The notes beneath the pieces are model-generated. The model ran no database searches. It had not been told where the DNA came from and was given only the letters and a program-made list of their open reading frames with translations. A stretch of DNA of 64,000 nt from Neisseria zoodegmatis. GTDB taxonomy: Bacteria; Pseudomonadota; Gammaproteobacteria; Burkholderiales; Neisseriaceae. This document shows, piece after piece, positions 1 to 64,000 of this stretch (position 1 is its first letter; every line of letters begins with the position of its first letter). Made by a program: the position numbers and the translations under genes. The stretch is from positions 1,240,001 to 1,304,000 of the forward strand of contig NZ_LT906434.1 of the NCBI RefSeq assembly GCF_900187305.1. Direction: 5' to 3'.

Positions 1-249
1 TGTTTTGGATTATAGGTTTGCTGAGATGCTTATTCAAGCTGGCGGCGGGCTTCAGACGGCCTTATGGAGGTTAGAACAGGTAAATGTAATGTTAAAAGCG
101 TAGAAGTAAGGCCGGCGGCGTTTTGAAAACGGTTCGTTTCAAAAGCAGGGTAAAGGTGAAGTTTGAGAAATATACAGGCCGTCTGAAAATAAGCTTTAGC
201 GAAACCCGCAAATCTTGTTTTCAGACGGCCTGTGTAGGTTTGATACGGC
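1..249. other. Intergenic region with DUS copies, no gene seen
   Basis: No credible gene is seen before the end of dapB. The stretch holds three DUS cores (near 51-60, 177-188 and 219-231). The last two bracket a short GCGA-type cassette (177-231) like those elsewhere in the window. A short imperfect inverted repeat lies around 120-155. Confidence 0.6.
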
Positions 250-1514
<1,265 letters not shown>

Positions 1515-1668
1515 AGGTTTACCTTTCGTTGACAAGTCGTAGCAGGTTTTAGGTGTCGGTATGCCTGAAAGGCTCAGGCAATTGGAAACCTTTATCATCT
1601 TATAGTGGGCAAAGCCGCTAAAAGTGCGTATTATAACGGCAATTAGACCACAACGGTATGAGAGCATT

Positions 1669-2106
1669 ATGGAAAACAATTTCAGCAATATTGCCCAATT
1701 GAAAGACAACGGCTTGAAGGTTACCGGCCCGCGTTTGAAAATATTGGATTTATTTGAAACTCACGCTGAAGAACATTTGAGTGCGGAAGATGTTTACCGC
1801 ATTTTGTTGGATGAAGGTATTGAAATCGGTGTCGCCACCATTTACCGTGTGTTGACCCAGTTTGAGCAGGCCGGCATTTTGCTGCGCCACCACTTTGAAA
1901 CCGGTAAAGCGGTTTACGAGTTGAACAAAGGCGACCACCACGACCATATCGTGTGCGTAAAATGCGGCAAAGTAACCGAATTCCACAACGAAGAAATCGA
2001 AAACCTGCAAGAAAAAATCGCCGAAGAAAACGGCTATAAAGTGGTTGACCACGCGCTGTATATGTATGGCGTGTGCGAAGACTGCCAGCAAAAACGCAAG
2101 CGTTAA
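1669..2106 (+). CDS. fur: Ferric uptake regulator Fur
   Basis: Iron-responsive transcriptional regulator, 145 aa. The N-terminal winged helix carries the recognition segment GVATIYRVL (about 54-62). The metal-binding C-terminal half has HHDH (90-93) and two CxxC pairs (C96/C99, C136/C139). The ATG at 1669 is preferred to an upstream in-frame ATG at 1624 because MENNFSNIAQLKDNGLKVTG is the normal Fur N-terminus. It is divergent from bamE across about 155 bp, with a TATAAT-like hexamer near 1629-1637. No convincing Fur box was found there by eye. Confidence 0.97.
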   Translation: MENNFSNIAQLKDNGLKVTGPRLKILDLFETHAEEHLSAEDVYRILLDEGIEIGVATIYRVLTQFEQAGILLRHHFETGKAVYELNKGDHHDHIVCVKCGKVTEFHNEEIENLQEKIAEENGYKVVDHALYMYGVCEDCQQKRKR

Positions 2107-2128
2107 GGCGGTGTTGGTGTCAAATTTT

Positions 2129-2170
2129 TTCAGACGGCCTCGGTATAAACTGAGGCCGTCTGAAATTTTT
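2129..2170 (+). terminator. DUS-pair terminator after fur
   Basis: An inverted pair of full AG-DUS copies (TTCAGACGGCCTC and GAGGCCGTCTGAA) with a short loop, followed by a T run. It lies between fur and aat. Confidence 0.8.
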
Positions 2171-2187
2171 ATCAAAGCCGGTTGAGC

Positions 2188-2916
2188 ATGGATATTCCTT
2201 TTTTACACCCTAAAAGCAAAACGTTCCCCGATGTGAATCAGGCCATCGCCGAGCGCGACGGTTTGGTTGCCGTCGGCGGCGATTTAAGCCCGGAAAGGCT
2301 GTTGACCGCTTATCGGCAGGGCATTTTCCCGTGGTTTTCCGAAGGACAGCCGGTGTGCTGGTGGGCGTTGTCGCCGCGCACCGTGCTGTATCCCGAAAAA
2401 ATCCACATTGGTCGTTCGCTGCAGAAAACTTTACGCAACAAGCCTTACGCGGTTACGGTAAACCAATGTTTTCCGCTCGTGATTCAAGCGTGCGCGCAAG
2501 TGCCGAGGGCGGGGCAAGACGGCACATGGATTACCGACAGCATGCAGCAGGCGTATGTCCGTTTGCATGAAATGGGGCATGCCCATTCGTTTGAATGCTG
2601 GTATCCCGATGAATCAGGCCGTCTGAAACTCGCGGGCGGCTTGTACGGCGTGCAGATCGGGCGGGTGTTTTTCGGCGAATCTATGTTTGCCGTGCAACCC
2701 GATGCCTCCAAAATCGCTTTTGCCTGTGCCGTGCCGTATTTGGCGCAATGCGGGGTAGAGTTGATCGACTGCCAGCAGAATACGCACCATTTGGCGCGGT
2801 TTGGCTCGGAGCAAATCGATTTCGCTGATTTTAGCGCGACGTTGACACGGTGTTCAGCGCTTCCGTTGGCACAGAAAATCGGATGCGGAACGGTAGCTGT
2901 GAAGCATATTCCGTAG
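2188..2916 (+). CDS. aat: Leucyl/phenylalanyl-tRNA--protein transferase
   Basis: Transfers Leu or Phe from charged tRNA to N-terminal Arg or Lys of proteins, marking them for ClpS/ClpAP degradation. The 242-aa protein has the family signature [19 protein letters not shown], followed by GIFPWF, and later [10 protein letters not shown] with FFGESMF. The ATG at 2188 is chosen; a TTG two codons upstream (2182) is possible, and neither has a strong ribosome binding site. A DUS is encoded in frame as GRLK. The terminator after fur separates it from that gene, so it may have its own promoter or depend on read-through. Confidence 0.95.
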
Positions 2917-3240
2917 ATATATGCTTTTCAAGATGGTTGTCTGCAATCGCTGAAAGCAAAGTAGCGCATTACGGACGATAGTTTTTTTAAAAGAAGGTTT
3001 TTGGATTTTATCTGATTGATATTCAAAAATTTTCTTGTGTTGGTGAGAGCTGAATCGGCAACAGAAGTGGCCGCCAAAATTTTTTAAGGTAAAATACCTG
3101 CGTTTTAAGCATTCAAGGCCGTCTGAAAGCTTGATGCTTTTTTATAACTGCCGTCTGAGCTTAAATTCAGCCGAGAGAAGGCGTTGGTTTCAGACGGCCT
3201 CATATCTTTACTTTCAATTGATTCCATTTAGGAAAAGAAC
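2917..3240. other. aat-dapD intergenic region
   Basis: 324 bp without a recognisable gene. It is AT-rich near 2980-3100, with a TAAAAT hexamer near 3091 that could be the -10 of a dapD promoter. DUS copies lie near 3116-3127 and 3189-3200, in inverted orientation about 60 bp apart. The ribosome binding site AGGAAAAG sits just ahead of dapD. Confidence 0.5.
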
Positions 3241-4059
3241 ATGTCATTACAAAACATCATCGAAACAGCATTTGAAAACCGCGCCGACATTACGCCGGCT
3301 ACCGTTACCGAAGAAGTGAAAGCGGCGGTTGAAGAAACATTGAAACAGCTGGATGCCGGCACTTTGCGCGTTGCCGAGAAAAAAGACGGCAAGTGGGTGG
3401 TTAACGAATGGGCGAAAAAAGCCGTGCTGTTGTCGTTCCGCATTCAAGACAACGAAGTGCAAAACGACGGTGTAAACAAGTATTTCGATAAAGTGCCGAC
3501 CAAATTTGCCGACTGGAGCGAAGAAGAATTTAAAGCCGCCGGTTTCCGTGCCGTGCCCGGTGCGGTGGCGCGTCGCGGCAGCTTCGTGGCGAAAAACGTG
3601 GTGCTGATGCCTTCTTATGTGAACATCGGCGCTTATGTGGACGAAGGTACGATGGTGGATACTTGGGCGACTGTCGGCTCGTGTGCGCAAATCGGTAAAA
3701 ACGTGCATTTGAGCGGCGGCGTGGGCATCGGCGGCGTGTTGGAGCCGTTGCAGGCCAGCCCGACCATTATCGAAGACAATTGCTTCATCGGCGCACGTTC
3801 CGAAATCGTCGAAGGCGTGATTGTGGAAGAAGGCAGCGTGATTTCCATGGGCGTGTACATCGGCCAATCCACCAAAATTTACGACCGCGAAACCGGCGAA
3901 ATCCACTACGGCCGCGTGCCTGCCGGTTCGGTGGTGGTATCGGGCAGTCTGCCGAGCAAAGACGGCAGCCACAGCCTGTATTGCGCGGTAATCGTGAAGA
4001 AAGTGGATGCGCAAACCCGCGCCAAAACCAGCGTAAACGAACTGCTGCGCGGCGTGTAA
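3241..4059 (+). CDS. dapD: 2,3,4,5-tetrahydropyridine-2,6-dicarboxylate N-succinyltransferase
   Basis: Succinylates tetrahydrodipicolinate using succinyl-CoA in the succinylase branch of DAP/lysine synthesis. The 272-aa length is typical. The C-terminal half shows the left-handed beta-helix hexapeptide pattern (for example [19 protein letters not shown], then [15 protein letters not shown] and [18 protein letters not shown]). The active-site segment [15 protein letters not shown] is present. The ATG at 3241 follows AGGAAAAG. A DUS-pair terminator follows the gene. Confidence 0.97.
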
Positions 4060-4080
4060 TTTATTTAGCCTGAATAAGCA

Positions 4081-4115
4081 GAGGCCGTCTGAATCCGATT
4101 CAGACGGCCTCTTTG
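4081..4115 (+). terminator. DUS-pair terminator after dapD
   Basis: GAGGCCGTCTGAA and its exact inverse form a 13-bp stem with a 5-nt loop, followed by TTT. Confidence 0.8.
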
Positions 4116-4282
4116 CGAAAGAGCCGGTGTGACAAATGAGAAATTGGTTTATTTTTATCTAAGTTATCAAATGTTTACAAGGCTGGATTTAATCTTTGAA
4201 ATTCTATATATTTAAACCTGAATAGAGACCGTTTGTAATTCATTGTTGGATTATCCTTATAAACCTGATTATAATGCGAGCC

Positions 4283-4780
4283 ATGAAAAAACATATCCCA
4301 TTCCTCGTTACTTTGGTTGCACTGGCGGGTTGTGAGACCATTTATCTTCCGACCCTGAAAGAAGTGCCTGTACGCCCCACCAATGTCAAAACCGAGCCGG
4401 CGAAACCTACCGCCCGCGCTCCTTACCGTTTGGCTGAAAATCATTGGACAGACGTTTCTAAAATCCGAGACGAAGCAACCCGTTTGAGCTATCAGGTAAG
4501 TGAAGGCAAGATCACGAAAGTTCAGGCCGCGCAATATCTGAACAAATTCCGTATCCAACAAGTAGGCCGCAACTCCATCGACGACAGCATGTATGAAGTG
4601 TATCTGCGTTCTGCTGTGGACAGCCAACGCGGTGCGATTACGACGGAGCAGTCGAAACTGTATATCCAAAACGCGCTCAGAGGTTGGCACCAACGCTGGC
4701 CGAACATGAGAAACAAACCTTCAAATCCTGCGTTTACCAACTTCCTGATGGAAGTTATGTCGATGCGTCCTTTGCAATAA
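4283..4780 (+). CDS. Putative lipoprotein, unknown function
   Basis: A 165-aa predicted lipoprotein: MKK start, hydrophobic segment and lipobox LAGC (acylated Cys near residue 18). The mature part is alpha-helical in appearance and rich in Arg, Lys and Gln, with a Pro-rich linker after the lipid anchor. No named domain was recognised. The ATG at 4283 is preferred to 4274 because it puts the basic signal-peptide start in the usual place. It is probably in a cell-envelope membrane. It converges with the YkvA-like gene and shares a bidirectional terminator with it. Confidence 0.85.
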   Translation: MKKHIPFLVTLVALAGCETIYLPTLKEVPVRPTNVKTEPAKPTARAPYRLAENHWTDVSKIRDEATRLSYQVSEGKITKVQAAQYLNKFRIQQVGRNSIDDSMYEVYLRSAVDSQRGAITTEQSKLYIQNALRGWHQRWPNMRNKPSNPAFTNFLMEVMSMRPLQ

Positions 4781-4848
4781 CAATGATGTACAACTTTACC
4801 GGAAATGTTGGATAAGCCATTTTAAGCACGACCGGTATTCTGAAATGA

Positions 4849-4887
4849 AAAAACTGCCGTCTGAACATGTCCAGACGGCAGTTTTTT
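4849..4887. terminator. Bidirectional DUS-pair terminator (AT-type core)
   Basis: AAAACTGCCGTCTGAA and CAGACGGCAGTTTTTT form a long stem flanked by A and T runs on each side. It separates the convergent genes at 4283-4780 (+) and 4897-5259 (-). The core has TGCC rather than the more common GGCC. Confidence 0.85.
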
Positions 4888-4896
4888 GCATGGAAA

Positions 4897-5259
4897 TCAA
4901 CCGAAGAGCTTTTCGGTAGCCCGGCGTGCTTTGTCGCGGATTTCATTGGTAAGGTGGCTTTTCATCTGGGTATAGACTAAAGCGATCACGGCGATGTCGT
5001 CGGTAAAGCCGAGCGGGCCGAGCAGGTCGGGGATGCTGTCGATGGGGCTGAAAAAATACACCAACGCGCCGAGAATGATGATTTTGGTGCGGCTGGGCGT
5101 TTGGGGGTCTTTAAACAGAAAATACAGACTGTACAGCTGTCTGATGGCGGGTGCGCCCAGTTTGCCGGCTACGCGGCCTACTTTTCGCAGAAAGCCCGGT
5201 TCGTCTAATTTTCTTCTGCGGAATTTAGGGATAAATTCTTCAGGAGAAGGTCTGTTCAT
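4897..5259 (-). CDS. YkvA family protein (DUF1232)
   Basis: A 120-aa protein with the DUF1232 core: a hydrophobic segment PSRTKIIILGALVYFFSP followed by IDSIPDLLGPLGFTDDIAV, a pattern typical of the family. It probably associates with the membrane through this hairpin. The molecular function of the family is not established. The ATG at 5259 follows AAAAGGAA at good spacing. It stands alone between a bidirectional terminator and the TetR-type gene. Confidence 0.88.
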   Translation of the reverse strand: MNRPSPEEFIPKFRRRKLDEPGFLRKVGRVAGKLGAPAIRQLYSLYFLFKDPQTPSRTKIIILGALVYFFSPIDSIPDLLGPLGFTDDIAVIALVYTQMKSHLTNEIRDKARRATEKLFG

Positions 5260-5386
5260 AGTGTCGTTCCTTTTGATGTGTCGGTATCAAAGCCAAAGAT
5301 TTCAAAAGCTTGGCCGAACTTATATGGTGCGTTTGGAGGTAATTGCAAGATGGAGCGGCAAATTTAATTGGGTGGGAGAAAGTAAT

Positions 5387-5420
5387 AAGGCCGTCTGAAA
5401 AAGGTTTTCAGACGGCCTAT
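5387..5420. terminator. DUS-pair hairpin downstream of the TetR-type gene
   Basis: AAGGCCGTCTGAAAA and its inverse lie just past the 3' end of the minus-strand regulator gene (stop at 5438). Confidence 0.7.
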
Positions 5421-5437
5421 CCGATATTTCCAAGCCT

Positions 5438-6118
5438 TTATGACGGGATAACGCTTTTTTTCACGCACTCGGATTCGAGCGATAAATCTTTCATGGTTTT
5501 GTCGAACTCGGCCAGATATTCCGGCAAAAGATAAGGGCGAAGCAGGCTGAGGGTGCGTTGGATGCCGCGTACTTTGGAATCTTCAGTCAGCTTGGCGCGG
5601 CCGCGCAGCGAGCCGTCGAAATCGAACCAGTATTTGGTTACCATCCACATGTTCAAAGCTAAATCATTCATGGAGGTTTCGTCGGCTTTGATGATGCCCA
5701 AGCCGTTCAGGAGGGTAAGCAGGTTCACCAACAGCGGCGACACTTTGGCTTGGGTGAAATTATTGTGTTCGCCCAACAGCTCCGCGCTTCTTGCTAGCAA
5801 GGTGTTCACGTCGCTGAACAGGAAACGGTAGCGCCACATCACGTCGTAAATGCCCGACATATAGCTGATGGCATCGCATACGCCTGCCGGCAGTTGGGCG
5901 TTGTGCAGGTAGTTGAGCAAATCGTCGCTGTAACGTTTGAACAGTTGGACGATGATTTCGTCTTTATTGCGGAAATGGTAATAGAGGTTGCCCGGGCTGA
6001 TGCCCAAATGGGCGGCAATGTGGTTGGTGCTGATGTTGCGTTCGCCTTCTTCGTTGAACAACATCAGCCCTGCATCAATGATTCTGGTGTAAGTATTTAT
6101 TTTTATTTCTTTTGCCAC
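5438..6118 (-). CDS. TetR/AcrR family transcriptional regulator
   Basis: A 226-aa regulator with an N-terminal TetR helix-turn-helix: the segment NISTNHIAAHLGISPGNLYYHF (about residues 28-49) is a classic recognition-helix region, followed by RNKDEIIVQLF. The C-terminal ligand domain is not specific enough to name an effector. The start is GTG at 6118, preceded by AAGGAG at 7-nt spacing. No efflux pump is adjacent; norM lies two genes further upstream on the same strand, and any control of it is only a guess. Confidence 0.9.
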   Translation of the reverse strand: MAKEIKINTYTRIIDAGLMLFNEEGERNISTNHIAAHLGISPGNLYYHFRNKDEIIVQLFKRYSDDLLNYLHNAQLPAGVCDAISYMSGIYDVMWRYRFLFSDVNTLLARSAELLGEHNNFTQAKVSPLLVNLLTLLNGLGIIKADETSMNDLALNMWMVTKYWFDFDGSLRGRAKLTEDSKVRGIQRTLSLLRPYLLPEYLAEFDKTMKDLSLESECVKKSVIPS

Positions 6119-6213
6119 TTTGCTACTCCTTAGGGCGGCGCATTGCCGCCCGTTTCAATTTATGCTTTTAACAAGTGGTTGATTATAACCAAGCTGCTTT
6201 GTTTTGACTGCAA

Positions 6214-7251
6214 TCATAATGAAAAAGATGCCGGAAGCCAGTTCGGTTCCGCATGCAATGCCACACCGAAGCGTTCCTGCACGGTTTGGCAGATGTGTTG
6301 CGCGAGGCGGTAAACGTCTTGCGCTGTGGCCTGCTGTTTGTTAACCAGCACCAAAGCCTGTTTGTCGTGCACCGCCGCGCCGCCTATGCCGTAGCCTTTC
6401 AGACGGCATTGGTCGATCAACCAGCCCGCCGCCAGTTTGACGCTGCCGTCGGCTTGCGGGTAATGCGGCATTTCGGGATATTGTGCCAGCAGTTTGTGTG
6501 TGGTTTCGTTATCGACAATCGGGTTTTTGAAAAAACTGCCGACATTGCCCAGCACTTTCGGGTCGGGCAGTTTGCTTGCGCGGATGCTGCACACGGCTTC
6601 GGATACGTCTTTCGCCGTTGCCGCACGGCCTGCGCATTTTTCCGCCAATACGGCAGCCAAATCGCCGTAGCGGGCGTTGGCGGTGAATTGTTCTTTTAAG
6701 GCGAACACAACCGAAACAATCACATAGCGCCCTTTGCCTTGCTGTTTGAACAGGCTTTCGCGGTAGGAAAAGCAGCAGTCGGCATTGCTTAATTCGACAA
6801 AGCTTAAAGTGTCCAAATCGAAGCAGCGCACGCTGTGGATGATGTCTTTCACTTCCACGCCGTATGCGCCGATGTTCTGTACAGGCGACGCGCCCACCGT
6901 GCCCGGAATCAGGCTGAGGTTTTCCAAACCGCTCAAGCCCATATCCAGCGTTTTCAACACAAAGTCGTGCCACACTTCGCCGGCCTGCGCTTCTATATAA
7001 ACGAGGCCGTCTGAACGGAAAAGTTCGCGTATGCCTTTATTTTGCATGTGGACGACCAGCCCGTCGTAGTCGTGCATCAGCAGGATATTGCTGCCGCCGC
7101 CGAGCCACAAAACGGTATGGCGGTCGAACTGGGGCAGCTTCACCAATTCCGGCAAATCCGCTTCTTTTTCCAACACGGCAAAATCACGCGCCGCGGCTTT
7201 CAAGCCGAATGTGTTGAGCGGCGTTAAATCCACATCGTGCAACAACTGCAT
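6214..7251 (-). CDS. murB: UDP-N-acetylenolpyruvoylglucosamine reductase
   Basis: NADPH- and FAD-dependent enzyme that reduces UDP-GlcNAc-enolpyruvate to UDP-MurNAc in peptidoglycan precursor synthesis. The 345-aa length and the type I pattern fit: LNTFGLKAAARDF at the N-terminus, LGGGSNIL, IPGTVGASPVQNIGAYG, then GNVGSFFKNP and AAGWLIDQ. The ATG at 7251 has AAAAGGA 7 nt upstream; GTG at 7254 is an alternative one codon earlier. The start overlaps the norM stop (TGATG), so the two genes are translationally coupled. Confidence 0.96.
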   Translation of the reverse strand: MQLLHDVDLTPLNTFGLKAAARDFAVLEKEADLPELVKLPQFDRHTVLWLGGGSNILLMHDYDGLVVHMQNKGIRELFRSDGLVYIEAQAGEVWHDFVLKTLDMGLSGLENLSLIPGTVGASPVQNIGAYGVEVKDIIHSVRCFDLDTLSFVELSNADCCFSYRESLFKQQGKGRYVIVSVVFALKEQFTANARYGDLAAVLAEKCAGRAATAKDVSEAVCSIRASKLPDPKVLGNVGSFFKNPIVDNETTHKLLAQYPEMPHYPQADGSVKLAAGWLIDQCRLKGYGIGGAAVHDKQALVLVNKQQATAQDVYRLAQHICQTVQERFGVALHAEPNWLPASFSL

Positions 7252-8630
7252 CACAACATCCTTTTACGTTCAGCCACCGAGCGGCTGCATATTTCCAAAT
7301 ACCAAACCAGTAAAACGGCGGCGACGGTGAGCGAAATCACCAGCGCCGTCCAAAAACCGTAAATGCCCATGTCTGCCGAATAAGCCAGCAGATAGCCCGG
7401 CACCAAACCGAAGCCCCAAAAGGCTACGGCGTGAATCAGCATTGGGATTTTGGTCACTTTATAACCGCGCAGGGCATAAGAAGCGACGCATTGGGTGGCG
7501 TCGCCCAACTGAAACACCGCCGCGAACAGCAGCACCGTTGCCGCAATCGCCAATACCGCTGCATCGTCGGTGTACATGCCTGCCAGCGGGTAGCGCAAAA
7601 ATACCAGCAACAAAGCGGTAAACACCGCCATCACCACGCCCAAAACCAATGAAACGCCCGAAATATAACGCGCCCGTGCATATTCCCTGCGGCCGATGGT
7701 GTAGCCCACCCGCACCGTGCCCGCCGAGCCGATGCTTTGCGGAATCATATAAATCACGCTGGTTAAGCTGATCACCACTTGCTGCGCCGCCACATAATCC
7801 TCGCCTTGCCGCGCCACCAAAAACACGATGCACGAAAACAGGCTTACTTCCAGAAAAAACGAAAAGCCGATCGGCGCGCCCAGTTTCCAGATTTGTTTGA
7901 ACACCTTCATATCAGGCTTACTGAATCGCTCGGTCAGCTTGAACTGCCTGAAATATTTCTGCTTCACCACATACAGCCACAGCGCGGCGGCGTTGAACCA
8001 AAACACCAGCGTAGTCGCCACACCGCAACCCGCACCGCCCAGCGCAGGCATGCCGAATTTGCCGTACACAAACGCATAATTGAGCGGCACGTTCAGAAAA
8101 AACGCCAAAAAACTCACAATCATAATCACGCGCGGCCGGTTCAGGCTCGAAGCATAGGCATGCAAGGCGCGGTGTATCATTGCCGCGGGCATGGCCAAGC
8201 CGGTGAACAGCATATATTGCGCCATCATGCTTTCGACGTTTTCACTCAAGTTCAGCAGCTTCTGAAACGGAACAATGGCCAGCCACATCAGCAGCATGCC
8301 TATCACGCCCATCATCAGGCCGAACCACATGCTCTGCCGCCCCGTTTCGCCCACTTCGTCGTATTTGCCCGCGCCGTAAAGCTGGGCGATCATCGGGTTC
8401 AGCGCCGTCATCACGCCGAGAAAAGTGATGTACACCATCACAAACGCGCTGCTGCCGAGGGCGACGGCGGCCAAATCGTCTTTACCCGCGCCGCCCGCCA
8501 TTACCGTATCTACAAAACCCACGCCCACTTGCGCCACTTGGGCAAGCAGCATCGGCAGGGCGAGCAGCACGAGTTTTTTGCCTTCTTTATGGAAAACGGG
8601 GAAGGAATAACGGTTTAGATCGAAAAGCAT
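7251..8630 (-). CDS. norM: MATE family multidrug efflux transporter (NorM-like)
   Basis: A 459-aa inner-membrane protein with about 12 hydrophobic segments and two related halves, as in MATE cation/drug antiporters. The early motif GFVDTVMAGGAGKDDLAAVALG and the second-half segment AAQQVVISLTSVIYMIPQSIG are characteristic. Length and sequence match the Neisseria NorM group, which uses a sodium gradient to export cationic compounds. It is the first gene of a two-gene unit with murB. No regulator is directly adjacent. Confidence 0.93.
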   Translation of the reverse strand: MLFDLNRYSFPVFHKEGKKLVLLALPMLLAQVAQVGVGFVDTVMAGGAGKDDLAAVALGSSAFVMVYITFLGVMTALNPMIAQLYGAGKYDEVGETGRQSMWFGLMMGVIGMLLMWLAIVPFQKLLNLSENVESMMAQYMLFTGLAMPAAMIHRALHAYASSLNRPRVIMIVSFLAFFLNVPLNYAFVYGKFGMPALGGAGCGVATTLVFWFNAAALWLYVVKQKYFRQFKLTERFSKPDMKVFKQIWKLGAPIGFSFFLEVSLFSCIVFLVARQGEDYVAAQQVVISLTSVIYMIPQSIGSAGTVRVGYTIGRREYARARYISGVSLVLGVVMAVFTALLLVFLRYPLAGMYTDDAAVLAIAATVLLFAAVFQLGDATQCVASYALRGYKVTKIPMLIHAVAFWGFGLVPGYLLAYSADMGIYGFWTALVISLTVAAVLLVWYLEICSRSVAERKRML

Positions 8631-8705
8631 AAAGTTTCCAAGTTCAGACGGCCTGTTTCAGACGGCCTCTTACGGATAGTGTGTGTTGTAGATAGCTGTG
8701 TTTTT

Positions 8706-9170
8706 TCAGACGGCCTTTACATCCCGAAAGCCGTTTGCCGCCAAATGCCGCAAACGCCGCTGGCGGTGGCGGAAAAAGAGGCGGGCGGCGGTTGCCATCG
8801 GTGCAGTCAGCATGCCCGCGTCTATTTCCACACAGTCGTGATACAGGCAGCCGCCGTTTTGCGGTTTGACGGTAACCGTATGCCGCCAGCGGCGTATCAG
8901 CGCGCCGCGGCCGTTGTCGAGCATGGTGAAGCAGTCTGCCGTCGGATAGGAAATATCCACGAGCTGCCAGCCCAGCGGCACAAGGCCGAACAGGTGCATG
9001 TTGAGCCGGTAGGCGGCGGGTTGCCATGTTTCGGGAAGCGTTTCGTTGCGGCACGGGCAGAAAACAACCAACGGACGCGCCACATACAGCAGCAACGACG
9101 GCTTTTTCAAGTGCGCGGCCGCTTCTTCGGCGGAGCAGGGCAAAAAAGTGTGCAGGCAGATACTACGCAT
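8706..9170 (-). CDS. Hypothetical SRPBCC/START-like protein
   Basis: A 154-aa protein of unknown role. The pattern from PLGWQLVDISYPTADCF through WRHTVTVKPQNGGCLYHDCVEI to a terminal FFRHRQRRLRHLA resembles the SRPBCC (polyketide cyclase/START-like) fold, in which a basic helix closes a ligand cavity. That assignment is by eye only. The codon pattern looks coding, but the start has no strong ribosome binding site. It is flanked by DUS copies and lies divergent from bioF. Nothing around it points to a ligand. Confidence 0.65.
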   Translation of the reverse strand: MRSICLHTFLPCSAEEAAAHLKKPSLLLYVARPLVVFCPCRNETLPETWQPAAYRLNMHLFGLVPLGWQLVDISYPTADCFTMLDNGRGALIRRWRHTVTVKPQNGGCLYHDCVEIDAGMLTAPMATAARLFFRHRQRRLRHLAANGFRDVKAV

Positions 9171-9337
9171 GGCGGTTTTCGCGTTGTTTTCTGTTTTTCA
9201 GACGGCCTAAGCCGGCAGACAAGCTCGAAAAATGCAACTGCGTAGTGTAACAAAAAAAGCCCTTGCTCGGGCGGTTTTGCATTTGACAGGCCGTCTGAAA
9301 CCATACACACTCTGCCGCTTTCCACTCCGCCGCAGCC

Positions 9338-10498
9338 ATGATGAACTGGAACGACCACCTGCAAGCCGCGCTCGACAGCCAAGCGGCGAAACAAGCCTAC
9401 CGCCGCCGCACCGCCCGTCGCGCCGACACTGCGCCGCCTTATCTCGAAAGCGGCGGCAAACGCTATCTCAATTTCGCCGGCAACGACTACCTCGGCCTCA
9501 GCCGCGACCCGGGCATCATCGCCGCATGGCAGCAGGCTTTGGCGCAATACGGCACCGGCAGCGGCGGTTCGCCTTTGGTCAGCGGCCACACCGACGCGCA
9601 CGAAATGCTGGAAAACCATTTGGCCGATTGGCTCGGCTACGAACGCGCCATCCTGTTTCCCAGCGGTTACGCCGCCAACCAAGCCGTGCTACTTGGCTTA
9701 TTGGGCAAAGGCGACGTGCTGCTGGCCGACAAACTCTGCCACGCTTCCATGCAGGAAGCTGCCGCCCTCGGCCCCGCGCAGTTTAAGCGGTTCGCCCATC
9801 GGCAATATGATGTTTTGGAAAAGCAACTGATTGAACATAAAGGGAAAAGAATCTTGGTAGCCAGCGAAGGCGTGTTCAGTATGGACGGCGATACCGCCGA
9901 CTTAGGCCGTCTGAAAACCCTGTGCGAACGATACGGCGCATGGCTGCTGCTCGACGACGCACACGGCATCGGCATCCTCGGCAGCGAAGGCCGCGGCAGC
10001 GCGGCAGCGGCAGGCGTGCAACCCGACATATTGATCGTTACCTTCGGCAAAGCCGTCGGGCTGATGGGCGCGGTGGTATTGTGCAGCCGCACCGTTGCCG
10101 AATACCTCACCCAATTCGCCCGCCACCTGATTTACAGCACCGCCTTTCCGCCCGCCCAAGCCACCGCGCTGTCTGTTGCTTTGGAGCGCGTCCGTGCCGC
10201 CGACGGTTTGCGCGAAAAACTGCGAGGCAACATCCGCTTTTTTCAGACGGCCTTATCCGAATGCGGACTGCGGGAACGCCTGATGCCGTCTGAAACAGCC
10301 ATCCAGCCCTTTCTCTGCGGCAGCAACGAAGCCGCCTTGTCCGCATCCGCCACCCTGCGCGAGCACGGCCTGTATGTGCCCGCCATCCGTCCGCCCACCG
10401 TGCCCGTCGGGCTGGCTCGGCTGCGGATTACCCTTACCGCCGCCCACGAACCGACGCATATCGAAACATTAATCAAAGGCTTGCAAGATGCCGTCTGA
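9338..10498 (+). CDS. bioF: 8-amino-7-oxononanoate synthase
   Basis: PLP enzyme that joins pimeloyl-ACP and L-alanine to give KAPA, the first step of the biotin ring pathway. The 386-aa protein has GNDYLGLSRDP, GSGGSPLVSGHTDAHEMLE, LLLDDAHGIGILG and the PLP lysine in TFGKAVGLMGA (K238). The start is ATG at 9338 or 9341; neither has a good ribosome binding site. It overlaps bioC by 11 bp, and the shared bases are a complete DUS. bioA is separate at 38 kb; bioB and bioD are not in the window. Confidence 0.96.
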   Translation: MMNWNDHLQAALDSQAAKQAYRRRTARRADTAPPYLESGGKRYLNFAGNDYLGLSRDPGIIAAWQQALAQYGTGSGGSPLVSGHTDAHEMLENHLADWLGYERAILFPSGYAANQAVLLGLLGKGDVLLADKLCHASMQEAAALGPAQFKRFAHRQYDVLEKQLIEHKGKRILVASEGVFSMDGDTADLGRLKTLCERYGAWLLLDDAHGIGILGSEGRGSAAAAGVQPDILIVTFGKAVGLMGAVVLCSRTVAEYLTQFARHLIYSTAFPPAQATALSVALERVRAADGLREKLRGNIRFFQTALSECGLRERLMPSETAIQPFLCGSNEAALSASATLREHGLYVPAIRPPTVPVGLARLRITLTAAHEPTHIETLIKGLQDAV

Positions 10499-10499
10499 A
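10488..10499 (+). repeat. AT-type DUS forming the bioF stop and bioC start
   Basis: ATGCCGTCTGAA is read as Met-Pro-Ser-Glu at the start of bioC and, one frame over, as the last codons GCC GTC TGA of bioF. One 12-mer thus supplies the uptake signal, a stop codon and a start codon. Confidence 0.9.
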
Positions 10500-11267
10500 A
10501 AACCGTCCAAACACCTCATCGCCCGCGCATTCAGCCAAGCCGCCGCCGGTTACGATGCCTATGCCGACGTTCAACAGCAGGCCGGGCTGCGTTTGCTGCA
10601 ACTTCTGGAAAGCCATTTTTCAGACGGCCTCAACCGCAAAACCGTTGCCGACATCGGCGCGGGCAGCGGCTGGGTCAGCGAAAAAATACGCAGTCGCGGC
10701 GCCAACGTACTCGCCCTCGATTTGGCCGAAGGCATGTTGCAACACATCGCCCGCCACCGCCGCGCCGACTACTGCCTGCTCGCCGATGCCGAATCGCTGC
10801 CGTTGGCCGACGGCAGCATGGATGCCTGTTTCAGCAGCCTCGCCCTGCAATGGTGCGACCTCGAACGCGCCGCCGCCGAAATGCAGCGCGTGATCCGGCC
10901 CGGCGGCTGCGCGGCCGTCGCCACCATCGGCACAGGCAGCCTGCAACAGCTCAAACAGGCATGGCAGGCCGCCGACGAAGCCGCGCACGTCAACCGCTTC
11001 CTGACCGAAAGAGAAATTCAGACGGCCTTTAACTGCTTTCCCAACCTACGGATACACACCGAAACGCATACCCAATATTTCCCCACCCTCCAAGCCCTGC
11101 TGCACAGCCTGAAAAACATCGGTGCCAACCATGTGATCGCACGCGAAAACAAAGGCTTAACGGGCAAACGGCGCTGGCAGCGTTTTCAGACGGCCTACGA
11201 AAACATGCGCGCGCCGAACGGTATGTTGCCGCTGGATTACCGCATCACTTATGTTGTGGCTTGGTAA
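10488..11267 (+). CDS. bioC: Malonyl-[acyl-carrier protein] O-methyltransferase
   Basis: SAM-dependent methyltransferase that caps malonyl-ACP as its methyl ester so that the fatty-acid machinery can build pimeloyl-ACP for biotin. 259 aa, with SAM motif I VADIGAGSGWVS (53-64), then LALDLAEGML, and the class I signature FSSLALQWCDL. The ATG lies inside bioF; the first four codons (MPSE) are a DUS. Further DUS copies are read in frame as FSDGL and FQTA. No carboxylesterase gene (bioH-type) directly follows. Confidence 0.94.
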   Translation: MPSEKPSKHLIARAFSQAAAGYDAYADVQQQAGLRLLQLLESHFSDGLNRKTVADIGAGSGWVSEKIRSRGANVLALDLAEGMLQHIARHRRADYCLLADAESLPLADGSMDACFSSLALQWCDLERAAAEMQRVIRPGGCAAVATIGTGSLQQLKQAWQAADEAAHVNRFLTEREIQTAFNCFPNLRIHTETHTQYFPTLQALLHSLKNIGANHVIARENKGLTGKRRWQRFQTAYENMRAPNGMLPLDYRITYVVAW

Positions 11268-11427
11268 GCAGGAGATAAACTTTTTTAGGCATAGGCAGGC
11301 CGTCTGAAAGGATTGCGCCGGGTGTTTGCGCAACACGGGCAATGCATCCGACTTAAAAACGGCATATCTGCTATATTCGGATTATGCTTCGGCAGGCTAC
11401 GATGCTTTTTTGAAGAAAAGGGCGGAT

Positions 11428-12393
11428 ATGCGCGGAAAAACCATGAATCAGATTACCTTGCTTTCGGAAAAACACCATGATTATGCTTTCGGCTTTGAAG
11501 TACAGTCCCCCGAAAAGCTGCTTGTCTCGTGGGACGCGGCTTACGACGAAGTGATTACCTTGCCGTGCGTGGAACGGGACGATCCGTATTTGGATATGGA
11601 TTTTGAAATCGGCAGTGATTACTGCTTCCGCTATCCGGTGCGGGTCGGCAACGTGCTGTTTGAAAAATGGTGTTTCCATGTAGCTCCGGAGCAACGTACA
11701 GATATTGTCGTGCAAGAATATTATGCGGACATTGCCACTGGCATCAGTGAGTCGGATTTTCAGCAGATTCACCATCATTTGGAAAAAGTTTTGCCGCTTG
11801 AGAAACGGAGCAGTAAAGCGTCTGCTTCAGTATTTTGTCAAAACGGCATCACGCTGTATCTGAAACATTTTGCCGGGCAGGAATATCCGTGTTTGCAGGT
11901 TTTATCAGTCAATACGCGCGATTATTTTGATTTGCCGGCAGATGTTGAAAGCGAAAACAGTATGAAGTTGAGCGGTGTTTTGGTTTTTCCGCAGGAGACC
12001 GTATCCACGGGAGTAGATTATAAAAAAGACGCTTCCGTGAAAAGAAGACCGCCGGTAATTGCAGAAAAATTCGGTAGGCAGACGGTTGTGTGGCGTGACG
12101 ATAAAAACAAATTGCTGGGTGTGTGCGCCGGAAACTTTTCGCAAACCTACCCGCTGGCGCACATCGAACAAGTGGGTTTGGAGCGCGTGTTTTCGATGAA
12201 AGGCGGCGGAGAAGATTTTGTGCGGCTTCATTTATCATCGCCTTACGCACCGAAAACCATACTGACCGCCCGCTACGGTTATTTCAACCCGTATATCGCC
12301 GCTCTGGAGAAGCTGCTGCAGAAGCCGGTTGTCTGTGAACAAAGCGGCTTTTTCCGCAAGCATATATTGCCGTGGCTGGCAAAATTTCTGTAA
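11428..12393 (+). CDS. Hypothetical protein, unrecognised family
   Basis: I do not recognise this protein. From ATG 11428 it is 321 aa; ATG 11443 is a possible alternative, and the reading frame stays open back to 11326. No signal peptide or membrane segment is evident. It looks soluble, rich in Tyr, Phe and acidic residues, with beta-strand-like alternation. Stretches such as VRVGNVLFEKWCFHV and LTARYGYFNPYIAALEKLL give no named motif. AAAAGGG lies ahead of ATG 11428. It follows bioC by about 160 bp with a DUS between. There are no in-frame DUS copies, unlike its neighbours. Confidence 0.75.
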   Translation: MRGKTMNQITLLSEKHHDYAFGFEVQSPEKLLVSWDAAYDEVITLPCVERDDPYLDMDFEIGSDYCFRYPVRVGNVLFEKWCFHVAPEQRTDIVVQEYYADIATGISESDFQQIHHHLEKVLPLEKRSSKASASVFCQNGITLYLKHFAGQEYPCLQVLSVNTRDYFDLPADVESENSMKLSGVLVFPQETVSTGVDYKKDASVKRRPPVIAEKFGRQTVVWRDDKNKLLGVCAGNFSQTYPLAHIEQVGLERVFSMKGGGEDFVRLHLSSPYAPKTILTARYGYFNPYIAALEKLLQKPVVCEQSGFFRKHILPWLAKFL

Positions 12394-12401
12394 ATCAAAA
12401 T

Positions 12402-12457
12402 AGGCAGTCTGAAAATGCGTTTTAGCGAAACTCGCAAAACCCGTTTTCAGACGGCCT
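12402..12457. repeat. DUS-bracketed GCGA cassette (short form)
   Basis: A slightly degenerate left DUS (GGCAGTCTGAA) and a right TTCAGACGGCC enclose TTTTAGCGAAACTCGC. It is one of seven such cassettes in the window and lies between the convergent genes ending at 12393 and 12525. Confidence 0.7.
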
Positions 12458-12524
12458 CGGTTTGTCTGTATTTATGCAGGATGGAGACGGTTTTGTTTGC
12501 GGCACGGTTTTTTGTCGAAACAGG

Positions 12525-12812
12525 CTACGGGTTGCGCGACTGCCATTTCCGCTTCAGAAAGGGAAGTATCACATACCATTGCAGATAAAAACCGATACCG
12601 TTTACCGAGATATTGATTAGTAACAGTTGAAAGTCGGAAAACTCGTTGGGAAACCAAGTTAGAAGCGGTGCTGTCAAAAACATGGCGAGCGTACCCAAAG
12701 GGAAGCCGATATAAGCCAAAAAGACAAGATAGCCGAACGGGTCTTGCGCGTAATAGATTGCTCCCGCCGCGACACCGAACAGCCACAACAGCATCAGTTT
12801 TTTACAGGCCAT
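12525..12812 (-). CDS. Small membrane protein, unknown function
   Basis: A 95-aa predicted inner-membrane protein with about three hydrophobic segments (near residues 6-22, 28-50 and 63-83) and a basic C-terminus. The ATG at 12812 is preferred over an upstream in-frame start because the upstream part would overlap iscX and has no coding character. The start is preceded by GAGAAAA. It lies 43 bp downstream of iscX on the same strand, so it may share that transcript. No family was recognised. Confidence 0.65.
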   Translation of the reverse strand: MACKKLMLLWLFGVAAGAIYYAQDPFGYLVFLAYIGFPLGTLAMFLTAPLLTWFPNEFSDFQLLLINISVNGIGFYLQWYVILPFLKRKWQSRNP

Positions 12813-12855
12813 GGTTATATTTTCTCTTTCTACGGGCTTGTTCTGCTGCCTGTGA

Positions 12856-13050
12856 TTATTCCGCTTCGTTAATCCAAGCCTGCTGCACGGCTTCGAGGAT
12901 TTTTTCGCCGCAACGGGCAGGGTCGTCGTCAAAATCGGGCAGGGCGAGAATCAGCTCGCGCAAGTGGGTGAAGCGGATGGTTTTCGGGTCGATATCGCCG
13001 TGGGTGTCGTAGAGTTCTTCGGCAATGCGTTGGGTGTCGGTCCATTTCAT
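12856..13050 (-). CDS. iscX: Fe-S cluster assembly protein IscX
   Basis: A 64-aa acidic protein, the usual IscX (YfhJ) size. The starting pattern MKWTDTQRIAEELYD, the segment DIDPKTIRFTHLRELILAL and the Asp-rich PDFDDDP are diagnostic. IscX binds IscS and iron and modulates cluster assembly. The ATG at 13050 follows AAGGAG at 8 nt. It lies 106 bp after fdx, with a DUS-pair hairpin in the gap, so expression may depend on read-through or a separate promoter. Confidence 0.94.
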   Translation of the reverse strand: MKWTDTQRIAEELYDTHGDIDPKTIRFTHLRELILALPDFDDDPARCGEKILEAVQQAWINEAE

Positions 13051-13118
13051 CGGTGTACTCCTTTGTGATTTTTGAGACGGAACCCATCGGAAAACGGTAT
13101 AGGTTCCGTTAAGGCTTC

Positions 13119-13151
13119 AGGCCGTCTGAAAATAATTGTTCAGACGGCCTC
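13119..13151. terminator. DUS-pair hairpin between fdx and iscX
   Basis: AGGCCGTCTGAA and its inverse are separated by about 9 nt. The hairpin could attenuate transcription from fdx into iscX. Confidence 0.65.
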
Positions 13152-13156
13152 TGTGA

Positions 13157-13498
13157 TTAATGATGCTCGCGCGCGTGGTTGATGGTGTATTTGGGAATTT
13201 CCACCACCAAATCTTCATCGGCGACTTTGGCTTGGCAGCTTAAACGGGATTCTGCTTCCAAGCCCCATGCTTGGTCGAGCAGGTCTTCTTCGATTTCAGA
13301 CGGCTCTTCCAAGCTGTCGAAACCTTGGCGAACGATCACATGGCAGGTGGTGCAGGCGCAGGATTTTTCGCAGGCATGGTCGATTTCGATGTCGTTGTCG
13401 AGCAGCAAATCGCAGATGGTTTGGCCTTCGGGGGCGTTGTCGATGATTTTGCCTTCAGGGCAGAGTTCGGCGTGTGGCAGTATGGTAACTTTCGGCAT
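13157..13498 (-). CDS. fdx: ISC-type [2Fe-2S] ferredoxin
   Basis: A 113-aa adrenodoxin-like ferredoxin that supplies electrons in ISC iron-sulfur cluster assembly. Cys ligands are in CEKSCACTTCH (C-x5-C-x2-C) and the later SCQAKV. The N-terminal MPKVTILPHAELCPEG and the segment SLEEPSEIEEDLLDQAWGLE are typical of ISC ferredoxins. It lies between mntP and iscX on the same strand; hscA is upstream of mntP. iscS, iscU, iscA and hscB are not in the window. Confidence 0.96.
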   Translation of the reverse strand: MPKVTILPHAELCPEGKIIDNAPEGQTICDLLLDNDIEIDHACEKSCACTTCHVIVRQGFDSLEEPSEIEEDLLDQAWGLEAESRLSCQAKVADEDLVVEIPKYTINHAREHH

Positions 13499-13654
13499 GT
13501 GTGTTCTCTTAAATGAAATGAAGTTATGGTCGGGCGCTATTTTACCCGATACGGCAGGTGCTGCTGCCGGTTTGCTATTAATGTTTTAAATGGGGCGGTA
13601 AGCGCTGCTTGAGATTTCCGCCGCTTGTTCGGTTGGATAAACGGTTTGGTTTTT

Positions 13655-14230
13655 TCAGGCAAGCAGCTCCAAATGTTCGATCAGAATCGACGAACCGATC
13701 ACGATCAGCACGATGCCGCCCAACACTTCGGCGCGTTTGCCCACGGCTTTGCCAAACGAACGACCTAAAACCATGCCGGTGGCGGACATTAATGTGGTGG
13801 TGGTGCCGATCATAAAGGCCGCCAGCCAGATGTTGACTTCGACAAAGGCGAGGCCGACGCCGACAATCATGGAATCGATGCTGGTGGCGATGGCGGTAAT
13901 GACGGTGAGCAGGAAACCGTTTTTCCCTGTGTTTTCGCCGCTTTCTTCTTGGTCGGATAAAGTGCCGTAAATCATTTTGCCGCCCAAACCCAGCAGCAGG
14001 ATAAAGGCGACCCAGTGGTCCCATTCGGCGATGAAGGGTTTGGCTGCCGAGCCGCCCAGCCAGCCGATTAAGGGCGTAATGGTTTCGATAACGCCGAAAA
14101 TCAGTGCCGTACGGCCGACGCGCCGCAAGGTCAGGCAATTGCAGTTGCAGGCGGCGCCTTTGGCTATCGAGGCGGCAAAGGCGTCGACAGACATGGCAAA
14201 GGCCAGAATGCTTAGGGTGTAGAGGTTCAT
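13655..14230 (-). CDS. mntP: Manganese efflux pump MntP
   Basis: A 191-aa inner-membrane protein with six hydrophobic segments and the MntP signature acidic residues: AMSVDAFAASIAKGA near the N-terminus and ATSIDSMIVGVGLAF in the second half. MntP-type pumps (called MntX in Neisseria) export Mn2+ and affect the Mn/Fe balance. A Cys-rich CNCNC lies in the first loop. No yybP-ykoY-like manganese riboswitch was seen upstream. It stands between hscA and fdx. Confidence 0.93.
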   Translation of the reverse strand: MNLYTLSILAFAMSVDAFAASIAKGAACNCNCLTLRRVGRTALIFGVIETITPLIGWLGGSAAKPFIAEWDHWVAFILLLGLGGKMIYGTLSDQEESGENTGKNGFLLTVITAIATSIDSMIVGVGLAFVEVNIWLAAFMIGTTTTLMSATGMVLGRSFGKAVGKRAEVLGGIVLIVIGSSILIEHLELLA

Positions 14231-14332
14231 GGTTGTCTTTTGCGGCCTTGTTCGGGCAACGCTTTATTTTTTTATTCAGCCGTTCGGGTAGGTGCTTGGC
14301 GGCTTTAGGGTGGTGTTATTGATTGTGTTATT

Positions 14333-14368
14333 TTCAGACGGCCTCAAGTTGGGAGGCCGTCTGAAATT
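14333..14368. terminator. DUS-pair terminator after hscA
   Basis: TTTTCAGACGGCCTC and GAGGCCGTCTGAAATTT flank a short loop at the 3' end of the minus-strand hscA. Confidence 0.75.
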
Positions 14369-16230
14369 TAAATATCGTTTACATTTTGTCCGGCCAGGGC
14401 GCGTTGGATATTGCGGTTCATGCGTCGGCCGGCGAAGTCGTCGGTGGCATGTCCTAACGCGGATACGGCATTGCGGATTTCGTCGGCATTGCCTGTCTGA
14501 ACGAGATTGTGCAAAGCGGCGATGCTGTCGCGGATGGCGGCGAGTTCGGTTTCTTTGAGCAAATCGCCATCCATTTCCAACGCGGTTTCTACGGCGGCGG
14601 TAAGACCTTCGGCTTCCACAACGGCTTCGGCGCGGGCGCGGGCGGCCATGTCGTCGGAGGCGTTCGACATGCTCTCTTTCAGCATGTTGGTGATGGTTTC
14701 GTCGTCGAGACCGTAGGAAGGTTTCACTTCGATTTGCGCCTGCACGCCGGTGGATTGTTCGCGGGCGGACACGGAAAGCAGGCCGTCTGCATCCACTTGG
14801 AAGGTAACACGGATGCGGGCGGCGCCGGCCACCATCGGCGGAATGCCGCGCAAGGTGAATTTGGCGAGGCTGCGGCAGTCGGACACGAGTTCGCGTTCGC
14901 CTTGCACCACATGGATGGTCATCGCGGTTTGGCCGTCTTTAAAGGTGGTGAACTCTTGGGCGCGGGCGGTGGGCAAGGTGCTGTTGCGCGGGATGATTTT
15001 TTCCGCCAGCCCGCCGTAGGTTTCGAGGCCGAGCGACAGGGGCGTTACGTCGAGCAGCAGCCATTCGTCTTCGTTTTTATTGCCCGCCAGCACATTGGCC
15101 TGCATCGCCGCGCCGAGTGCGACCACTTGGTCGGGGTTGAGGTTATTGAGCGGCGTTTGGCCGAAAAAGGTAGCCACGGCTTGCTGAACGTGCAGCATGC
15201 GGGTGGAGCCACCCACCATAATCACGCCTTTCACGTCGGCCTTGCCCACCCCCGCGTCTTTCAAGGCCTGCTTCACCGGCTCGATGGTTTTGGCAACCAG
15301 ATGTTGGGTGAGGTTGTGGAATTCTTGGCGGGTGATGGCGGTATCGACCGTGCGGCCGTCTGAAAGCACGGTTTGCACGGTGGCGCTGGTGTCGGTGGTG
15401 AGGGTTTCTTTGGCGGCGCGGGCGAGGCTGAGCAGCAGTTGGCTGTCTTGCTCGTTGAGCTGCGAGAGTTTGTTTTGCTCCAGCAGCCAGCAGAACAGGC
15501 GGTGGTCGAAGTCGTCGCCGCCGAGCGCGCTGTTGCCGTTGGTGGCTTTCACTTCAAACAGCCCTTTGGTGAGCTGCAACACGGATACGTCGAGCGTGCC
15601 GCCGCCGAGGTCGTACACCACAAACGTGCCTTCCGAGCGGTTGTCCAAACCGTAGGCAATCGCGGCGGCGGTCGGTTCGTTGAGTAGGCGCAAAACGTTT
15701 AATCCGGCCAAACGCGCGGCATCTTTGGTGGCTTGGCGTTGGGCATCGTCGAAATAGGCAGGCACGGTGATCACGGCACCGACAAGCTCGCCGCCGAGGT
15801 TTTCTTCGGCACGCTGTTTCAAAGTGCGGAGGATTTCGGCGGACACGTCAATCGGCGTTTTGTCGCCCGCACGGGTGTGCAACTCGATGATGCGTTCGTT
15901 ATTGCCGAAGCGGTAAGGCAGATAGCGGGCTTCTTGCTGAACATCTTCCAAAGTGCGCCCGATCAAACGTTTGGCGGAGCTGATGGTGTTCACGGGGTCG
16001 ATTTTTTGAGCCTTGAGCGCGTCGTAGCCGACTTCGATATCGTCTCGGCCGCAATAACGCACAACCGAAGGCAGGGTAACGCGGCCTTTTTCGTCGGGCA
16101 GGCAAACGGCGCTGCCGCTTTTAACAGAGGCGACGAGGCTGTTGGTGGTGCCCAAGTCGATACCGACGGCCAAGCGGTGTTGGTGTGGTGCGGCAGACAT
16201 GCCGGGTTCGGAAATTTGCAGAAGAGCCAT
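14368..16230 (-). CDS. hscA: Fe-S cluster assembly chaperone HscA
   Basis: A 620-aa Hsp70-type ATPase specialised for IscU and cluster transfer. The ATPase domain has [25 protein letters not shown] and MVGGSTRM; the substrate domain follows from about residue 390. The HscA-type N-terminal extension [19 protein letters not shown] precedes the ATPase domain and supports the ATG at 16230. hscB is not adjacent. The gene is upstream of mntP, fdx and iscX on the same strand, so part of the ISC system is clustered here. Confidence 0.96.
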
Positions 16231-16448
16231 GTTTGTGTGCCTTGTGGGGTGTTATTTTTGTCGGCGCGTATTTTAGCAGATTTGACGCGGGTAGTTGAGT
16301 AGTTTTGTCGGGAATAGGGATGAGGCCGTCTGAAAACTGCGGCAGGGCTTGGAAATTCAGCGGGTTTGAGGTTTGAGAGAGCGGTGTTGTTATGCAAATC
16401 GGCAACACGGTTTGCTCGGCAGAAGGGCTTGCCGAGTACAAAGCCTTT

Positions 16449-17756
16449 TTAAGGCGAACCCGCTTCGTCGTCCAAGCTTTTCAACCATGCCAGCTTTTCG
16501 CCGATTTTGATTTCCAGCCCGCGCGGTACGGGTTGGTAGAAGTCCGGTTCGGCCAGACCGTCGGGCATATAGGTTTCGCCGGCGGCGTAGGCGTTCGGTT
16601 CGTCGTGGGCATGGCGGTATTCGCGCCCGTAGCCGAGTTCTTTCATCAATTTGGTTGGGGCGTTGCGCAGGTGGACGGGTACTTCGTCGCTGGCATTCTG
16701 TTTGATAAATTCCCGCATTTTGTTGTAAGCCTTGTAGCCTGCATTGGATTTGGCGGCTGCGGCTAGGTAAAGCACGGCTTGGGCGAGGGCGAATTCGCCT
16801 TCGGGAGAGCCTAAACGCTCGTAAGTGGCGGCGGCTTCGTTGGCAATCTGCATGGCGCGCGGGTCGGCCAGGCCTATGTCTTCCCAAGCCATGCGCACGA
16901 TGCGGCGGGCGAGGTAGCGCGGGTCGGCGCCGCCGTCGAGCATGCGGCAAAACCAGTAAAGGGCGGCGTTGGGGTGGGAGCCGCGCACGGATTTGTGCAG
17001 AGCGGAAATCTGGTTGTAGAAGCTTTCTCCGCCTTTGTCGAAGCGGCGGATTTGTGTGCCGAGGCTTTCGGTGAGGAAAGCGGCGTCAAGCGTTTTCAGA
17101 CGGCGTGTATCGGCGGCGCGCAGCAGTTGTTCCAAAAGATTGAGCAGGCGGCGGGCGTCGCCGTCGGCAGTGTCGGCGAGCAGTTCGCGGGCTTCGTCGG
17201 TGATGGTGAAGGCGGTGTATTCGGGCAGTGCCAGCACTTTGTCGATAAGCTGCTGCATGTCTTGCGCAGTTAACGGTTGCAATACATACACTTGCGCGCG
17301 GCTGAGTAGGGCGGGGTTGACTTCGAAAGAGGGGTTTTCGGTGGTGGCGCCGATGAAGGTTAACAGGCCGCTTTCGACGTGCGGCAAAAAGGCGTCTTGC
17401 TGGGCTTTGTTGAAACGGTGGACTTCATCGACAAACAAAATAGTTGCGCGACCTTGCTGCAAGGCGATTTCTGCTTTGTCGATGGCTTCGCGGATGTCTT
17501 TCACGCCTGAAAATACCGCCGACACAGGCAGAAACTGGGCGTTGAAGCTTTGCGCCAAAATCCGCGCCAAGGTGGTTTTGCCGACGCCGGGCGGTCCCCA
17601 CAGTAGCATGGAATGCGGTTTGCCGCCTTCAATCGCCACGCGCAAAGGTTTGCCTTCGCCGATAAGGTGCTGTTGCCCGATCACTTCGTCAAGCGAGTGC
17701 GGGCGCAGGCGTTCGGCTAAGGGGGCGTCGGGTTGGCGGGAAAAGAGGTCGGTCAT
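16449..17756 (-). CDS. rarA: Replication-associated recombination protein A (AAA+ ATPase)
   Basis: A 435-aa clamp-loader-like AAA+ ATPase (RarA/MgsA) that acts at stalled replication forks. Walker A is GPPGVGKTTLARI (about residues 54-66), Walker B LFVDEVHRFNKAQQDAF, and sensor 1 is in FIGATTENPSFEVN. The C-terminal MgsA tetramerisation region includes SHPNAALYWFCRMLDGGADPRY. The minus strand has TATAAT at 17790-17785, about 30 bp upstream of the ATG, with a DUS directly after it. Confidence 0.96.
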   Translation of the reverse strand: MTDLFSRQPDAPLAERLRPHSLDEVIGQQHLIGEGKPLRVAIEGGKPHSMLLWGPPGVGKTTLARILAQSFNAQFLPVSAVFSGVKDIREAIDKAEIALQQGRATILFVDEVHRFNKAQQDAFLPHVESGLLTFIGATTENPSFEVNPALLSRAQVYVLQPLTAQDMQQLIDKVLALPEYTAFTITDEARELLADTADGDARRLLNLLEQLLRAADTRRLKTLDAAFLTESLGTQIRRFDKGGESFYNQISALHKSVRGSHPNAALYWFCRMLDGGADPRYLARRIVRMAWEDIGLADPRAMQIANEAAATYERLGSPEGEFALAQAVLYLAAAAKSNAGYKAYNKMREFIKQNASDEVPVHLRNAPTKLMKELGYGREYRHAHDEPNAYAAGETYMPDGLAEPDFYQPVPRGLEIKIGEKLAWLKSLDDEAGSP

Positions 17757-17947
17757 GGCTCGGTTTTCTGTTCAGACGGCCTTTATTATAGCGGAGAAAG
17801 TGCAGAGTGATGTCGGCCGGCTTGCAGCAAGATGAAGTTTCGTCGCCATAACCGTGTAAGCGGCAGCACGATGTTGTACAATACCGCCTTGGTGGGTTTC
17901 AGACGGCCTCTCGATTGGCGAGCCGTTTGTTTTTAGAAAGAAAATGT

Positions 17948-18292
17948 ATGAAGAAAACAGCAGGATTGGTGGGAATGTTGTTGCTCGGTGCCTGTGCCGG
18001 CGGCGCAAACGGTATGTTGTCAAGTAATTCGATTGTGAAATCGGTGGTTGATAACCAATGCCGTATAGAGTTGAACAAACGCAGCGAATGGAAATTGGCA
18101 TCGTTGGTGATGACGGCCCAACAGCAGCGCGAATGGGAAGACAAAATCTGCGGCTGTGCCGGCGAAGAAGTATTCAATCATGTGACGACCGACGAATTAA
18201 TTAAGATTGCCAACCCCGATACCCGTGTGGAAGCCGCCGCTTCGGTAACCGCGAAAACCGTTACCGCCTGCGTGAAACGCTTGATACGCTAA
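17948..18292 (+). CDS. Putative lipoprotein, unknown function
   Basis: A 114-aa predicted lipoprotein starting MKKTAGLVGMLLLGACAGG; the lipobox LGAC gives an acylated Cys at about residue 15. The mature part has four Cys residues (including CGCAG and a C-terminal TACVKR) that could form disulfides in the periplasm. The ATG at 17948 follows AGAAAGAAA; an earlier in-frame start at 17915 would place a charged extension before the signal peptide. No family was recognised. Confidence 0.8.
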   Translation: MKKTAGLVGMLLLGACAGGANGMLSSNSIVKSVVDNQCRIELNKRSEWKLASLVMTAQQQREWEDKICGCAGEEVFNHVTTDELIKIANPDTRVEAAASVTAKTVTACVKRLIR

Positions 18293-18298
18293 ACCTGT

Positions 18299-18340
18299 TT
18301 TTCAGACGGCCTCTGTCGCAAGGCAGGCCGTCTGAAAATA
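18299..18340 (+). terminator. DUS-pair terminator
   Basis: TTCAGACGGCCT and AGGCCGTCTGAAAA enclose a short loop between the lipoprotein gene and thrC. A small GC hairpin (GCCCG/CGGGC, 18354-18367) follows in the thrC leader. Confidence 0.7.
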
Positions 18341-18409
18341 AAATAAGATATAAGCCCGCTTTCGGGCATGAAATTTTCCAAACCATCTCACGAAATACAA
18401 GAAGAAATC

Positions 18410-19822
18410 ATGAAATATATCAGCACCCGCGGCCAAACCGCACATAAAGCATTCAGCGAAGTTTTATTGATGGGTCTCGCCCCCGACGGCGGCCTGATGA
18501 TGCCCGAAAGCTATCCGCAGGTTGACGGGCAAACGCTGGAAAAATGGCGCGGCTTGAGCTATCCCGAATTGGCTTTTGAAATCATGAGCCTGTTTGTGAC
18601 CGATATTCCCACCGACGACCTGCGCGACATCATCAACCGCACTTACACCGCCGAAGCTTTCGGCACGGCAGAAATCACGCCGGTGCGCACGCTTTCAGAC
18701 GGCATCAAAATCCAAGCCCTCTCCAACGGCCCGACGCTCGCGTTTAAAGACATGGCCATGCAGTTTCTCGGCAACGCGTTTGAATATGTGCTGAACAAAG
18801 AAGGCAAACAGCTCAATATCCTCGGTGCCACCAGCGGCGACACCGGCTCGGCGGCCGAATACGCACTGCGCGGCAAAAAAGGCATTCATGTATTCATGCT
18901 GTCGCCCGAAGGGAAAATGAGTGCTTTCCAACGCGCACAGATGTTCAGTCTGCAAGACGAGAATATCCACAATATCGCCGTAAAAGGTATGTTTGACGAT
19001 TGCCAAGACATCGTTAAAGCCGTGCAAAATGACGCTTCTTTCAAAGAGCAATACCATATCGGCACGGTCAACTCCATCAACTGGGGGCGCATCGTTGCCC
19101 AAGTGGTGTATTACTTTGCCGGCTATTTCAACGCAACCCACAGCAACGAGCAAAAAGTCAGTTTCTGCGTGCCCAGCGGCAACTTCGGCAATGTATGCGC
19201 CGGCCACATTGCCCGCCAAATGGGACTGCCTATCCACCGCCTGATTGTGGCGACCAATGAAAACGACGTGTTGGACGAGTTTTTCAAAACCGGCGAATAC
19301 CGCCCGCGTACCGCCGATCACACTATGGTAACTTCCAGCCCGTCTATGGATATTTCCAAAGCCTCCAACTTCGAGCGTTTTATTTTCGATTTGGTTGAGC
19401 GCGATGCCGCACAAGTGGAAGCCTTGTGGGCGGAAGTGGGCGCAGGCAAAGGCTTCGACCTGAATTGGCTGCTGGAAAAAGTGCACCAACGCTACGGTTT
19501 CGTATCCGGCAAGAGCCTGCACAAAGACCGTTTGCGCATCATCGCCGAAGTGTATCAAGCCGACGGCGAACTCATCGACCCGCATACCGCCGACGGTGTG
19601 AAAGTGGCGCGCGAAGTGCGCGAAGCGGGCGAAACCATCGTTTGTTTGGAAACCGCATTGGCGGCCAAGTTTGAAGACACCATTCGCGAAGCCGTGGGCG
19701 ACGTGCAAATCCCGCGCCCCACCGGTTTGGAAGGCTTGGAAAAACTGCCGCAACGCGTTCAAGTCGTGCCGAACAATGCGGACATCGTTAAAGCCATCAT
19801 TCGTGAAACTTTAGATCAATAA
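18410..19822 (+). CDS. thrC: Threonine synthase
   Basis: PLP enzyme that converts O-phosphohomoserine to threonine. From ATG 18410 the protein is 470 aa and starts MKYISTRGQ, the usual ThrC N-terminus; the longer frame from 18368 adds 14 uncharacteristic residues. The PLP lysine is in LAFKDMAMQFLG, and the phosphate loop is GATSGDTGSAAEYA. SFCVPSGNFGNVCAGHIA is the second conserved block. The gene is monocistronic, between a DUS terminator and a MITE-like element. Confidence 0.96.
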   Translation: MKYISTRGQTAHKAFSEVLLMGLAPDGGLMMPESYPQVDGQTLEKWRGLSYPELAFEIMSLFVTDIPTDDLRDIINRTYTAEAFGTAEITPVRTLSDGIKIQALSNGPTLAFKDMAMQFLGNAFEYVLNKEGKQLNILGATSGDTGSAAEYALRGKKGIHVFMLSPEGKMSAFQRAQMFSLQDENIHNIAVKGMFDDCQDIVKAVQNDASFKEQYHIGTVNSINWGRIVAQVVYYFAGYFNATHSNEQKVSFCVPSGNFGNVCAGHIARQMGLPIHRLIVATNENDVLDEFFKTGEYRPRTADHTMVTSSPSMDISKASNFERFIFDLVERDAAQVEALWAEVGAGKGFDLNWLLEKVHQRYGFVSGKSLHKDRLRIIAEVYQADGELIDPHTADGVKVAREVREAGETIVCLETALAAKFEDTIREAVGDVQIPRPTGLEGLEKLPQRVQVVPNNADIVKAIIRETLDQ

Positions 19823-19829
19823 AGGTGTT

Positions 19830-19907
19830 CAGGCCGTCTGAAACGTTTTAGCGAAACTCGCACAGCTCGTTTTGGCGAAGCTCGCAAAGTTCGCTTTCAG
19901 ACGGCCT
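19830..19907. repeat. DUS-bracketed GCGA cassette
   Basis: AGGCCGTCTGAA and TTCAGACGGCCT enclose TTTTAGCGAAACTCGC, CAGCTCG and GGCGAAGCTCGC motifs. It is closely similar to the cassettes at 50482, 56092 and 56347. A MITE-like element is inserted directly at its right edge. Confidence 0.8.
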
Positions 19908-20050
19908 GAGACCTTTGCAAAACCCGCAGATGTGGATGCAGTTCAAGGCGTAGCAGCGCAGCGAGTGCAGACATATCATACAGATAGGCAAACGAGCGAG
20001 CAGCGCACAACGCAGAAATGCGCCGCAGATGAGGGTTTTGCAAAGGTTTC
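19908..20050 (-). mobile_element. MITE-like element, copy 1 (143 bp)
   Basis: A non-coding element with terminal inverted repeats GAGACCTTTGCAAAACCC and GGGTTTTGCAAAGGTTTC, flanked by the 5-bp direct repeat GGCCT (19903-19907 and 20051-20055). The interior is the reverse complement of copy 3 at 42045 and of the shorter copy at 40101. The ends resemble those of IS5-family (IS1106-like) elements of Neisseria as I remember them; that link is from memory. It encodes no transposase, so it would need one supplied in trans. Confidence 0.85.
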
Positions 20051-20133
20051 GGCCTTTGAGATAAACGGAACAACGGTTCGCCAACCGGATATCGGTACAG
20101 CCCTCTGCGGCTGTTTCGTGCTATCTGCAAACA

Positions 20134-20162
20134 TTGTGATGAAAAATATTTTTGTTTAGAAT
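20134..20162 (+). promoter_or_regulatory. Predicted sigma-70 promoter of msbA
   Basis: TTGTGA (20134-20139) and TAGAAT (20157-20162) have a 17-bp spacer. The start point would be near 20169, downstream of the first in-frame ATG (20166), which supports the later msbA start at 20193. Confidence 0.65.
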
Positions 20163-20192
20163 GACATGTTTGCGCTCAATTTACGGGAAATT

Positions 20193-21983
20193 ATGCCAAA
20201 CCAAATGAAAGAGCGGCCAAATCTGGTTTTATACACGCGCTTGCTGGGGTATCTGAAAAACTATTGGAAGATTTTTTCCTTTGCTGTTTTTTCGATGCTG
20301 GTGGTGGCGGCGACTATGCCTGCGTTTGGCTATCTGTTGAAGCCGTTGATCAACGAAGGCTTCGTCGATAAAAACATGCAGAAAATGACCTGGCTGCCGC
20401 TGGCGATTGTGGGTCTGTTTCTGATTCGCGGCCTGTTCAATTTTCTCAACGAATATTGCACCACCTACCTTTCGAGCCATTTGGTACAAAAGGTGCGCGG
20501 TGAAATGTTTGAAAAAATGATGCGCCTGCCGTCGGGCTATTTCGGCAACAACAGCAGCGGCCGGATTATGTCGCGCATTTTAAGTGATGCCGGCCAGATT
20601 ACCGACGCCGGTTTCAACGTGATTACGGTCATCGCCAAAGACGGCGTCAGCGTGGTCGGTCTGCTGTGTTTGCTGTTTTATCTAGACTGGAAACTCACGC
20701 TGATTACATTCGGCATTTTGCCGGTGGTGGCCGTCAGCATCCGTTTGGTAAGCCGCCGGTTGCGCAATCTGTCGCAAGTCAACCAAACTTATCTCGGCCA
20801 AATGATGCAGGTGCTGAACGAAAGCATCGAAGGCGCGCGCGTGATTAAGGTTTACGGCGGTCAAAAATATGAAACGGCACGCTTCGAGCATGTGTCCGAC
20901 CATGTGCGCCGCAACAATATCAAGCAGGTTTCCGCCAGCTCTTTCGGCACGGGTTTTACCCAGCTGATGGCATCGGTGGCTTTGGCCGTGATTGTGTATG
21001 TGGCGGCGGGTCAGGCTAATTCTTCGGATTTCAGCGCCGGCGACTTTATGGCGTTTTTGTCGAGCATGATCATGATGTTTGACCCGATCAAACGCATGAC
21101 CGGCGTGGTGCAGTCGCTGCAACGCGGCTTGGCGGCGGCGGAAAGCGTATTCGGATTTTTGGATGCGCCCGAAGAAAGCGACGGCAGCAGTTTGGTATTG
21201 AGCACCAAACCGGGCAATATCGAATTTTGCAATGTCGTGCACCGTTATCCCGAAGCCGATCGCAACAGTTTGAACGGTATCAATCTTTTGGTGCCGCAAG
21301 GCAAAGTAGTTGCATTGGTCGGCGCGTCTGGCTGCGGTAAAACCACTTTGGCCAACATGCTGCCGCGCTTTTTCGATCCGACCGAAGGCGAGATCCGCAT
21401 CGGCGGCATTGATTTGCGCGAGTTTACGCTTGAAAGCCTGCGCGCCAATATGGCGTTTGTGAGCCAAGATGTCGTGCTCTTCAACGGCACGGTAGCGGCC
21501 AATATCGCTTACGGCCGTCTGAATAAAGTGAGCGAAGCCGATATTATTCAGGCAGCCAAAGCCGCCAATGCTTGGGAGTTTATCAAAGCCATGCCGAACG
21601 GTTTGCAGACCGAAATCGGCGAAAACGGTTTGAAACTTTCAGGCGGCCAGCGGCAGCGTTTGGCGATTGCGCGCGCCATTCTGAAGGACGCACCGATTTT
21701 GATTTTAGACGAAGCCACCAGCGCGCTGGATAATGAGTCCGAACGCTTGGTGCAGGCGGCGTTGGAAACCTTGATGCAAAACCGCACCACGATTGTGATT
21801 GCCCACCGCTTATCCACGATTGAAAAAGCCGACAATATCGTGGTGATGCACGAAGGCAGGGTGGTCGAGCAGGGTACGCATACCGAGTTGCTGGCTAAGG
21901 GCGGCCGCTATGCCGATTTGCACAGCCTGCAATTCGATAAGCACAGCGAAATTTCAGACGGCCACAGTCAAGCCGCAGACTAA
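20193..21983 (+). CDS. msbA: Lipid A export ABC transporter, ATP-binding/permease protein MsbA
   Basis: A 596-aa half-transporter that flips lipid A-core across the inner membrane. The N-terminal six-helix domain is followed by an ATPase domain with Walker A GASGCGKTT (about 376-384), signature LSGGQRQRLAIARA (about 481) and Walker B ILILDEATSALD (about 501). The start at 20193 (MPNQMKERPN) follows GGGAAAT; ATG 20166 is in frame but lies upstream of the predicted transcript start. The homodimer acts in lipooligosaccharide export. Confidence 0.94.
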   Translation: MPNQMKERPNLVLYTRLLGYLKNYWKIFSFAVFSMLVVAATMPAFGYLLKPLINEGFVDKNMQKMTWLPLAIVGLFLIRGLFNFLNEYCTTYLSSHLVQKVRGEMFEKMMRLPSGYFGNNSSGRIMSRILSDAGQITDAGFNVITVIAKDGVSVVGLLCLLFYLDWKLTLITFGILPVVAVSIRLVSRRLRNLSQVNQTYLGQMMQVLNESIEGARVIKVYGGQKYETARFEHVSDHVRRNNIKQVSASSFGTGFTQLMASVALAVIVYVAAGQANSSDFSAGDFMAFLSSMIMMFDPIKRMTGVVQSLQRGLAAAESVFGFLDAPEESDGSSLVLSTKPGNIEFCNVVHRYPEADRNSLNGINLLVPQGKVVALVGASGCGKTTLANMLPRFFDPTEGEIRIGGIDLREFTLESLRANMAFVSQDVVLFNGTVAANIAYGRLNKVSEADIIQAAKAANAWEFIKAMPNGLQTEIGENGLKLSGGQRQRLAIARAILKDAPILILDEATSALDNESERLVQAALETLMQNRTTIVIAHRLSTIEKADNIVVMHEGRVVEQGTHTELLAKGGRYADLHSLQFDKHSEISDGHSQAAD

Positions 21984-21988
21984 TTCAT

Positions 21989-22022
21989 TTTCAGACGGCC
22001 TCATATGTATGCCGTCTGAAAC
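21989..22022 (+). terminator. Mixed AG/AT DUS-pair terminator after msbA
   Basis: TTCAGACGGCCTC pairs with ATGCCGTCTGAA: one arm is AG-type and the other AT-type. It lies between msbA and fpr. Confidence 0.7.
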
Positions 22023-22065
22023 CGGTAATTTTTTGCTATTTCTACTATTAATTAAGGAAGCTTAA

Positions 22066-22842
22066 ATGGCAGCATTCAATACCCAAAAAGTTTTATCAGT
22101 ACATCACTGGACAGACGCTTATTTCACTTTCACCTGCACGCGCGATGAGTCGCTGCGTTTTGAAAACGGCCAATTCGTGATGGTCGGTTTGATGGTCGAC
22201 GGCAAACCCTTGATGCGCGCATACAGCGTGGCCAGCGCCAACTGGGAAGAGCATCTCGAGTTTTTCAGTATCAAAGTGCAAGACGGCCCGTTAACCAGCC
22301 GTTTGCAGCATTTGAAAGTGGGCGACGAAGTGCTGATCAGCAAAAAGCCTACCGGCACGCTGATTTGCGGTGATTTGAATCCCGGTAAGCATCTGTATCT
22401 GCTCTCAACCGGCACCGGCATCGCACCGTTTTTGAGCATCACGAAAGACCCCGAAGTGTATGAACAGTTTGAAAAAGTGATTTTGGTACACGGTGTACGC
22501 TACAAAAAAGATTTGGCTTATTACGACCGCTTTACCAAAGAATTGCCCGAACACGAGTATCTGGGCGACCTCGTGAAAGAGAAGCTGATTTATTATCCTG
22601 TGGTGTCGCGCGAAGAATTTCCGCACCGCGGCCACATTACCGATTTGATGCGCAGCGGTAAATTGTTTGAAGACATCGGCTTGCCGATGATGAACCCCGA
22701 GCACGACCGCGCCATGCTGTGTGGAAGCCCGGCCATGCTGAAAGATACCAGCGAGGTGTTAAACGAATTCGGTTTGAAAGTGTCGCCGAAAATGGGTCAG
22801 CGCGGTGATTACTTGATTGAACGCGCGTTTGTGGATCAATAA
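22066..22842 (+). CDS. fpr: Ferredoxin--NADP reductase
   Basis: A 258-aa FAD enzyme that transfers electrons between NADPH and ferredoxin or flavodoxin. The FAD-binding motif RAYSVAS (about residues 47-53), the NADP motif STGTGIAPFLS and the C-terminal GDYLIERAFVD match the bacterial FPR group. The ATG at 22066 follows AAGGAAG. It could serve the two ferredoxins in the window (fdx and the one at 50.1 kb), but that pairing is inferred. Confidence 0.95.
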   Translation: MAAFNTQKVLSVHHWTDAYFTFTCTRDESLRFENGQFVMVGLMVDGKPLMRAYSVASANWEEHLEFFSIKVQDGPLTSRLQHLKVGDEVLISKKPTGTLICGDLNPGKHLYLLSTGTGIAPFLSITKDPEVYEQFEKVILVHGVRYKKDLAYYDRFTKELPEHEYLGDLVKEKLIYYPVVSREEFPHRGHITDLMRSGKLFEDIGLPMMNPEHDRAMLCGSPAMLKDTSEVLNEFGLKVSPKMGQRGDYLIERAFVDQ

Positions 22843-22876
22843 GCAGGGTAATTTGCCGAATAGCTTGGTGTGCATA

Positions 22877-22913
22877 CAGAGGCCGTCTGAAATAAACTTT
22901 CAGACGGCCTCTG
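22877..22913. terminator. DUS-pair terminator between fpr and cysN
   Basis: CAGAGGCCGTCTGAA and its near-exact inverse lie between the convergent fpr and cysN genes. Confidence 0.8.
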
Positions 22914-22930
22914 TTTATTGGCAGGCAGAA

Positions 22931-24241
22931 TTAGATTTCAAACGTACTTTCATGGTTTGCGCCGCGTATCATGCCGGCGGCAACCGTGTGGTTGGTTGCT
23001 TCGTCTATCAGGATAAAAGCGCCTGTGGCCGGGTTTTCCGTGTAGGCCGTTGCGTTGAGCGGCTGCTGTGTTTTCAGGCTGACATTGCCGATGTCGTTCA
23101 GGTTAAGCTGCTGCGCCGATTGAACGTGGCTGAGGGTGTGCACATCCCACACATAAGCGATTTCGCTGATTTTCACGCCGGTGGTTTTTGCGCCTTGTTT
23201 GAGCAGGTATTTCCGCCGCAGATTAAGCGGCGTTTCGTCAAACCAGCATAAGGCCGCCTGAAAATTTTGTTGCGGTATCAGCGGATTGTCGGCGGAAACA
23301 ATGCTGTCGCCGCGTGAAACGTCTATGTCGCTGTCGAGCGTTAAGGTTAGTACATCGCCGGCTTGGGCAGAGTCACTTTTGCCGTTCGGCTTGTAGATTT
23401 CCGCAATGCGCGCGGTTTTGTTATTGGGCAGGATTCTGACTTCGTCTCCCGTTTTCAGACGGCCTGCTTCCAAACGCCCTTGATAGCCGCGGAAATCATC
23501 GCTGCTGCTGCCGTCTTGCCGGGCCACGCGTTGCACGGAAAAGTAAGCGGGTTGGTGGTCGGTGTTTCTGCGGGCTACCGGCAGGCTTTCCAAAAGCGGC
23601 AGCAACGCCAGCCCTGTGTGCCAAGGTGTATTGGGGCTGATATCGACAATATTGTCGCCGTTTAAAGCGCTGATGGGCAGAAAATGGATATCGGCTTCCA
23701 AGCCGATATGCTGAGCCAGCGTTTGGTAGGCTTGAGTGATGGCAAGATATTTGTGTTCGTCAAAGCCTAAGAGATCAAGTTTGTTGACGGCCACAATGAT
23801 GTTCGGGCATCCGAGCAGCTTCAAAATGGCGCTGTGGCGTTTGGTTTGGGGCAGTAATACAGGTTCGCCGCTGTTGAAATTAACGCGGGTGGCGTCAACC
23901 AAAATAATTGCGGCATCCGCCGTAGATGCACCCGTGACCATATTGCGCGTGTACTGTTCATGGCCGGGTGTATCGGCGATGATAAATTTGCGCTTGGGCG
24001 TGGAGAAATAACGGTAGGCAACGTCAATGGTAATGCCTTGTTCGCGCTCGGCGGCCAGGCCGTCGGTCAGGCTGGCGAAGTCGGGCGCTTGGCCGTTTTG
24101 AGCTGTTTGGTCGAGTTTGGCGGCTTGGTCGGCGAGCAGGGCTTTGCTGTCGTAAAGCAAGCGGCCGATAAGCGTGGACTTGCCGTCATCTACGCTGCCG
24201 GCGGTAATAAAACGAAGCAGAGGGGCGGTGGGTGCGCTCAT
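22931..24241 (-). CDS. cysN: Sulfate adenylyltransferase subunit 1 (GTPase)
   Basis: The GTPase subunit of ATP sulfurylase, which with CysD activates sulfate to APS. 436 aa, with P-loop GSVDDGKSTLIGRLL (about 16-30), DTPGHEQYTRNM and NKLDLLGF; the effector segment REQGITIDVAYRYF is present. Translation-factor-like beta-barrels follow. It is shorter than E. coli CysN (475 aa) but has every GTPase motif. The ATG at 24241 follows AAAGGA. Unusually, cysD is not next to it: upstream on the same strand is mdh, downstream is the convergent fpr. Confidence 0.92.
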   Translation of the reverse strand: MSAPTAPLLRFITAGSVDDGKSTLIGRLLYDSKALLADQAAKLDQTAQNGQAPDFASLTDGLAAEREQGITIDVAYRYFSTPKRKFIIADTPGHEQYTRNMVTGASTADAAIILVDATRVNFNSGEPVLLPQTKRHSAILKLLGCPNIIVAVNKLDLLGFDEHKYLAITQAYQTLAQHIGLEADIHFLPISALNGDNIVDISPNTPWHTGLALLPLLESLPVARRNTDHQPAYFSVQRVARQDGSSSDDFRGYQGRLEAGRLKTGDEVRILPNNKTARIAEIYKPNGKSDSAQAGDVLTLTLDSDIDVSRGDSIVSADNPLIPQQNFQAALCWFDETPLNLRRKYLLKQGAKTTGVKISEIAYVWDVHTLSHVQSAQQLNLNDIGNVSLKTQQPLNATAYTENPATGAFILIDEATNHTVAAGMIRGANHESTFEI

Positions 24242-24427
24242 ACAAAATCCTTTTTTCAGATGGCCTGTTATCTGATGGCTACTGTAAACAGGCCGTCTGA
24301 AAAAAGGAAAGAATGGTTCGTTTTAATTTAAGATGATTTTGTTATATCGGTGTTGAAAATGTTTGAGACCCGTAGAGTGGCCGTCTGAAAAAAATAATGA
24401 AGCGCTTCCAGATTTAACGGCAAACAA

Positions 24428-24471
24428 AATCCCCTGATTGCGAACTGTAAAACAGCACCAATTAGGGGATT
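24428..24471 (-). terminator. Rho-independent terminator after mdh
   Basis: Read on the minus strand, AATCCCCTAATTG pairs with CAATCAGGGGATT (12 of 13, one wobble), followed by TTGTTT. It lies directly downstream of mdh and separates it from cysN. This one is not DUS-based. Confidence 0.8.
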
Positions 24472-24507
24472 GCTTCAAACTAAACGTTTGATTTCAGACG
24501 GCCTCAA

Positions 24508-25488
24508 TTAAGACAACAAGTGAGCCACGCCTGCTTTTTCTTCTTCCAGCTCTTTCAGAGTTACATTGATGCGCTCTTGGCTGAATTCGTCGATTTCCAA
24601 ACCTTCAACCAGTTTGTATTCGCCGTTTTCGCAAGTTACCGGGAAGCCGAACATAGTGCCTTCGGGAATGCCGTAAGAGCCGTCGGAAGGAATACCCATG
24701 GTTACCCATTTGCCGTTGGTGCCCAACACCCAGTCGCGGATGTGGTCGATGGCGGCGTTGGCGGCAGAAGCAGCAGAAGACAGGCCGCGCGCTTCAATAA
24801 TGGCAGCACCGCGTTTGCCCACGGTCGGCAGGAACACATTGGCGTTCCACTCTTGATCGTTGATCATGTCTTTTACGCTTTCGCCGTTGATGGTGGCAAA
24901 GCGGTAATCGGCATACATGGTGGGAGAGTGGTTGCCCCATACGCACAGTTTTTCAATGTCTGCTACGGCTTTGCCGGTTTTCTCGGCGATTTGGCTCAAC
25001 GCGCGGTTGTGGTCGAGACGCAGCATCGCAGTGAAGTTTTTCGCAGGAAGATCAGGTGCGGATTTCATGGCAATGTAAGCGTTGGTGTTGGCAGGGTTGC
25101 CCACAACCAAAACTTTCACGTTGCGGTCAGCAACTTTGTTCAACGCAGCACCTTGTTTGGTAAAGATTTCAGCATTGGCCAGCAGCAAATCGGCACGTTC
25201 CATACCTTTGCTACGCGGACGAGAACCTACCAAAATGGCAATTTGTGCGTCTTTGAAAGCCACTTCAGGGTCGTCAGTAGTAAACATATCGGCCAGCAGA
25301 GGGAAGGCGCAATCCTGAAGCTCCATCATCACGCCTTTCACGGCATTTTGCGCTTGGGGCAAATCTAACAATTGAAGGATAACAGGCTGGTCTTTACCTA
25401 ACATTTCGCCACTAGCAATACGGAACAATAAAGCATAACCAATTTGACCGGCGGCACCGGTTACCGCAACGCGAACGGGTGATTTCAT
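24508..25488 (-). CDS. mdh: Malate dehydrogenase (NAD)
   Basis: A 326-aa cytosolic enzyme that oxidises malate to oxaloacetate with NAD. The NAD loop is [19 protein letters not shown] (about residues 9-27). The substrate arginines lie in [16 protein letters not shown], and the catalytic His is in [15 protein letters not shown]. It belongs to the longer cytosolic-type (TIM-like) MDH group common in betaproteobacteria. The ATG at 25488 follows AGGAGA. As I recall, N. meningitidis relies on membrane malate:quinone oxidoreductase, so an mdh beside the TCA block may help identify the lineage. Confidence 0.95.
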
Positions 25489-26092
25489 ACCAAAACTCTC
25501 CTGGGTGAATTTGTGATTGTGATAAACAAATATAATGATTCAGACGGCCTCATCAAATATTTTCGATGATGCGAAGTGAATGAAGCATTTATATAACTTA
25601 AAGCATTTAGCGCAAAAGACCTTCAAGCCGTTTTGCGGCTGTGTGCAAACGGATGGTATGCCATTTGAAGCCATCAAAACCGTTTTTGCAACGCTGTATC
25701 ATACCAAATTTACACAACGGGGCAATAGAATTTTGTAATCGCATGAAACCGATGGGAAGCGGTTTTATTTTGTATGGAAAAGCAATCCGGTGGAATTTAG
25801 CTTCAAACAGGAAATTTATGTGGCTGGAATAGGACGTTTGTGAGCCACGGATTGATGAAAAATACGGATAAATTGAAATTTTATGTGCTTAAAACCAATA
25901 TAAAAATCTATTGTTTGTTAAGGAAGCCGTAAAATTCATAAAAAACTGTAACAAAAGACTGGTCAAGCAGTTGCAAAACATGTAAATTACGTCTTAACGT
26001 AGTTTTATGTAGCCCGCTTTAGGCGGAGGTGCATAAACCTACTTTTTGGTTTGAGTTTTTTGAGAAAAATACTGTGTAAAGAGGATATTGAA
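25489..26092. other. mdh-sdhC divergent intergenic region
   Basis: About 600 bp, AT-rich, between two divergent units. A DUS lies near 25538-25549. A 63-codon open frame at 25641-25832 has no ribosome binding site or protein-like composition and is not called. The part from 25920 on looks like the sdh promoter and leader, with several TA-rich hexamers, the small repeat ACGTCTTAACGT near 25988, and a GCCCGCTTTAGGCGG hairpin near 26014. I cannot fix the start point. Confidence 0.5.
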
Positions 26093-26470
26093 ATGCAGAC
26101 GAAGCAGCGCCCTGTATTCCTTGAAATCCCCAATATCAGATTACCGATACCCGGGATTGTTTCTATTCTGCACCGCATCAGCGGGGTTATTTTATTTGTA
26201 AGCCTGCCCCTTTTGCTGTGTTTCCTTGCCGGTACGTTGAGCCGTGAGGCTGCATTTGAAACTTACCGTTCCGTTGTCTCCAATCCGTTTGTGAAGCTCG
26301 CTTTGATAGGTCTTCTATGGGCTTATCTGCACCATTCTTTAGCCGGTATCCGTTTCTTGTTGTTGGATGCCCATAAAGGACTGGAATTACAAACTGCCCG
26401 TGCAACTGCCAAATTGGTATTTGTTGCAGCATTGGTGTTAACCGTAGTATTAGGAGCATGGTTATGGTAG
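26093..26470 (+). CDS. sdhC: Succinate dehydrogenase cytochrome b556 subunit
   Basis: A 125-aa membrane anchor of complex II. The N-terminal RPVFLEIPNIRLPIPGIVSILHRISG is the SdhC signature (Ser and His near quinone and heme), and LHHSLAGIRFLLLD carries the conserved His region. Three transmembrane helices are visible. The ATG at 26093 follows AGAGGA at 8 nt; the open frame from 26051 is not needed. It overlaps sdhD and is the first gene of sdhCDAB-sdhE-gltA. Confidence 0.95.
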   Translation: MQTKQRPVFLEIPNIRLPIPGIVSILHRISGVILFVSLPLLLCFLAGTLSREAAFETYRSVVSNPFVKLALIGLLWAYLHHSLAGIRFLLLDAHKGLELQTARATAKLVFVAALVLTVVLGAWLW

Positions 26471-26811
26471 ACCGTAAATTGGCCGGTGCCCATTACGGCT
26501 TGCGTGATTGGGCAATGCAACGTGCGACAGCAGTGATCATGTTGGTTTACACAGTTGCTTTCATTATCTTCTTGCTTGCCTTGCCTGGCGATTACGATTC
26601 ATGGCAGGCATTTTTTGCGCAAACATGGGTTAAAGTATTTACCCAAGTTACTTTCATCGCATTGTTTCTGCATGCTTGGGTAGGTATCCGTGACTTATGG
26701 ATGGACTACATCAAGCCTTTCGGTTTGCGATTATTTTTACAAGTAGCCACTATTATTTGGTTGGTGGGATGCTTGGTTTATTCGGTTAAAGTAATTTGGG
26801 GTATTGTATGA
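26464..26811 (+). CDS. sdhD: Succinate dehydrogenase hydrophobic membrane anchor subunit
   Basis: A 115-aa anchor with three hydrophobic helices. The segment [17 protein letters not shown] and the conserved [17 protein letters not shown] (heme and quinone region) identify SdhD. The ATG at 26464 has TAGGAG at 7 nt; an ATG at 26458 is two codons earlier. The start lies inside sdhC, and the stop overlaps the sdhA start (ATGA). Confidence 0.95.
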
Positions 26812-28571
26812 ATTTTCCTGTTCGTAAGTTTGATGCTGTAATTGTTGGTGGCGGCGGTGCAGGTTTGCGTGCTGCGTTGCAATTGTCTAAATCCGGTTTG
26901 AATACAGCCGTATTGTCTAAAGTTTTCCCTACACGCTCTCACACCGTAGCTGCTCAGGGCGGTATTTCCGCTTCTTTGGGTAACGTACAGGAAGACCGTT
27001 GGGACTGGCACATGTACGATACCGTAAAAGGTTCAGATTGGCTGGGTGACCAAGATGCCATCGAATTCATGTGCCGCCGTGCTCCTGAGGCCGTTATTGA
27101 GTTGGAGCACATGGGTATGCCTTTCGACCGCGTAGAGAGCGGCAAAATTTATCAACGTCCTTTCGGTGGCCATACCGCCGAACACGGTAAACGCGCCGTA
27201 GAACGTGCTTGTGCGGTAGCAGACCGTACAGGCCACGCTATGTTGCATACGCTGTATCAACAAAACGTGCGTGCAAACACGCAATTTTTTGTGGAGTGGA
27301 CTGCACTGGATTTGATCCGTGATGATAACGGTGATGTTGTCGGCGTAACCGCTATGGAAATGGAAACCGGGGATGTTTACATTTTCCATGCTAAAGCCGT
27401 ATTGTTTGCCACGGGCGGTGCAGGCCGTATTTATGCTTCATCAACCAATGCCTTTATGAATACCGGCGACGGCTTGGGCATTTGTGCACGCGCAGGTATT
27501 CCGCTTGAAGATATGGAATTCTGGCAATTCCACCCGACTGGTGTGGCCGGAGCCGGTGTATTGATTACCGAAGGTGTGCGCGGTGAAGGCGGTATTCTGC
27601 TGAACTGCGACGGTGAGCGTTTCATGGAACGCTATGCGCCAACCGTAAAAGATTTGGCTTCTCGCGACGTGGTTTCGCGTGCTATGGCGATGGAAATTTA
27701 TGAAGGCCGCGGCTGTGGTAAAAATAAAGACCATGTATTGCTGAAAATCGACCATATCGGTGCAGAAAAGATTATGGAAAAACTGCCGGGTATCCGCGAG
27801 ATTTCCATTCAGTTTGCCGGTATCGATCCGATTAAAGATCCGATTCCGGTTGTGCCGACCACCCACTACATGATGGGCGGTATTCCTACCAATTATTTGG
27901 GCGAAGTGGTTGTGCCTCAAGGCGATAATCCCGAAGCCGTAGTGAACGGTTTATATGCTGCCGGCGAGTGTGCTTGTGCTTCTGTACATGGTGCTAACCG
28001 TTTGGGCACAAACTCCCTGTTAGACTTGGTTGTATTCGGTAAATCTGCCGGCGATAGCATGATTGAATACATCAACAAGCAAGACGGCTGGAAAGAGTTG
28101 CCCAGTAATGCTGGCGAGCTCACCAAGCAACGTTTGGATCGTTTGAATAACCAAACCGGCGGTGAAAACGTAGACGAGTTGCGTCGTGAATTGCAACGTA
28201 CCGTTCAGTTGCATGCAGGTGTGTTCCGTACCGATGCCATCTTAAAAGAGGGCGTGGAAAAAGTATTGAAACTTGCCGAACGTGTTAAACATACGGAAAT
28301 TAAAGACAAGAGCCAAGTATGGAATACAGCACGAATCGAAGCTTTGGAGCTGGATAACCTGATGGAAGTGGCTAAGGCCACCTTGGTTTCTGCCGAAGCT
28401 CGTAAAGAATCCCGCGGTGCGCATGCCTCAGACGACCATCCTGAGCGTGATGATGAAAACTGGATGAAACACACCCTTTTCTACACTGCCGACAACAGCT
28501 TGTCTTACAAACCGGTTCACACTAAACCACTGACCGTTGATTATATTGAACCGGCCAAGCGCGTTTACTAA
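26808..28571 (+). CDS. sdhA: Succinate dehydrogenase flavoprotein subunit
   Basis: A 587-aa catalytic subunit with covalent FAD. It has the dinucleotide fold [18 protein letters not shown], the FAD-attachment His in [14 protein letters not shown], the substrate segment QFHPTG and RGEGG, and [18 protein letters not shown] near the FAD site. The ATG at 26808 overlaps the sdhD stop; GGGG precedes it. Covalent flavinylation would need SdhE, which is encoded three genes downstream. Confidence 0.97.
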
Positions 28572-28591
28572 AAATAAAAGGAACACAACAC

Positions 28592-29296
28592 ATGGAAAAA
28601 GTACGTTTTCAGGTGTATCGCTATAATCCTGACGTAGATGCCAAACCTTATATGCAGGACTATGAGCTTGAAATTGAGCCTACAGACGTGAAACTGCTGG
28701 ATGCTCTTGTTAAGTTAAAAGCCATGGATGACAGCTTGTCTTTCCGCCGCTCTTGCCGGGAAGGTATTTGCGGTTCAGACGGCATGAATATCAACGGTAA
28801 AAACGGCTTGGCTTGTTTGACCGATATTCGTAGTTTGAAACAGCCGATTAAACTGCGCCCATTGCCGGGCTTACCGGTAGTGCGCGATTTAATTGTTGAT
28901 ATGACTCAATTCTTTAAGCAATACCATTCTATTAAGCCTTATGTGGTAAACGATACTCCTGCGCCTGATCGTGAGCGTTTGCAAACCCAAGAGGAGCGTA
29001 AAGAGCTTGATGGTCTTTATGAATGTATTTTGTGCGCATGCTGTTCTACCGCTTGCCCTTCATTCTGGTGGAATCCTGATAAGTTCGTAGGTCCGTCTGG
29101 TTTGCTAAATGCATATCGCTTCATTGCCGATAGTCGTGATACTATTACGAACGAGCGGTTGGATAATCTGAACGACCCCTATCGGTTGTTCCGTTGCCAT
29201 ACCATTATGAACTGTGTTGATGTGTGTCCGAAACACTTGAATCCGACCCGTGCTATCGGTAAGATTAAAGAAATCATGTTGAAACGAGCAATTTAA
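28592..29296 (+). CDS. sdhB: Succinate dehydrogenase iron-sulfur subunit
   Basis: A 234-aa subunit with three Fe-S clusters: [2Fe-2S] ligands in SCREGICGSDGMNINGKNGLAC (about 51-72), and [4Fe-4S]/[3Fe-4S] ligands in CILCACCSTACPS and CVDVCPKHLNP. It carries electrons from SdhA to quinone. The codons for the conserved GSDGM segment contain a complete AT-type DUS (28774-28785). It lies 20 bp after sdhA with a good ribosome binding site (AAAAGGAA). Confidence 0.97.
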   Translation: MEKVRFQVYRYNPDVDAKPYMQDYELEIEPTDVKLLDALVKLKAMDDSLSFRRSCREGICGSDGMNINGKNGLACLTDIRSLKQPIKLRPLPGLPVVRDLIVDMTQFFKQYHSIKPYVVNDTPAPDRERLQTQEERKELDGLYECILCACCSTACPSFWWNPDKFVGPSGLLNAYRFIADSRDTITNERLDNLNDPYRLFRCHTIMNCVDVCPKHLNPTRAIGKIKEIMLKRAI

Positions 29297-29298
29297 AT

Positions 29299-29547
29299 AT
29301 GCCTGTTTTTGATGAAGCTGCGAAACGCAGAATACATTATCAAACACGCCGTGGACTTCTCGAGCTGGATATCCTGCTCGGGAAGTTTATGGAAAAAGAA
29401 TTCCAGAATCTCAATGACGAAGAATTGGCTGTTTTTGTAGAAATTTTAGATTTGCCTGATCAGCAATTTCTTGCTTTAGTAAATCAAAAAGAGCATACAG
29501 AAGACACCCGTTTTCTTCCTCTTCTGGAAAAAATAAGGCGCGCTTGA
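29299..29547 (+). CDS. sdhE: FAD assembly factor SdhE
   Basis: An 82-aa protein of the SdhE (YgfY, succinate dehydrogenase assembly factor 2) family. The RGLLELDILLGKFME pattern carries the conserved RG used in flavinylation of SdhA, followed by FVEILDLPDQQFLALV. It begins 2 bp after the sdhB stop, so it is co-transcribed with its target complex. Confidence 0.93.
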   Translation: MPVFDEAAKRRIHYQTRRGLLELDILLGKFMEKEFQNLNDEELAVFVEILDLPDQQFLALVNQKEHTEDTRFLPLLEKIRRA

Positions 29548-29637
29548 TTAAAGGCCGTCTGAAAAGCAGCATAGCCGCATCATCATAAAGGGTAATGCGC
29601 TGAGTCTAACTTGAACAGAAAAATAAAGGAGCAAGAG

Positions 29638-30921
29638 ATGTCCAAAACAATTAAGTTACAAGCCGATGGTAAAGAGTCATTGGAATTGCCGGTTTTAGAA
29701 GGTACTTTAGGCCCGGATGTTGTAGACATCCGGACTTTTACCAAGGGAACCGGTATGTTTACATTTGATCCCGGCTTTGTATCTACTGCAAGTTGCGAAT
29801 CAAAAATAACCTTTATTGATGGTGATAAAGGCCAGTTGTATTATCGCGGTTATCCTATTGAGCAACTGGCAGAAAAAAGTGATTATCTCGAAACATGTTA
29901 TTTGTTGATTTATGGTGAATTGCCTACCGCCGAGCAAAAGGCAAAATTCGAGCATACTGTTTCTCGCCACACCATGATTCACGAACAGCTGACTTGGTTC
30001 TTCCGCGGCTTCCGTCGTGATGCACATCCTATGGCAATGATGGTTGGTGTTGTAGGTGCACTGTCTGCTTTCTATCAAGACAGCTTGGAGATCTCTGATC
30101 CTGAACATCGCAAGATTGCTATTTATCGTTTGATTTCAAAAATTCCGACGATTGCTGCAATGTGCTACCGTTATTCCAACGGCTTGCCGTTTAACTATCC
30201 TCGCAATGATTTGTCTTATACCGCTAACTTTATGCATATGATGTTTGCCACTCCTTGCGAAGATTATGAGCCGAATCCTGTTTTGGTGCGTGCGCTTGAC
30301 CGCATTTTCATCCTTCATGCAGACCATGAGCAAAACGCTTCTACATCTACTGTTCGTCTGGCCGGTTCTTCCGGTGCGAATCCGTTTGCATGTATTGCAG
30401 CCGGTATTGCCAGCTTGTGGGGTCCTGCCCACGGCGGTGCGAATGAAGCCGTGTTGAAGATGCTTGATGAAATCGGTGATGTTTCCAATGTTGCAGCCTT
30501 TATGGAAGGCGTTAAAGAACGTAAATACCGCTTGATGGGCTTCGGACACCGCGTATATCGCAACATGGATCCGCGTGCAAACATTATGCGTGAAACCTGC
30601 TACGAAGTATTGAAAGAATTGGGCTTGGAAGATGATCCTCAATTCAAATTGGCAATGGAATTGGAACAAATTGCATTGAACGATCCTTACTTTGTTGAGC
30701 GCAAACTGTATCCGAACGTAGACTTCTACTCAGGTATCGTATTGTCTGCATTAGGTATTCCGGTTTCTATGTTTACCGTTATCTTTGCATTGGCACGTAC
30801 CGTTGGCTGGATCTCTCATTGGCATGAAATGATTAGCGATCCTAACCAAAAAATCGGTCGTCCGCGTCAGCTGTACACCGGATCACCGCGTCGCGATTAT
30901 GTTTCAATCGATAAACGCTAA
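29638..30921 (+). CDS. gltA: Citrate synthase
   Basis: A 427-aa type II hexameric-type citrate synthase that condenses oxaloacetate and acetyl-CoA. Active-site residues are in [14 protein letters not shown] and [14 protein letters not shown], and the catalytic Asp region is [12 protein letters not shown]. The start at 29638 is set by AAAGGAG at 8 nt; an earlier in-frame ATG at 29611 is ignored. It follows sdhE by 90 bp with one unpaired DUS in the gap, so it may be in the sdh transcript. Confidence 0.97.
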
Positions 30922-31040
30922 TATTTGATTGTTGTAAGCTCATAGTTTGCAAAGGTATTTTGTATAGAGTTCATTTGCTTATTAAATGTAATTAAATTAC
31001 CTTTAAAAACAATGTAGAAAATATTAGCTAAGTTAAAACG

Positions 31041-31118
31041 TAGAGAGTAGAATAGGAATGTTTTCAGTCGGCATGCAGTATATGTCATGAAAATAAAAAT
31101 TCTACTCTCTAATTTTTT
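31041..31118 (+). terminator. Long-stem terminator or attenuator ahead of sucA
   Basis: A perfect 13-bp inverted repeat, TAGAGAGTAGAAT (31041-31053) and ATTCTACTCTCTA (31099-31111), is followed by a run of six T. The 45-nt loop contains a one-mismatch AT-type DUS (TTCAGTCGGCAT). The T run ends about 22 nt before the sucA ATG, which is unusually close for a simple gltA terminator. Confidence 0.7.
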
Positions 31119-31139
31119 ATTAATTAAAGGGCAACACTC

Positions 31140-33974
31140 ATGATGGAAGACAAGCTAAATTTTTCTTATTTATTTGGCTCTAACGCACCCTATATAGAAG
31201 AATTATATGAAAATTTCTTAAATGATCCCGAGTCTGTGGATGAAAAATGGAAGCAATATTTTACTGATTTGGCTGCCCAGCCGGGGGGTGTAGAACGGGA
31301 TGTTGCCCATCGTCCTATTCAAGAATCATTTGCCAATTTAGCAAAAAAACGAGCGACTGCTGCTATTGCAGGAACTTTAGATGAAAACATGATGAAAAAG
31401 CAGGTTGGCGTGTTACGCATGATTTCTGCTTACCGCATTCAAGGAGTGGGTGCAGCGAGTCTCGATCCGTTGAAACGTATGCCTCCCCGCAATCTTGATG
31501 CTTTGGACCCCAAATTTCATGGGTTGGATGCCTCGGATATGGCTGTTCAATTCAGTGTAGGTAAGGGTGATTTTGCCGGTAGCGACAAAATGGTTTTGTC
31601 AGATATCGTTAGTAAGTTGAAACAAACTTACTGCGGTCATATCGGTATCGAATATATGTATATCGAAAATACCGAAGAGCGCCACTGGATTCGCAATTAC
31701 TTTGAATCAGCTTTGTCTACGCCTAAATTTAATGCAGATGAAAAACGCTATATTTTAAAACAACTGACTGCCGCAGAAACATTGGAGCGTTATCTGCACA
31801 CCAAATACGTTGGTCAGAAGCGATTCTCTGTTGAGGGTGGCGAAAGTGCCATTGCAGGTTTGAATTATCTGGTTCAGAACGTCGCAAAAGATGGCGTAGA
31901 AGAAGTGATTATCGGCATGGCTCACCGTGGCCGTCTGAATGTGTTGGTTAACACTTTAGGCAAAAAGCCCAGCGATTTATTTGCTGAATTTGAAGGCCGT
32001 GCAGCGGCCACTCTCCCGAGTGGCGACGTAAAATACCACATGGGTTTCAGTTCGGATATCGCCACAGCTCATGGTGCGGTCCACGTTACTTTGGCGTTTA
32101 ACCCCTCGCATCTTGAGATTGTCAATCCGGTAGTGCAAGGCTCTACTCGTGCCAAGCAGCGCCGTCGCGGAGAAAACGGTCAAGGTCAAGTTTTACCTGT
32201 ATTAATTCATGGCGACTCTGCATTTATTGGCTTGGGCGTTAACCAAGCTACTTTCAACTTGTCTAAAACACGCGGTTATACCACCGGCGGTACGATTCAT
32301 TTGGTAATCAACAACCAAATCGGTTTCACCACATCAGATACGCGAGATGTACGTTCAACAGTTTACTGTACCGATATCGCCAAAATGGTAGAGGCACCGG
32401 TATTCCATGTTAACGGAGACGATCCTGAAGCGGTGTGTTTTGTTGTGCAAGCTGCTTTGGATTACCGCAAAAAATTCCACAAAGATGTTGTGATTGATTT
32501 GGTATGTTATCGCAAGCTTGGTCACAATGAAGGTGATGACCCGACTTTGACTCAGCCGATGATGTATAAAAAAGTAGCCCAACATCCCGGTGTGCGCTCA
32601 TTGTATGCTGACAAATTGGTTGCGGAAAAAGTGATTCAAGCCAACGAAGCGGAAGGTTTGATTCAGGCTTATCGTGACGCTTTGGATAAAGGCGAGCATG
32701 TAGAGCAAACCCGTTTGACCGATTATGAAAGCAAACACCGCGTAGATTGGTCTAAATATCAAGGCCAAGATTGGCGCGAAGAAGTTGAAAGCGGTTTGTC
32801 TGCTTCTGATATCAAGCGGTTGGCGGATAAATTTACCGAAGTGCCTGAAGGCTTTGCCTTGCACAATACCGCTAAGCGCGTATTGGAAGCACGTAAAGGC
32901 ATGTCAGTGGGCGAACAACCGATTGACTGGGGTATGGCCGAAACCTTAGCCTATGCCGCTTTGGTAACCAATGGCACAGGTGTCCGTATTTCAGGTGAAG
33001 ACTCAGGCCGCGGTACGTTCTCACACCGTCATGCCGTATTGCATGACCAAAAACGAGAGAAAAGCGAAGATGGCGCATATATCCCTCTGAGAAATATGTC
33101 TGAAGGACAAGCCCCATTCTTGGTTATCGATTCTATTTTGAATGAAGAAGCTGTGATGGCTTACGAGTATGGCTTTGCCTGCTCGGCGCCTGATAAGTTG
33201 ACGATTTGGGAGGCTCAATTCGGTGACTTTGCCAACGGTGCCCAAGTAGTAATCGACCAATTTATTTCTTCAGGCGAAACCAAATGGGGTCGTTTGTGCG
33301 GCTTGACGACGATTCTGCCGCACGGTTACGACGGTCAAGGTCCGGAACACTCTTCGGCACGTTTGGAGCGCTGGTTGCAACTGTGTTCCGAAGAAAATAT
33401 GCAAATCGTGATGCCGTCTGAAGCCTCTCAGATGTTCCATATCTTGCGCCGCCAAGCATTGCGTTCATACCGCAAACCGTTGGTTATCTTTATGTCTAAG
33501 CGTTTGCTGCGTTTCAAAGACTCTATGAGTCCGTTGGAAAACTTCGTGGAGGGTTCTACTTTCCGCCCGGTTATCGGCGATACGGTCAAACGTGCAGACA
33601 ACAGCAGCGTGAAACGCGTGATTTTGTGTGCGGGTCAAGTTTATTACGACTTGGCAGCAGGCCGTGCAGAGCGTCAGTTGGAAGACGATATTGCCATCGT
33701 TCGTGTAGAGCAGCTTTATCCGTTCCCATACGATGAAGTTAAAGCCGAGCTCGACAAATTCCCGAATGCGAAAGATGTTGTTTGGGCGCAAGAAGAGCCG
33801 CGCAACCAAGGTGCTTTCCATCAATTGCGTCACCGCATCGAAAGAATCTTGGGCAAAGACCAAAAACTGAGCTATGCAGGCCGTCCTGCCAGCGCTTCTC
33901 CTGCTGTGGGTTATATGAGCAAACATATCGCTCAACTGAAACAGCTTGTTGAAGACGCAATGAATCTGAACTAA
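31140..33974 (+). CDS. sucA: 2-oxoglutarate dehydrogenase E1 component
   Basis: A 944-aa ThDP-dependent decarboxylase that starts the 2-oxoglutarate dehydrogenase reaction. The N-terminal E2-binding segment YLFGSNAPYIEELYENFL, the catalytic-core blocks GMAHRGRLNVL and HGDSAFIGLGVNQATFNLS, and VINNQIGFTTSD are typical of E1o. The start is ATG 31140, or 31143 directly after; AAAGGG lies 8 nt upstream. An AT-type DUS lies at 33411-33422, read as MPSE. sucB and lpdA follow. Confidence 0.97.
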   Translation: MMEDKLNFSYLFGSNAPYIEELYENFLNDPESVDEKWKQYFTDLAAQPGGVERDVAHRPIQESFANLAKKRATAAIAGTLDENMMKKQVGVLRMISAYRIQGVGAASLDPLKRMPPRNLDALDPKFHGLDASDMAVQFSVGKGDFAGSDKMVLSDIVSKLKQTYCGHIGIEYMYIENTEERHWIRNYFESALSTPKFNADEKRYILKQLTAAETLERYLHTKYVGQKRFSVEGGESAIAGLNYLVQNVAKDGVEEVIIGMAHRGRLNVLVNTLGKKPSDLFAEFEGRAAATLPSGDVKYHMGFSSDIATAHGAVHVTLAFNPSHLEIVNPVVQGSTRAKQRRRGENGQGQVLPVLIHGDSAFIGLGVNQATFNLSKTRGYTTGGTIHLVINNQIGFTTSDTRDVRSTVYCTDIAKMVEAPVFHVNGDDPEAVCFVVQAALDYRKKFHKDVVIDLVCYRKLGHNEGDDPTLTQPMMYKKVAQHPGVRSLYADKLVAEKVIQANEAEGLIQAYRDALDKGEHVEQTRLTDYESKHRVDWSKYQGQDWREEVESGLSASDIKRLADKFTEVPEGFALHNTAKRVLEARKGMSVGEQPIDWGMAETLAYAALVTNGTGVRISGEDSGRGTFSHRHAVLHDQKREKSEDGAYIPLRNMSEGQAPFLVIDSILNEEAVMAYEYGFACSAPDKLTIWEAQFGDFANGAQVVIDQFISSGETKWGRLCGLTTILPHGYDGQGPEHSSARLERWLQLCSEENMQIVMPSEASQMFHILRRQALRSYRKPLVIFMSKRLLRFKDSMSPLENFVEGSTFRPVIGDTVKRADNSSVKRVILCAGQVYYDLAAGRAERQLEDDIAIVRVEQLYPFPYDEVKAELDKFPNAKDVVWAQEEPRNQGAFHQLRHRIERILGKDQKLSYAGRPASASPAVGYMSKHIAQLKQLVEDAMNLN

Positions 33975-33979
33975 CCATT

Positions 33980-34020
33980 TTGGCCGTCTGAAAACGGTTT
34001 GCGTAATTCAGACGGCCTTA
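33980..34020 (+). terminator. DUS-pair hairpin between sucA and sucB
   Basis: GGCCGTCTGAA and TTCAGACGGCC are separated by about 14 nt. As sucA and sucB are normally co-expressed, this may act only as a partial terminator or as an uptake signal. Confidence 0.6.
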
Positions 34021-34037
34021 CACTACCGGAGAATAAA

Positions 34038-35228
34038 ATGATTGTTGAAGTAAAAGTACCTGTTTTATCTGAAAGTGTGTCTGAAGGTACCTTGATGTCT
34101 TGGCACAAAAAAGTTGGTGAATACGTAGAACGTGATGAGATTTTGATTGACGTTGAAACCGACAAAGTCGTTTTGGAAGTTCCCTCGCCGCAAGCAGGTG
34201 TGTTGGTTGAAATCATTGCACAAGACGGCGAAACCGTAGTAGCTGAACAGCTGCTGGCCAAGATTGATACTGAAGCCAAAGCAGAAGCTTCTGCGCCTGC
34301 CGCCGAAGCCAAACCTGCCGAAGCTCCCGCTGCCGCTCCCGCAGCGTCTAATGCTCAAGCCGGTGTGGCGATGCCTGCCGCTGCCAAATTGGCTGCGGAA
34401 AAAGACGTGGATATTGCCGGTGTTCAAGGTTCCGGAAGAGACGGCCGCGTATTGAAAGAAGATGTTCAAAATGCTTCTGCTGCGCCTAAAGCTGCTGCTT
34501 CTGCCGCTGCGCCTGTTCCTGCCGGTGTTCGTCCTGAGCAACGTGTGCCGATGAGCCGTTTGCGTGCGCGTGTAGCCGAGCGTTTGTTGGCTTCTCAACA
34601 AGAAAACGCGATTTTGACTACGTTTAACGAAGTCAACATGAAGCCGGTTATGGATTTGCGTGCCAAATACAAAGAAAAATTCGAAAAAGAGCACGGCGTG
34701 AAGCTGGGCTTTATGTCGTTCTTTGTCAAAGCTGCTGTTGCTGCACTGAAAAAATTCCCGGTAGTTAATGCCTCTGTTGACGGCAACGACATCGTTTACC
34801 ACGGTTACTTCGATATCGGTATCGCTATTGGCAGCCCGCGTGGTTTGGTTGTACCGATTCTGCGCGATGCAGACCAAATGAGCATTGCCGATATTGAAAA
34901 AGCCATTGTAGATTACGCTGTAAAAGCCAAAGACGGCAAAATCGCTCTGGAAGACTTAACCGGCGGTACTTTCAGTATTACCAACGGCGGCACTTTCGGT
35001 TCTATGATGTCTACCCCGATTATCAACCCGCCTCAATCTGCTATTTTGGGTATGCACGCCACTAAAGAACGTGCCGTGGTTGAAAACGGTCAAGTAGTGG
35101 TGCGCCCGATGATGTATCTGGCTTTGTCTTACGACCACCGCATCATTGATGGCCGCGAAGCCGTATTGACTTTGGTAACCATCAAAGACTTGCTGGAAGA
35201 CCCGGCACGTTTGCTGCTTGACCTGTAA
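34038..35228 (+). CDS. sucB: 2-oxoglutarate dehydrogenase E2 component (dihydrolipoamide succinyltransferase)
   Basis: A 396-aa E2 core. One N-terminal lipoyl domain has the lipoylated Lys in [14 protein letters not shown] (about residues 37-50). An Ala/Pro-rich linker, a peripheral-subunit binding domain ([19 protein letters not shown]) and a catalytic domain ending with [13 protein letters not shown] follow. The ATG at 34038 follows CCGGAGAA; an earlier in-frame ATG at 33999 lies in the DUS hairpin and is rejected. Confidence 0.97.
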
Positions 35229-35249
35229 GCAGTAAGCTCATATACACGG

Positions 35250-35290
35250 TTTCAGACGGCCTGCGGTTAGGTAGGCAGGCCGTCTGAAAC
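35250..35290 (+). terminator. DUS-pair terminator after sucB
   Basis: TTTCAGACGGCCTG and CAGGCCGTCTGAAAC flank a short loop. Confidence 0.7.
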
Positions 35291-35377
35291 GTGCATATAC
35301 CATCACAATAAACGTCATAAAATAAATACAAATTAATCAGGCATTAGCTTGAATGTTTTTAAATTTCAAGGGGGCTT

Positions 35378-35632
35378 ATGAGATATTTTTTGTTTTGCGC
35401 CGTGTGTTTTCTCTCTGCATGCGCTTCGACAAACAACGAACAATATCTGGTATCTGCTTACGACGGCAAAGGGCGTCTGCTGACCAAACGTGTAGAGTTG
35501 GGCAGCAACAAAGCAGGTATTCCTTTGGTACGTGATACTTTATGCGAGGTTTATCCTAAAGCCGTTATCCGCGTACACGAAAAAACAAGCAAACAGTTGG
35601 CTAAAGATTTTCAACCGTATTCATGTCGTTAG
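35378..35632 (+). CDS. Small putative lipoprotein, unknown function
   Basis: An 84-aa predicted lipoprotein: MRYFLFCAVCFLSACAS, with lipobox LSAC giving an acylated Cys near residue 15. The mature part has two further Cys (about 56 and 83) that could pair. It has no recognisable domain. It sits alone between sucB and lpdA with a DUS-pair hairpin on each side, so it interrupts the 2-oxoglutarate dehydrogenase genes without being clearly part of their transcript. A weak ribosome binding site (AAGGGGGC) precedes it. Confidence 0.75.
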   Translation: MRYFLFCAVCFLSACASTNNEQYLVSAYDGKGRLLTKRVELGSNKAGIPLVRDTLCEVYPKAVIRVHEKTSKQLAKDFQPYSCR

Positions 35633-35639
35633 GAATGAT

Positions 35640-35675
35640 CAGGCCGTCTGAAAAAGCTGTGTTTCAGACGGCTTA
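35640..35675 (+). terminator. DUS-pair hairpin before lpdA
   Basis: AGGCCGTCTGAAA and TTTCAGACGGCT lie between the small lipoprotein gene and lpdA. Confidence 0.65.
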
Positions 35676-35704
35676 AACATGGAAAAGAGAAAAAGGATTT
35701 GATT

Positions 35705-37135
35705 ATGTCTCAATTCGACGTAGTAGTTATTGGTGCAGGCCCGGGCGGTTATATCGCTGCGATCCGTGCTGCACAACTCGGTTTCAAAACTGCCTGTATC
35801 GATGCAGGCGTTAACAAAGCAGGCGACGCGCCCGCGCTGGGCGGCACCTGTTTGAATGTAGGTTGTATCCCTTCCAAAGCCTTGTTGCAGTCTTCTGAGC
35901 ATTTTCATGCAGCGCAACACGACTTTGCCGAGCACGGCATTACCGTGGGCGATGTGAAATTTGATGCTGCCAAAATGATCGAGCGTAAAGACGGCATCGT
36001 GACCAAGCTGACCGGCGGTATCAAATTCCTGTTCCAAAAAAACAAAGTGGAAAGCCTGTTTGGCAAAGGATCATTGAAAGGCCGTAACGGTGATTTATGG
36101 CAAGTTGAAGTTGAGAATAAAGGCGAAAAATCCGTAGTGGAAGCCAAGCATGTGATTGTGGCTACCGGTTCGGTGCCCCGTCCGTTGCCGTTGATTGAAA
36201 TCGACAATGTTAACGTGTTGGATAACGAAGGTGCATTAAACCTGACCGAAGTGCCGAAAAAACTGGGCGTAATCGGTTCCGGCGTAATCGGTTTGGAAAT
36301 GGGTTCGGTGTGGAAACGTGTGGGTTCTGAAGTAACCATTCTTGAAGCCATGCCGACTTTCTTGGCTGCCGCAGACCAGCAAATTGCCAAAGAAGCCTTC
36401 AAAGTATTCACGAAAGAACAAGGCCTGGTAATTGAATTGGGCGTGAAGCTCAATGAAATCAAAAACGACAAGAACGGTGTAACCGTATCTTACGAAGTCG
36501 GCGGTGCGGCGAAAACCGAAACCTTCGACAAACTAATCGTGTCTATCGGCCGTATTCCGAACACGGAAGGCTTGAATGCCGAAGGCGTGGGCTTGGAAAA
36601 AGACGAGCGCGGTTTTATTAAAGTGGACGGCGAATGCCGCACCAATCTGCCTAACGTATGGGCAATCGGCGACGTGGTACGCGGCCCGATGTTGGCGCAC
36701 AAAGCCAGCGACGAAGGCGTTGCCGTAGCCGAGCGTATTGCCGGTCAAAAACCGCATTTGGATTTCAACACCATCCCGTTTGTGATTTACACCGACCCCG
36801 AAATCGCATGGGTAGGTAAAACCGAAGAGCAACTGAAAGCCGAAGGCGTGGAATACAAAAAAGGGACTTCCGGCTTTGCTGCCAACGGTCGCGCTTTAGG
36901 TTTAGGCAAAGCCAAAGGTACGGTAAAAGTGTTGGCCTGTGCCAAAACTGACCGCGTATTGGGCGTTCACATGATCGGCCCGATGGTTTCCGAGCTGGTG
37001 GCTGAAGGCGTGATGAGCATGGAGTTCAGCGCCAGCAGCGAAGATATCGCCCGTATCGTTCACGCACACCCGACATTGTCGGAAGTATTGCACGAAGCGG
37101 CATTGGCGGCAGACAAACGCGCTCTGCACGGTTAA
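35705..37135 (+). CDS. lpdA: Dihydrolipoyl dehydrogenase (E3)
   Basis: A 476-aa FAD disulfide oxidoreductase that reoxidises lipoamide of 2-oxoglutarate dehydrogenase (and possibly pyruvate dehydrogenase). The FAD loop is [21 protein letters not shown], the redox disulfide is in [16 protein letters not shown], and the C-terminal [15 protein letters not shown] contains the catalytic His. The ATG at 35705 follows AAAGGA; a TTG two codons upstream is less likely. No N-terminal lipoyl domain is present, unlike some neisserial pyruvate dehydrogenase E3 proteins. Confidence 0.97.
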
Positions 37136-37158
37136 TTTGCCATTGACCTGATGTTTTG

Positions 37159-37195
37159 AAACTGCTCCGGTTTTTAGCCGGAGCAGTTTTATTTA
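37159..37195 (+). terminator. Rho-independent terminator after lpdA
   Basis: ACTGCTCCGG and CCGGAGCAGT form a 10-bp stem with a 7-nt loop, then TTTATTT. It is not DUS-based and marks the end of the TCA block. Confidence 0.9.
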
Positions 37196-37307
37196 TGCGA
37201 CAAAAAACTTTCTTATCAAGCCGAATAAGGTTTTTCAGACGGCCTCTTGTGTTATTTTAAAACTATCAATGATATGATTATTTCATAATAAAACGGGAAA
37301 ACCTTAC

Positions 37308-37991
37308 ATGAGTATCAAACAATGGCCGGAAGGCGAACGCCCGCGCGAAAAGCTGTTGGAGCGCGGCGCGGGTGCGTTGAGCGATGCCGAACTGCTGGCC
37401 GTATTGCTGCGGGTGGGCACGCGCGGCATGAGTGCGGTGGATTTGGCGCGCCATCTGCTCAACGAGTTCGGCAGCTTAGGGCGGCTGATGAGTGCGGAGA
37501 TGAAAGAATTGTCGGCGCACAAAGGCATGGGGCTGGCGAGCTATACGCAGTTTGCCGTGGTGCGCGAAATCGGGCGGCGGATATTGGGCGAAGAGTTGCG
37601 CGAAACCGCCGTGTTGAACAATCCGCGCGAGGTTGCCGACTTTCTGCGTCTGCATCTGGCACACCAACGTGTGGAAGTGAGCCTTGCGCTGCTGCTGAAC
37701 CGGCAAAACCAGTTGATTGCCATGCATGAATTGGCGCGCGGTACGGTGGCGGAAAACACCGTTTACATCCGCGAAATCGTCAAACTCGCGCTCGACGAAT
37801 ACGCCAGCAGTATCATCATTGCCCACAACCACCCCGGCGGTTCGCCGGAGCCTTCCGATGCCGACATCACCTTCACACACAAACTGGCGCAGGCTTTGGA
37901 TTTGGTAGATATCACGCTTTTAGACCATTTCATCGTAACCGCCCGCCAAGTAACGTCTTTGCAGGAGCGCGGCTTGATGCGTGCGGTGTAG
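37308..37991 (+). CDS. radC: RadC family JAB domain protein
   Basis: A 227-aa RadC-family (UPF0758) protein. The N-terminal helix-hairpin-helix-like region (GALSDAELLAVLLRVGTRG) is followed by the JAB1/MPN-type metal site: an E, then HNHPGGSPEPSDAD (about 180-193). The old link to DNA repair is not well supported, and the biochemical role is unsettled. The ATG at 37308 follows ACGGGAAA. The upstream 37250-37290 region is very AT-rich and likely contains its promoter. Confidence 0.94.
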   Translation: MSIKQWPEGERPREKLLERGAGALSDAELLAVLLRVGTRGMSAVDLARHLLNEFGSLGRLMSAEMKELSAHKGMGLASYTQFAVVREIGRRILGEELRETAVLNNPREVADFLRLHLAHQRVEVSLALLLNRQNQLIAMHELARGTVAENTVYIREIVKLALDEYASSIIIAHNHPGGSPEPSDADITFTHKLAQALDLVDITLLDHFIVTARQVTSLQERGLMRAV

Positions 37992-37997
37992 AGACAC

Positions 37998-38026
37998 ATT
38001 CAAGGCCGTCTGAAAAGCGTTATAAT
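37998..38026 (+). promoter_or_regulatory. Predicted bioA promoter with a DUS in the spacer
   Basis: A consensus -10 TATAAT (38021-38026) has a weak -35 (ATTCAA, 37998-38003) 17 bp upstream. The spacer contains GGCCGTCTGAA. A second, inverted DUS lies at about 38041-38052, between the likely start point and the bioA ATG. Confidence 0.55.
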
Positions 38027-38061
38027 TCCGCCATTCTTTTTTCAGACGGCCTCTTACCTTC

Positions 38062-39351
38062 ATGCTTTCTTCCGCCGATTTAGACTTCGACCGCCGCCAT
38101 ATCTGGCACCCTTACACCTCGGTGATCGATCCGCTGCCCGTCTATCCCGTCGCCCGCACCGAAGGCGTGTATATAGAGCTTTCAGACGGCCGCAAGTTGG
38201 TGGACGGCATGTCGTCGTGGTGGTGCGCGCAACACGGCTACAATCATCCCGAACTGCTTGCCGCCGCCCACAAGCAGCTCGACACCATGCCGCATATCAT
38301 GTTCGGCGGCATCACCCACGAACCCGCCGTCCGCCTGTGCCAAAGCCTGAAAACCATGCTGCCCGAAAATCTCGACTGCATTTTTCTGGCGGACTCCGGT
38401 TCGGTAGCGGTGGAAGTTTCCCTGAAAATGGCTCTGCAATATTGGCATGCGCGGGGCGAAGCGCGCAGTAAATTTCTCACCATCGAGCGCGGTTATCACG
38501 GCGACACTTTCGGTGCCATGAGCGTGTGCGACCCCGTGAACTCCATGCACAATCTTTACCGTCGTTTCCTGCCCGAGCACATCTTCGTGCCAGCTCCGCA
38601 AAGCCGCTTCGACGGCGAATGGCAGCCAAGCGATATCGCCGCTTTTCAGACGGCCTTATCGCAACACCGCAACGATATTGCCGCCGTAATTCTCGAACCT
38701 GTGGTGCAAGGCGCGGGCGGCATGCGCGTGTATCATCCCGAATATTTGCGGCAGGTGCGCGCCTTGTGCGACGAATACGGCATCTTATTGATTCTGGACG
38801 AAATCGCCACCGGCTTCGGGCGTACGGGCAAGCTGTTTGCCTGCGAACACGCCGCCATCCAACCCGATATTATGTGCATCGGCAAAGCCCTCACCGGCGG
38901 CATGATGACGCTTTCCGCCACCGCCGCCACCCGCCATGTCGCCGAAACCGTATGCGGCGGCGAAGCGGGCGTATTCATGCACGGCCCCACTTTTATGGGC
39001 AACCCGCTGGCCTGCGCCGTGGCCGAAGCCAATATGCAGATACTCAAGCGCAACGAATGGCAGGCGCAAGTCGCCGCCATCGAAGCACATTTTCAGACGG
39101 CCTTAACGCCGCTTGCCGCTCATGAAAACGTGGCCGACGTGCGCATCATCGGTGCCGTCGGCGTGGTCGAAACCCGCCGCCCCGTCAATATGGCCGCCAT
39201 GCAGCAGTTTTTCGTGCAGCAAGGTGTGTGGATTCGGCCGTTTGGCAAGCTGGTTTACCTGATGCCGCCTTACATCATCCGCCCGCACGAATTGCAACGG
39301 CTTACCGATGCCGTTGGCGCGGCCGTTCAAAAAACAGAATTGTTTCAATAA
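38062..39351 (+). CDS. bioA: Adenosylmethionine--8-amino-7-oxononanoate aminotransferase
   Basis: PLP aminotransferase that converts KAPA to DAPA in biotin synthesis, using SAM as amino donor. 429 aa, with HIWHPYTSVIDPLPVYPVAR (substrate site), GMSSWWCAQHGYNHPEL, IFLADSGSVAVEVSLKMAL, LDEIATGFGRTG and the PLP Lys in CIGKALTGGMMTLSA. Three DUS copies are read in frame (as SDG and FQTA). It is 27 kb away from bioF-bioC, so the pathway is split. Confidence 0.97.
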   Translation: MLSSADLDFDRRHIWHPYTSVIDPLPVYPVARTEGVYIELSDGRKLVDGMSSWWCAQHGYNHPELLAAAHKQLDTMPHIMFGGITHEPAVRLCQSLKTMLPENLDCIFLADSGSVAVEVSLKMALQYWHARGEARSKFLTIERGYHGDTFGAMSVCDPVNSMHNLYRRFLPEHIFVPAPQSRFDGEWQPSDIAAFQTALSQHRNDIAAVILEPVVQGAGGMRVYHPEYLRQVRALCDEYGILLILDEIATGFGRTGKLFACEHAAIQPDIMCIGKALTGGMMTLSATAATRHVAETVCGGEAGVFMHGPTFMGNPLACAVAEANMQILKRNEWQAQVAAIEAHFQTALTPLAAHENVADVRIIGAVGVVETRRPVNMAAMQQFFVQQGVWIRPFGKLVYLMPPYIIRPHELQRLTDAVGAAVQKTELFQ

Positions 39352-39366
39352 CAACAAGGAATCATC

Positions 39367-39900
39367 ATGGATTTGAAAGAAACCCAACTCAGTTCCGAGC
39401 CGATTTTTCAAGGCACGTTCATCAACATCGCCCGCGACACCATCCGCCTGCCCAACGGCAACGAAAGCACGCGCGTGGTGATCCGCCACCCCGGTGCCGC
39501 CTGCGTGCTGGCCGTAACCGACAACGACGAAGTGGTGCTGGTACGCCAATGGCGCTACGCCTGTGACCAAGCCCTGCTGGAACTGCCCGCAGGCAAACTC
39601 GATGCCGGCGAAGACCCCGCTGTCTGCGCCCTGCGCGAACTGGCCGAAGAAACGCCTTACACCGCCGACAGTGTCAAACTGTTGCACACTTTCTACACCG
39701 CACCCGGTTTCTGCGACGAATTGATGTACCTCTACCAAGCCGAAGGCGTGCGCGAGGGCAGCACGCTGCAAAACGACGAAGACGAATTTACTGAAACCGT
39801 GCTGATGAGCCGCGAAGAAGTGAAAGCGGCGTTGAAAAACAACCAAGTTTCAGACGGCAAAACCTTGGCCGGTTTGCAATATTGGCTGTTGAATAGTTAA
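39367..39900 (+). CDS. Nudix hydrolase (ADP-ribose pyrophosphatase-like)
   Basis: A 177-aa Nudix protein. The box reads GKLDAGEDPAVCALRELAEE followed by TPY, so the final Gly of the usual G-x5-E-x7-REUXEEXGU is Pro. The N-terminal FQGTFINIARDTIRLPNG and VLVRQWRYACDQALLELPAG resemble ADP-sugar pyrophosphatases (NudF-like). The metal-binding REXXEE is intact, so activity is likely. It lies 15 bp after bioA and may be co-transcribed. The substrate is not provable from sequence. Confidence 0.9.
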   Translation: MDLKETQLSSEPIFQGTFINIARDTIRLPNGNESTRVVIRHPGAACVLAVTDNDEVVLVRQWRYACDQALLELPAGKLDAGEDPAVCALRELAEETPYTADSVKLLHTFYTAPGFCDELMYLYQAEGVREGSTLQNDEDEFTETVLMSREEVKAALKNNQVSDGKTLAGLQYWLLNS

Positions 39901-40017
39901 GCCTGTTTGGATTGAGAACGTTTTGGCTGCTGTGTCGGCAATGGCTGTAAAGATTGCGGGCAGGGCGGAGTATCTAAAGCATTTTGAATGCCCGCAGCTT
40001 TTGCACACATAATGATG

Positions 40018-40047
40018 GGGCCGTCTGAAAAAATTTCAGACGGCCTC
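40018..40047. terminator. DUS-pair hairpin
   Basis: GGCCGTCTGAAAA and TTTCAGACGGCC with almost no loop, between the convergent genes ending at 39900 and 40239. Confidence 0.7.
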
Positions 40048-40100
40048 AAAAGATTGATAGCGTAAATAAGTTCACACCGAAATATCATCAAAGCAAGGCT

Positions 40101-40220
40101 GATACCTTTGCAAAACCCCCATCTGTGGCGCATTTCTGCGTTGTGCATATGATATGTGTGCATTCGCTGTGCTGCTACGTCTTGAACTGCATCCACAGAT
40201 GGGGGTTTTGCAAAAGTCTC
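40101..40220 (+). mobile_element. MITE-like element, copy 2 (120 bp, internally deleted)
   Basis: Ends GATACCTTTGCAAAACCCCC and GGGGGTTTTGCAAAAGTCTC, flanked by the exact 5-bp direct repeat AGGCT (40096-40100 and 40221-40225). It has the same orientation as copy 3 but lacks about 23 bp of the interior (the CGCTCGTTTGCC region). Confidence 0.85.
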
Positions 40221-40238
40221 AGGCTGGTTCATCCATTA

Positions 40239-41063
40239 TCAGCCCGCTTTCAAACTTTGCTCGAAGTCTTCCAGCATATCCAGCTCGAAACGGCTGAAGC
40301 CCGCGCGCTCGCGTGCTTCGATGTTGACGTAGCCGCGGAAAATAAACAAATCGTAGCGTGAAATCAAAGTGCGGAAGAGTGCAATCGGCTCCAAGCCGCG
40401 TTCTGCGCACAAATATTGATACCAACGGTTACCGATTTGTACATGGCCGACCTCGTCGCGGTAGATAATGTCGAGCACCGAACAGGTTTCCATGTCGCCT
40501 TTTTGCGCCATTTTAGCGCGTATGGCAGGGGTAACGTCCAAGCCGCGCGCTTCGAGTACCCGCGGCACCAGCGCCATGCGCACAAGCGGATCGTAAGCGG
40601 TTTTGTAGGCCATATCCCACAGATGGTTGTGCGCCTCAAAGTCGCCGTAATCATAGCCGTGCGCCTGCAAACGTGCGCGCATCAGCCGGAAGTGGAAGGC
40701 TTCTTCACGGGCAACGCCGAGCCAGTCGGCAGTAAAGTCGGAGGGTAGGTTGCGGAAACGGTAAGCGGCATCGAGTGCCAAGTTGATGGCGTTGAATTCA
40801 ATGTGGCAAATCGCATGAAGCATGGCCGCGTAGCCTTCGGGCGTACCCATTTTGCGGGCGCGGACAGCGGTGGAAGGCACAAGGTCGGGTTTGGCCGGAC
40901 GGCCGGCAAAGCGGAAATCGACCGGCGGTTCAGACGGCCTGTTGTCCAAAATACCTTGAGCAAACCCTGCAAAAATGTCATCGGTAAGACGGCATTTTGC
41001 TTCCGGATCAGACTCGTTTAACGCAGATAAAAGCCGGGGATAAACGGATTGTGTTGTATTCAT
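40239..41063 (-). CDS. DUF455 ferritin-like domain protein
   Basis: A 274-aa protein of the DUF455 group, related to ferritin-like di-iron proteins. Possible metal ligands are in HAICHIEFNAINLALDA, REEAFHFRLMRARL and RDEVGHVQIGNRWY, in a four-helix order. The biochemical role of the family is not established. The ATG at 41063 is the natural start. It is monocistronic and divergent from lolA. A MITE-like copy lies just past its 3' end. Confidence 0.9.
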   Translation of the reverse strand: MNTTQSVYPRLLSALNESDPEAKCRLTDDIFAGFAQGILDNRPSEPPVDFRFAGRPAKPDLVPSTAVRARKMGTPEGYAAMLHAICHIEFNAINLALDAAYRFRNLPSDFTADWLGVAREEAFHFRLMRARLQAHGYDYGDFEAHNHLWDMAYKTAYDPLVRMALVPRVLEARGLDVTPAIRAKMAQKGDMETCSVLDIIYRDEVGHVQIGNRWYQYLCAERGLEPIALFRTLISRYDLFIFRGYVNIEARERAGFSRFELDMLEDFEQSLKAG

Positions 41064-41284
41064 GCGGCGGATTATACGGTAAACGGGGTTTAAATTCAGG
41101 TTAAAAGCATCAGGATTTTGCCCTTAATTCATAAGCAGTTAGTGCGCAGAACCGCCTTTACAAGAAAGCAGGGTATGCGTGCGCTTCGGCTCAAAGTGTT
41201 GAATTTCCGAGAAAAAGGCTTAATATACGCCCTAGCAATCTGCTGGGAGCCGATTGATTGATTTTCCCGAAAGGAACACCTGAG

Positions 41285-41905
41285 ATGATTCAGAAAAAAC
41301 AAATGCTTACTGCATTTGCCACCGTATTTGCCTTGAGCATGGGCAGCGCACATGCAGGCGCGATTGATGCGCTGAAAAAATTCAACGAAGACGCCGACGG
41401 CATTAGCGGCAGCTTCACCCAAACCGTGAAAAGCAAAAAGAAAACCCAAACGACTAACGGCTCGTTCCAAATTCTGCGCCCCGGTCTGTTTAAATGGCAA
41501 TACACTTCGCCCTACAAACAAACGATAGTCGGCGACGGTAAAACCATTTGGCTCTACGATGTCGATTTGGCGCAAGTGACCAAGTCTGCGCAAAACCAAA
41601 CCATCGGCGACAGCCCCGCTGCGATTTTGTCGAACAAATCCGCTCTTGACAGCAGCTATTCTCTGAAAGAAGACGGCTCGGCCGAAGGCATTGATTACGT
41701 GCGCGCGATGCCGAAGAAAAACAATGCGGGCTATCAATACATCCGCATCGGTTTCAAAGGTGATGCACTGGCCGCGATGCAGCTGAAAGACAGCTTCGGT
41801 AATGAAACCACCATCCGCTTCAGCAATTTGAATATGAAGCCGAATCTTTCCCGCGGCACGTTTAAATTCACGCCGCCTAAAGGTGTGGATGTGTTGAGCA
41901 ATTAA
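41285..41905 (+). CDS. lolA: Outer membrane lipoprotein carrier protein LolA
   Basis: A 206-aa periplasmic chaperone that ferries lipoproteins from LolCDE to the outer membrane. A cleavable signal peptide ends near AHA-GAID. The mature part has SGSFTQTVKSKKK, GSFQILRPGLFKWQY and TIWLYDVDLAQVT, typical of LolA. The ATG at 41285 is chosen (AAAGGA 9 nt upstream) over 41258. It supports the predicted lipoproteins in the window, including BamE. Confidence 0.95.
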   Translation: MIQKKQMLTAFATVFALSMGSAHAGAIDALKKFNEDADGISGSFTQTVKSKKKTQTTNGSFQILRPGLFKWQYTSPYKQTIVGDGKTIWLYDVDLAQVTKSAQNQTIGDSPAAILSNKSALDSSYSLKEDGSAEGIDYVRAMPKKNNAGYQYIRIGFKGDALAAMQLKDSFGNETTIRFSNLNMKPNLSRGTFKFTPPKGVDVLSN

Positions 41906-42288
41906 GCATGAGCAAGGATAGGCCGTTTCAGACGGCCGTCTGAAATCTACGGATACACCCGTTGCCGGTTGATAGGGCAGCGGGTGTTTTGTTTGGCTGT
42001 GCGGTTTTTCAGACGGCCTCAAATCTTGTTAAAACAACCCGCCTGAGACCTTTGCAAAACCCTCATCTGCGGCGCATTTCTGCGTTGTGCGCTGCCCGCT
42101 CGTTTGCCTATCTGTATGATATGTCTGCACTCGCTGCGCTGCTACGCCTTGAACTGCATCCACATCTGAGGGGTTTGCAAAGGTCTCCTCCTATCAATCG
42201 GAATAATGATTATGCGCAGAGACACTTGCAATCCGGGCAGGCAAAGAGTATTTTCATCATTTTTAACACATCCACTTGGAAAATAATC
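41906..42288. other. lolA-ilvE intergenic region with a MITE-like copy
   Basis: About 380 bp containing DUS copies (near 41927-41946 and 42007-42019) and MITE-like copy 3 (42045-42187), then a 100-bp ilvE leader. The open reading frame in front of ilvE through the element is an accident of the insertion. Confidence 0.6.
42045..42187 (+). mobile_element. MITE-like element, copy 3 (143 bp)
   Basis: Terminal repeats GAGACCTTTGCAAAACCC and GGGGTTTGCAAAGGTCTC, flanked by CGCCT (42040-42044) and CTCCT (42188-42192), a 5-bp repeat with one mismatch. It is the reverse complement of copy 1 over nearly its full length. It lies about 100 bp upstream of ilvE and may carry or displace its promoter. Confidence 0.85.
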
Positions 42289-43290
42289 ATGGCAAGAGAA
42301 GTACCCGCCGTATTCGGCAGTGTTTTTCATCAAGACATGCCCGTCTTGGCTTTTGAAAACGGTTCGTGGCAGGAAGTGCGCTGGCAGAAATCAGACGGGA
42401 TGACGCTTGCTCCGGGTGCGCATTGTCTGCATTACGGCAGCGAGTGTTTTGAAGGTTTGAAAGCGTTCCGCCAAAAAAACGGCGATATCGTGCTGTTCCG
42501 CCCCGATGCCAACATCGCGCGTATGCAGCAAAGTGCCAAACTGTTGGGTTTGCCCGTGCCGGAAACCGAGGCGTTTCGTGCGGCGCTGTTGGAACTGGTG
42601 GCACGCGCAGAAGAAGAGATTCCCGATGCTCCGGCCGCTTTGTATTTGCGCCCGACCTTAATCGGCACCGATCCCGTAATCGGTAAAGCCGGTGTCGGTT
42701 CATCCGATGCCTTGCTGTATATTTTAGCCTCGCCCGTGGGCGACTATTTCAAGGCCGGTGCGCCGATGAAGCTTTTGGTTGAAACCGAGCATATGCGCTG
42801 TGCGCCGCACATGGGGCGTGTGAAATGCGGGGGTAACTATGCGTCTGCCTTACCGTGGGTGACCAAAGCCCGCGAAGAACACGGTGCGCATCAAGTGTTG
42901 TTCTGCCCCAATGGCGATGTTCAAGAAACCGGCGCGTCTAACTTCGCACTGATTAAAGGCGACGAAATCATCACCAAGCCGCTTACCGACGAATTTCTGC
43001 ACGGCGTGACCCGCGATTCGGTGCTGAAAATCGCCCGTGATATGGGTTATCAAGTGAGCGAACGCAATTTCACGGTAAGCGAACTGAAAGAAGCGGTTGA
43101 AAACGGTGCCGAAGCAATTCTAACCGGTACGGCTGCGGTGATTTCTCCGGTAACTTCTTTTGTGATCGAAGGCAAAGAAATCGAAGTGCAAAGCCAAGAG
43201 CGTGGCGCGGCCATCCGCAAAGCGATTACCGATATCCAATATGGTTTGGCAGAAGACCGCCACGGCTGGTTGGTTAAAGTAAACGTCTGA
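42289..43290 (+). CDS. ilvE: Branched-chain amino acid aminotransferase
   Basis: A 333-aa PLP aminotransferase (class IV) for the last step of Ile, Val and Leu synthesis. HYGSECFEGLKAFR, VKCGGNYASALPW (PLP Lys region upstream), the segment VQETGASNFALI and LTGTAAVISPV are class IV signatures. The start at 42289 (MAREVPAVFG) matches the family; the reading frame is open for 109 more codons upstream through MITE copy 3, which is not coding. A DUS-pair terminator follows. Confidence 0.95.
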   Translation: MAREVPAVFGSVFHQDMPVLAFENGSWQEVRWQKSDGMTLAPGAHCLHYGSECFEGLKAFRQKNGDIVLFRPDANIARMQQSAKLLGLPVPETEAFRAALLELVARAEEEIPDAPAALYLRPTLIGTDPVIGKAGVGSSDALLYILASPVGDYFKAGAPMKLLVETEHMRCAPHMGRVKCGGNYASALPWVTKAREEHGAHQVLFCPNGDVQETGASNFALIKGDEIITKPLTDEFLHGVTRDSVLKIARDMGYQVSERNFTVSELKEAVENGAEAILTGTAAVISPVTSFVIEGKEIEVQSQERGAAIRKAITDIQYGLAEDRHGWLVKVNV

Positions 43291-43308
43291 TGCTTGCATC
43301 GCTTTAAG

Positions 43309-43346
43309 AGGCCGTCTGAAAAAAGATTAAACTTTCAGACGGCCTG
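43309..43346 (+). terminator. DUS-pair terminator after ilvE
   Basis: GAGGCCGTCTGAAAA and TTTCAGACGGCCTG with an AT-rich loop. Confidence 0.75.
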
Positions 43347-43396
43347 TTTAGTCTTATCTTGATTGCAATCCTGCTCACTCTTTTAAACCACAAACA

Positions 43397-44884
43397 ATGA
43401 ATATAGAAATCACATGGGGGCAGATGCTGATTTATCTGCATACTGCCGTGGCACTGGGTTTTATGGTGCGCGTACTCTACAAACAGCGCAACACCGGCAC
43501 GGCATTTGCCTGGTTGATTATTTTGTTTCTGTTTCCTTTGTTCGGCGTGGCGGCATACCTGATGCTGGGCGAGCCGCGCTTGGGTATTGCCCGAGCCAAA
43601 CGCACGGAAGAAATGAACCGGTTTTACGGCCGTTTCGCCGAACGTTATTTGGCAGATATCGATTTGGATACCACCGAAGAAGTCAGCCCCCGTTATCGCG
43701 GTATCGCCAAAGTGGCGGCAGACCCGACCGGATTGGGCGTTACGAAAAATAATGCCGTGTCGCTGCTGTCTTCCACCGCCGACATACTGGCGGCAATGGA
43801 AAACGATATCGAATCTGCAACCCAATCCTGCCTGCTTGCGTTTTATATCATCGACCCGCAAGGACGGATTGAACGCCTGTTAGACAGAGTTATCGAAGCG
43901 GCCGGACGCGGAGTAGATTGTGTGATTTTGGCCGATGCGGTGGGCAGCCGCAGTTTTTTCAACAGCGCATGGATAGAGAAGTTGCGTCATGCCGGCGTAG
44001 AAGTGCATGCCGCATTGCCGGTGGGGCCGCTACGCACGCTGTTTACCCGCAGCGACTTGAGAAATCACCGCAAGTTGATGATTATCGACAAGAAAATAGG
44101 CTATACCGGCAGCTATAATCTCGTTGATCCGCACTTTTTCAAAAAAGGTGCGGGCGTGGGCGAGTGGGTGGATGTGATGATGCGCTGCACCGGCCCGATG
44201 GTGCTGGAAATGACGGCAGTGTTTTATGCCGATGTGGCGGTTGAAAACGATGAGAATTTGGTTGAAATACAAAAATACCTGAGCACTTATGTAGATATTA
44301 TTCCGGCCATGCTGCCTGAAAAAATGCAAGCCGGAAAAGTGGTGGCGCAGGTTATCCCTTCCAGCCCCAGCCAAACCGACCGGGTAATCTACGAAACCAT
44401 CATCAGCGCGATTTATGCGGCAACCCGCAAGCTGGTGATTACCACGCCTTATTTCGTGCCGGACGATTCTTTGCTGATGGCGCTGACCAACGCGGCAAAG
44501 CGCGGTGTAGATGTTACCTTGATTCTGCCGGCAAAAGTCGATTCGGTCATGGTGCGTTACGCTTCGCAGGCTTATTACCCGATGCTGTTGCGCTCGGGCG
44601 TGAAAATCGCGCTTTTCGACGGCGGCCTGCTGCACGCCAAAACCATGACGGTGGACGACGGCTACACGCTTTTCGGTACGGTAAACATGGATATGCGCAG
44701 CTTCTTCCTGAATCTGGAAATCAGCTTAGCCGTGTACGATAAAGGCATCACGCGGCAAGTGTGGAACCTGCAAAAACAGTATTTGGCCGGCAGCAGCTAT
44801 GTGAGTATTAAAAATTGGCAGCAGCGGGCAAAATGGTGGGGTTTGGTTGAGAACGCCGTGCGTTTGATGAGTCCGTTGTTGTGA
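43397..44884 (+). CDS. cls: Cardiolipin synthase
   Basis: A 495-aa membrane enzyme that makes cardiolipin from phosphatidylglycerol. Two N-terminal hydrophobic helices (about residues 8-25 and 36-56) are followed by two phospholipase-D (HKD) motifs: NHRKLMIIDKKIGYTGSYN and HAKTMTVDDGYTLFGTVNMD. Three cls types exist in bacteria; the two N-terminal helices and length suggest a ClsA-like protein. It is the only gene between two DUS-pair terminators. Confidence 0.94.
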   Translation: MNIEITWGQMLIYLHTAVALGFMVRVLYKQRNTGTAFAWLIILFLFPLFGVAAYLMLGEPRLGIARAKRTEEMNRFYGRFAERYLADIDLDTTEEVSPRYRGIAKVAADPTGLGVTKNNAVSLLSSTADILAAMENDIESATQSCLLAFYIIDPQGRIERLLDRVIEAAGRGVDCVILADAVGSRSFFNSAWIEKLRHAGVEVHAALPVGPLRTLFTRSDLRNHRKLMIIDKKIGYTGSYNLVDPHFFKKGAGVGEWVDVMMRCTGPMVLEMTAVFYADVAVENDENLVEIQKYLSTYVDIIPAMLPEKMQAGKVVAQVIPSSPSQTDRVIYETIISAIYAATRKLVITTPYFVPDDSLLMALTNAAKRGVDVTLILPAKVDSVMVRYASQAYYPMLLRSGVKIALFDGGLLHAKTMTVDDGYTLFGTVNMDMRSFFLNLEISLAVYDKGITRQVWNLQKQYLAGSSYVSIKNWQQRAKWWGLVENAVRLMSPLL

Positions 44885-44900
44885 TGCGGTTTTATCAATT

Positions 44901-44930
44901 GAGGCCGTCTGAAAATATTCAGACGGCCTC
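44901..44930 (+). terminator. DUS-pair terminator after cls
   Basis: GAGGCCGTCTGAA and TTCAGACGGCCTC with a 4-nt loop. Confidence 0.8.
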
Positions 44931-45232
44931 TAACCGATATGCAAAATTGGTATAACGAATGTGTAAATTAACATTTATTTACACTTTGGTCGGCAAAAGC
45001 ATCAAGTATTAGGCATCATGCGGGTTTGCGCCGTTTTCGGTCGGACGGGGAAATTCGGCATGTCAGCCTGTGCGCCGCCGCCGCAGTTGTTGCGAGACAT
45101 TCTTATCTTTAAGCAAACCCTTGTTTTGCGTCTGCAATCTCTTTCAGACGGCCTTTCAAGCCCAAACCGATAAACGTATAAGTTTGCCGCACATACGGTT
45201 TGCAGTTGCCGCCGAACCGAATTTGATTTGGC

Positions 45233-45260
45233 TTGTCAAGACTGGTGTGCCTTTTAGAAT
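45233..45260 (+). promoter_or_regulatory. Predicted nrdA promoter
   Basis: TTGTCA (45233-45238) and TAGAAT (45255-45260) with a 16-bp spacer. The start point would be near 45267, inside the first NrdR-like box. Confidence 0.6.
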
Positions 45261-45261
45261 T

Positions 45262-45307
45262 ACAGTATATTGTGTTCCGATTATCGGGGTACTACTGTAT
45301 CTTGTGT
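45262..45307 (+). promoter_or_regulatory. Tandem NrdR-like boxes upstream of nrdA
   Basis: ACAGTATATTGTGT (45262-45275) and ACTGTATCTTGTGT (45294-45307) both fit the NrdR box pattern. Their starts are 32 bp apart, about three helical turns, as is usual for paired NrdR sites. The first overlaps the predicted start point. NrdR represses ribonucleotide reductase genes when (d)ATP is high. Confidence 0.75.
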
Positions 45308-45332
45308 TTTTATAAATTCCGGGATGATAGAG

Positions 45333-47612
45333 ATGAATGCAGCGAGCAACCTGAAAGTAACCAAAAGAGACGGTCGTTTGGAGCCTTTGGACCTTTATAA
45401 AATCCACCGTGTCATTACTTGGGCGGCGGAAGGTTTGGACAACGTTTCCGTTTCCCAGGTCGAGCTGAAATCGCATATCCAGTTTTATAACGGCATCCGT
45501 ACCGACGATATCCATGAAACCATCATTAAAGCGGCGGCCGATTTAATTTCACAAGATACGCCCGATTACCAATATCTCGCCGCACGCTTGGCGATTTTCC
45601 ATTTACGCAAAATTGCATACGGCGAATTCGAGCCGCCGCACCTGTTCGACCACGTTGCCAAGCTCACCGAAGCGGGCAAATACGACCGCCATGTCCTTGC
45701 CGATTACAGCCGTGAAGAGTTTGAAGAGCTGAACGATTATCTCGACCACGAGCGCGATATGACTTTCTCTTACGGCGCGGTCAAGCAGCTTGAAGGCAAA
45801 TATCTGGTGCAAAACCGCGTTACCCGCCAAATCTACGAAACGCCGCAGTTTCTGTATATTTTGGTGGCCATGTGCCTGTTCGCCAAATATCCGAAAGCCA
45901 CCCGTTTGGATTATGTGAAACGCTTTTACGATGCCGTTTCCACTTTCAAAATTTCCCTGCCTACGCCGATTATGTCGGGCGTGCGCACGCCGACGCGCCA
46001 ATTTTCAAGCTGCGTGTTGATCGAGTGCGACGACAGCCTCGACAGCATCAACGCCACCACCAGCGCGATTGTGAAATACGTTTCCCAACGTGCCGGTATC
46101 GGCATCAACGCAGGCCGTATCCGCGGCTTGGGTAGCGAAATCCGCGGCGGCGAAGCGCAACACACCGGCTGTATTCCGTTTTTCAAAATGTTTCAAGCCG
46201 CGGTTAAGTCTTGTTCGCAAGGCGGTGTGCGCGGCGGTGCGGCCACTCTGTTTTACCCGCTGTGGCACATCGAAGTGGAAAGCCTGCTGGTGCTGAAAAA
46301 CAACCGCGGCGTAGAAGACAACCGCGTGCGCCATCTCGACTACGGCGTGCAAATCAACCGCCTGCTTTATACCCGCCTGATTAAAGGCGGCAACATTACC
46401 TTGTTCTCGCCCAACGAAGTACCCGGCTTGTACGAAGCGTTTTTTGCCGATCAAGACCAGTTCGAGCGTTTGTATACGCAATACGAACAGGATCCGAATA
46501 TCCGCAAACGTTCGCTGCCTGCAACCGAACTGTTTTCATTGATGATGCAGGAGCGCGCCGGTACCGGCCGCATCTACATTCAAAACGTCGATCATTGCAA
46601 CACGCACAGCCCGTTTGATCCCAAAGTTGCGCCCGTGCGCCAATCCAACCTGTGCTTGGAAATTGCCTTGCCGACCAAGCCGTTAAACGACATTAACGAT
46701 GAAAACGGCGAAATCGCTTTGTGTACTCTGTCGGCATTCAACTTGGGTGCGTTGGAAAGTTTGGATGAACTCGAAGGCTTGGCCGATCTTGCCGTCCGCG
46801 CACTCGATGCCTTGTTGGATTATCAGGATTACCCCGTTAAAGCGGCCAAAGTCGCCACCATGAACCGCCGCACCCTCGGTATCGGCGTGATTAACTACGC
46901 CTACTATTTGGCCAAAAACGGTGTGAAATACAGCGACGATTCCGCTATCCCTTTAACCCACCGCACCTTTGAAGCCATTCAATACTACTTGCTCAAAGCC
47001 TCGGTGGAACTTGCCAAAGAATTCGGTGCCTGCCCGCTGTTCAACGAAACCACTTACGCGCAAGGCAAGTTGCCGATTGATACCTACAAAAAAGATTTGG
47101 ATGCCATCTGCCAAGAGCCGCTGCATCTCGATTGGGAAAGCCTGCGTGCCGATATTGTGAAGCACGGCCTGCGCAATTCAACCTTAACCGCCTTGATGCC
47201 GTCTGAAACCAGTTCGCAGATTGCCAACGCCACCAATGGCATCGAACCGCCGCGCGGTTTGGTGTCTGTGAAAGCCTCGAAAGACGGTATTTTGAAACAG
47301 GTGGTGCCTGAATTCGGCCGTCTGAAAAACCAATACGAACTGCTGTGGCAAATGCCTTCCAACGACGGTTATTTGAAACTTGTCGGCATTATGCAGAAGT
47401 TTGTCGACCAAGCCATTTCCGCCAACACCAGCTACGACCCGCAACGCTTCGAAGGCGGCCGCGTACCGATGAAGCAACTGTTGAAAGATTTGCTCACCGC
47501 CTACAAATTCGGCTTGAAAACCCTGTATTACCATAACACCCGCGATGGTGCGGACGATACGCAGACTGATTTGCAGGACGACGGCTGCGCGGGTGGGGCT
47601 TGTAAGATTTAA
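45333..47612 (+). CDS. nrdA: Ribonucleoside-diphosphate reductase subunit alpha (class Ia)
   Basis: A 759-aa catalytic subunit that reduces ribonucleotides to deoxyribonucleotides. An N-terminal ATP-cone (VTKRDGRLEPLDLYKIHRVI) senses ATP/dATP. Catalytic parts include NLCLEIALPT and the conserved PSETSSQIANATNGIEPPRG, and the C-terminal redox pair is in DGCAGGACKI. The start at 45333 gives MNAASNLKVTKRDG, as in neisserial NrdA; other in-frame ATGs lie at 45270 and 45324. An AT-type DUS is read as MPSE (47196-47207) at the catalytic motif. Confidence 0.97.
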   Translation: MNAASNLKVTKRDGRLEPLDLYKIHRVITWAAEGLDNVSVSQVELKSHIQFYNGIRTDDIHETIIKAAADLISQDTPDYQYLAARLAIFHLRKIAYGEFEPPHLFDHVAKLTEAGKYDRHVLADYSREEFEELNDYLDHERDMTFSYGAVKQLEGKYLVQNRVTRQIYETPQFLYILVAMCLFAKYPKATRLDYVKRFYDAVSTFKISLPTPIMSGVRTPTRQFSSCVLIECDDSLDSINATTSAIVKYVSQRAGIGINAGRIRGLGSEIRGGEAQHTGCIPFFKMFQAAVKSCSQGGVRGGAATLFYPLWHIEVESLLVLKNNRGVEDNRVRHLDYGVQINRLLYTRLIKGGNITLFSPNEVPGLYEAFFADQDQFERLYTQYEQDPNIRKRSLPATELFSLMMQERAGTGRIYIQNVDHCNTHSPFDPKVAPVRQSNLCLEIALPTKPLNDINDENGEIALCTLSAFNLGALESLDELEGLADLAVRALDALLDYQDYPVKAAKVATMNRRTLGIGVINYAYYLAKNGVKYSDDSAIPLTHRTFEAIQYYLLKASVELAKEFGACPLFNETTYAQGKLPIDTYKKDLDAICQEPLHLDWESLRADIVKHGLRNSTLTALMPSETSSQIANATNGIEPPRGLVSVKASKDGILKQVVPEFGRLKNQYELLWQMPSNDGYLKLVGIMQKFVDQAISANTSYDPQRFEGGRVPMKQLLKDLLTAYKFGLKTLYYHNTRDGADDTQTDLQDDGCAGGACKI

Positions 47613-47664
47613 GGGGTTTCTTTGTAGATTTAGATATCAAAACTTTTAGGATAAGGGAGTTTAA

Positions 47665-48531
47665 GTGATTGAGAATATATCTACAATTGCTACTTCAGTC
47701 ATAACGGCAGGAGCAACAACTTTGATGACAAAGGGAGCGGATGCTCCTGCTCACACATTAAATCTGATATGGAAACAAGTTTTTGGTTCTATGGATTTAT
47801 GGTTGGAAAAGCAGCAGTTAAAAAGAACAAAAGAGTTGGAGGATTTTGGTAATAGACTGAATGAGAAATTAAAAGAAATTCCGAAAGAGGAGATTCAAGA
47901 ACCTACATTTAGTGTCTTGGGTCCTGCGATAGAGGCTTCTCAATATTATTTAGAGGAAGAAGAGCTTAGAGAGATATTTGCAAAATTGGTATCAGCTTCT
48001 TTTGATGCAAGACAAAATGGTAAGTTGCATAATAGTTTTGTAGATAAAATTAAATCATTATCCTCTCATGATGCCAAACTACTTCAAAACTTAAAAGAAT
48101 CAATAGAATTGGCTCTGGGTGAATATTATATTGAAGACAATAATAATGCTGGAGAATTTACACTTAGTCCCATAGTTTGTTTAGCTATGGGAGAAGAAAA
48201 TATAGAGAAAACATCTGTATCAATAGATAACTTAGTACATTTAGGACTGATCCAAGTTGATATGGATAGGCATTTCACAGATGAAGCGAGATATAGAGAG
48301 TTTTATTCGATAAATTTATTCGATCACTTAAATCATAATAATCATATTTTATCTAGAAAATTGAAAATAGAAGAACTATTAAAATCATATTCTAAGGAAA
48401 GAATTGCTTCAGCTAACCATTGTTCTGTTTCTGATATTGAAAATTGGTTGCAAGATAGAACAGTCAGTTTACGAAAAGGTATTTGTAAATTAACTTCTTT
48501 AGGCAAAGTATTTGTTGAAATATGTTGCTGA
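47665..48531 (+). CDS. Abi-alpha family protein (DUF4393), putative phage-defence gene
   Basis: A 288-aa protein whose central part matches the DUF4393 / abortive-infection alpha pattern: a charged helical stretch (KRTKELEDFGNRLNEKLK), a Pro-containing turn, then PAIEASQYYLEEEELREIFAKLV and HNSFVDKIKSLSSHDAKLLQ. The N-terminus (about 1-25) is weakly hydrophobic. GTG start at 47665 with AGGGAG 6-7 nt upstream. The gene is visibly AT-rich (about one third G+C by eye) and has no DUS, unlike all its neighbours, which suggests recent acquisition. It lies 52 bp after nrdA and about 40-65 bp before nrdB on the same strand. The mechanism of this family is unknown to me. Confidence 0.8.
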   Translation: MIENISTIATSVITAGATTLMTKGADAPAHTLNLIWKQVFGSMDLWLEKQQLKRTKELEDFGNRLNEKLKEIPKEEIQEPTFSVLGPAIEASQYYLEEEELREIFAKLVSASFDARQNGKLHNSFVDKIKSLSSHDAKLLQNLKESIELALGEYYIEDNNNAGEFTLSPIVCLAMGEENIEKTSVSIDNLVHLGLIQVDMDRHFTDEARYREFYSINLFDHLNHNNHILSRKLKIEELLKSYSKERIASANHCSVSDIENWLQDRTVSLRKGICKLTSLGKVFVEICC

Positions 48532-48595
48532 TAATAAATTAATAGATGATTTTATTTTTTAAAGAAAATTAACCATGTCCTGCGAACACCTAGTC

Positions 48596-49729
48596 ATGTC
48601 ATACAGCACATTCAGCAAAGCAAAAAACGATGCTTTGCTAGAGCCGATGTTTTTCGGCCAGCCGGTGAATGTTGCCCGTTATGACCAGCAAAAATATGAA
48701 ATTTTTGAAAAACTGATTGAAAAACAACTGTCTTTCTTTTGGCGGCCGGAAGAAATCGACGTGTCGCGCGACCGTATCGATTACCAGAATCTGCCCGAGC
48801 ATGAAAAGCATATTTTCATCAGCAATCTGAAATACCAAACGCTGTTGGATTCGATTCAGGGGCGCAGTCCGAATGTGGCTTTGCTGCCGTTGGTGTCGAT
48901 TCCGGAGTTGGAAACGTGGATTGAAACGTGGTCGTTTTCGGAAACCATTCACTCGCGCAGCTATACGCACATTATCCGTAATATCGTGAACGATCCTTCG
49001 GTGGTGTTCGATGATATTGTCGATAACGAATACATTATTGCCCGCGCGGAAGATATCGCTTGCTATTATGATGATTTGATTGAATATACCCAATACTACA
49101 ATCTGTTGGGCGAGGGCGAGCACCGTGTGAACGGCAAGGTGGTTACGGTTAACAAGCGCGAGCTGAAAAAGAAACTGTATCTGTGCCTAATGTGCGTGAA
49201 TGTGCTGGAGGCGATCCGTTTTTATGTGTCATTTGCCTGCTCGTTTGCTTTTGCCGAGCGCGAATTGATGGAAGGCAATGCAAAAATCATCAAGCTGATT
49301 GCGCGTGATGAAGCCTTGCACTTAACCAGCACGCAGCATATGTTGAACCTGATGCGCAGCGGTGCGGACGACCCAGAGATGGCCGAGATTGCCGCCGAAT
49401 TGGAACAGGAATGTTTCGAGTTGTTTAAAACGGCGGCCACTCAGGAAAAAGAGTGGGCGGAATATCTGTTTAAAGACGGTTCGATGATTGGCCTGAATAA
49501 GGAAATTCTCAGCCAGTACGTTGAATATATTACCAATCTGCGTATGGCGGCGGTGGGTTTGAAGCCTGCTTTTGAAGGGGCGAGCCAAAATCCGATTCCG
49601 TGGATTAATGCGTGGCTGTCGTCTGATAATGTTCAGGTAGCGCCGCAGGAAGTGGAAATCAGCTCTTACTTAATCGGCCAGATTGATGCTGAAGTGAGCG
49701 CCGATGATTTGGGGGATTTCGAGCTTTAA
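48596..49729 (+). CDS. nrdB: Ribonucleoside-diphosphate reductase subunit beta (class Ia)
   Basis: A 377-aa di-iron tyrosyl-radical subunit. Iron ligands lie in [14 protein letters not shown], the ExxH pair in [13 protein letters not shown], and the radical Tyr region is [13 protein letters not shown]. The C-terminal [10 protein letters not shown] binds NrdA. The start at 48596 gives [12 protein letters not shown], aligned with the E. coli NrdB N-terminus; ATG 48575 would add seven residues (MSCEHLV) not expected in the family. The AT-rich insertion stops just upstream. Confidence 0.95.
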
Positions 49730-50121
49730 GGCCGTCTGAAAAGATAGTCGTTGCCTTTACCAACAGTGATTCTGACGTTTCGAATGCCTTCGTGATGGAT
49801 GTACGGGCAGATAGATAATCTGCCTTTGTGCGTAGTTGTGAATAGTGGCAGAGCGTTTTGAATCTGAATATCAGGCCGTCTGAAAGCTTCCGTTTCAAAC
49901 CGGAATTTCAGACGGCCTCAAGTATCACGGCTGTTTGAGGCCGTCTGAAAGCGAGCTGTGCGAGCTTCGCCAAAACCCGCTAGCTGGTTTCGCTAAAACG
50001 AGCTGTGCGAGTTTCGCTAAAGCGAGTTTAGCGAGCTTCGCGAAATATCCCCTAACTGGATTTCGCTAAAATGAGTGATGCAGGCGGGTAGGGAAAATGC
50101 AAACCGTCGCACACAAGTGGA
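49730..50121. other. nrdB-ferredoxin spacer rich in DUS and GCGA repeats
   Basis: About 390 bp. DUS copies lie at 49731-49741, 49874-49884, 49906-49919 and 49938-49949. A run of AGCGAG/GCGAAA motifs at 49950-50070 forms the longest GCGA cassette in the window and lacks a clear right DUS. A 79-codon open frame on the minus strand is not called. Confidence 0.6.
49938..50070. repeat. Long GCGA-motif cassette
   Basis: After a left GAGGCCGTCTGAA, alternating GCGAGCTGTGCGAGCTTCGC, TTTCGCTAAAACGAG and TTTCGCTAAAGCGAG motifs repeat with local inverted symmetry (GCGA against TCGC). It seems to be an expanded or rearranged form of the cassettes at 19830, 50482, 56092 and 56347. Confidence 0.7.
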
Positions 50122-50430
50122 ATGTCTTTATATATGCCTTTGGTTACCACACGAGACAAAATTTTCGAGCTTCAAGACGGTGAAACGCTGCTGGAAGGGC
50201 TGGAGCGTACCGGTCATGAGGTCGAATACCAATGCCGCAGCGGGTATTGCGGTTCATGCCGTCTGAAAATCGTGTCGGGCAGGGTGGAATACGATAATTT
50301 TCCGCTGGCGTTTGTGGGCCCGAATGAGGTTCTGCCGTGTTGTTGTCGGGTTACCGAAGCGGTGGAGCTTGATTGCAGGCTGCGTATTGAAGAGCCGGAT
50401 TTGTTTGATGTGGATCTGTTTGAGGAATAG
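50122..50430 (+). CDS. [2Fe-2S] ferredoxin, YfaE-like
   Basis: A 102-aa plant-type ferredoxin. Cys ligands are in CRSGYCGSC (C-x4-C-x2-C) and the later LPCCCRV. Length and the RSGYCGSCRLKIVSGRVEY block resemble E. coli YfaE, encoded next to nrdB and used to maintain the NrdB di-iron cofactor. It follows nrdB by about 390 bp of repeats, so the link is functional rather than clearly operonic. The start may be ATG 50122 or 50134; neither is well supported by a ribosome binding site. Confidence 0.88.
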   Translation: MSLYMPLVTTRDKIFELQDGETLLEGLERTGHEVEYQCRSGYCGSCRLKIVSGRVEYDNFPLAFVGPNEVLPCCCRVTEAVELDCRLRIEEPDLFDVDLFEE

Positions 50431-50481
50431 TTGAAGCTGCGTATGAAAACGCGGCTTTTTTGTTGCTGCTGTTTTGTGTTT

Positions 50482-50562
50482 GAGGCCGTCTGAAAAGGTT
50501 TTAGCAAAGTTCGCTAAAGTTCGCTTTAGCGAAACTCGCACAGCTCGCTTTCAGACGGCCTC
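50482..50562. repeat. DUS-bracketed GCGA cassette
   Basis: GAGGCCGTCTGAA and TTCAGACGGCCTC enclose AAAGTTCGCT, TTTAGCGAAACTCGC and CAGCTCGC. It lies between the convergent ferredoxin and glnD genes and could act as a terminator for both. Confidence 0.75.
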
Positions 50563-50579
50563 AAAGCATATTGCAGCCG

Positions 50580-53150
50580 TTATGCGGATAGTTGCTCCAG
50601 CAAAGCTCTGGTTAGCGCCAGTTGGTTTTTGGAGTTATCCAGCTGGGGGCTGAAGAGGACGAAGCTGTCTTCGGCGCGCTCGTCGAGGGTGGCGATTTTG
50701 GCGTAGCGCAGGCTGATGTCTTGGTCGGACAGGACTTCGGCGATATTGGCCAGCAGGTAAGGGCGGTTGACAGCGATGATTTCCAGTGTGTACCAGCCAG
50801 GATAGTCGCTTTCGGGTATCAGCTGCACGCCGGGGGCAATCGGCAGGTGGCGGCTGCGGCGGCTGCGGACGGCGGTGCTTTGCGGACTGTGGGTTTGGGT
50901 GGTGTCGCAGCCGTGGATGAAGTTGTTGATTTCGGCCTCTAAAGCGCTTTGTACATTGGGGTATTCGCTGCGGTTGTATTTTTCCGGCATGTGTACGATG
51001 AAGGTGTCGAGGATGTAGTTGTGTTCGGTAACGAAAGCGCGGGCGGCGAGGATGTCGAAACCTTGATGGCTGAAGATGCGGCACAGGCGGGCAAACAGGC
51101 GGGGAGCATTGGGCATGAACACCATCACTTGCAGAGTGGCGCTGTCGAGCAGGCGGCTGCGGACTTGCGGGGATTCGGTTTGGTGGACGAGGTTTGCGGT
51201 GTGCCAGAGGATTTCTTGCAGTTCGTGGCGGACGAAATAGGCCGAGCCGAGCGCCTGCCAAAGCTTTTTCTGCTGTTTTTCGGGCGTGCCGGCGCGGTTG
51301 AGTTGGTCGACGGCGCTTTGTTGGCGGCGGCTGACCAAGAGATGGCGGCTGCCGCTTTCTCCCGCAAAACGGCGGGCGGCGGCGTGAAACAGGCTTTCGA
51401 GCAGGCCGGCTTTCCAGCTGTTCCATAATTTGGGGTTGGTGCCGCGGATGTCGGAAACGGTAAGCAGGTAAAGGGCGGACAAGCGCTCTTGGGTTTGGAC
51501 GCGTTCGCAAAAATGGCTGATCACGTCGGGGTCTTGGATGTCTTCTTTTTGGGCAACGGCCGACATGAGCAGGTGGTCTTCTACCAGCCAGCACAGCAGC
51601 GCGCTTTCTTCTTCGTCGAGGAAATGGTCGGCGGCGAAGCGGCGGGCGTCGGCAATGCCTTCTATGGAGTGGTCGCCGCCGCGGCCTTTGGCGATGTCGT
51701 GAAAAAAGGCGGCGAGATAGAGGATGTGTTTTTTCTCGAAAGCGTGCATCAGCGCGGAGGCGAAAGGCAGTTCATGGCTGCGCGAATCCATGGCGAGACG
51801 GCGCATGTGGTGGAGCACGGTGAGAATGTGGTCGTCCACGGGGTAGATGTGGAAGAGGTCGTGCTGGAGCAGGCCGACGATTTTGCCCCATGCGGGCAGG
51901 TAGCGTTCCAGCACGCCGTAGAGGTTGAGGAAGCGCATCACGCGGGTCAGCCCTTCGCCTTGCTTGAAAAATCCGATAAAGCGGCGGCGGTTTTTAGGGT
52001 TGAGGTAGAAGCTGCGGTTGATTTTGCGGGTGGCCGCCCACCATGCGCGCAGGGTTTTGGGGGCGATGCTGGAAATATCGTTGCGGGTTTGCAGAATCTC
52101 GATGATTTTGAACAGATGCTCGGGTTGGCGGGCGAAGAGTTGTTTGTCGTACACCGCCACTTGGTTGTCGAGCTGATAGTAGTGGTTGTCGATGCGGTGG
52201 ACAACGCGCCGTATCAGCGAATACACCCGCCCGCGCAGCATGGGCAGCAGGATGCCGCCTAATTGGGTGAGCGTTTTGCTGGCGCGGTAAAAAGTGCGCA
52301 TCAGTTTTTCGCTTTTGGCGCGTTGGCTTTCTTCTTGCCAGCCCATGTTTTCCGCTACTTGGGCTTGAAGGTCGAAAATCAGGCGGTCTTCGTTGCGCCC
52401 TGCGGCCAGATGCAGCTCGATGCGGATGGTGGCAAGCTGGGTGTGGCTGTTGAGCAGCATGGCGGCTTCGGTGCGGGTAAGTACGCCTTGGCTGATTAAG
52501 GTGCCGAGGGGGGCGTCCAAACCTTGTGCTTTGGCGAGCCACAGCATGGTGTGGATGTCGCGCAGGCCGCCGGGGCAGGTTTTGATGTTCGGCTCGAGCA
52601 CGGCGCCCGTGCCTTGCGATTTGGCGTGGCGCTGCTGCATTTCGAGCAGTTTGGCTTCTATAAAGGAAACGGTGTCGCGCTGGAGATTGATGCGTTTGAG
52701 TAATTCGCCGCACAGCTCGCGGTTGCCGTGCAGAAAGCGGGCTTCGAGAAAGGCGGTATCGCCGGTGATGTCTTCACGGGCGCTTTCGCTCAATTCTTCG
52801 ATGCTGCCGGCTTTGAGGGCGGGGGTAAGCTGCATGTCCCACAGTGCCTGCACGAATGCGGCGGTTTTTTCCTGCTCTTCGGCTGTGAGCGGTTCGGCCG
52901 ACACCAAAGCCAAATCGACGTCGGAATACGGATACATTTCTCCGCGCCCGAAGCCGCCCGTGGCCAGCAGGCACAGGTTATTTTGCTCGGCGAACAGCGC
53001 TTGCCACAATACGGCCAGCATGTCGTCGATGGCTTGGGTGTATTGTTCGAAAAACACCAAAGGGCTGCGTTGGGTGCGGTAGGCTTCGACGGCTTCTTGC
53101 TTGCGTTGTTTCAACGTTTCTGCGGCGGCGGGAATCAAGTTGGGGAGCAT
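50580..53150 (-). CDS. glnD: Bifunctional [protein-PII] uridylyltransferase/uridylyl-removing enzyme
   Basis: An 856-aa nitrogen sensor that adds UMP to or removes it from PII according to glutamine level. The nucleotidyltransferase domain has [18 protein letters not shown] (about 66-83), the HD domain [15 protein letters not shown] (about 478-492), and two C-terminal ACT domains begin near [18 protein letters not shown] and [19 protein letters not shown]. All catalytic motifs are present and the length is normal. It is monocistronic. Confidence 0.96.
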
Positions 53151-53202
53151 AGGTATCTCGTGTCGGGTACGGGTCGGTGGAGGTTGGGAATGAATAACTC
53201 CG

Positions 53203-53226
53203 GCCGTCTGAATGTTCAGACGGCCT
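53203..53226. terminator. DUS-pair hairpin upstream of glnD
   Basis: GGCCGTCTGAA and TTCAGACGGCC in an almost loop-free palindrome between the divergent glnD and FAH genes. It is not needed as a terminator there, so it is more likely an uptake signal pair. Confidence 0.6.
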
Positions 53227-53369
53227 GATGCGGCTGTAAGCCTGATTATCCGACCGAAGCTCCGTGCTTACAAGACCTGCATATCGTTGCGGCGGCGGGC
53301 GTTTCGGACGGAGTGAATCCCGTTATAATGTTGCGCATTCCGTTTATTGATCCGAGCAAGGAAACCGCC

Positions 53370-54020
53370 ATGACCCAAATCCGTTTCAACCGCCAAACGA
53401 CCCGCGTCAACAATATCTACTGCATCGGCCGCAATTATGTTGACCATATTGCCGAATTGAAAAACGAAACGCCCACCGAGCCGGTGGTGTTTATGAAGCC
53501 GAACAACAGCATTCTCAACGACGGCAGCACCATTATCCTGCCGCCGTACAGCCAATCGGTGCATTACGAATGCGAGCTGGTGTTGCTGATTGGTCGCGAT
53601 TCAGACGGCCTCTGTGATGAAGATTTGTGCGGCATCATAGCCGGATTCGGTATCGGCTTGGACTTGACCGCCCGCGATGTACAAGGCCGTCTGAAAGAAA
53701 AAGGATTGCCGTGGACGAAAGCCAAAGGTTTCCGCGGCGCGGCCTGTGTGTCGGATTTTGTTGCTGCCGCCACGCTGCCGCAAGCGCAGGATTGTGCGTT
53801 TACCTTGACCGTGAACGGCGAGTTGCGCCAAAAAGGCCACACTTCCCACATGATTTATCCCATCGCCGCCATCTTGCGCGAGCTGGCCGAAAGCTACGGT
53901 TTGAAAGCGGGCGACATGGTGTTTACCGGTACGCCGGCGGGCGTGGGCGAACTGCATTCCGGCGACAAACTGGAATTGGATTTGGCAGGCGTGGTGCAGG
54001 CGCGTTTTGATGTGGCTTGA
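53370..54020 (+). CDS. Fumarylacetoacetate hydrolase family protein
   Basis: A 216-aa single-domain FAH-superfamily protein. IYCIGRNYVDHIAELKNE, EPVVFMKPNNSIL, YECELVLLIG (metal-ligand Glu pair) and FTGTPAGVGELHSGD are the family blocks. Such enzymes act as acylpyruvases, oxaloacetate decarboxylases or oxaloacetate tautomerases; the exact activity is not readable here. The ATG at 53370 follows AAGGAA. The DUF815 ATPase gene starts 25 bp downstream, so the two may form an operon. Confidence 0.92.
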   Translation: MTQIRFNRQTTRVNNIYCIGRNYVDHIAELKNETPTEPVVFMKPNNSILNDGSTIILPPYSQSVHYECELVLLIGRDSDGLCDEDLCGIIAGFGIGLDLTARDVQGRLKEKGLPWTKAKGFRGAACVSDFVAAATLPQAQDCAFTLTVNGELRQKGHTSHMIYPIAAILRELAESYGLKAGDMVFTGTPAGVGELHSGDKLELDLAGVVQARFDVA

Positions 54021-54045
54021 GGCCGTCTGAAAAAAAGGAAACAAG

Positions 54046-54909
54046 ATGAAGCCCCAAACCTTCTTTACACTGGCCGCTTCCGTATTGCGGCGTTTGGATA
54101 TGCTGCTGCCGCCCGAAAGCTCCGAGCCGGATTGGCGCGCGCTGGCCTACCGTTGGCAGAGCATAGGCAGAAAAGGTTTGCTCGAAAGCCTGCCCAATCC
54201 GCACACTTTTCCGCTCAAACGCTTGGCGGCGGTCGATAACCAAATGCAAAGATTGATACGCAATACCGAGCAGTTTTTAAACGGACGGCCTGCCAATAAT
54301 GTGTTGATGACCGGCGCGCGCGGCACAGGCAAATCGTCGCTGGTGAAAGCCTTGCTGCACGAATACGCCGACCGCGGCCTGCGTCTCATCGAAGTCGATA
54401 AAACCGATTTGATTACCTTGCCCGCCTTGCTCACCATGCTCGAGCCGCGCCCTGAAAAATACATCGTGTTTTGCGACGATTTATCGTTTGAAAGCGGCGA
54501 CGAAACCTATAAAGCCCTCAAAACCGCGCTGGACGGCGGCTTGTCGCAGCGTTGCGGCAACGTGCTGGTGTATGCCACCTCCAACCGCCGCCACCTGATG
54601 CCCGAGTATATGGACGAAAACCAAGCCTTTACCGGCGAACGCGGCGAAGTGCATCCCAAAGAAGCCATAGAAGAAAAAGTGTCGCTTTCCGACCGCTTCG
54701 GTTTGTGGCTGAGCTTTTACCCGTTTGACCAAAACGACTATCTGAAAGCCGTCGAAAACTGGCTGGAAGATTTCGGCCTGCCGTTTGACGAAGCCGCCCG
54801 CAAAGCCGCGCTCGATTGGTCGCTCACACGCGGCAACCGTTCCGGCCGAACCGCTTGGCAGTTTGTGTGCGATTGGGCGGGCAGGCCGTCTGAAGAGCGC
54901 CGCGTATAA
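54046..54909 (+). CDS. DUF815 family ATPase
   Basis: A 287-aa predicted AAA-type ATPase of the DUF815 family. Walker A is GARGTGKSSLVKALLHEY (about 89-106), Walker B YIVFCDDLSFE (about 139-149), with a sensor-like YATSNRRHLMPEYM and a C-terminal helical lid. No target is known. AAAAAAGGAAAC precedes the ATG. It is the second gene after the FAH-family protein. Confidence 0.9.
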   Translation: MKPQTFFTLAASVLRRLDMLLPPESSEPDWRALAYRWQSIGRKGLLESLPNPHTFPLKRLAAVDNQMQRLIRNTEQFLNGRPANNVLMTGARGTGKSSLVKALLHEYADRGLRLIEVDKTDLITLPALLTMLEPRPEKYIVFCDDLSFESGDETYKALKTALDGGLSQRCGNVLVYATSNRRHLMPEYMDENQAFTGERGEVHPKEAIEEKVSLSDRFGLWLSFYPFDQNDYLKAVENWLEDFGLPFDEAARKAALDWSLTRGNRSGRTAWQFVCDWAGRPSEERRV

Positions 54910-55181
54910 AGCGCGGCTGCCGGATGAATGATTGAACGGGCATGAGAAGGGGATTTTTGCCGTCATTTTTTTGCCACAAAACGTATATTTTTTTACTTTT
55001 AAAAACAAACATTAGCGGAAAATCGATAATCTTTGTAAAAAAATAATGTCATTTTTCTGTAAGAAACCGAAGAGCCCGCCGTCTGTTAGGCATGATTTTT
55101 TGAATAACGGCATGTTTTACCGCATACCAAGCATATAAAGCGTAGCCGTGCGTATCTTATTTTTTACTGAAAGGAACCCAA

Positions 55182-55838
55182 ATGTTTAAACAATCATTGA
55201 TCGTTGCCGCCTCTTTATTCGCTCTGGCAGCCTGCTCTCCTTCCAACGAAAGCGCACAAGCCGAACAACCTGTTGCAGAAGCCGTACAAGCCGTGCCGCA
55301 AACCCCTGCCGATTGGGAAGTATCCAACGCAACCATCACTTTCCTGAGCAGCAAAATCAACAAACAGCTGAACAGCGTTACCGAGCAATCACGCTTCACC
55401 GCCAGCCAAGCCGTGTTGGGTAAAGACGGCGAGTTCAAAATGGAAGTGGATTTGAGCAGCGTAAACACCGGCATCGAAATCCGCGACCAACGTTTGAAAG
55501 ACTGGGTTTTTGAAACCGCTAAATTTGCCAAAGCCAACGTAACCGGCACCGTAGATGTAGATGCCGTAAGCAAACTGGCCGTAGGCGAAACCATCAACCT
55601 GAAACAGCCTTTGGTGTTGGACATCCACGGCAAACAGCTGAATCTGGAAGCCGACTTGGCCGCACAACGCATCAGCGCAGACAAAATCATGGTCAGCACT
55701 TTAAGCCCCGTATTGCTCGATGTTAAAGCCATGGACATGGTTGGCGGTGTAGCCAAACTGGTTGAAGTAATGGGCTTGAGCTCTATCGTTGAGCAAGTTC
55801 CCGTGTCTTTCAACGCTGAATTTACCCGCAAAGAGTAA
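55182..55838 (+). CDS. YceI family lipoprotein
   Basis: A 218-aa predicted lipoprotein with lipobox LAAC (acylated Cys near residue 18), a Glu/Ala/Pro-rich linker to about 45, then a YceI-like lipocalin domain (ATITFLSSKI, LSSVNTGIEIRDQRLKDWVF, VSTLSPVLLDVKAMDM). YceI proteins bind amphiphiles such as isoprenoid quinones, but the ligand here is unknown. AAAGGAA precedes the ATG. The upstream 270 bp (54910-55181) is AT-rich with a possible promoter and no gene. Confidence 0.92.
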   Translation: MFKQSLIVAASLFALAACSPSNESAQAEQPVAEAVQAVPQTPADWEVSNATITFLSSKINKQLNSVTEQSRFTASQAVLGKDGEFKMEVDLSSVNTGIEIRDQRLKDWVFETAKFAKANVTGTVDVDAVSKLAVGETINLKQPLVLDIHGKQLNLEADLAAQRISADKIMVSTLSPVLLDVKAMDMVGGVAKLVEVMGLSSIVEQVPVSFNAEFTRKE

Positions 55839-55880
55839 TCAGGCAGTCTGATAAAATTTCATTCATTCCCTTTCATCGAC

Positions 55881-55919
55881 CACAAGGCCGTCTGAACAAC
55901 ATTTTCAGACGGCCTTGTG
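55881..55919 (+). terminator. DUS-pair terminator after the YceI gene
   Basis: CACAAGGCCGTCTGAA and TTCAGACGGCCTTGTG form an extended perfect stem. Confidence 0.8.
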
Positions 55920-56091
55920 GTTTAGTGTTTGAGGATAAGATGGGATTGTGGATTTCAAACGGTATGCTTTGATATTTTGTTTTTTGGAGTTGAAAAATAG
56001 ATTGCAGTAGGGCGGGCATCTTTGCCCGCCGAGGTACGGCAAGCGTTAAAGGCGGGCAGGGATGCCTGCCCTACATGGATTTGTCGTTTCA

Positions 56092-56171
56092 AAGGCCGTC
56101 TGAAAAAGTTTTAGCGAAACTCGCACAGCTCGTTTTGGCGAAGCTCGCTAAAGCTCGCTTTCAGACGGCCT
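56092..56171. repeat. DUS-bracketed GCGA cassette (in tandem unit 1)
   Basis: AAGGCCGTCTGAAAA and TTCAGACGGCCT enclose TTTTAGCGAAACTCGC, CAGCTCG and TTGGCGAAGCTCGCT. Confidence 0.8.
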
Positions 56172-56346
56172 TTGGTTTGGTGTTTGAGAATAAGATGGGA
56201 TTGTGGATTTAAAACGGTACGCTTTGATATTTTGTTTTTTGGAGTTGAAAAATAGATTGCAGTAGGGCGGGCATCCTTGCCCGCCGAGGTACGGCAAGCG
56301 TTAAAGGCGGGCAGGGATGCCCGCCCTACATGGATTTGTCGTTTCA

Positions 56347-56426
56347 AAGGCCGTCTGAAAAAGTTTTAGCGAAACTCGCACAGCTCGTTTTGGCGAAGCT
56401 CGCTAAAGCTCGCTTTCAGACGGCCT
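56347..56426. repeat. DUS-bracketed GCGA cassette (in tandem unit 2)
   Basis: Almost identical to the cassette at 56092-56171, carried by the next 255-bp unit. Confidence 0.8.
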
Positions 56427-56599
56427 TTGGTTTGGTGTTTGAGGATAAGATGGGATTGTGGATTTCAAACGGTATGCTTTGATATTTTGTTTTTGGAGTT
56501 GAAAAATAGATTGCAGTAGGGCGGGCATCCTTGCCCGCCGAGGTGCAGCAAGCGTTAAAGGCGGGCAGGGATGCCCGCTCTACATGGGCTTGCCATTTT

Positions 56600-56629
56600 A
56601 AAGGCCGTCTGAATTTTCAGACGGCCTCA
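56600..56629. terminator. DUS-pair terminator after proS
   Basis: AAGGCCGTCTGAA and TTCAGACGGCCTC with almost no loop, 20 bp past the minus-strand proS stop. Confidence 0.75.
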
Positions 56630-56650
56630 TTTCACATCACTCAATCAGTT

Positions 56651-58366
56651 TTATTTACCCAAAGCACTCAACACTTTGCCAACCACTTCATCAACAGCCA
56701 TGCTTTGCGCTTCGTTGTCGGTACGCTTGGCGTATTCGACATTGCCTTCTTTCAGAGCGCGGTCGCCGATAACGATGCGGTGCGGAATGCCCAAAAGCTC
56801 GGAATCGTTCAGCAACACGCCGGCACGTTCGTCGCGGTCGTCGAGCAGTACATCTGCGCCTTTTGCCTGCAATTCGGCGTAGAGTGTGTCGGCAGCTTCG
56901 CGCACGGTATCGGATTTTTTGTAGTTCATCGGCACGATCACCACTTCAAACGGTGCCATCGCATCTGTCCAAATGATGCCGCGTTCGTCGTTGTTTTGTT
57001 CGATGGCGGCGGCCACGATGCGGGTGATGCCGATGCCGTAGCAGCCCATTTCCATGATTTGCGCTTTGCCGTTGTTGTCGAGGAAGGTGGTGTTCAGGGC
57101 TTTGGAATATTTGTCGCGCAGTTGGAAAACATGGCCGACTTCGATACCGCGTGCCAGTTTCAGACGGCCTTTGCCGTCGGGGCTGGGGTCGCCTTCAACC
57201 ACATTGCGCAAATCGACAAACTCAGGTTCGGGGCAGTCGCGACCGAAGTTGAAGCCGGTGTAGTGGTAGTCGTCTTCATTGGCACCGATCACGGTATCGG
57301 CCAGTTTTTCAACGGCAAAATCGGCATACACTTTGCCTGTGAAGCCGACGGGCCCGAGCGAGCCGCCGTTGGCACCGAAGGCCGTCTGAACGGCGGCTGG
57401 GGTAGCCATGGCCAAAGGCGATTTCACGCCGGTGAGTTTTTCGGCTTTGATGTCGTTGAACTCGTGATCGCCGCGCAACAGCAGCAACACCAATTCGCCT
57501 TCTTCTTCGCCTTCCACCACGATGGATTTGAGCGTTTTTTCAATCGGCACGTTCAAAAACGCCACCAAGTCGGCAATAGTTTTTACATTCGGCGTGTGCA
57601 CTTTGGTTAAGGTTGCGGTGGCGGCGGCGCGTTCGCCTTGTTGGGGCAAGGTCGGTGCCAGCTCGACGTTGGCGGCGAAATCGGATTGGTCGCTGTATGC
57701 AATCACGTCTTCTCCGCTTTCGGCCAGCACTTGAAATTCGTGCGAGCCGGTGCCGCCGATGCTGCCGGTGTCGGCGGCTACGGGGCGGTAGTTCAAGCCC
57801 AAGCGGTTGAAAATGCGGCAATAGGCATCGTACATAGGTTGATAGCCGTCGCGCACCAGCGATTCATAATCGCTGTGGAATGAATAGGCATCTTTCATCA
57901 CAAACTCGCGTGCGCGCATCACACCGAAACGGGGGCGGACTTCGTCGCGGAATTTGGTTTGGATGTGGTAGAAATTTTTCGGCAGCTGTTTATAGCTGGT
58001 GATTTCTTTGCGCACGATGTCGGTAATCACTTCTTCGCAGGTGGGGCCCATACAGAAATCGCGGTCGTGGCGGTCTTTCAGGCGCAGCAGCTCTTTGCCG
58101 TAAAATTCCCAGCGGCCGCTTTCCTGCCACAATTCGGCGGGTTGCACCACCGGCATCAGCAGCTCCACCGCGCCGGCGCGGTTCATCTCTTCGCGCACGA
58201 TGTTTTCCACTTTGCGCAGCACGCGCAAACCCATCGGCATCCATGTGTACAAACCCGAAGCATTGGCTTTGATCAGGCCTGCGCGAAGCATTAGTTTGTG
58301 GCTGACGAGGGAGGCTTCGGCAGGGGCTTCTTTTAAGGTGGAAATGAAAAATTGACTGGCTTTCAT
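56651..58366 (-). CDS. proS: Prolyl-tRNA synthetase
   Basis: A 571-aa class II aminoacyl-tRNA synthetase of the bacterial type, with an editing (INS) domain between motifs 2 and 3. Motif 1 lies near [20 protein letters not shown], motif 2 in [21 protein letters not shown], and motif 3 in [18 protein letters not shown]. The C-terminal anticodon domain includes [22 protein letters not shown]. The ATG at 58366 is the normal start ([15 protein letters not shown]). One DUS lies in frame in the editing domain. Confidence 0.97.
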
Positions 58367-58518
58367 GATGTGGTTTCGCGTGAAAAATAAAAACCGCTAT
58401 TTTAACGCAATGCGGACTTTTCGGCAGGGGTTTGAGCGCGGATTGGCAGGCGGAATGGCGGGAAGGGAAAAGGAATGGAAATTTCGAGTGTGAAGTAGGG
58501 GGAGCGTGGTTGTTGAAT

Positions 58519-58560
58519 AAAGGCCGTCTGAAAAACCTTAAAAGTGTTTTCAGACGGCCT
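58519..58560. terminator. DUS-pair terminator after fbp
   Basis: AAAGGCCGTCTGAAAA and TTTTCAGACGGCCT just past the minus-strand fbp stop. Confidence 0.75.
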
Positions 58561-58603
58561 CGATAGCTGATCCGCTCGATGCTTGGGATTGATGCGGACG
58601 TTG

Positions 58604-59578
58604 TTATTGTTGGTGCAGCTTGTTAACGTATTCGACTTCTTCGCGGCTGCCCATCACCACCGATACGCGCTGGTGGAGGCCTTCGGGTTGGATGTCGAGC
58701 ATGTTTTGAACGGTGTTGTTGCTCGCGCCGCCCGCCTGTTCCAAAATCAGGCTCAAGGGATTGGCTTCGTACATCAGGCGCAGTTTGCCGGGTTTGCCCG
58801 GATCGCGCGTGTCTTGCGGATACATAAACACGCCGCCGCGCATCAGGATGCGGTGGATTTCGGCCACCATCGAGGCCACCCAGCGCATATTGTAGTTTTT
58901 GCCGCGCACGCCGGTGTCGCCTGCTAAAAGCTCGCCAATGTATTGTTGCATGGGCGGGAACCAATGGCGCTGGTTCGACATATTGATGGCAAATTCTTTG
59001 GTTTGCGCGGGTACGCTTGGGTTGGTTTGCGTTTGTACGAATTGGCCGTCTGAATCGAGCGTGAACACAAACACACCGTGTTTTAAGGTAAACACCAGCT
59101 GGGTTTGCGGGCCGTAGAGCACATAGCCGCTGCCCACCTGTTTGCGGCCTTTTTGCAGGAACGATTCGGTAGCCAGCGCGCCTTCGGGTTTGGCGAGAAT
59201 GGAGAAAATGGTGCCGACGGAAATGTTAACGTCGATATTGGAAGAGCCGTCGAGCGGGTCGAACAGCACCAAGTAGCCGCCGTTTTCATTGCAGGCGACA
59301 AAAGTGTCTTCTTCTTCGCTGGCCAAGCCCGCTACGTTGGGGTTGGCGGTTAAAACGTGAACCAGTATATCGTTGGCGATAACGTCCAGTTTTTTCTGGT
59401 CTTCGCCCTGTACATTGCCCGTGCCGGCTTCACCCAAAATGCCGGCCAGCGCACCTTGGCGCACTTTGCCGTTGATTTGCGCGCACGCGGCGACGACGGA
59501 TTCCAACACGCTGCCCAAAGCGGCGGGAATGTGGTTGGTTTGCAGATGCTGGGGAAGGAATTGCGATAAGGTGGTCAT
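58604..59578 (-). CDS. fbp: Fructose-1,6-bisphosphatase, class I
   Basis: A 324-aa gluconeogenic phosphatase. Metal-binding motifs are [25 protein letters not shown] and [16 protein letters not shown], with [21 protein letters not shown] near the C-terminus. Length is normal for class I. The ATG at 59578 is followed by [12 protein letters not shown]. It is monocistronic. Confidence 0.96.
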
Positions 59579-59863
59579 ATTTTCTCACTTTGCTGATGGG
59601 TTTTCAGACGGCCGCATGGCGAAAAAGACATTATATTTTATTTTGCCTGTTTGGCTAAAGAGGCCGGAGCGTTGCGCTTTCAAGCAGGCAGCTGAAATCC
59701 GGGTTTGGCAGGCGCATTTTTAAATCTTGTAATAAAGCAACTTTGTCTGCATATTAGTGATTACAATACCGAAAATCCGGCATCGGCACCGGCCGCATTT
59801 TTCAGACGGCCTGTGCGGATGTGCGGATGATATTTATAGAACTGATTTTTTTGAGGACACCGC

Positions 59864-60352
59864 ATGACCACTATTTTGATTATTCTCGGCCTGATTTCAC
59901 TGCTGATCGGCTTGCTCGGCACGGTTTATCCTGCCATTCCCGGTTTGGGATTGATGTTTGCCGGCGCGTGGCTGATCGGTTATGCGGGCGATTATCAGGT
60001 GATTACCACCAATACGCTGATTTTCCTGGCAGTTGTGACGGTATTGGGAACAGCCACCGATTATGTGGCGGGAATGTTGGGCGCGAAATTTACCGGCGCT
60101 AGCAAGCAGGCGATATGGGGCGCGTTAATCGGCGGCTTGGTCGGCGCGTTTTTCTCATTGCCGGGCTTGCTGCTCGGGCCGTTGGTTGGTGCGGGCGCGG
60201 GCGAACTTTGGGCGCGTAAGGATTTATGGGCGGCAGGTAAAGTCAGCATCGGCACGTTTATCGGCTTCATCATCGGCGTGGTGGCCAAAGTAGGGTGTGC
60301 CTTGACGATTTTGCTCACCTTGATTGTGATGGGCGTCGTCAGCTTGGTGTAA
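59864..60352 (+). CDS. DUF456 family membrane protein
   Basis: A 162-aa inner-membrane protein with four to five hydrophobic segments and many Gly residues, including GAGAGELWARKDLWAAGKV, a DUF456 (glycine-zipper-like) pattern. The first segment has GTVYPAIPGLGLMFAGAWLIGY. Function unknown. GAGGAC lies ahead of the ATG at 59864. A DUS lies about 60 bp upstream. Confidence 0.88.
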   Translation: MTTILIILGLISLLIGLLGTVYPAIPGLGLMFAGAWLIGYAGDYQVITTNTLIFLAVVTVLGTATDYVAGMLGAKFTGASKQAIWGALIGGLVGAFFSLPGLLLGPLVGAGAGELWARKDLWAAGKVSIGTFIGFIIGVVAKVGCALTILLTLIVMGVVSLV

Positions 60353-60446
60353 CCGACGCAGACCAAACATTCTTTTCAAGCAGATGGGCAACCCTACCTA
60401 TCTGCTTTTTTATCGGCTTTTAAAACAGCTACATGAATAAGTTTTA

Positions 60447-60475
60447 TTGGCCTTTGAAAACGAACAGGGTAAAAT
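60447..60475 (+). promoter_or_regulatory. Predicted sodB promoter
   Basis: TTGGCC (60447-60452) and TAAAAT (60470-60475) with a 17-bp spacer, giving a leader of about 70 nt before the sodB ATG. No clear Fur box was seen in the leader. Confidence 0.5.
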
Positions 60476-60550
60476 CAGCGCAGACCGCCGATAAAAAGGC
60501 GGCACCACAACCAAAACCGATATCGACAACAACCACCACAGGAATACGAA

Positions 60551-61132
60551 ATGGAACACAAATTACCAGAACTGCCGTACGCTTTAGATGCTTTGGAACC
60601 TCATCTTTCTAAAGAAACTTTGGAATACCACTACGGCAAACACCACCAAACCTACATCACTAACCTGAATAACCAAATCAAAGGCACCGAGTTTGAAAAC
60701 GCTTCATTGGAAGAGATCGTGAAAAAATCTTCCGGCGGCGTATTCAACAACGCAGCCCAAACTTGGAACCACACTTTCTATTGGTTGGGTTTCACACCTA
60801 AAGGCCAAGGCAAGCCTTCCGGCGAATTGGCCGCTGCCATCGATGCGAAATGGGGCAGTTTCGAGAAGTTCCAAGAAGCATTCAACGCTTGTGCTGCCGG
60901 CACTTTCGGTTCAGGCTGGGCATGGTTGGTGAAAACACCGGCAGGCGAATTGGATTTGGTTTCTACTTCCAACGCAGCCACTCCGTTGACTACCGAAAAC
61001 ACTCCCTTGCTGACTTGCGACGTGTGGGAACACGCTTACTACATCGACTACCGCAACAGCCGCCCCAACTACCTGAAAGGCTTTTGGGAAATCGTAAACT
61101 GGGATGAAGTAGCCAAACGCTTTGCTGCTTAA
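60551..61132 (+). CDS. sodB: Superoxide dismutase [Fe]
   Basis: A 193-aa iron-type superoxide dismutase. Metal ligands are in [12 protein letters not shown] (His), [10 protein letters not shown] (His) and [11 protein letters not shown] (Asp and His). The Fe-type residues [10 protein letters not shown] and GSGWAWLV support Fe rather than Mn. Cytosolic; no signal peptide. The ATG at 60551 is followed by [15 protein letters not shown], a standard start. A DUS-pair terminator follows. Confidence 0.96.
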
Positions 61133-61161
61133 TCGCTGTTAACTTTGGTTTATTTATATGA

Positions 61162-61193
61162 AAGGCCGTCTGAATATTTTCAGACGGCCTTTT
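61162..61193. terminator. DUS-pair terminator between sodB and the dehydratase gene
   Basis: AAAGGCCGTCTGAA and TTCAGACGGCCTTTT with a 4-nt loop; it can serve both convergent genes. Confidence 0.8.
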
Positions 61194-61247
61194 GGTTTAC
61201 TTGTGCTTTGAGATACTTTGAGAGATGAATACTTGTGCCGAATGTGT

Positions 61248-61742
61248 TTAAAGCGTTTCAGCCTCGGTTTCGTTCGGGCTGTAAACATTCAGAGAGGCTT
61301 GTACCAAGAGGCCGTCTGAAGGCAGCAAATGCTTTTCGTGTTCGGGAGCGTCCGTCCAATGAAGCGAGCAGTCAAACACACCGAAACCGCCGGCATCGCG
61401 CATGGATTCTTTCACTTTGATCAGCAGCTCCGTACTCACCGGCACATCGTCGACAAAAAGGTTCAGTTTGCGTGAGCCGAGCAGAAACCCAAGTTTGACT
61501 GCTTCTCCCGAATTTACGGCATGGCAGCCCACCAGCGCACCGATGCCCTGCGCCATGATTTCAAGACCGGCCAAGCAGGGGAGGCGGCCGTTACGCAACA
61601 AAATGTGGTTGTCTTTAACGGTAGCGGTTGCCGTAAGGTGGTTGTCGCCGTAATCGGTAATGCAGTCGAGCAGTACCATATGGCCGCTGTGCGGCAGCAG
61701 AGGGGCAACGGAAGTAATCGGACAAGTGAGCGGAGTATTCAT
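61248..61742 (-). CDS. Hotdog-fold 3-hydroxyacyl-ACP dehydratase-like protein (ApeP-like)
   Basis: A 164-aa protein of the COG4706-like hotdog group used in aryl-polyene synthesis. It has LLPHSGHMVLLD at the N-terminus, the central GLEIMAQGIGALVGCHA helix (acid residue of the dehydratase site) and LGSRKLNLFVDDVPV. The start at 61742 (MNTPLTCPIT) is favoured; ATG 61748 is close, and the frame stays open to 61850. It is divergent from the ketosynthase-like gene across about 185 bp, which should contain both promoters. It marks the left edge of the cluster. Confidence 0.85.
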   Translation of the reverse strand: MNTPLTCPITSVAPLLPHSGHMVLLDCITDYGDNHLTATATVKDNHILLRNGRLPCLAGLEIMAQGIGALVGCHAVNSGEAVKLGFLLGSRKLNLFVDDVPVSTELLIKVKESMRDAGGFGVFDCSLHWTDAPEHEKHLLPSDGLLVQASLNVYSPNETEAETL

Positions 61743-61926
61743 AAACATGTAATGTGGATAAGGTTGGGCTGGTGTGGCGTATAAAAAAGGTTGCGGTAAG
61801 CCTGATATGTGCCGAACGGCAAAATAATCATTCATGCGACACCGCAGCACGGCGATTATATTGCATTGCTGTTTTTTGTTAAAACCTTAGGTTAAAATAA
61901 ACGCCTTCTTTAACACCGGAAACACC

Positions 61927-62670
61927 ATGAATTCTTCCCGCCATTGCCGCTTCTCTTTTGACATTGCAGCTTGGCAGGCTTCATCAAGCCGCGTATCAGG
62001 CTTGGAAGCTTGGCAGCAATGGGCAGCGGATGCCGGTTTTGCCGATACCCGGCCTGATTACAAACCTGCTTTGTCTTTTTTGCCTGCCATGCAGCGGCGG
62101 CGCTTAAGCTCCGCGGCACGGCTGGTGTGCGATGCCGCATGGGATTTGGCCGAACGCTATCCCGACAGCCCGCTGGTATTCGCTTCGCACGACGGCGAAT
62201 TAAACCGCAGCTTCGAGCTGTGGCTGGAATTGATGAAAACAGATACCGTTTCGCCCACATCGTTTGGTTTGTCAGTGCACAATGCCCAAATAGGCCAATG
62301 GTCTATGTTGCGCAAAGATATGGGCGAAAGTACCGCATTGGCGGTTGGCCGCGACGGTTTGGAAACCGCTTTGACCGAGGCTTACGCCATCATGCAGGAG
62401 GGCGCGGAGCAAGTATTGGTGGTAATCGCCGACGACCCCATGCTTCAAGAATACGCCGTCGCTGCCGGGCGTGCGCCTATGACTTATGCGCTGGCGATGG
62501 TGCTGAAACCCGGCGAACAATATACCTTGTCGATGTGTTCCGCAAACCAAGATGCAGAAGAGCAGGCGCCTTATTGGGGAGCTTTGGATTGGATACGCTT
62601 CATGCTTTCCGACCAACCCGAATACACCCGAAATTACCGCCATTACCGCTGGCTGTGGCAGAAAAGCTGA
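61927..62670 (+). CDS. Beta-ketoacyl synthase-like protein (chain-length-factor type)
   Basis: A 247-aa protein of the short ketoacyl-synthase-like family found first in aryl-polyene clusters. Recognisable parts are AARLVCDAAWDL, PLVFASHDGELNRSFELWLEL and SPTSFGLSVHNAQIGQWSML; the last aligns with a ketosynthase motif without a catalytic Cys (His-Asn instead). It may act as a chain-length partner, not a condensing enzyme. The stop overlaps the next gene start (TGATG). Confidence 0.85.
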   Translation: MNSSRHCRFSFDIAAWQASSSRVSGLEAWQQWAADAGFADTRPDYKPALSFLPAMQRRRLSSAARLVCDAAWDLAERYPDSPLVFASHDGELNRSFELWLELMKTDTVSPTSFGLSVHNAQIGQWSMLRKDMGESTALAVGRDGLETALTEAYAIMQEGAEQVLVVIADDPMLQEYAVAAGRAPMTYALAMVLKPGEQYTLSMCSANQDAEEQAPYWGALDWIRFMLSDQPEYTRNYRHYRWLWQKS

Positions 62671-63428
62671 TGAAGATGTTGAACCGTTGCCGCCGTTTTC
62701 TTGCCACTTTATTCGGATTCGTCTTATTCGGTGTGGTGGGCGTATTGTTGAAAATCGTTCTTTTGCCTTACACCCTGAAAAGCACCAAAGGCGATATTCC
62801 CCGCCAAATAGCCGCGCGCAGACTGATCGGCAGAGTGTGGAAATGGTTTGTCGGCTATCTTGAGTGGTCGGGCGTATTGCGCGTGACATTCAACGGCGTG
62901 GAAAAACTCGGCCGCCCGGGGCAATTGGTGCTGGCCAACCATCCGTCGCTGCTGGATGTGGTGTTGCTGGTCAGCCATGTGCCGGACGTGAATTGCATCG
63001 TTAAAAAAGATTTGCTGAATAATCCTTCTATGAAAAGCCAGATTCTCGCCACAGGTTATATCCCCAACGACGAATCGCTGGAAATGATGGAAGAAGTGGA
63101 TGCCGTGTTTAAAAGCGGGCAGAGTATGCTGATTTTCCCCGAAGGCACGCGCACAGGGTGGGATGGCGAAATCAAACTCCACCGCGGCGCCGTATCCATC
63201 GGCTTGCGCAGCGCGGAAGTGATTACGCCTGTAAGCATCAAAATGAACCCGCCCAATTTTAAAAAAGGCCAGCCATGGTATAAAATCCCACCCCGTACCA
63301 TCCATTACGAAATTACGGTCGGCGACGACATCCATCCGCAAGATTGGCTGGCCGAAAAACCCCTACCCATCGCCGCACGGCGTTTAAACACTTATTTGCA
63401 AGAGTATTTCACACGGGAAACAACATGA
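62670..63428 (+). CDS. 1-acyl-sn-glycerol-3-phosphate acyltransferase-like protein
   Basis: A 252-aa membrane acyltransferase. The N-terminal hydrophobic segment (about 10-30) is followed by the PlsC motif I NHPSLLDVV (HX4D) and motif III FPEGTRTG. It begins in the stop codon of the ketosynthase-like gene and ends overlapping the next ATG (ATGA), so the genes are coupled. In aryl-polyene loci this type attaches the chain to a lipid or carrier. The open frame upstream to 62127 is not used. Confidence 0.9.
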   Translation: MKMLNRCRRFLATLFGFVLFGVVGVLLKIVLLPYTLKSTKGDIPRQIAARRLIGRVWKWFVGYLEWSGVLRVTFNGVEKLGRPGQLVLANHPSLLDVVLLVSHVPDVNCIVKKDLLNNPSMKSQILATGYIPNDESLEMMEEVDAVFKSGQSMLIFPEGTRTGWDGEIKLHRGAVSIGLRSAEVITPVSIKMNPPNFKKGQPWYKIPPRTIHYEITVGDDIHPQDWLAEKPLPIAARRLNTYLQEYFTRETT

Positions 63429-63682
63429 ATTTAGAAACACAAATCAAACAAATGATTATCGACAGCTTGGGTCTGGAAGACATGACTGCCGACGACATCG
63501 AAACCGACACCCCCCTGTTTGGCGACGACGGCTTGGGCTTGGATTCGGTCGATGCGCTGGAGCTGGGTTTGGCCGTACAAAAAACCTTTGGCTTCCAACT
63601 CGACGGCGAAAAAGACAACTTGCGCGACCACTTTGCCAGCGTAGCCACATTGGCCGATTTTATCCGCAGCCGCCAAGCCTAA
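63425..63682 (+). CDS. Acyl carrier protein (first)
   Basis: An 85-aa acyl carrier protein. The phosphopantetheine Ser is in GLGLDSVDALEL (about residue 40). The preceding DDGLG and FGFQL segments are typical. It overlaps the acyltransferase stop by 4 bp and is followed 7-10 bp later by a second ACP. Confidence 0.93.
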   Translation: MNLETQIKQMIIDSLGLEDMTADDIETDTPLFGDDGLGLDSVDALELGLAVQKTFGFQLDGEKDNLRDHFASVATLADFIRSRQA

Positions 63683-63692
63683 GGAGCGAATG

Positions 63693-63938
63693 ATGACCGA
63701 ACAAGAAATCCGCCGGATTCTGACCGATGCTTTGGTGAATCTGTTTGAAATCGAACCCGAGCGCATCAAGCCCGAAACCAATCTTTATGAAGATTTGGAA
63801 ATCGACAGTATCGACGCCATCGACTTGATCGACCACATTAAACGCGAAACCGGCCGTAAGCTCAAAGCCGAAGATTTCCGCAACGTGCGCACCGTCGATG
63901 ATGTGGTGCAGGCCGTATCAAAGATTGAGGCCGAATAA
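63693..63938 (+). CDS. Acyl carrier protein (second)
   Basis: An 81-aa acyl carrier protein. The phosphopantetheine Ser is in DLEIDSIDAIDLIDH (about residue 36). AAGGAG lies 7 nt before ATG 63693; ATG 63690 is one codon earlier. Paired ACPs after an acyltransferase are normal for aryl-polyene clusters. Downstream genes are outside the window. Confidence 0.93.
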   Translation: MTEQEIRRILTDALVNLFEIEPERIKPETNLYEDLEIDSIDAIDLIDHIKRETGRKLKAEDFRNVRTVDDVVQAVSKIEAE

Positions 63939-63964
63939 GCCGCATTTGATATTTAAAAGCCGAA

Positions 63965-63985
63965 GGGCGGGCATCCTTGCCCGCC
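63965..63985. repeat. Short G+C-rich palindrome
   Basis: GGGCGGGCATC and TTGCCCGCC form an imperfect stem. The same arm occurs in each unit of the 255-bp tandem repeat, so this is a dispersed neighbour of that family at the window edge. Confidence 0.65.
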
Positions 63986-64000
63986 GTTTTGCTATGTTCG

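Follow-up and report, generated by a model that had tools for sequence, protein, structure and literature searches.

The nrdA–nrdB gap of Neisseria as a probable exchange site for defense-rich gene cassettes, with an Abi-alpha gene as its occupant in Neisseria zoodegmatis

In Neisseria zoodegmatis, the genes for the two subunits of class Ia ribonucleotide reductase (RNR) are separated by a gene of the Abi-alpha family. We consider it quite probable that the nrdA–nrdB gap is a place where cassettes are exchanged in the manner of minimal mobile elements (MMEs), and that Abi-alpha is one of its occupants, acting as it does in Enterococcus faecalis. An earlier, sequence-only reading of the window, i.e., the whole 64,000-nucleotide stretch analyzed, had singled out this gene and proposed a comparison with the spacers of other Neisseria; the observation is confirmed and proved understated, the gene being one occupant of a genus-wide slot, with Abi_alpha in 2 of 39 gaps and other cargo or none in the remaining 37. 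At the level of sequence, the data show the protein family, the position, the between-species turnover of the cargo, and a recombination signature for two other cassettes. MMEs and defense hotspots are already known in kind; the nrdA–nrdB site is a genus-wide, defense-rich exchange slot inside a core operon.

The abi-alpha gene (47665..48531, plus strand) encodes a protein of 288 aa from a GTG start, upstream of which the ribosome-binding site AAGGGAG can be read from the sequence. The large-subunit gene nrdA (45324..47612, plus strand; ATG at 45324 or 45333) has its stop at 47612, 52 bp ahead of abi-alpha, and the small-subunit gene nrdB (48575..49729, plus strand) starts at 48575, 43 bp behind it; the Pfam families Ribonuc_red_lgC and Ribonuc_red_sm were found in nrdA and nrdB, respectively. 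The length, strand, spacing after nrdA, and location between the RNR subunits are thus as first described. The range given at that time, 47613–48595, does enclose the gene, but its end runs 21 bp into nrdB; the exchangeable cassette is the entire nrdA–nrdB gap (47613..48574, plus strand), which is AT-rich and without DUS. Among the open reading frames (ORFs) of the cassette there is no integrase or other gene of note besides abi-alpha, and the best common repeats of its two ends are 6 bp (direct) and 7 bp (inverted), with nothing longer.

The composition of the gene is foreign, and the description of it as far more AT-rich than its neighbors holds: GC and GC3 are 0.319 and 0.218, versus 0.523 and 0.641 for nrdA and 0.474 and 0.584 for nrdB, and of the 60 ORFs in the window with 200 aa or more, it has the lowest GC. 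The reported absence of DUS was likewise found. Upstream of the cassette the nearest copies (GCCGTCTGAA) are two, both within the 3' part of nrdA (47198..47326, plus strand), and downstream the nearest lies immediately after nrdB (49731..49740, plus strand); the interval from the copy at 47317 to the one at 49731 contains no further 10-bp DUS. This DUS-free stretch is the third longest in the window; with 117 DUS in 64 kb, the DUS near the cassette, in the 3' part of nrdA and behind nrdB, are to be expected anyway.

A Pfam search assigned the protein to PF14337 (Abi_alpha, DUF4393) with an E value of 8e-40 and a score of 137.4 bits (curated cut-off, 29), in agreement with the original family assignment. 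The alignment covers residues 54–287 of the protein and positions 2–196 of the 196-position profile, and the PADLOC candidate family PDC-S47 is matched as well (E 3.7e-40). Fifteen positions, including H122, F125, D136, D188, T277, and G280, are invariant across 15 aligned sequences, 9 of which are close relatives. Over residues 129–288 the predicted structure resembles winged-helix proteins, the top solved-structure match being 3H35; in the model, a winged-helix domain, possibly of MarR type, seems to follow a set of N-terminal helices. A sequence search of solved structures with the alignment gave a single weak match, to PglZ (E 0.019). A transmembrane-pore reading was rejected: the highest 19-residue hydropathy mean is only 1.02, so no transmembrane helix is evident. 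The winged-helix-like model, together with the location of the gene inside the nrd operon, would also fit a host regulator that binds DNA near the nrd genes and has no part in defense, an explanation that we regard as very improbable. By analogy, the protein is most likely an abortive-infection effector.

The analogy is with the Abi-alpha of E. faecalis prophage 6 (EF2833, DUF4393), which is likewise a single gene of family PF14337; the likeness is drawn through the common Pfam family. According to the 2019 report (PMC6356687), EF2833 cloned alone blocks phage Idefix with adsorption unaffected, and infected cells die, with lysis about 10 minutes early. EF2833 has 272 aa versus 288 aa here, and 3H35, the top match of the Neisseria model, is an entry that the 2019 paper names too. 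The settings differ: EF2833 is described there as prophage-borne with its own mapped promoter (PMC6356687), whereas the Neisseria gene lies in a chromosomal operon, in a gap without phage genes. The E. faecalis protein is distant from the Neisseria one and its function could have changed; antiphage action in the present host would follow from the family likeness. Two more Abi_alpha genes were seen elsewhere in Neisseriaceae, beside a phosphoribosyltransferase-like and a uvrA-like gene.

It may be asked whether the Neisseria gene was left behind by a prophage or integrative element that had inserted into the operon. Relatives are found in 76 of 50,697 phage records, all below 60% identity and mostly from phages of Staphylococcus (55) and Streptococcus (13), and the protein matches PHROG 2232 (E 1.7e-62). 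The cassette, on the other hand, contains neither integrase nor phage genes, its end repeats do not exceed 7 bp, a scan of IMG/VR, sensitive only to close relatives, confirmed none, and the cargo of other species likewise lies between intact nrdA and nrdB ends. The remnant explanation was rejected on these grounds as highly unlikely. A viral structure library returned one match to the model, an uncharacterized siphovirus protein (E 6.7e-13), which is uninformative.

To follow the gap across the genus, 46 Neisseria genomes were surveyed, with a single genome per species, so that the variation seen is between species. A match to nrdB was obtained in 43 genomes, and nrdA was linked to it within reach in 39; left out were three genomes with no nrdB match, one with nrdB at a contig edge, and three without nrdA within 12–13 kb upstream of nrdB. 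In two genomes of the last kind that were inspected, nrdB, away from nrdA, adjoins a nadE-like gene. The loci L001 and L002 are duplicates of L005 and L032. The 39 linked gaps measure 65–2294 bp, with the nrdA stop codon counted in.

Their contents differ widely. Besides the two Abi_alpha genes (G000, the present genome, and G012), the gap holds Abi_2/AbiD in two genomes (G034 and G010; 5.2e-66), a cytosine methylase with an EcoRII-type endonuclease in two (G003 and G008; EcoRII 3.6e-71), and DUF2188, PADLOC candidate PDC-S16, in two (1.3e-36); in each of these last three pairs one member was scanned and its partner assigned by sequence likeness. BstA was found in one genome (G035; 8.8e-117), a CAP12/Pycsar TIR protein, PADLOC PDC-S35, in one (3.3e-101), NERD proteins in two, and a NYN protein with OST-HTH in one, with a weak PADLOC match (7.8e-4). 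Six genomes, G017 and G022 among them, carry proteins of 85–258 aa with no Pfam family. A Na+/H+ antiporter (G007) and an oxidoreductase (G014), both at native GC, occur in one genome each, the oxidoreductase gap having an additional 326-codon ORF that overlaps on the opposite strand. Short AT-rich inserts with an ORF of 49–61 codons are present in six genomes, including G018; two further such inserts look broken and one (G061) is a likely relic by eye. The gaps without evident cargo are 65–114 bp long in four genomes and 244–507 bp in five. Families that are defensive by name thus occupy the gap in 8 genomes, Abi_alpha and TIR being candidates in PADLOC, and a PADLOC candidate is found in 2 more, so that defense-type cargo fills 10 of the 39 gaps, or 10 of 21 when only gaps with a long ORF or DUF2188 are counted. 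Every cargo gene with a family match keeps the nrd direction. The antiporter, the oxidoreductase, the six proteins without Pfam family, and the short inserts speak against a pure exchange of defense cassettes, as the cargo is not all defense. A meningococcal strain may carry restriction genes near nrdA, which we do not use as evidence.

Defense genes do not cluster at the site: there is one cargo gene here, and other gaps hold at most one restriction-modification pair. When nine genes of the window were scanned with PADLOC (nrdA, nrdB, and seven chosen mostly for low GC), eight had no match, and the ninth, of phospholipase-D type by reading, reached 5e-13 at best.

Control loci indicate how unusual such gaps are. 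A wider set was formed by the best 80 of 586 nrdB loci from named genomes, with nrdA adjacent in 80 of 80; outside the genus the gap was 4–222 bp in 74 of 74 loci and in the six titled Neisseria it was 291–1260 bp, lengths into which as much as about 20 bp of nrdB may have been counted where the match began within that gene. Within Neisseria, other gaps were measured in 30 of 44 matched genomes for rpoB–rpoC (L133–L162) and 30 of 46 for the atp genes. The atpA–atpG gap was 23–29 bp and the atpG–atpD gap 33–39 bp (30 of 30 loci each), and the rpoB–rpoC gap was 66–576 bp (30 of 30 loci). The rpoB–rpoC control is not wholly quiet, with 66–214 bp in 28 loci and two outliers of 474 and 576 bp. Among other Neisseriaceae, 30 of 37 genomes were given, 29 had nrdB, and 19 had nrdA in reach; these 19 yielded 4 cargo-sized gaps (733–1391 bp), 14 of 0–74 bp, and one mis-measured gap of 549 bp, an artefact of a short nrdA match. 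The cargo in this group comprised a NERD-cargo-like protein (by eye), a protein of 195 aa that has hydrophobic stretches and belongs to no Pfam family, a protein resembling Eco57I methylases that scored under the Pfam cut-off, and a 164-aa ORF at native GC. The four cargo-sized gaps imply that the slot reaches beyond the genus in part. In another genus of Neisseriaceae, three loci have a methylase-like protein immediately in front of nrdB; the one scanned is the Eco57I-like protein below the cut-off, and the other two are alike by eye.

The evidence for exchange comes from comparing the gaps with the DNA around them. In G000, G061, G018, and G017, nrdB is 94–96% alike at the DNA level, yet no two of the gaps gave a blastn match, and G035 and G022 share 97.4% identity over rpoBC, but their gaps differ (BstA versus an unknown protein). 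Conversely, the AbiD cassettes of G034 and G010 are 99.8% identical, as compared with 94.6% for nrdB and 92.7% for rpoBC. In 500-bp steps, identity between these two genomes runs 82, 90, 92, 97, 97, 100, 99.8, 97, 94.6, 94.4, 88, and 79%, with no alignment beyond those steps across the 18 kb compared. The EcoRII cassettes of G003 and G008 are also 99.8% identical (99.6–100% in steps) on a background mostly of 93–98%. Such identity peaks on the AbiD and EcoRII cassettes, falling off outside, are a prediction of homologous recombination. On an rpoBC tree of 24 species (26 genomes were named, of which G014 and G007 were dropped when the orientation motif failed), the gap state must have changed at least 17 times; the possible range for these labels is 13–18, bounds that are our own arithmetic, and six forks of the tree are poorly supported. 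Between G000 and G018, nrdA and nrdB are 96% identical versus 88.5% for rpoBC, and of the 20 kb set side by side the operon alone aligns, which suggests that the flanks move as well. The Abi-alpha genes of G000 and G012, the two found in Neisseria, are old relatives, at 63% for the protein, 71.7% for the gap DNA, 82.4% for nrdB, and 84.6% for rpoBC, and therefore give no sign of recent transfer; any recent mobility of the Abi-alpha cassette itself is something we infer.

Taken as an MME-type site, the gap would be supplied by incoming DNA, arriving most likely by natural transformation, whose recombination within the conserved flanking genes nrdA and nrdB swaps cassettes. Each cassette would be a single gene or gene pair, often of a phage-defense family, and an integrase or repeat would be unnecessary. 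The Abi-alpha cassette would be read from the nrdA promoter with nrdB, and phage-infected cells would die or lyse early, as in E. faecalis. MMEs of Neisseria reportedly go back to Saunders and Snyder in 2002 and Snyder et al. in 2007. In a later source, an MME is a conserved gene pair flanking differing whole-gene cassettes that are incorporated by homologous recombination (PMC3082526). The present site is like this in that nrdA and nrdB are conserved and whole-gene cassettes between them vary (39 linked gaps, between species); MMEs are defined between strains, whereas our survey was made between species. Recombination in the flanks is suggested by the identity peaks of the AbiD and EcoRII cassettes, and the Abi-alpha cassette is without integrase or end repeats. 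Compared with MMEs, the cargo is largely of defense type, and the site was followed over 46 genomes of the genus and other Neisseriaceae. E. coli and Pseudomonas have defense islands and hotspots that are similar in offering the same kind of chromosomal place to differing defense genes; they differ in being clusters, whereas the nrdA–nrdB site lies within an operon of two genes, takes one gene or a pair, and shows neither integrase nor repeat. The literature searched, outside which the 2007 MME list fell, contained no description of this gap as an exchange site, and one may be in print.

A promoter-like site, TTGTCA-16-TAGAAT, lies before nrdA (45233..45260, plus strand); the consensus scan that found it gave four sites in the region versus 7.6 expected in shuffles and is weak alone, and it placed no consensus promoter directly before abi-alpha. 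Touching this site is an NrdR-box-like site (45260..45275, plus strand) with three mismatches to the consensus; it is the only match in 64 kb, where 0.28 are expected, and at least one occurs in 24 of 100 shuffles. A second box (45292..45307, plus strand) with four mismatches follows 32 bp after the first. The genome also carries nrdR (TIGR00244; G000:C1:75297-75737). The absence of a terminator noted previously agrees with two simple scans, neither of which found a plus-strand terminator-like site between nrdA and nrdB. The operon direction and this absence make it probable that abi-alpha and nrdB share a transcript started at the nrdA promoter, and co-transcription under NrdR is plausible on the motifs found. 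The proposed NrdR-controlled promoter is accordingly represented by signs only, i.e., two weak boxes 32 bp apart, the promoter-like site, and the nrdR gene.

The sequence-only reading went further and tied the defense protein specifically to dNTP control. Under this explanation the position was selected, since phage attack on nucleotide pools would relieve NrdR repression and raise the protein when needed. The promoter and box signs, the shared direction without a terminator-like site, and the several further defense families in the same gap agree with it. The gap elsewhere, however, holds not only TIR, AbiD, and BstA but also restriction-modification and two metabolic genes, the antiporter and the oxidoreductase. 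Moreover, when 14 other Neisseria nrd loci were tried with up to four mismatches allowed, the 10 that could be oriented comprised four with a tandem pair at the same 32-bp spacing, five with a single degenerate box, and one with none. A general exchange site accounts for the position on its own. Given the varied cargo, a special dNTP link is not favored and the slot looks general; we regard the link as unlikely. Extended to the whole gap, the idea becomes a plug-in slot that wires exchangeable defense genes to a dNTP sensor, in which phage infection drains dNTPs, NrdR is released, and the cassette, if defensive, is raised with RNR. This too we think unlikely; if it were true, unknown cargo, including the 49–61 aa proteins with one hydrophobic stretch, would be undescribed antiphage genes.

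Read instead as a general MME-type site, the slot still has consequences. The gene nrdA is named as almost certainly essential in N. meningitidis (PMC2784325). A cassette in this core operon would be held by genes that are hard for the cell to lose, could be swapped between species via the conserved flanks, and could be expressed under a regulated promoter. The uncharacterized proteins of the slot offer a short and concrete set of candidate antiphage genes that would be new.

Several minor features of the gaps were also observed. In one of them, nrdA and nrdB are separated by a 32-codon ORF rich in arginine and by a terminator-like hairpin of 10 pairs that has a T run. Three cargo-free gaps of 65–114 bp have inverted pairs of DUS or DUS-like sequences, which the terminator scan did not flag and which might be attenuators between nrdA and nrdB. 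An attempt to draw a structure claim from aligning nine short AT-rich gaps was abandoned, as the sequences are too divergent. The ORFs of 49–61 codons in six loci have one hydrophobic stretch (2.3–2.6, computed for five), and a small toxin or exclusion protein is a possible product; several of the ORFs in short AT-rich cassettes sit behind a hairpin-like AAGGCTTC...GAAGGCTT.
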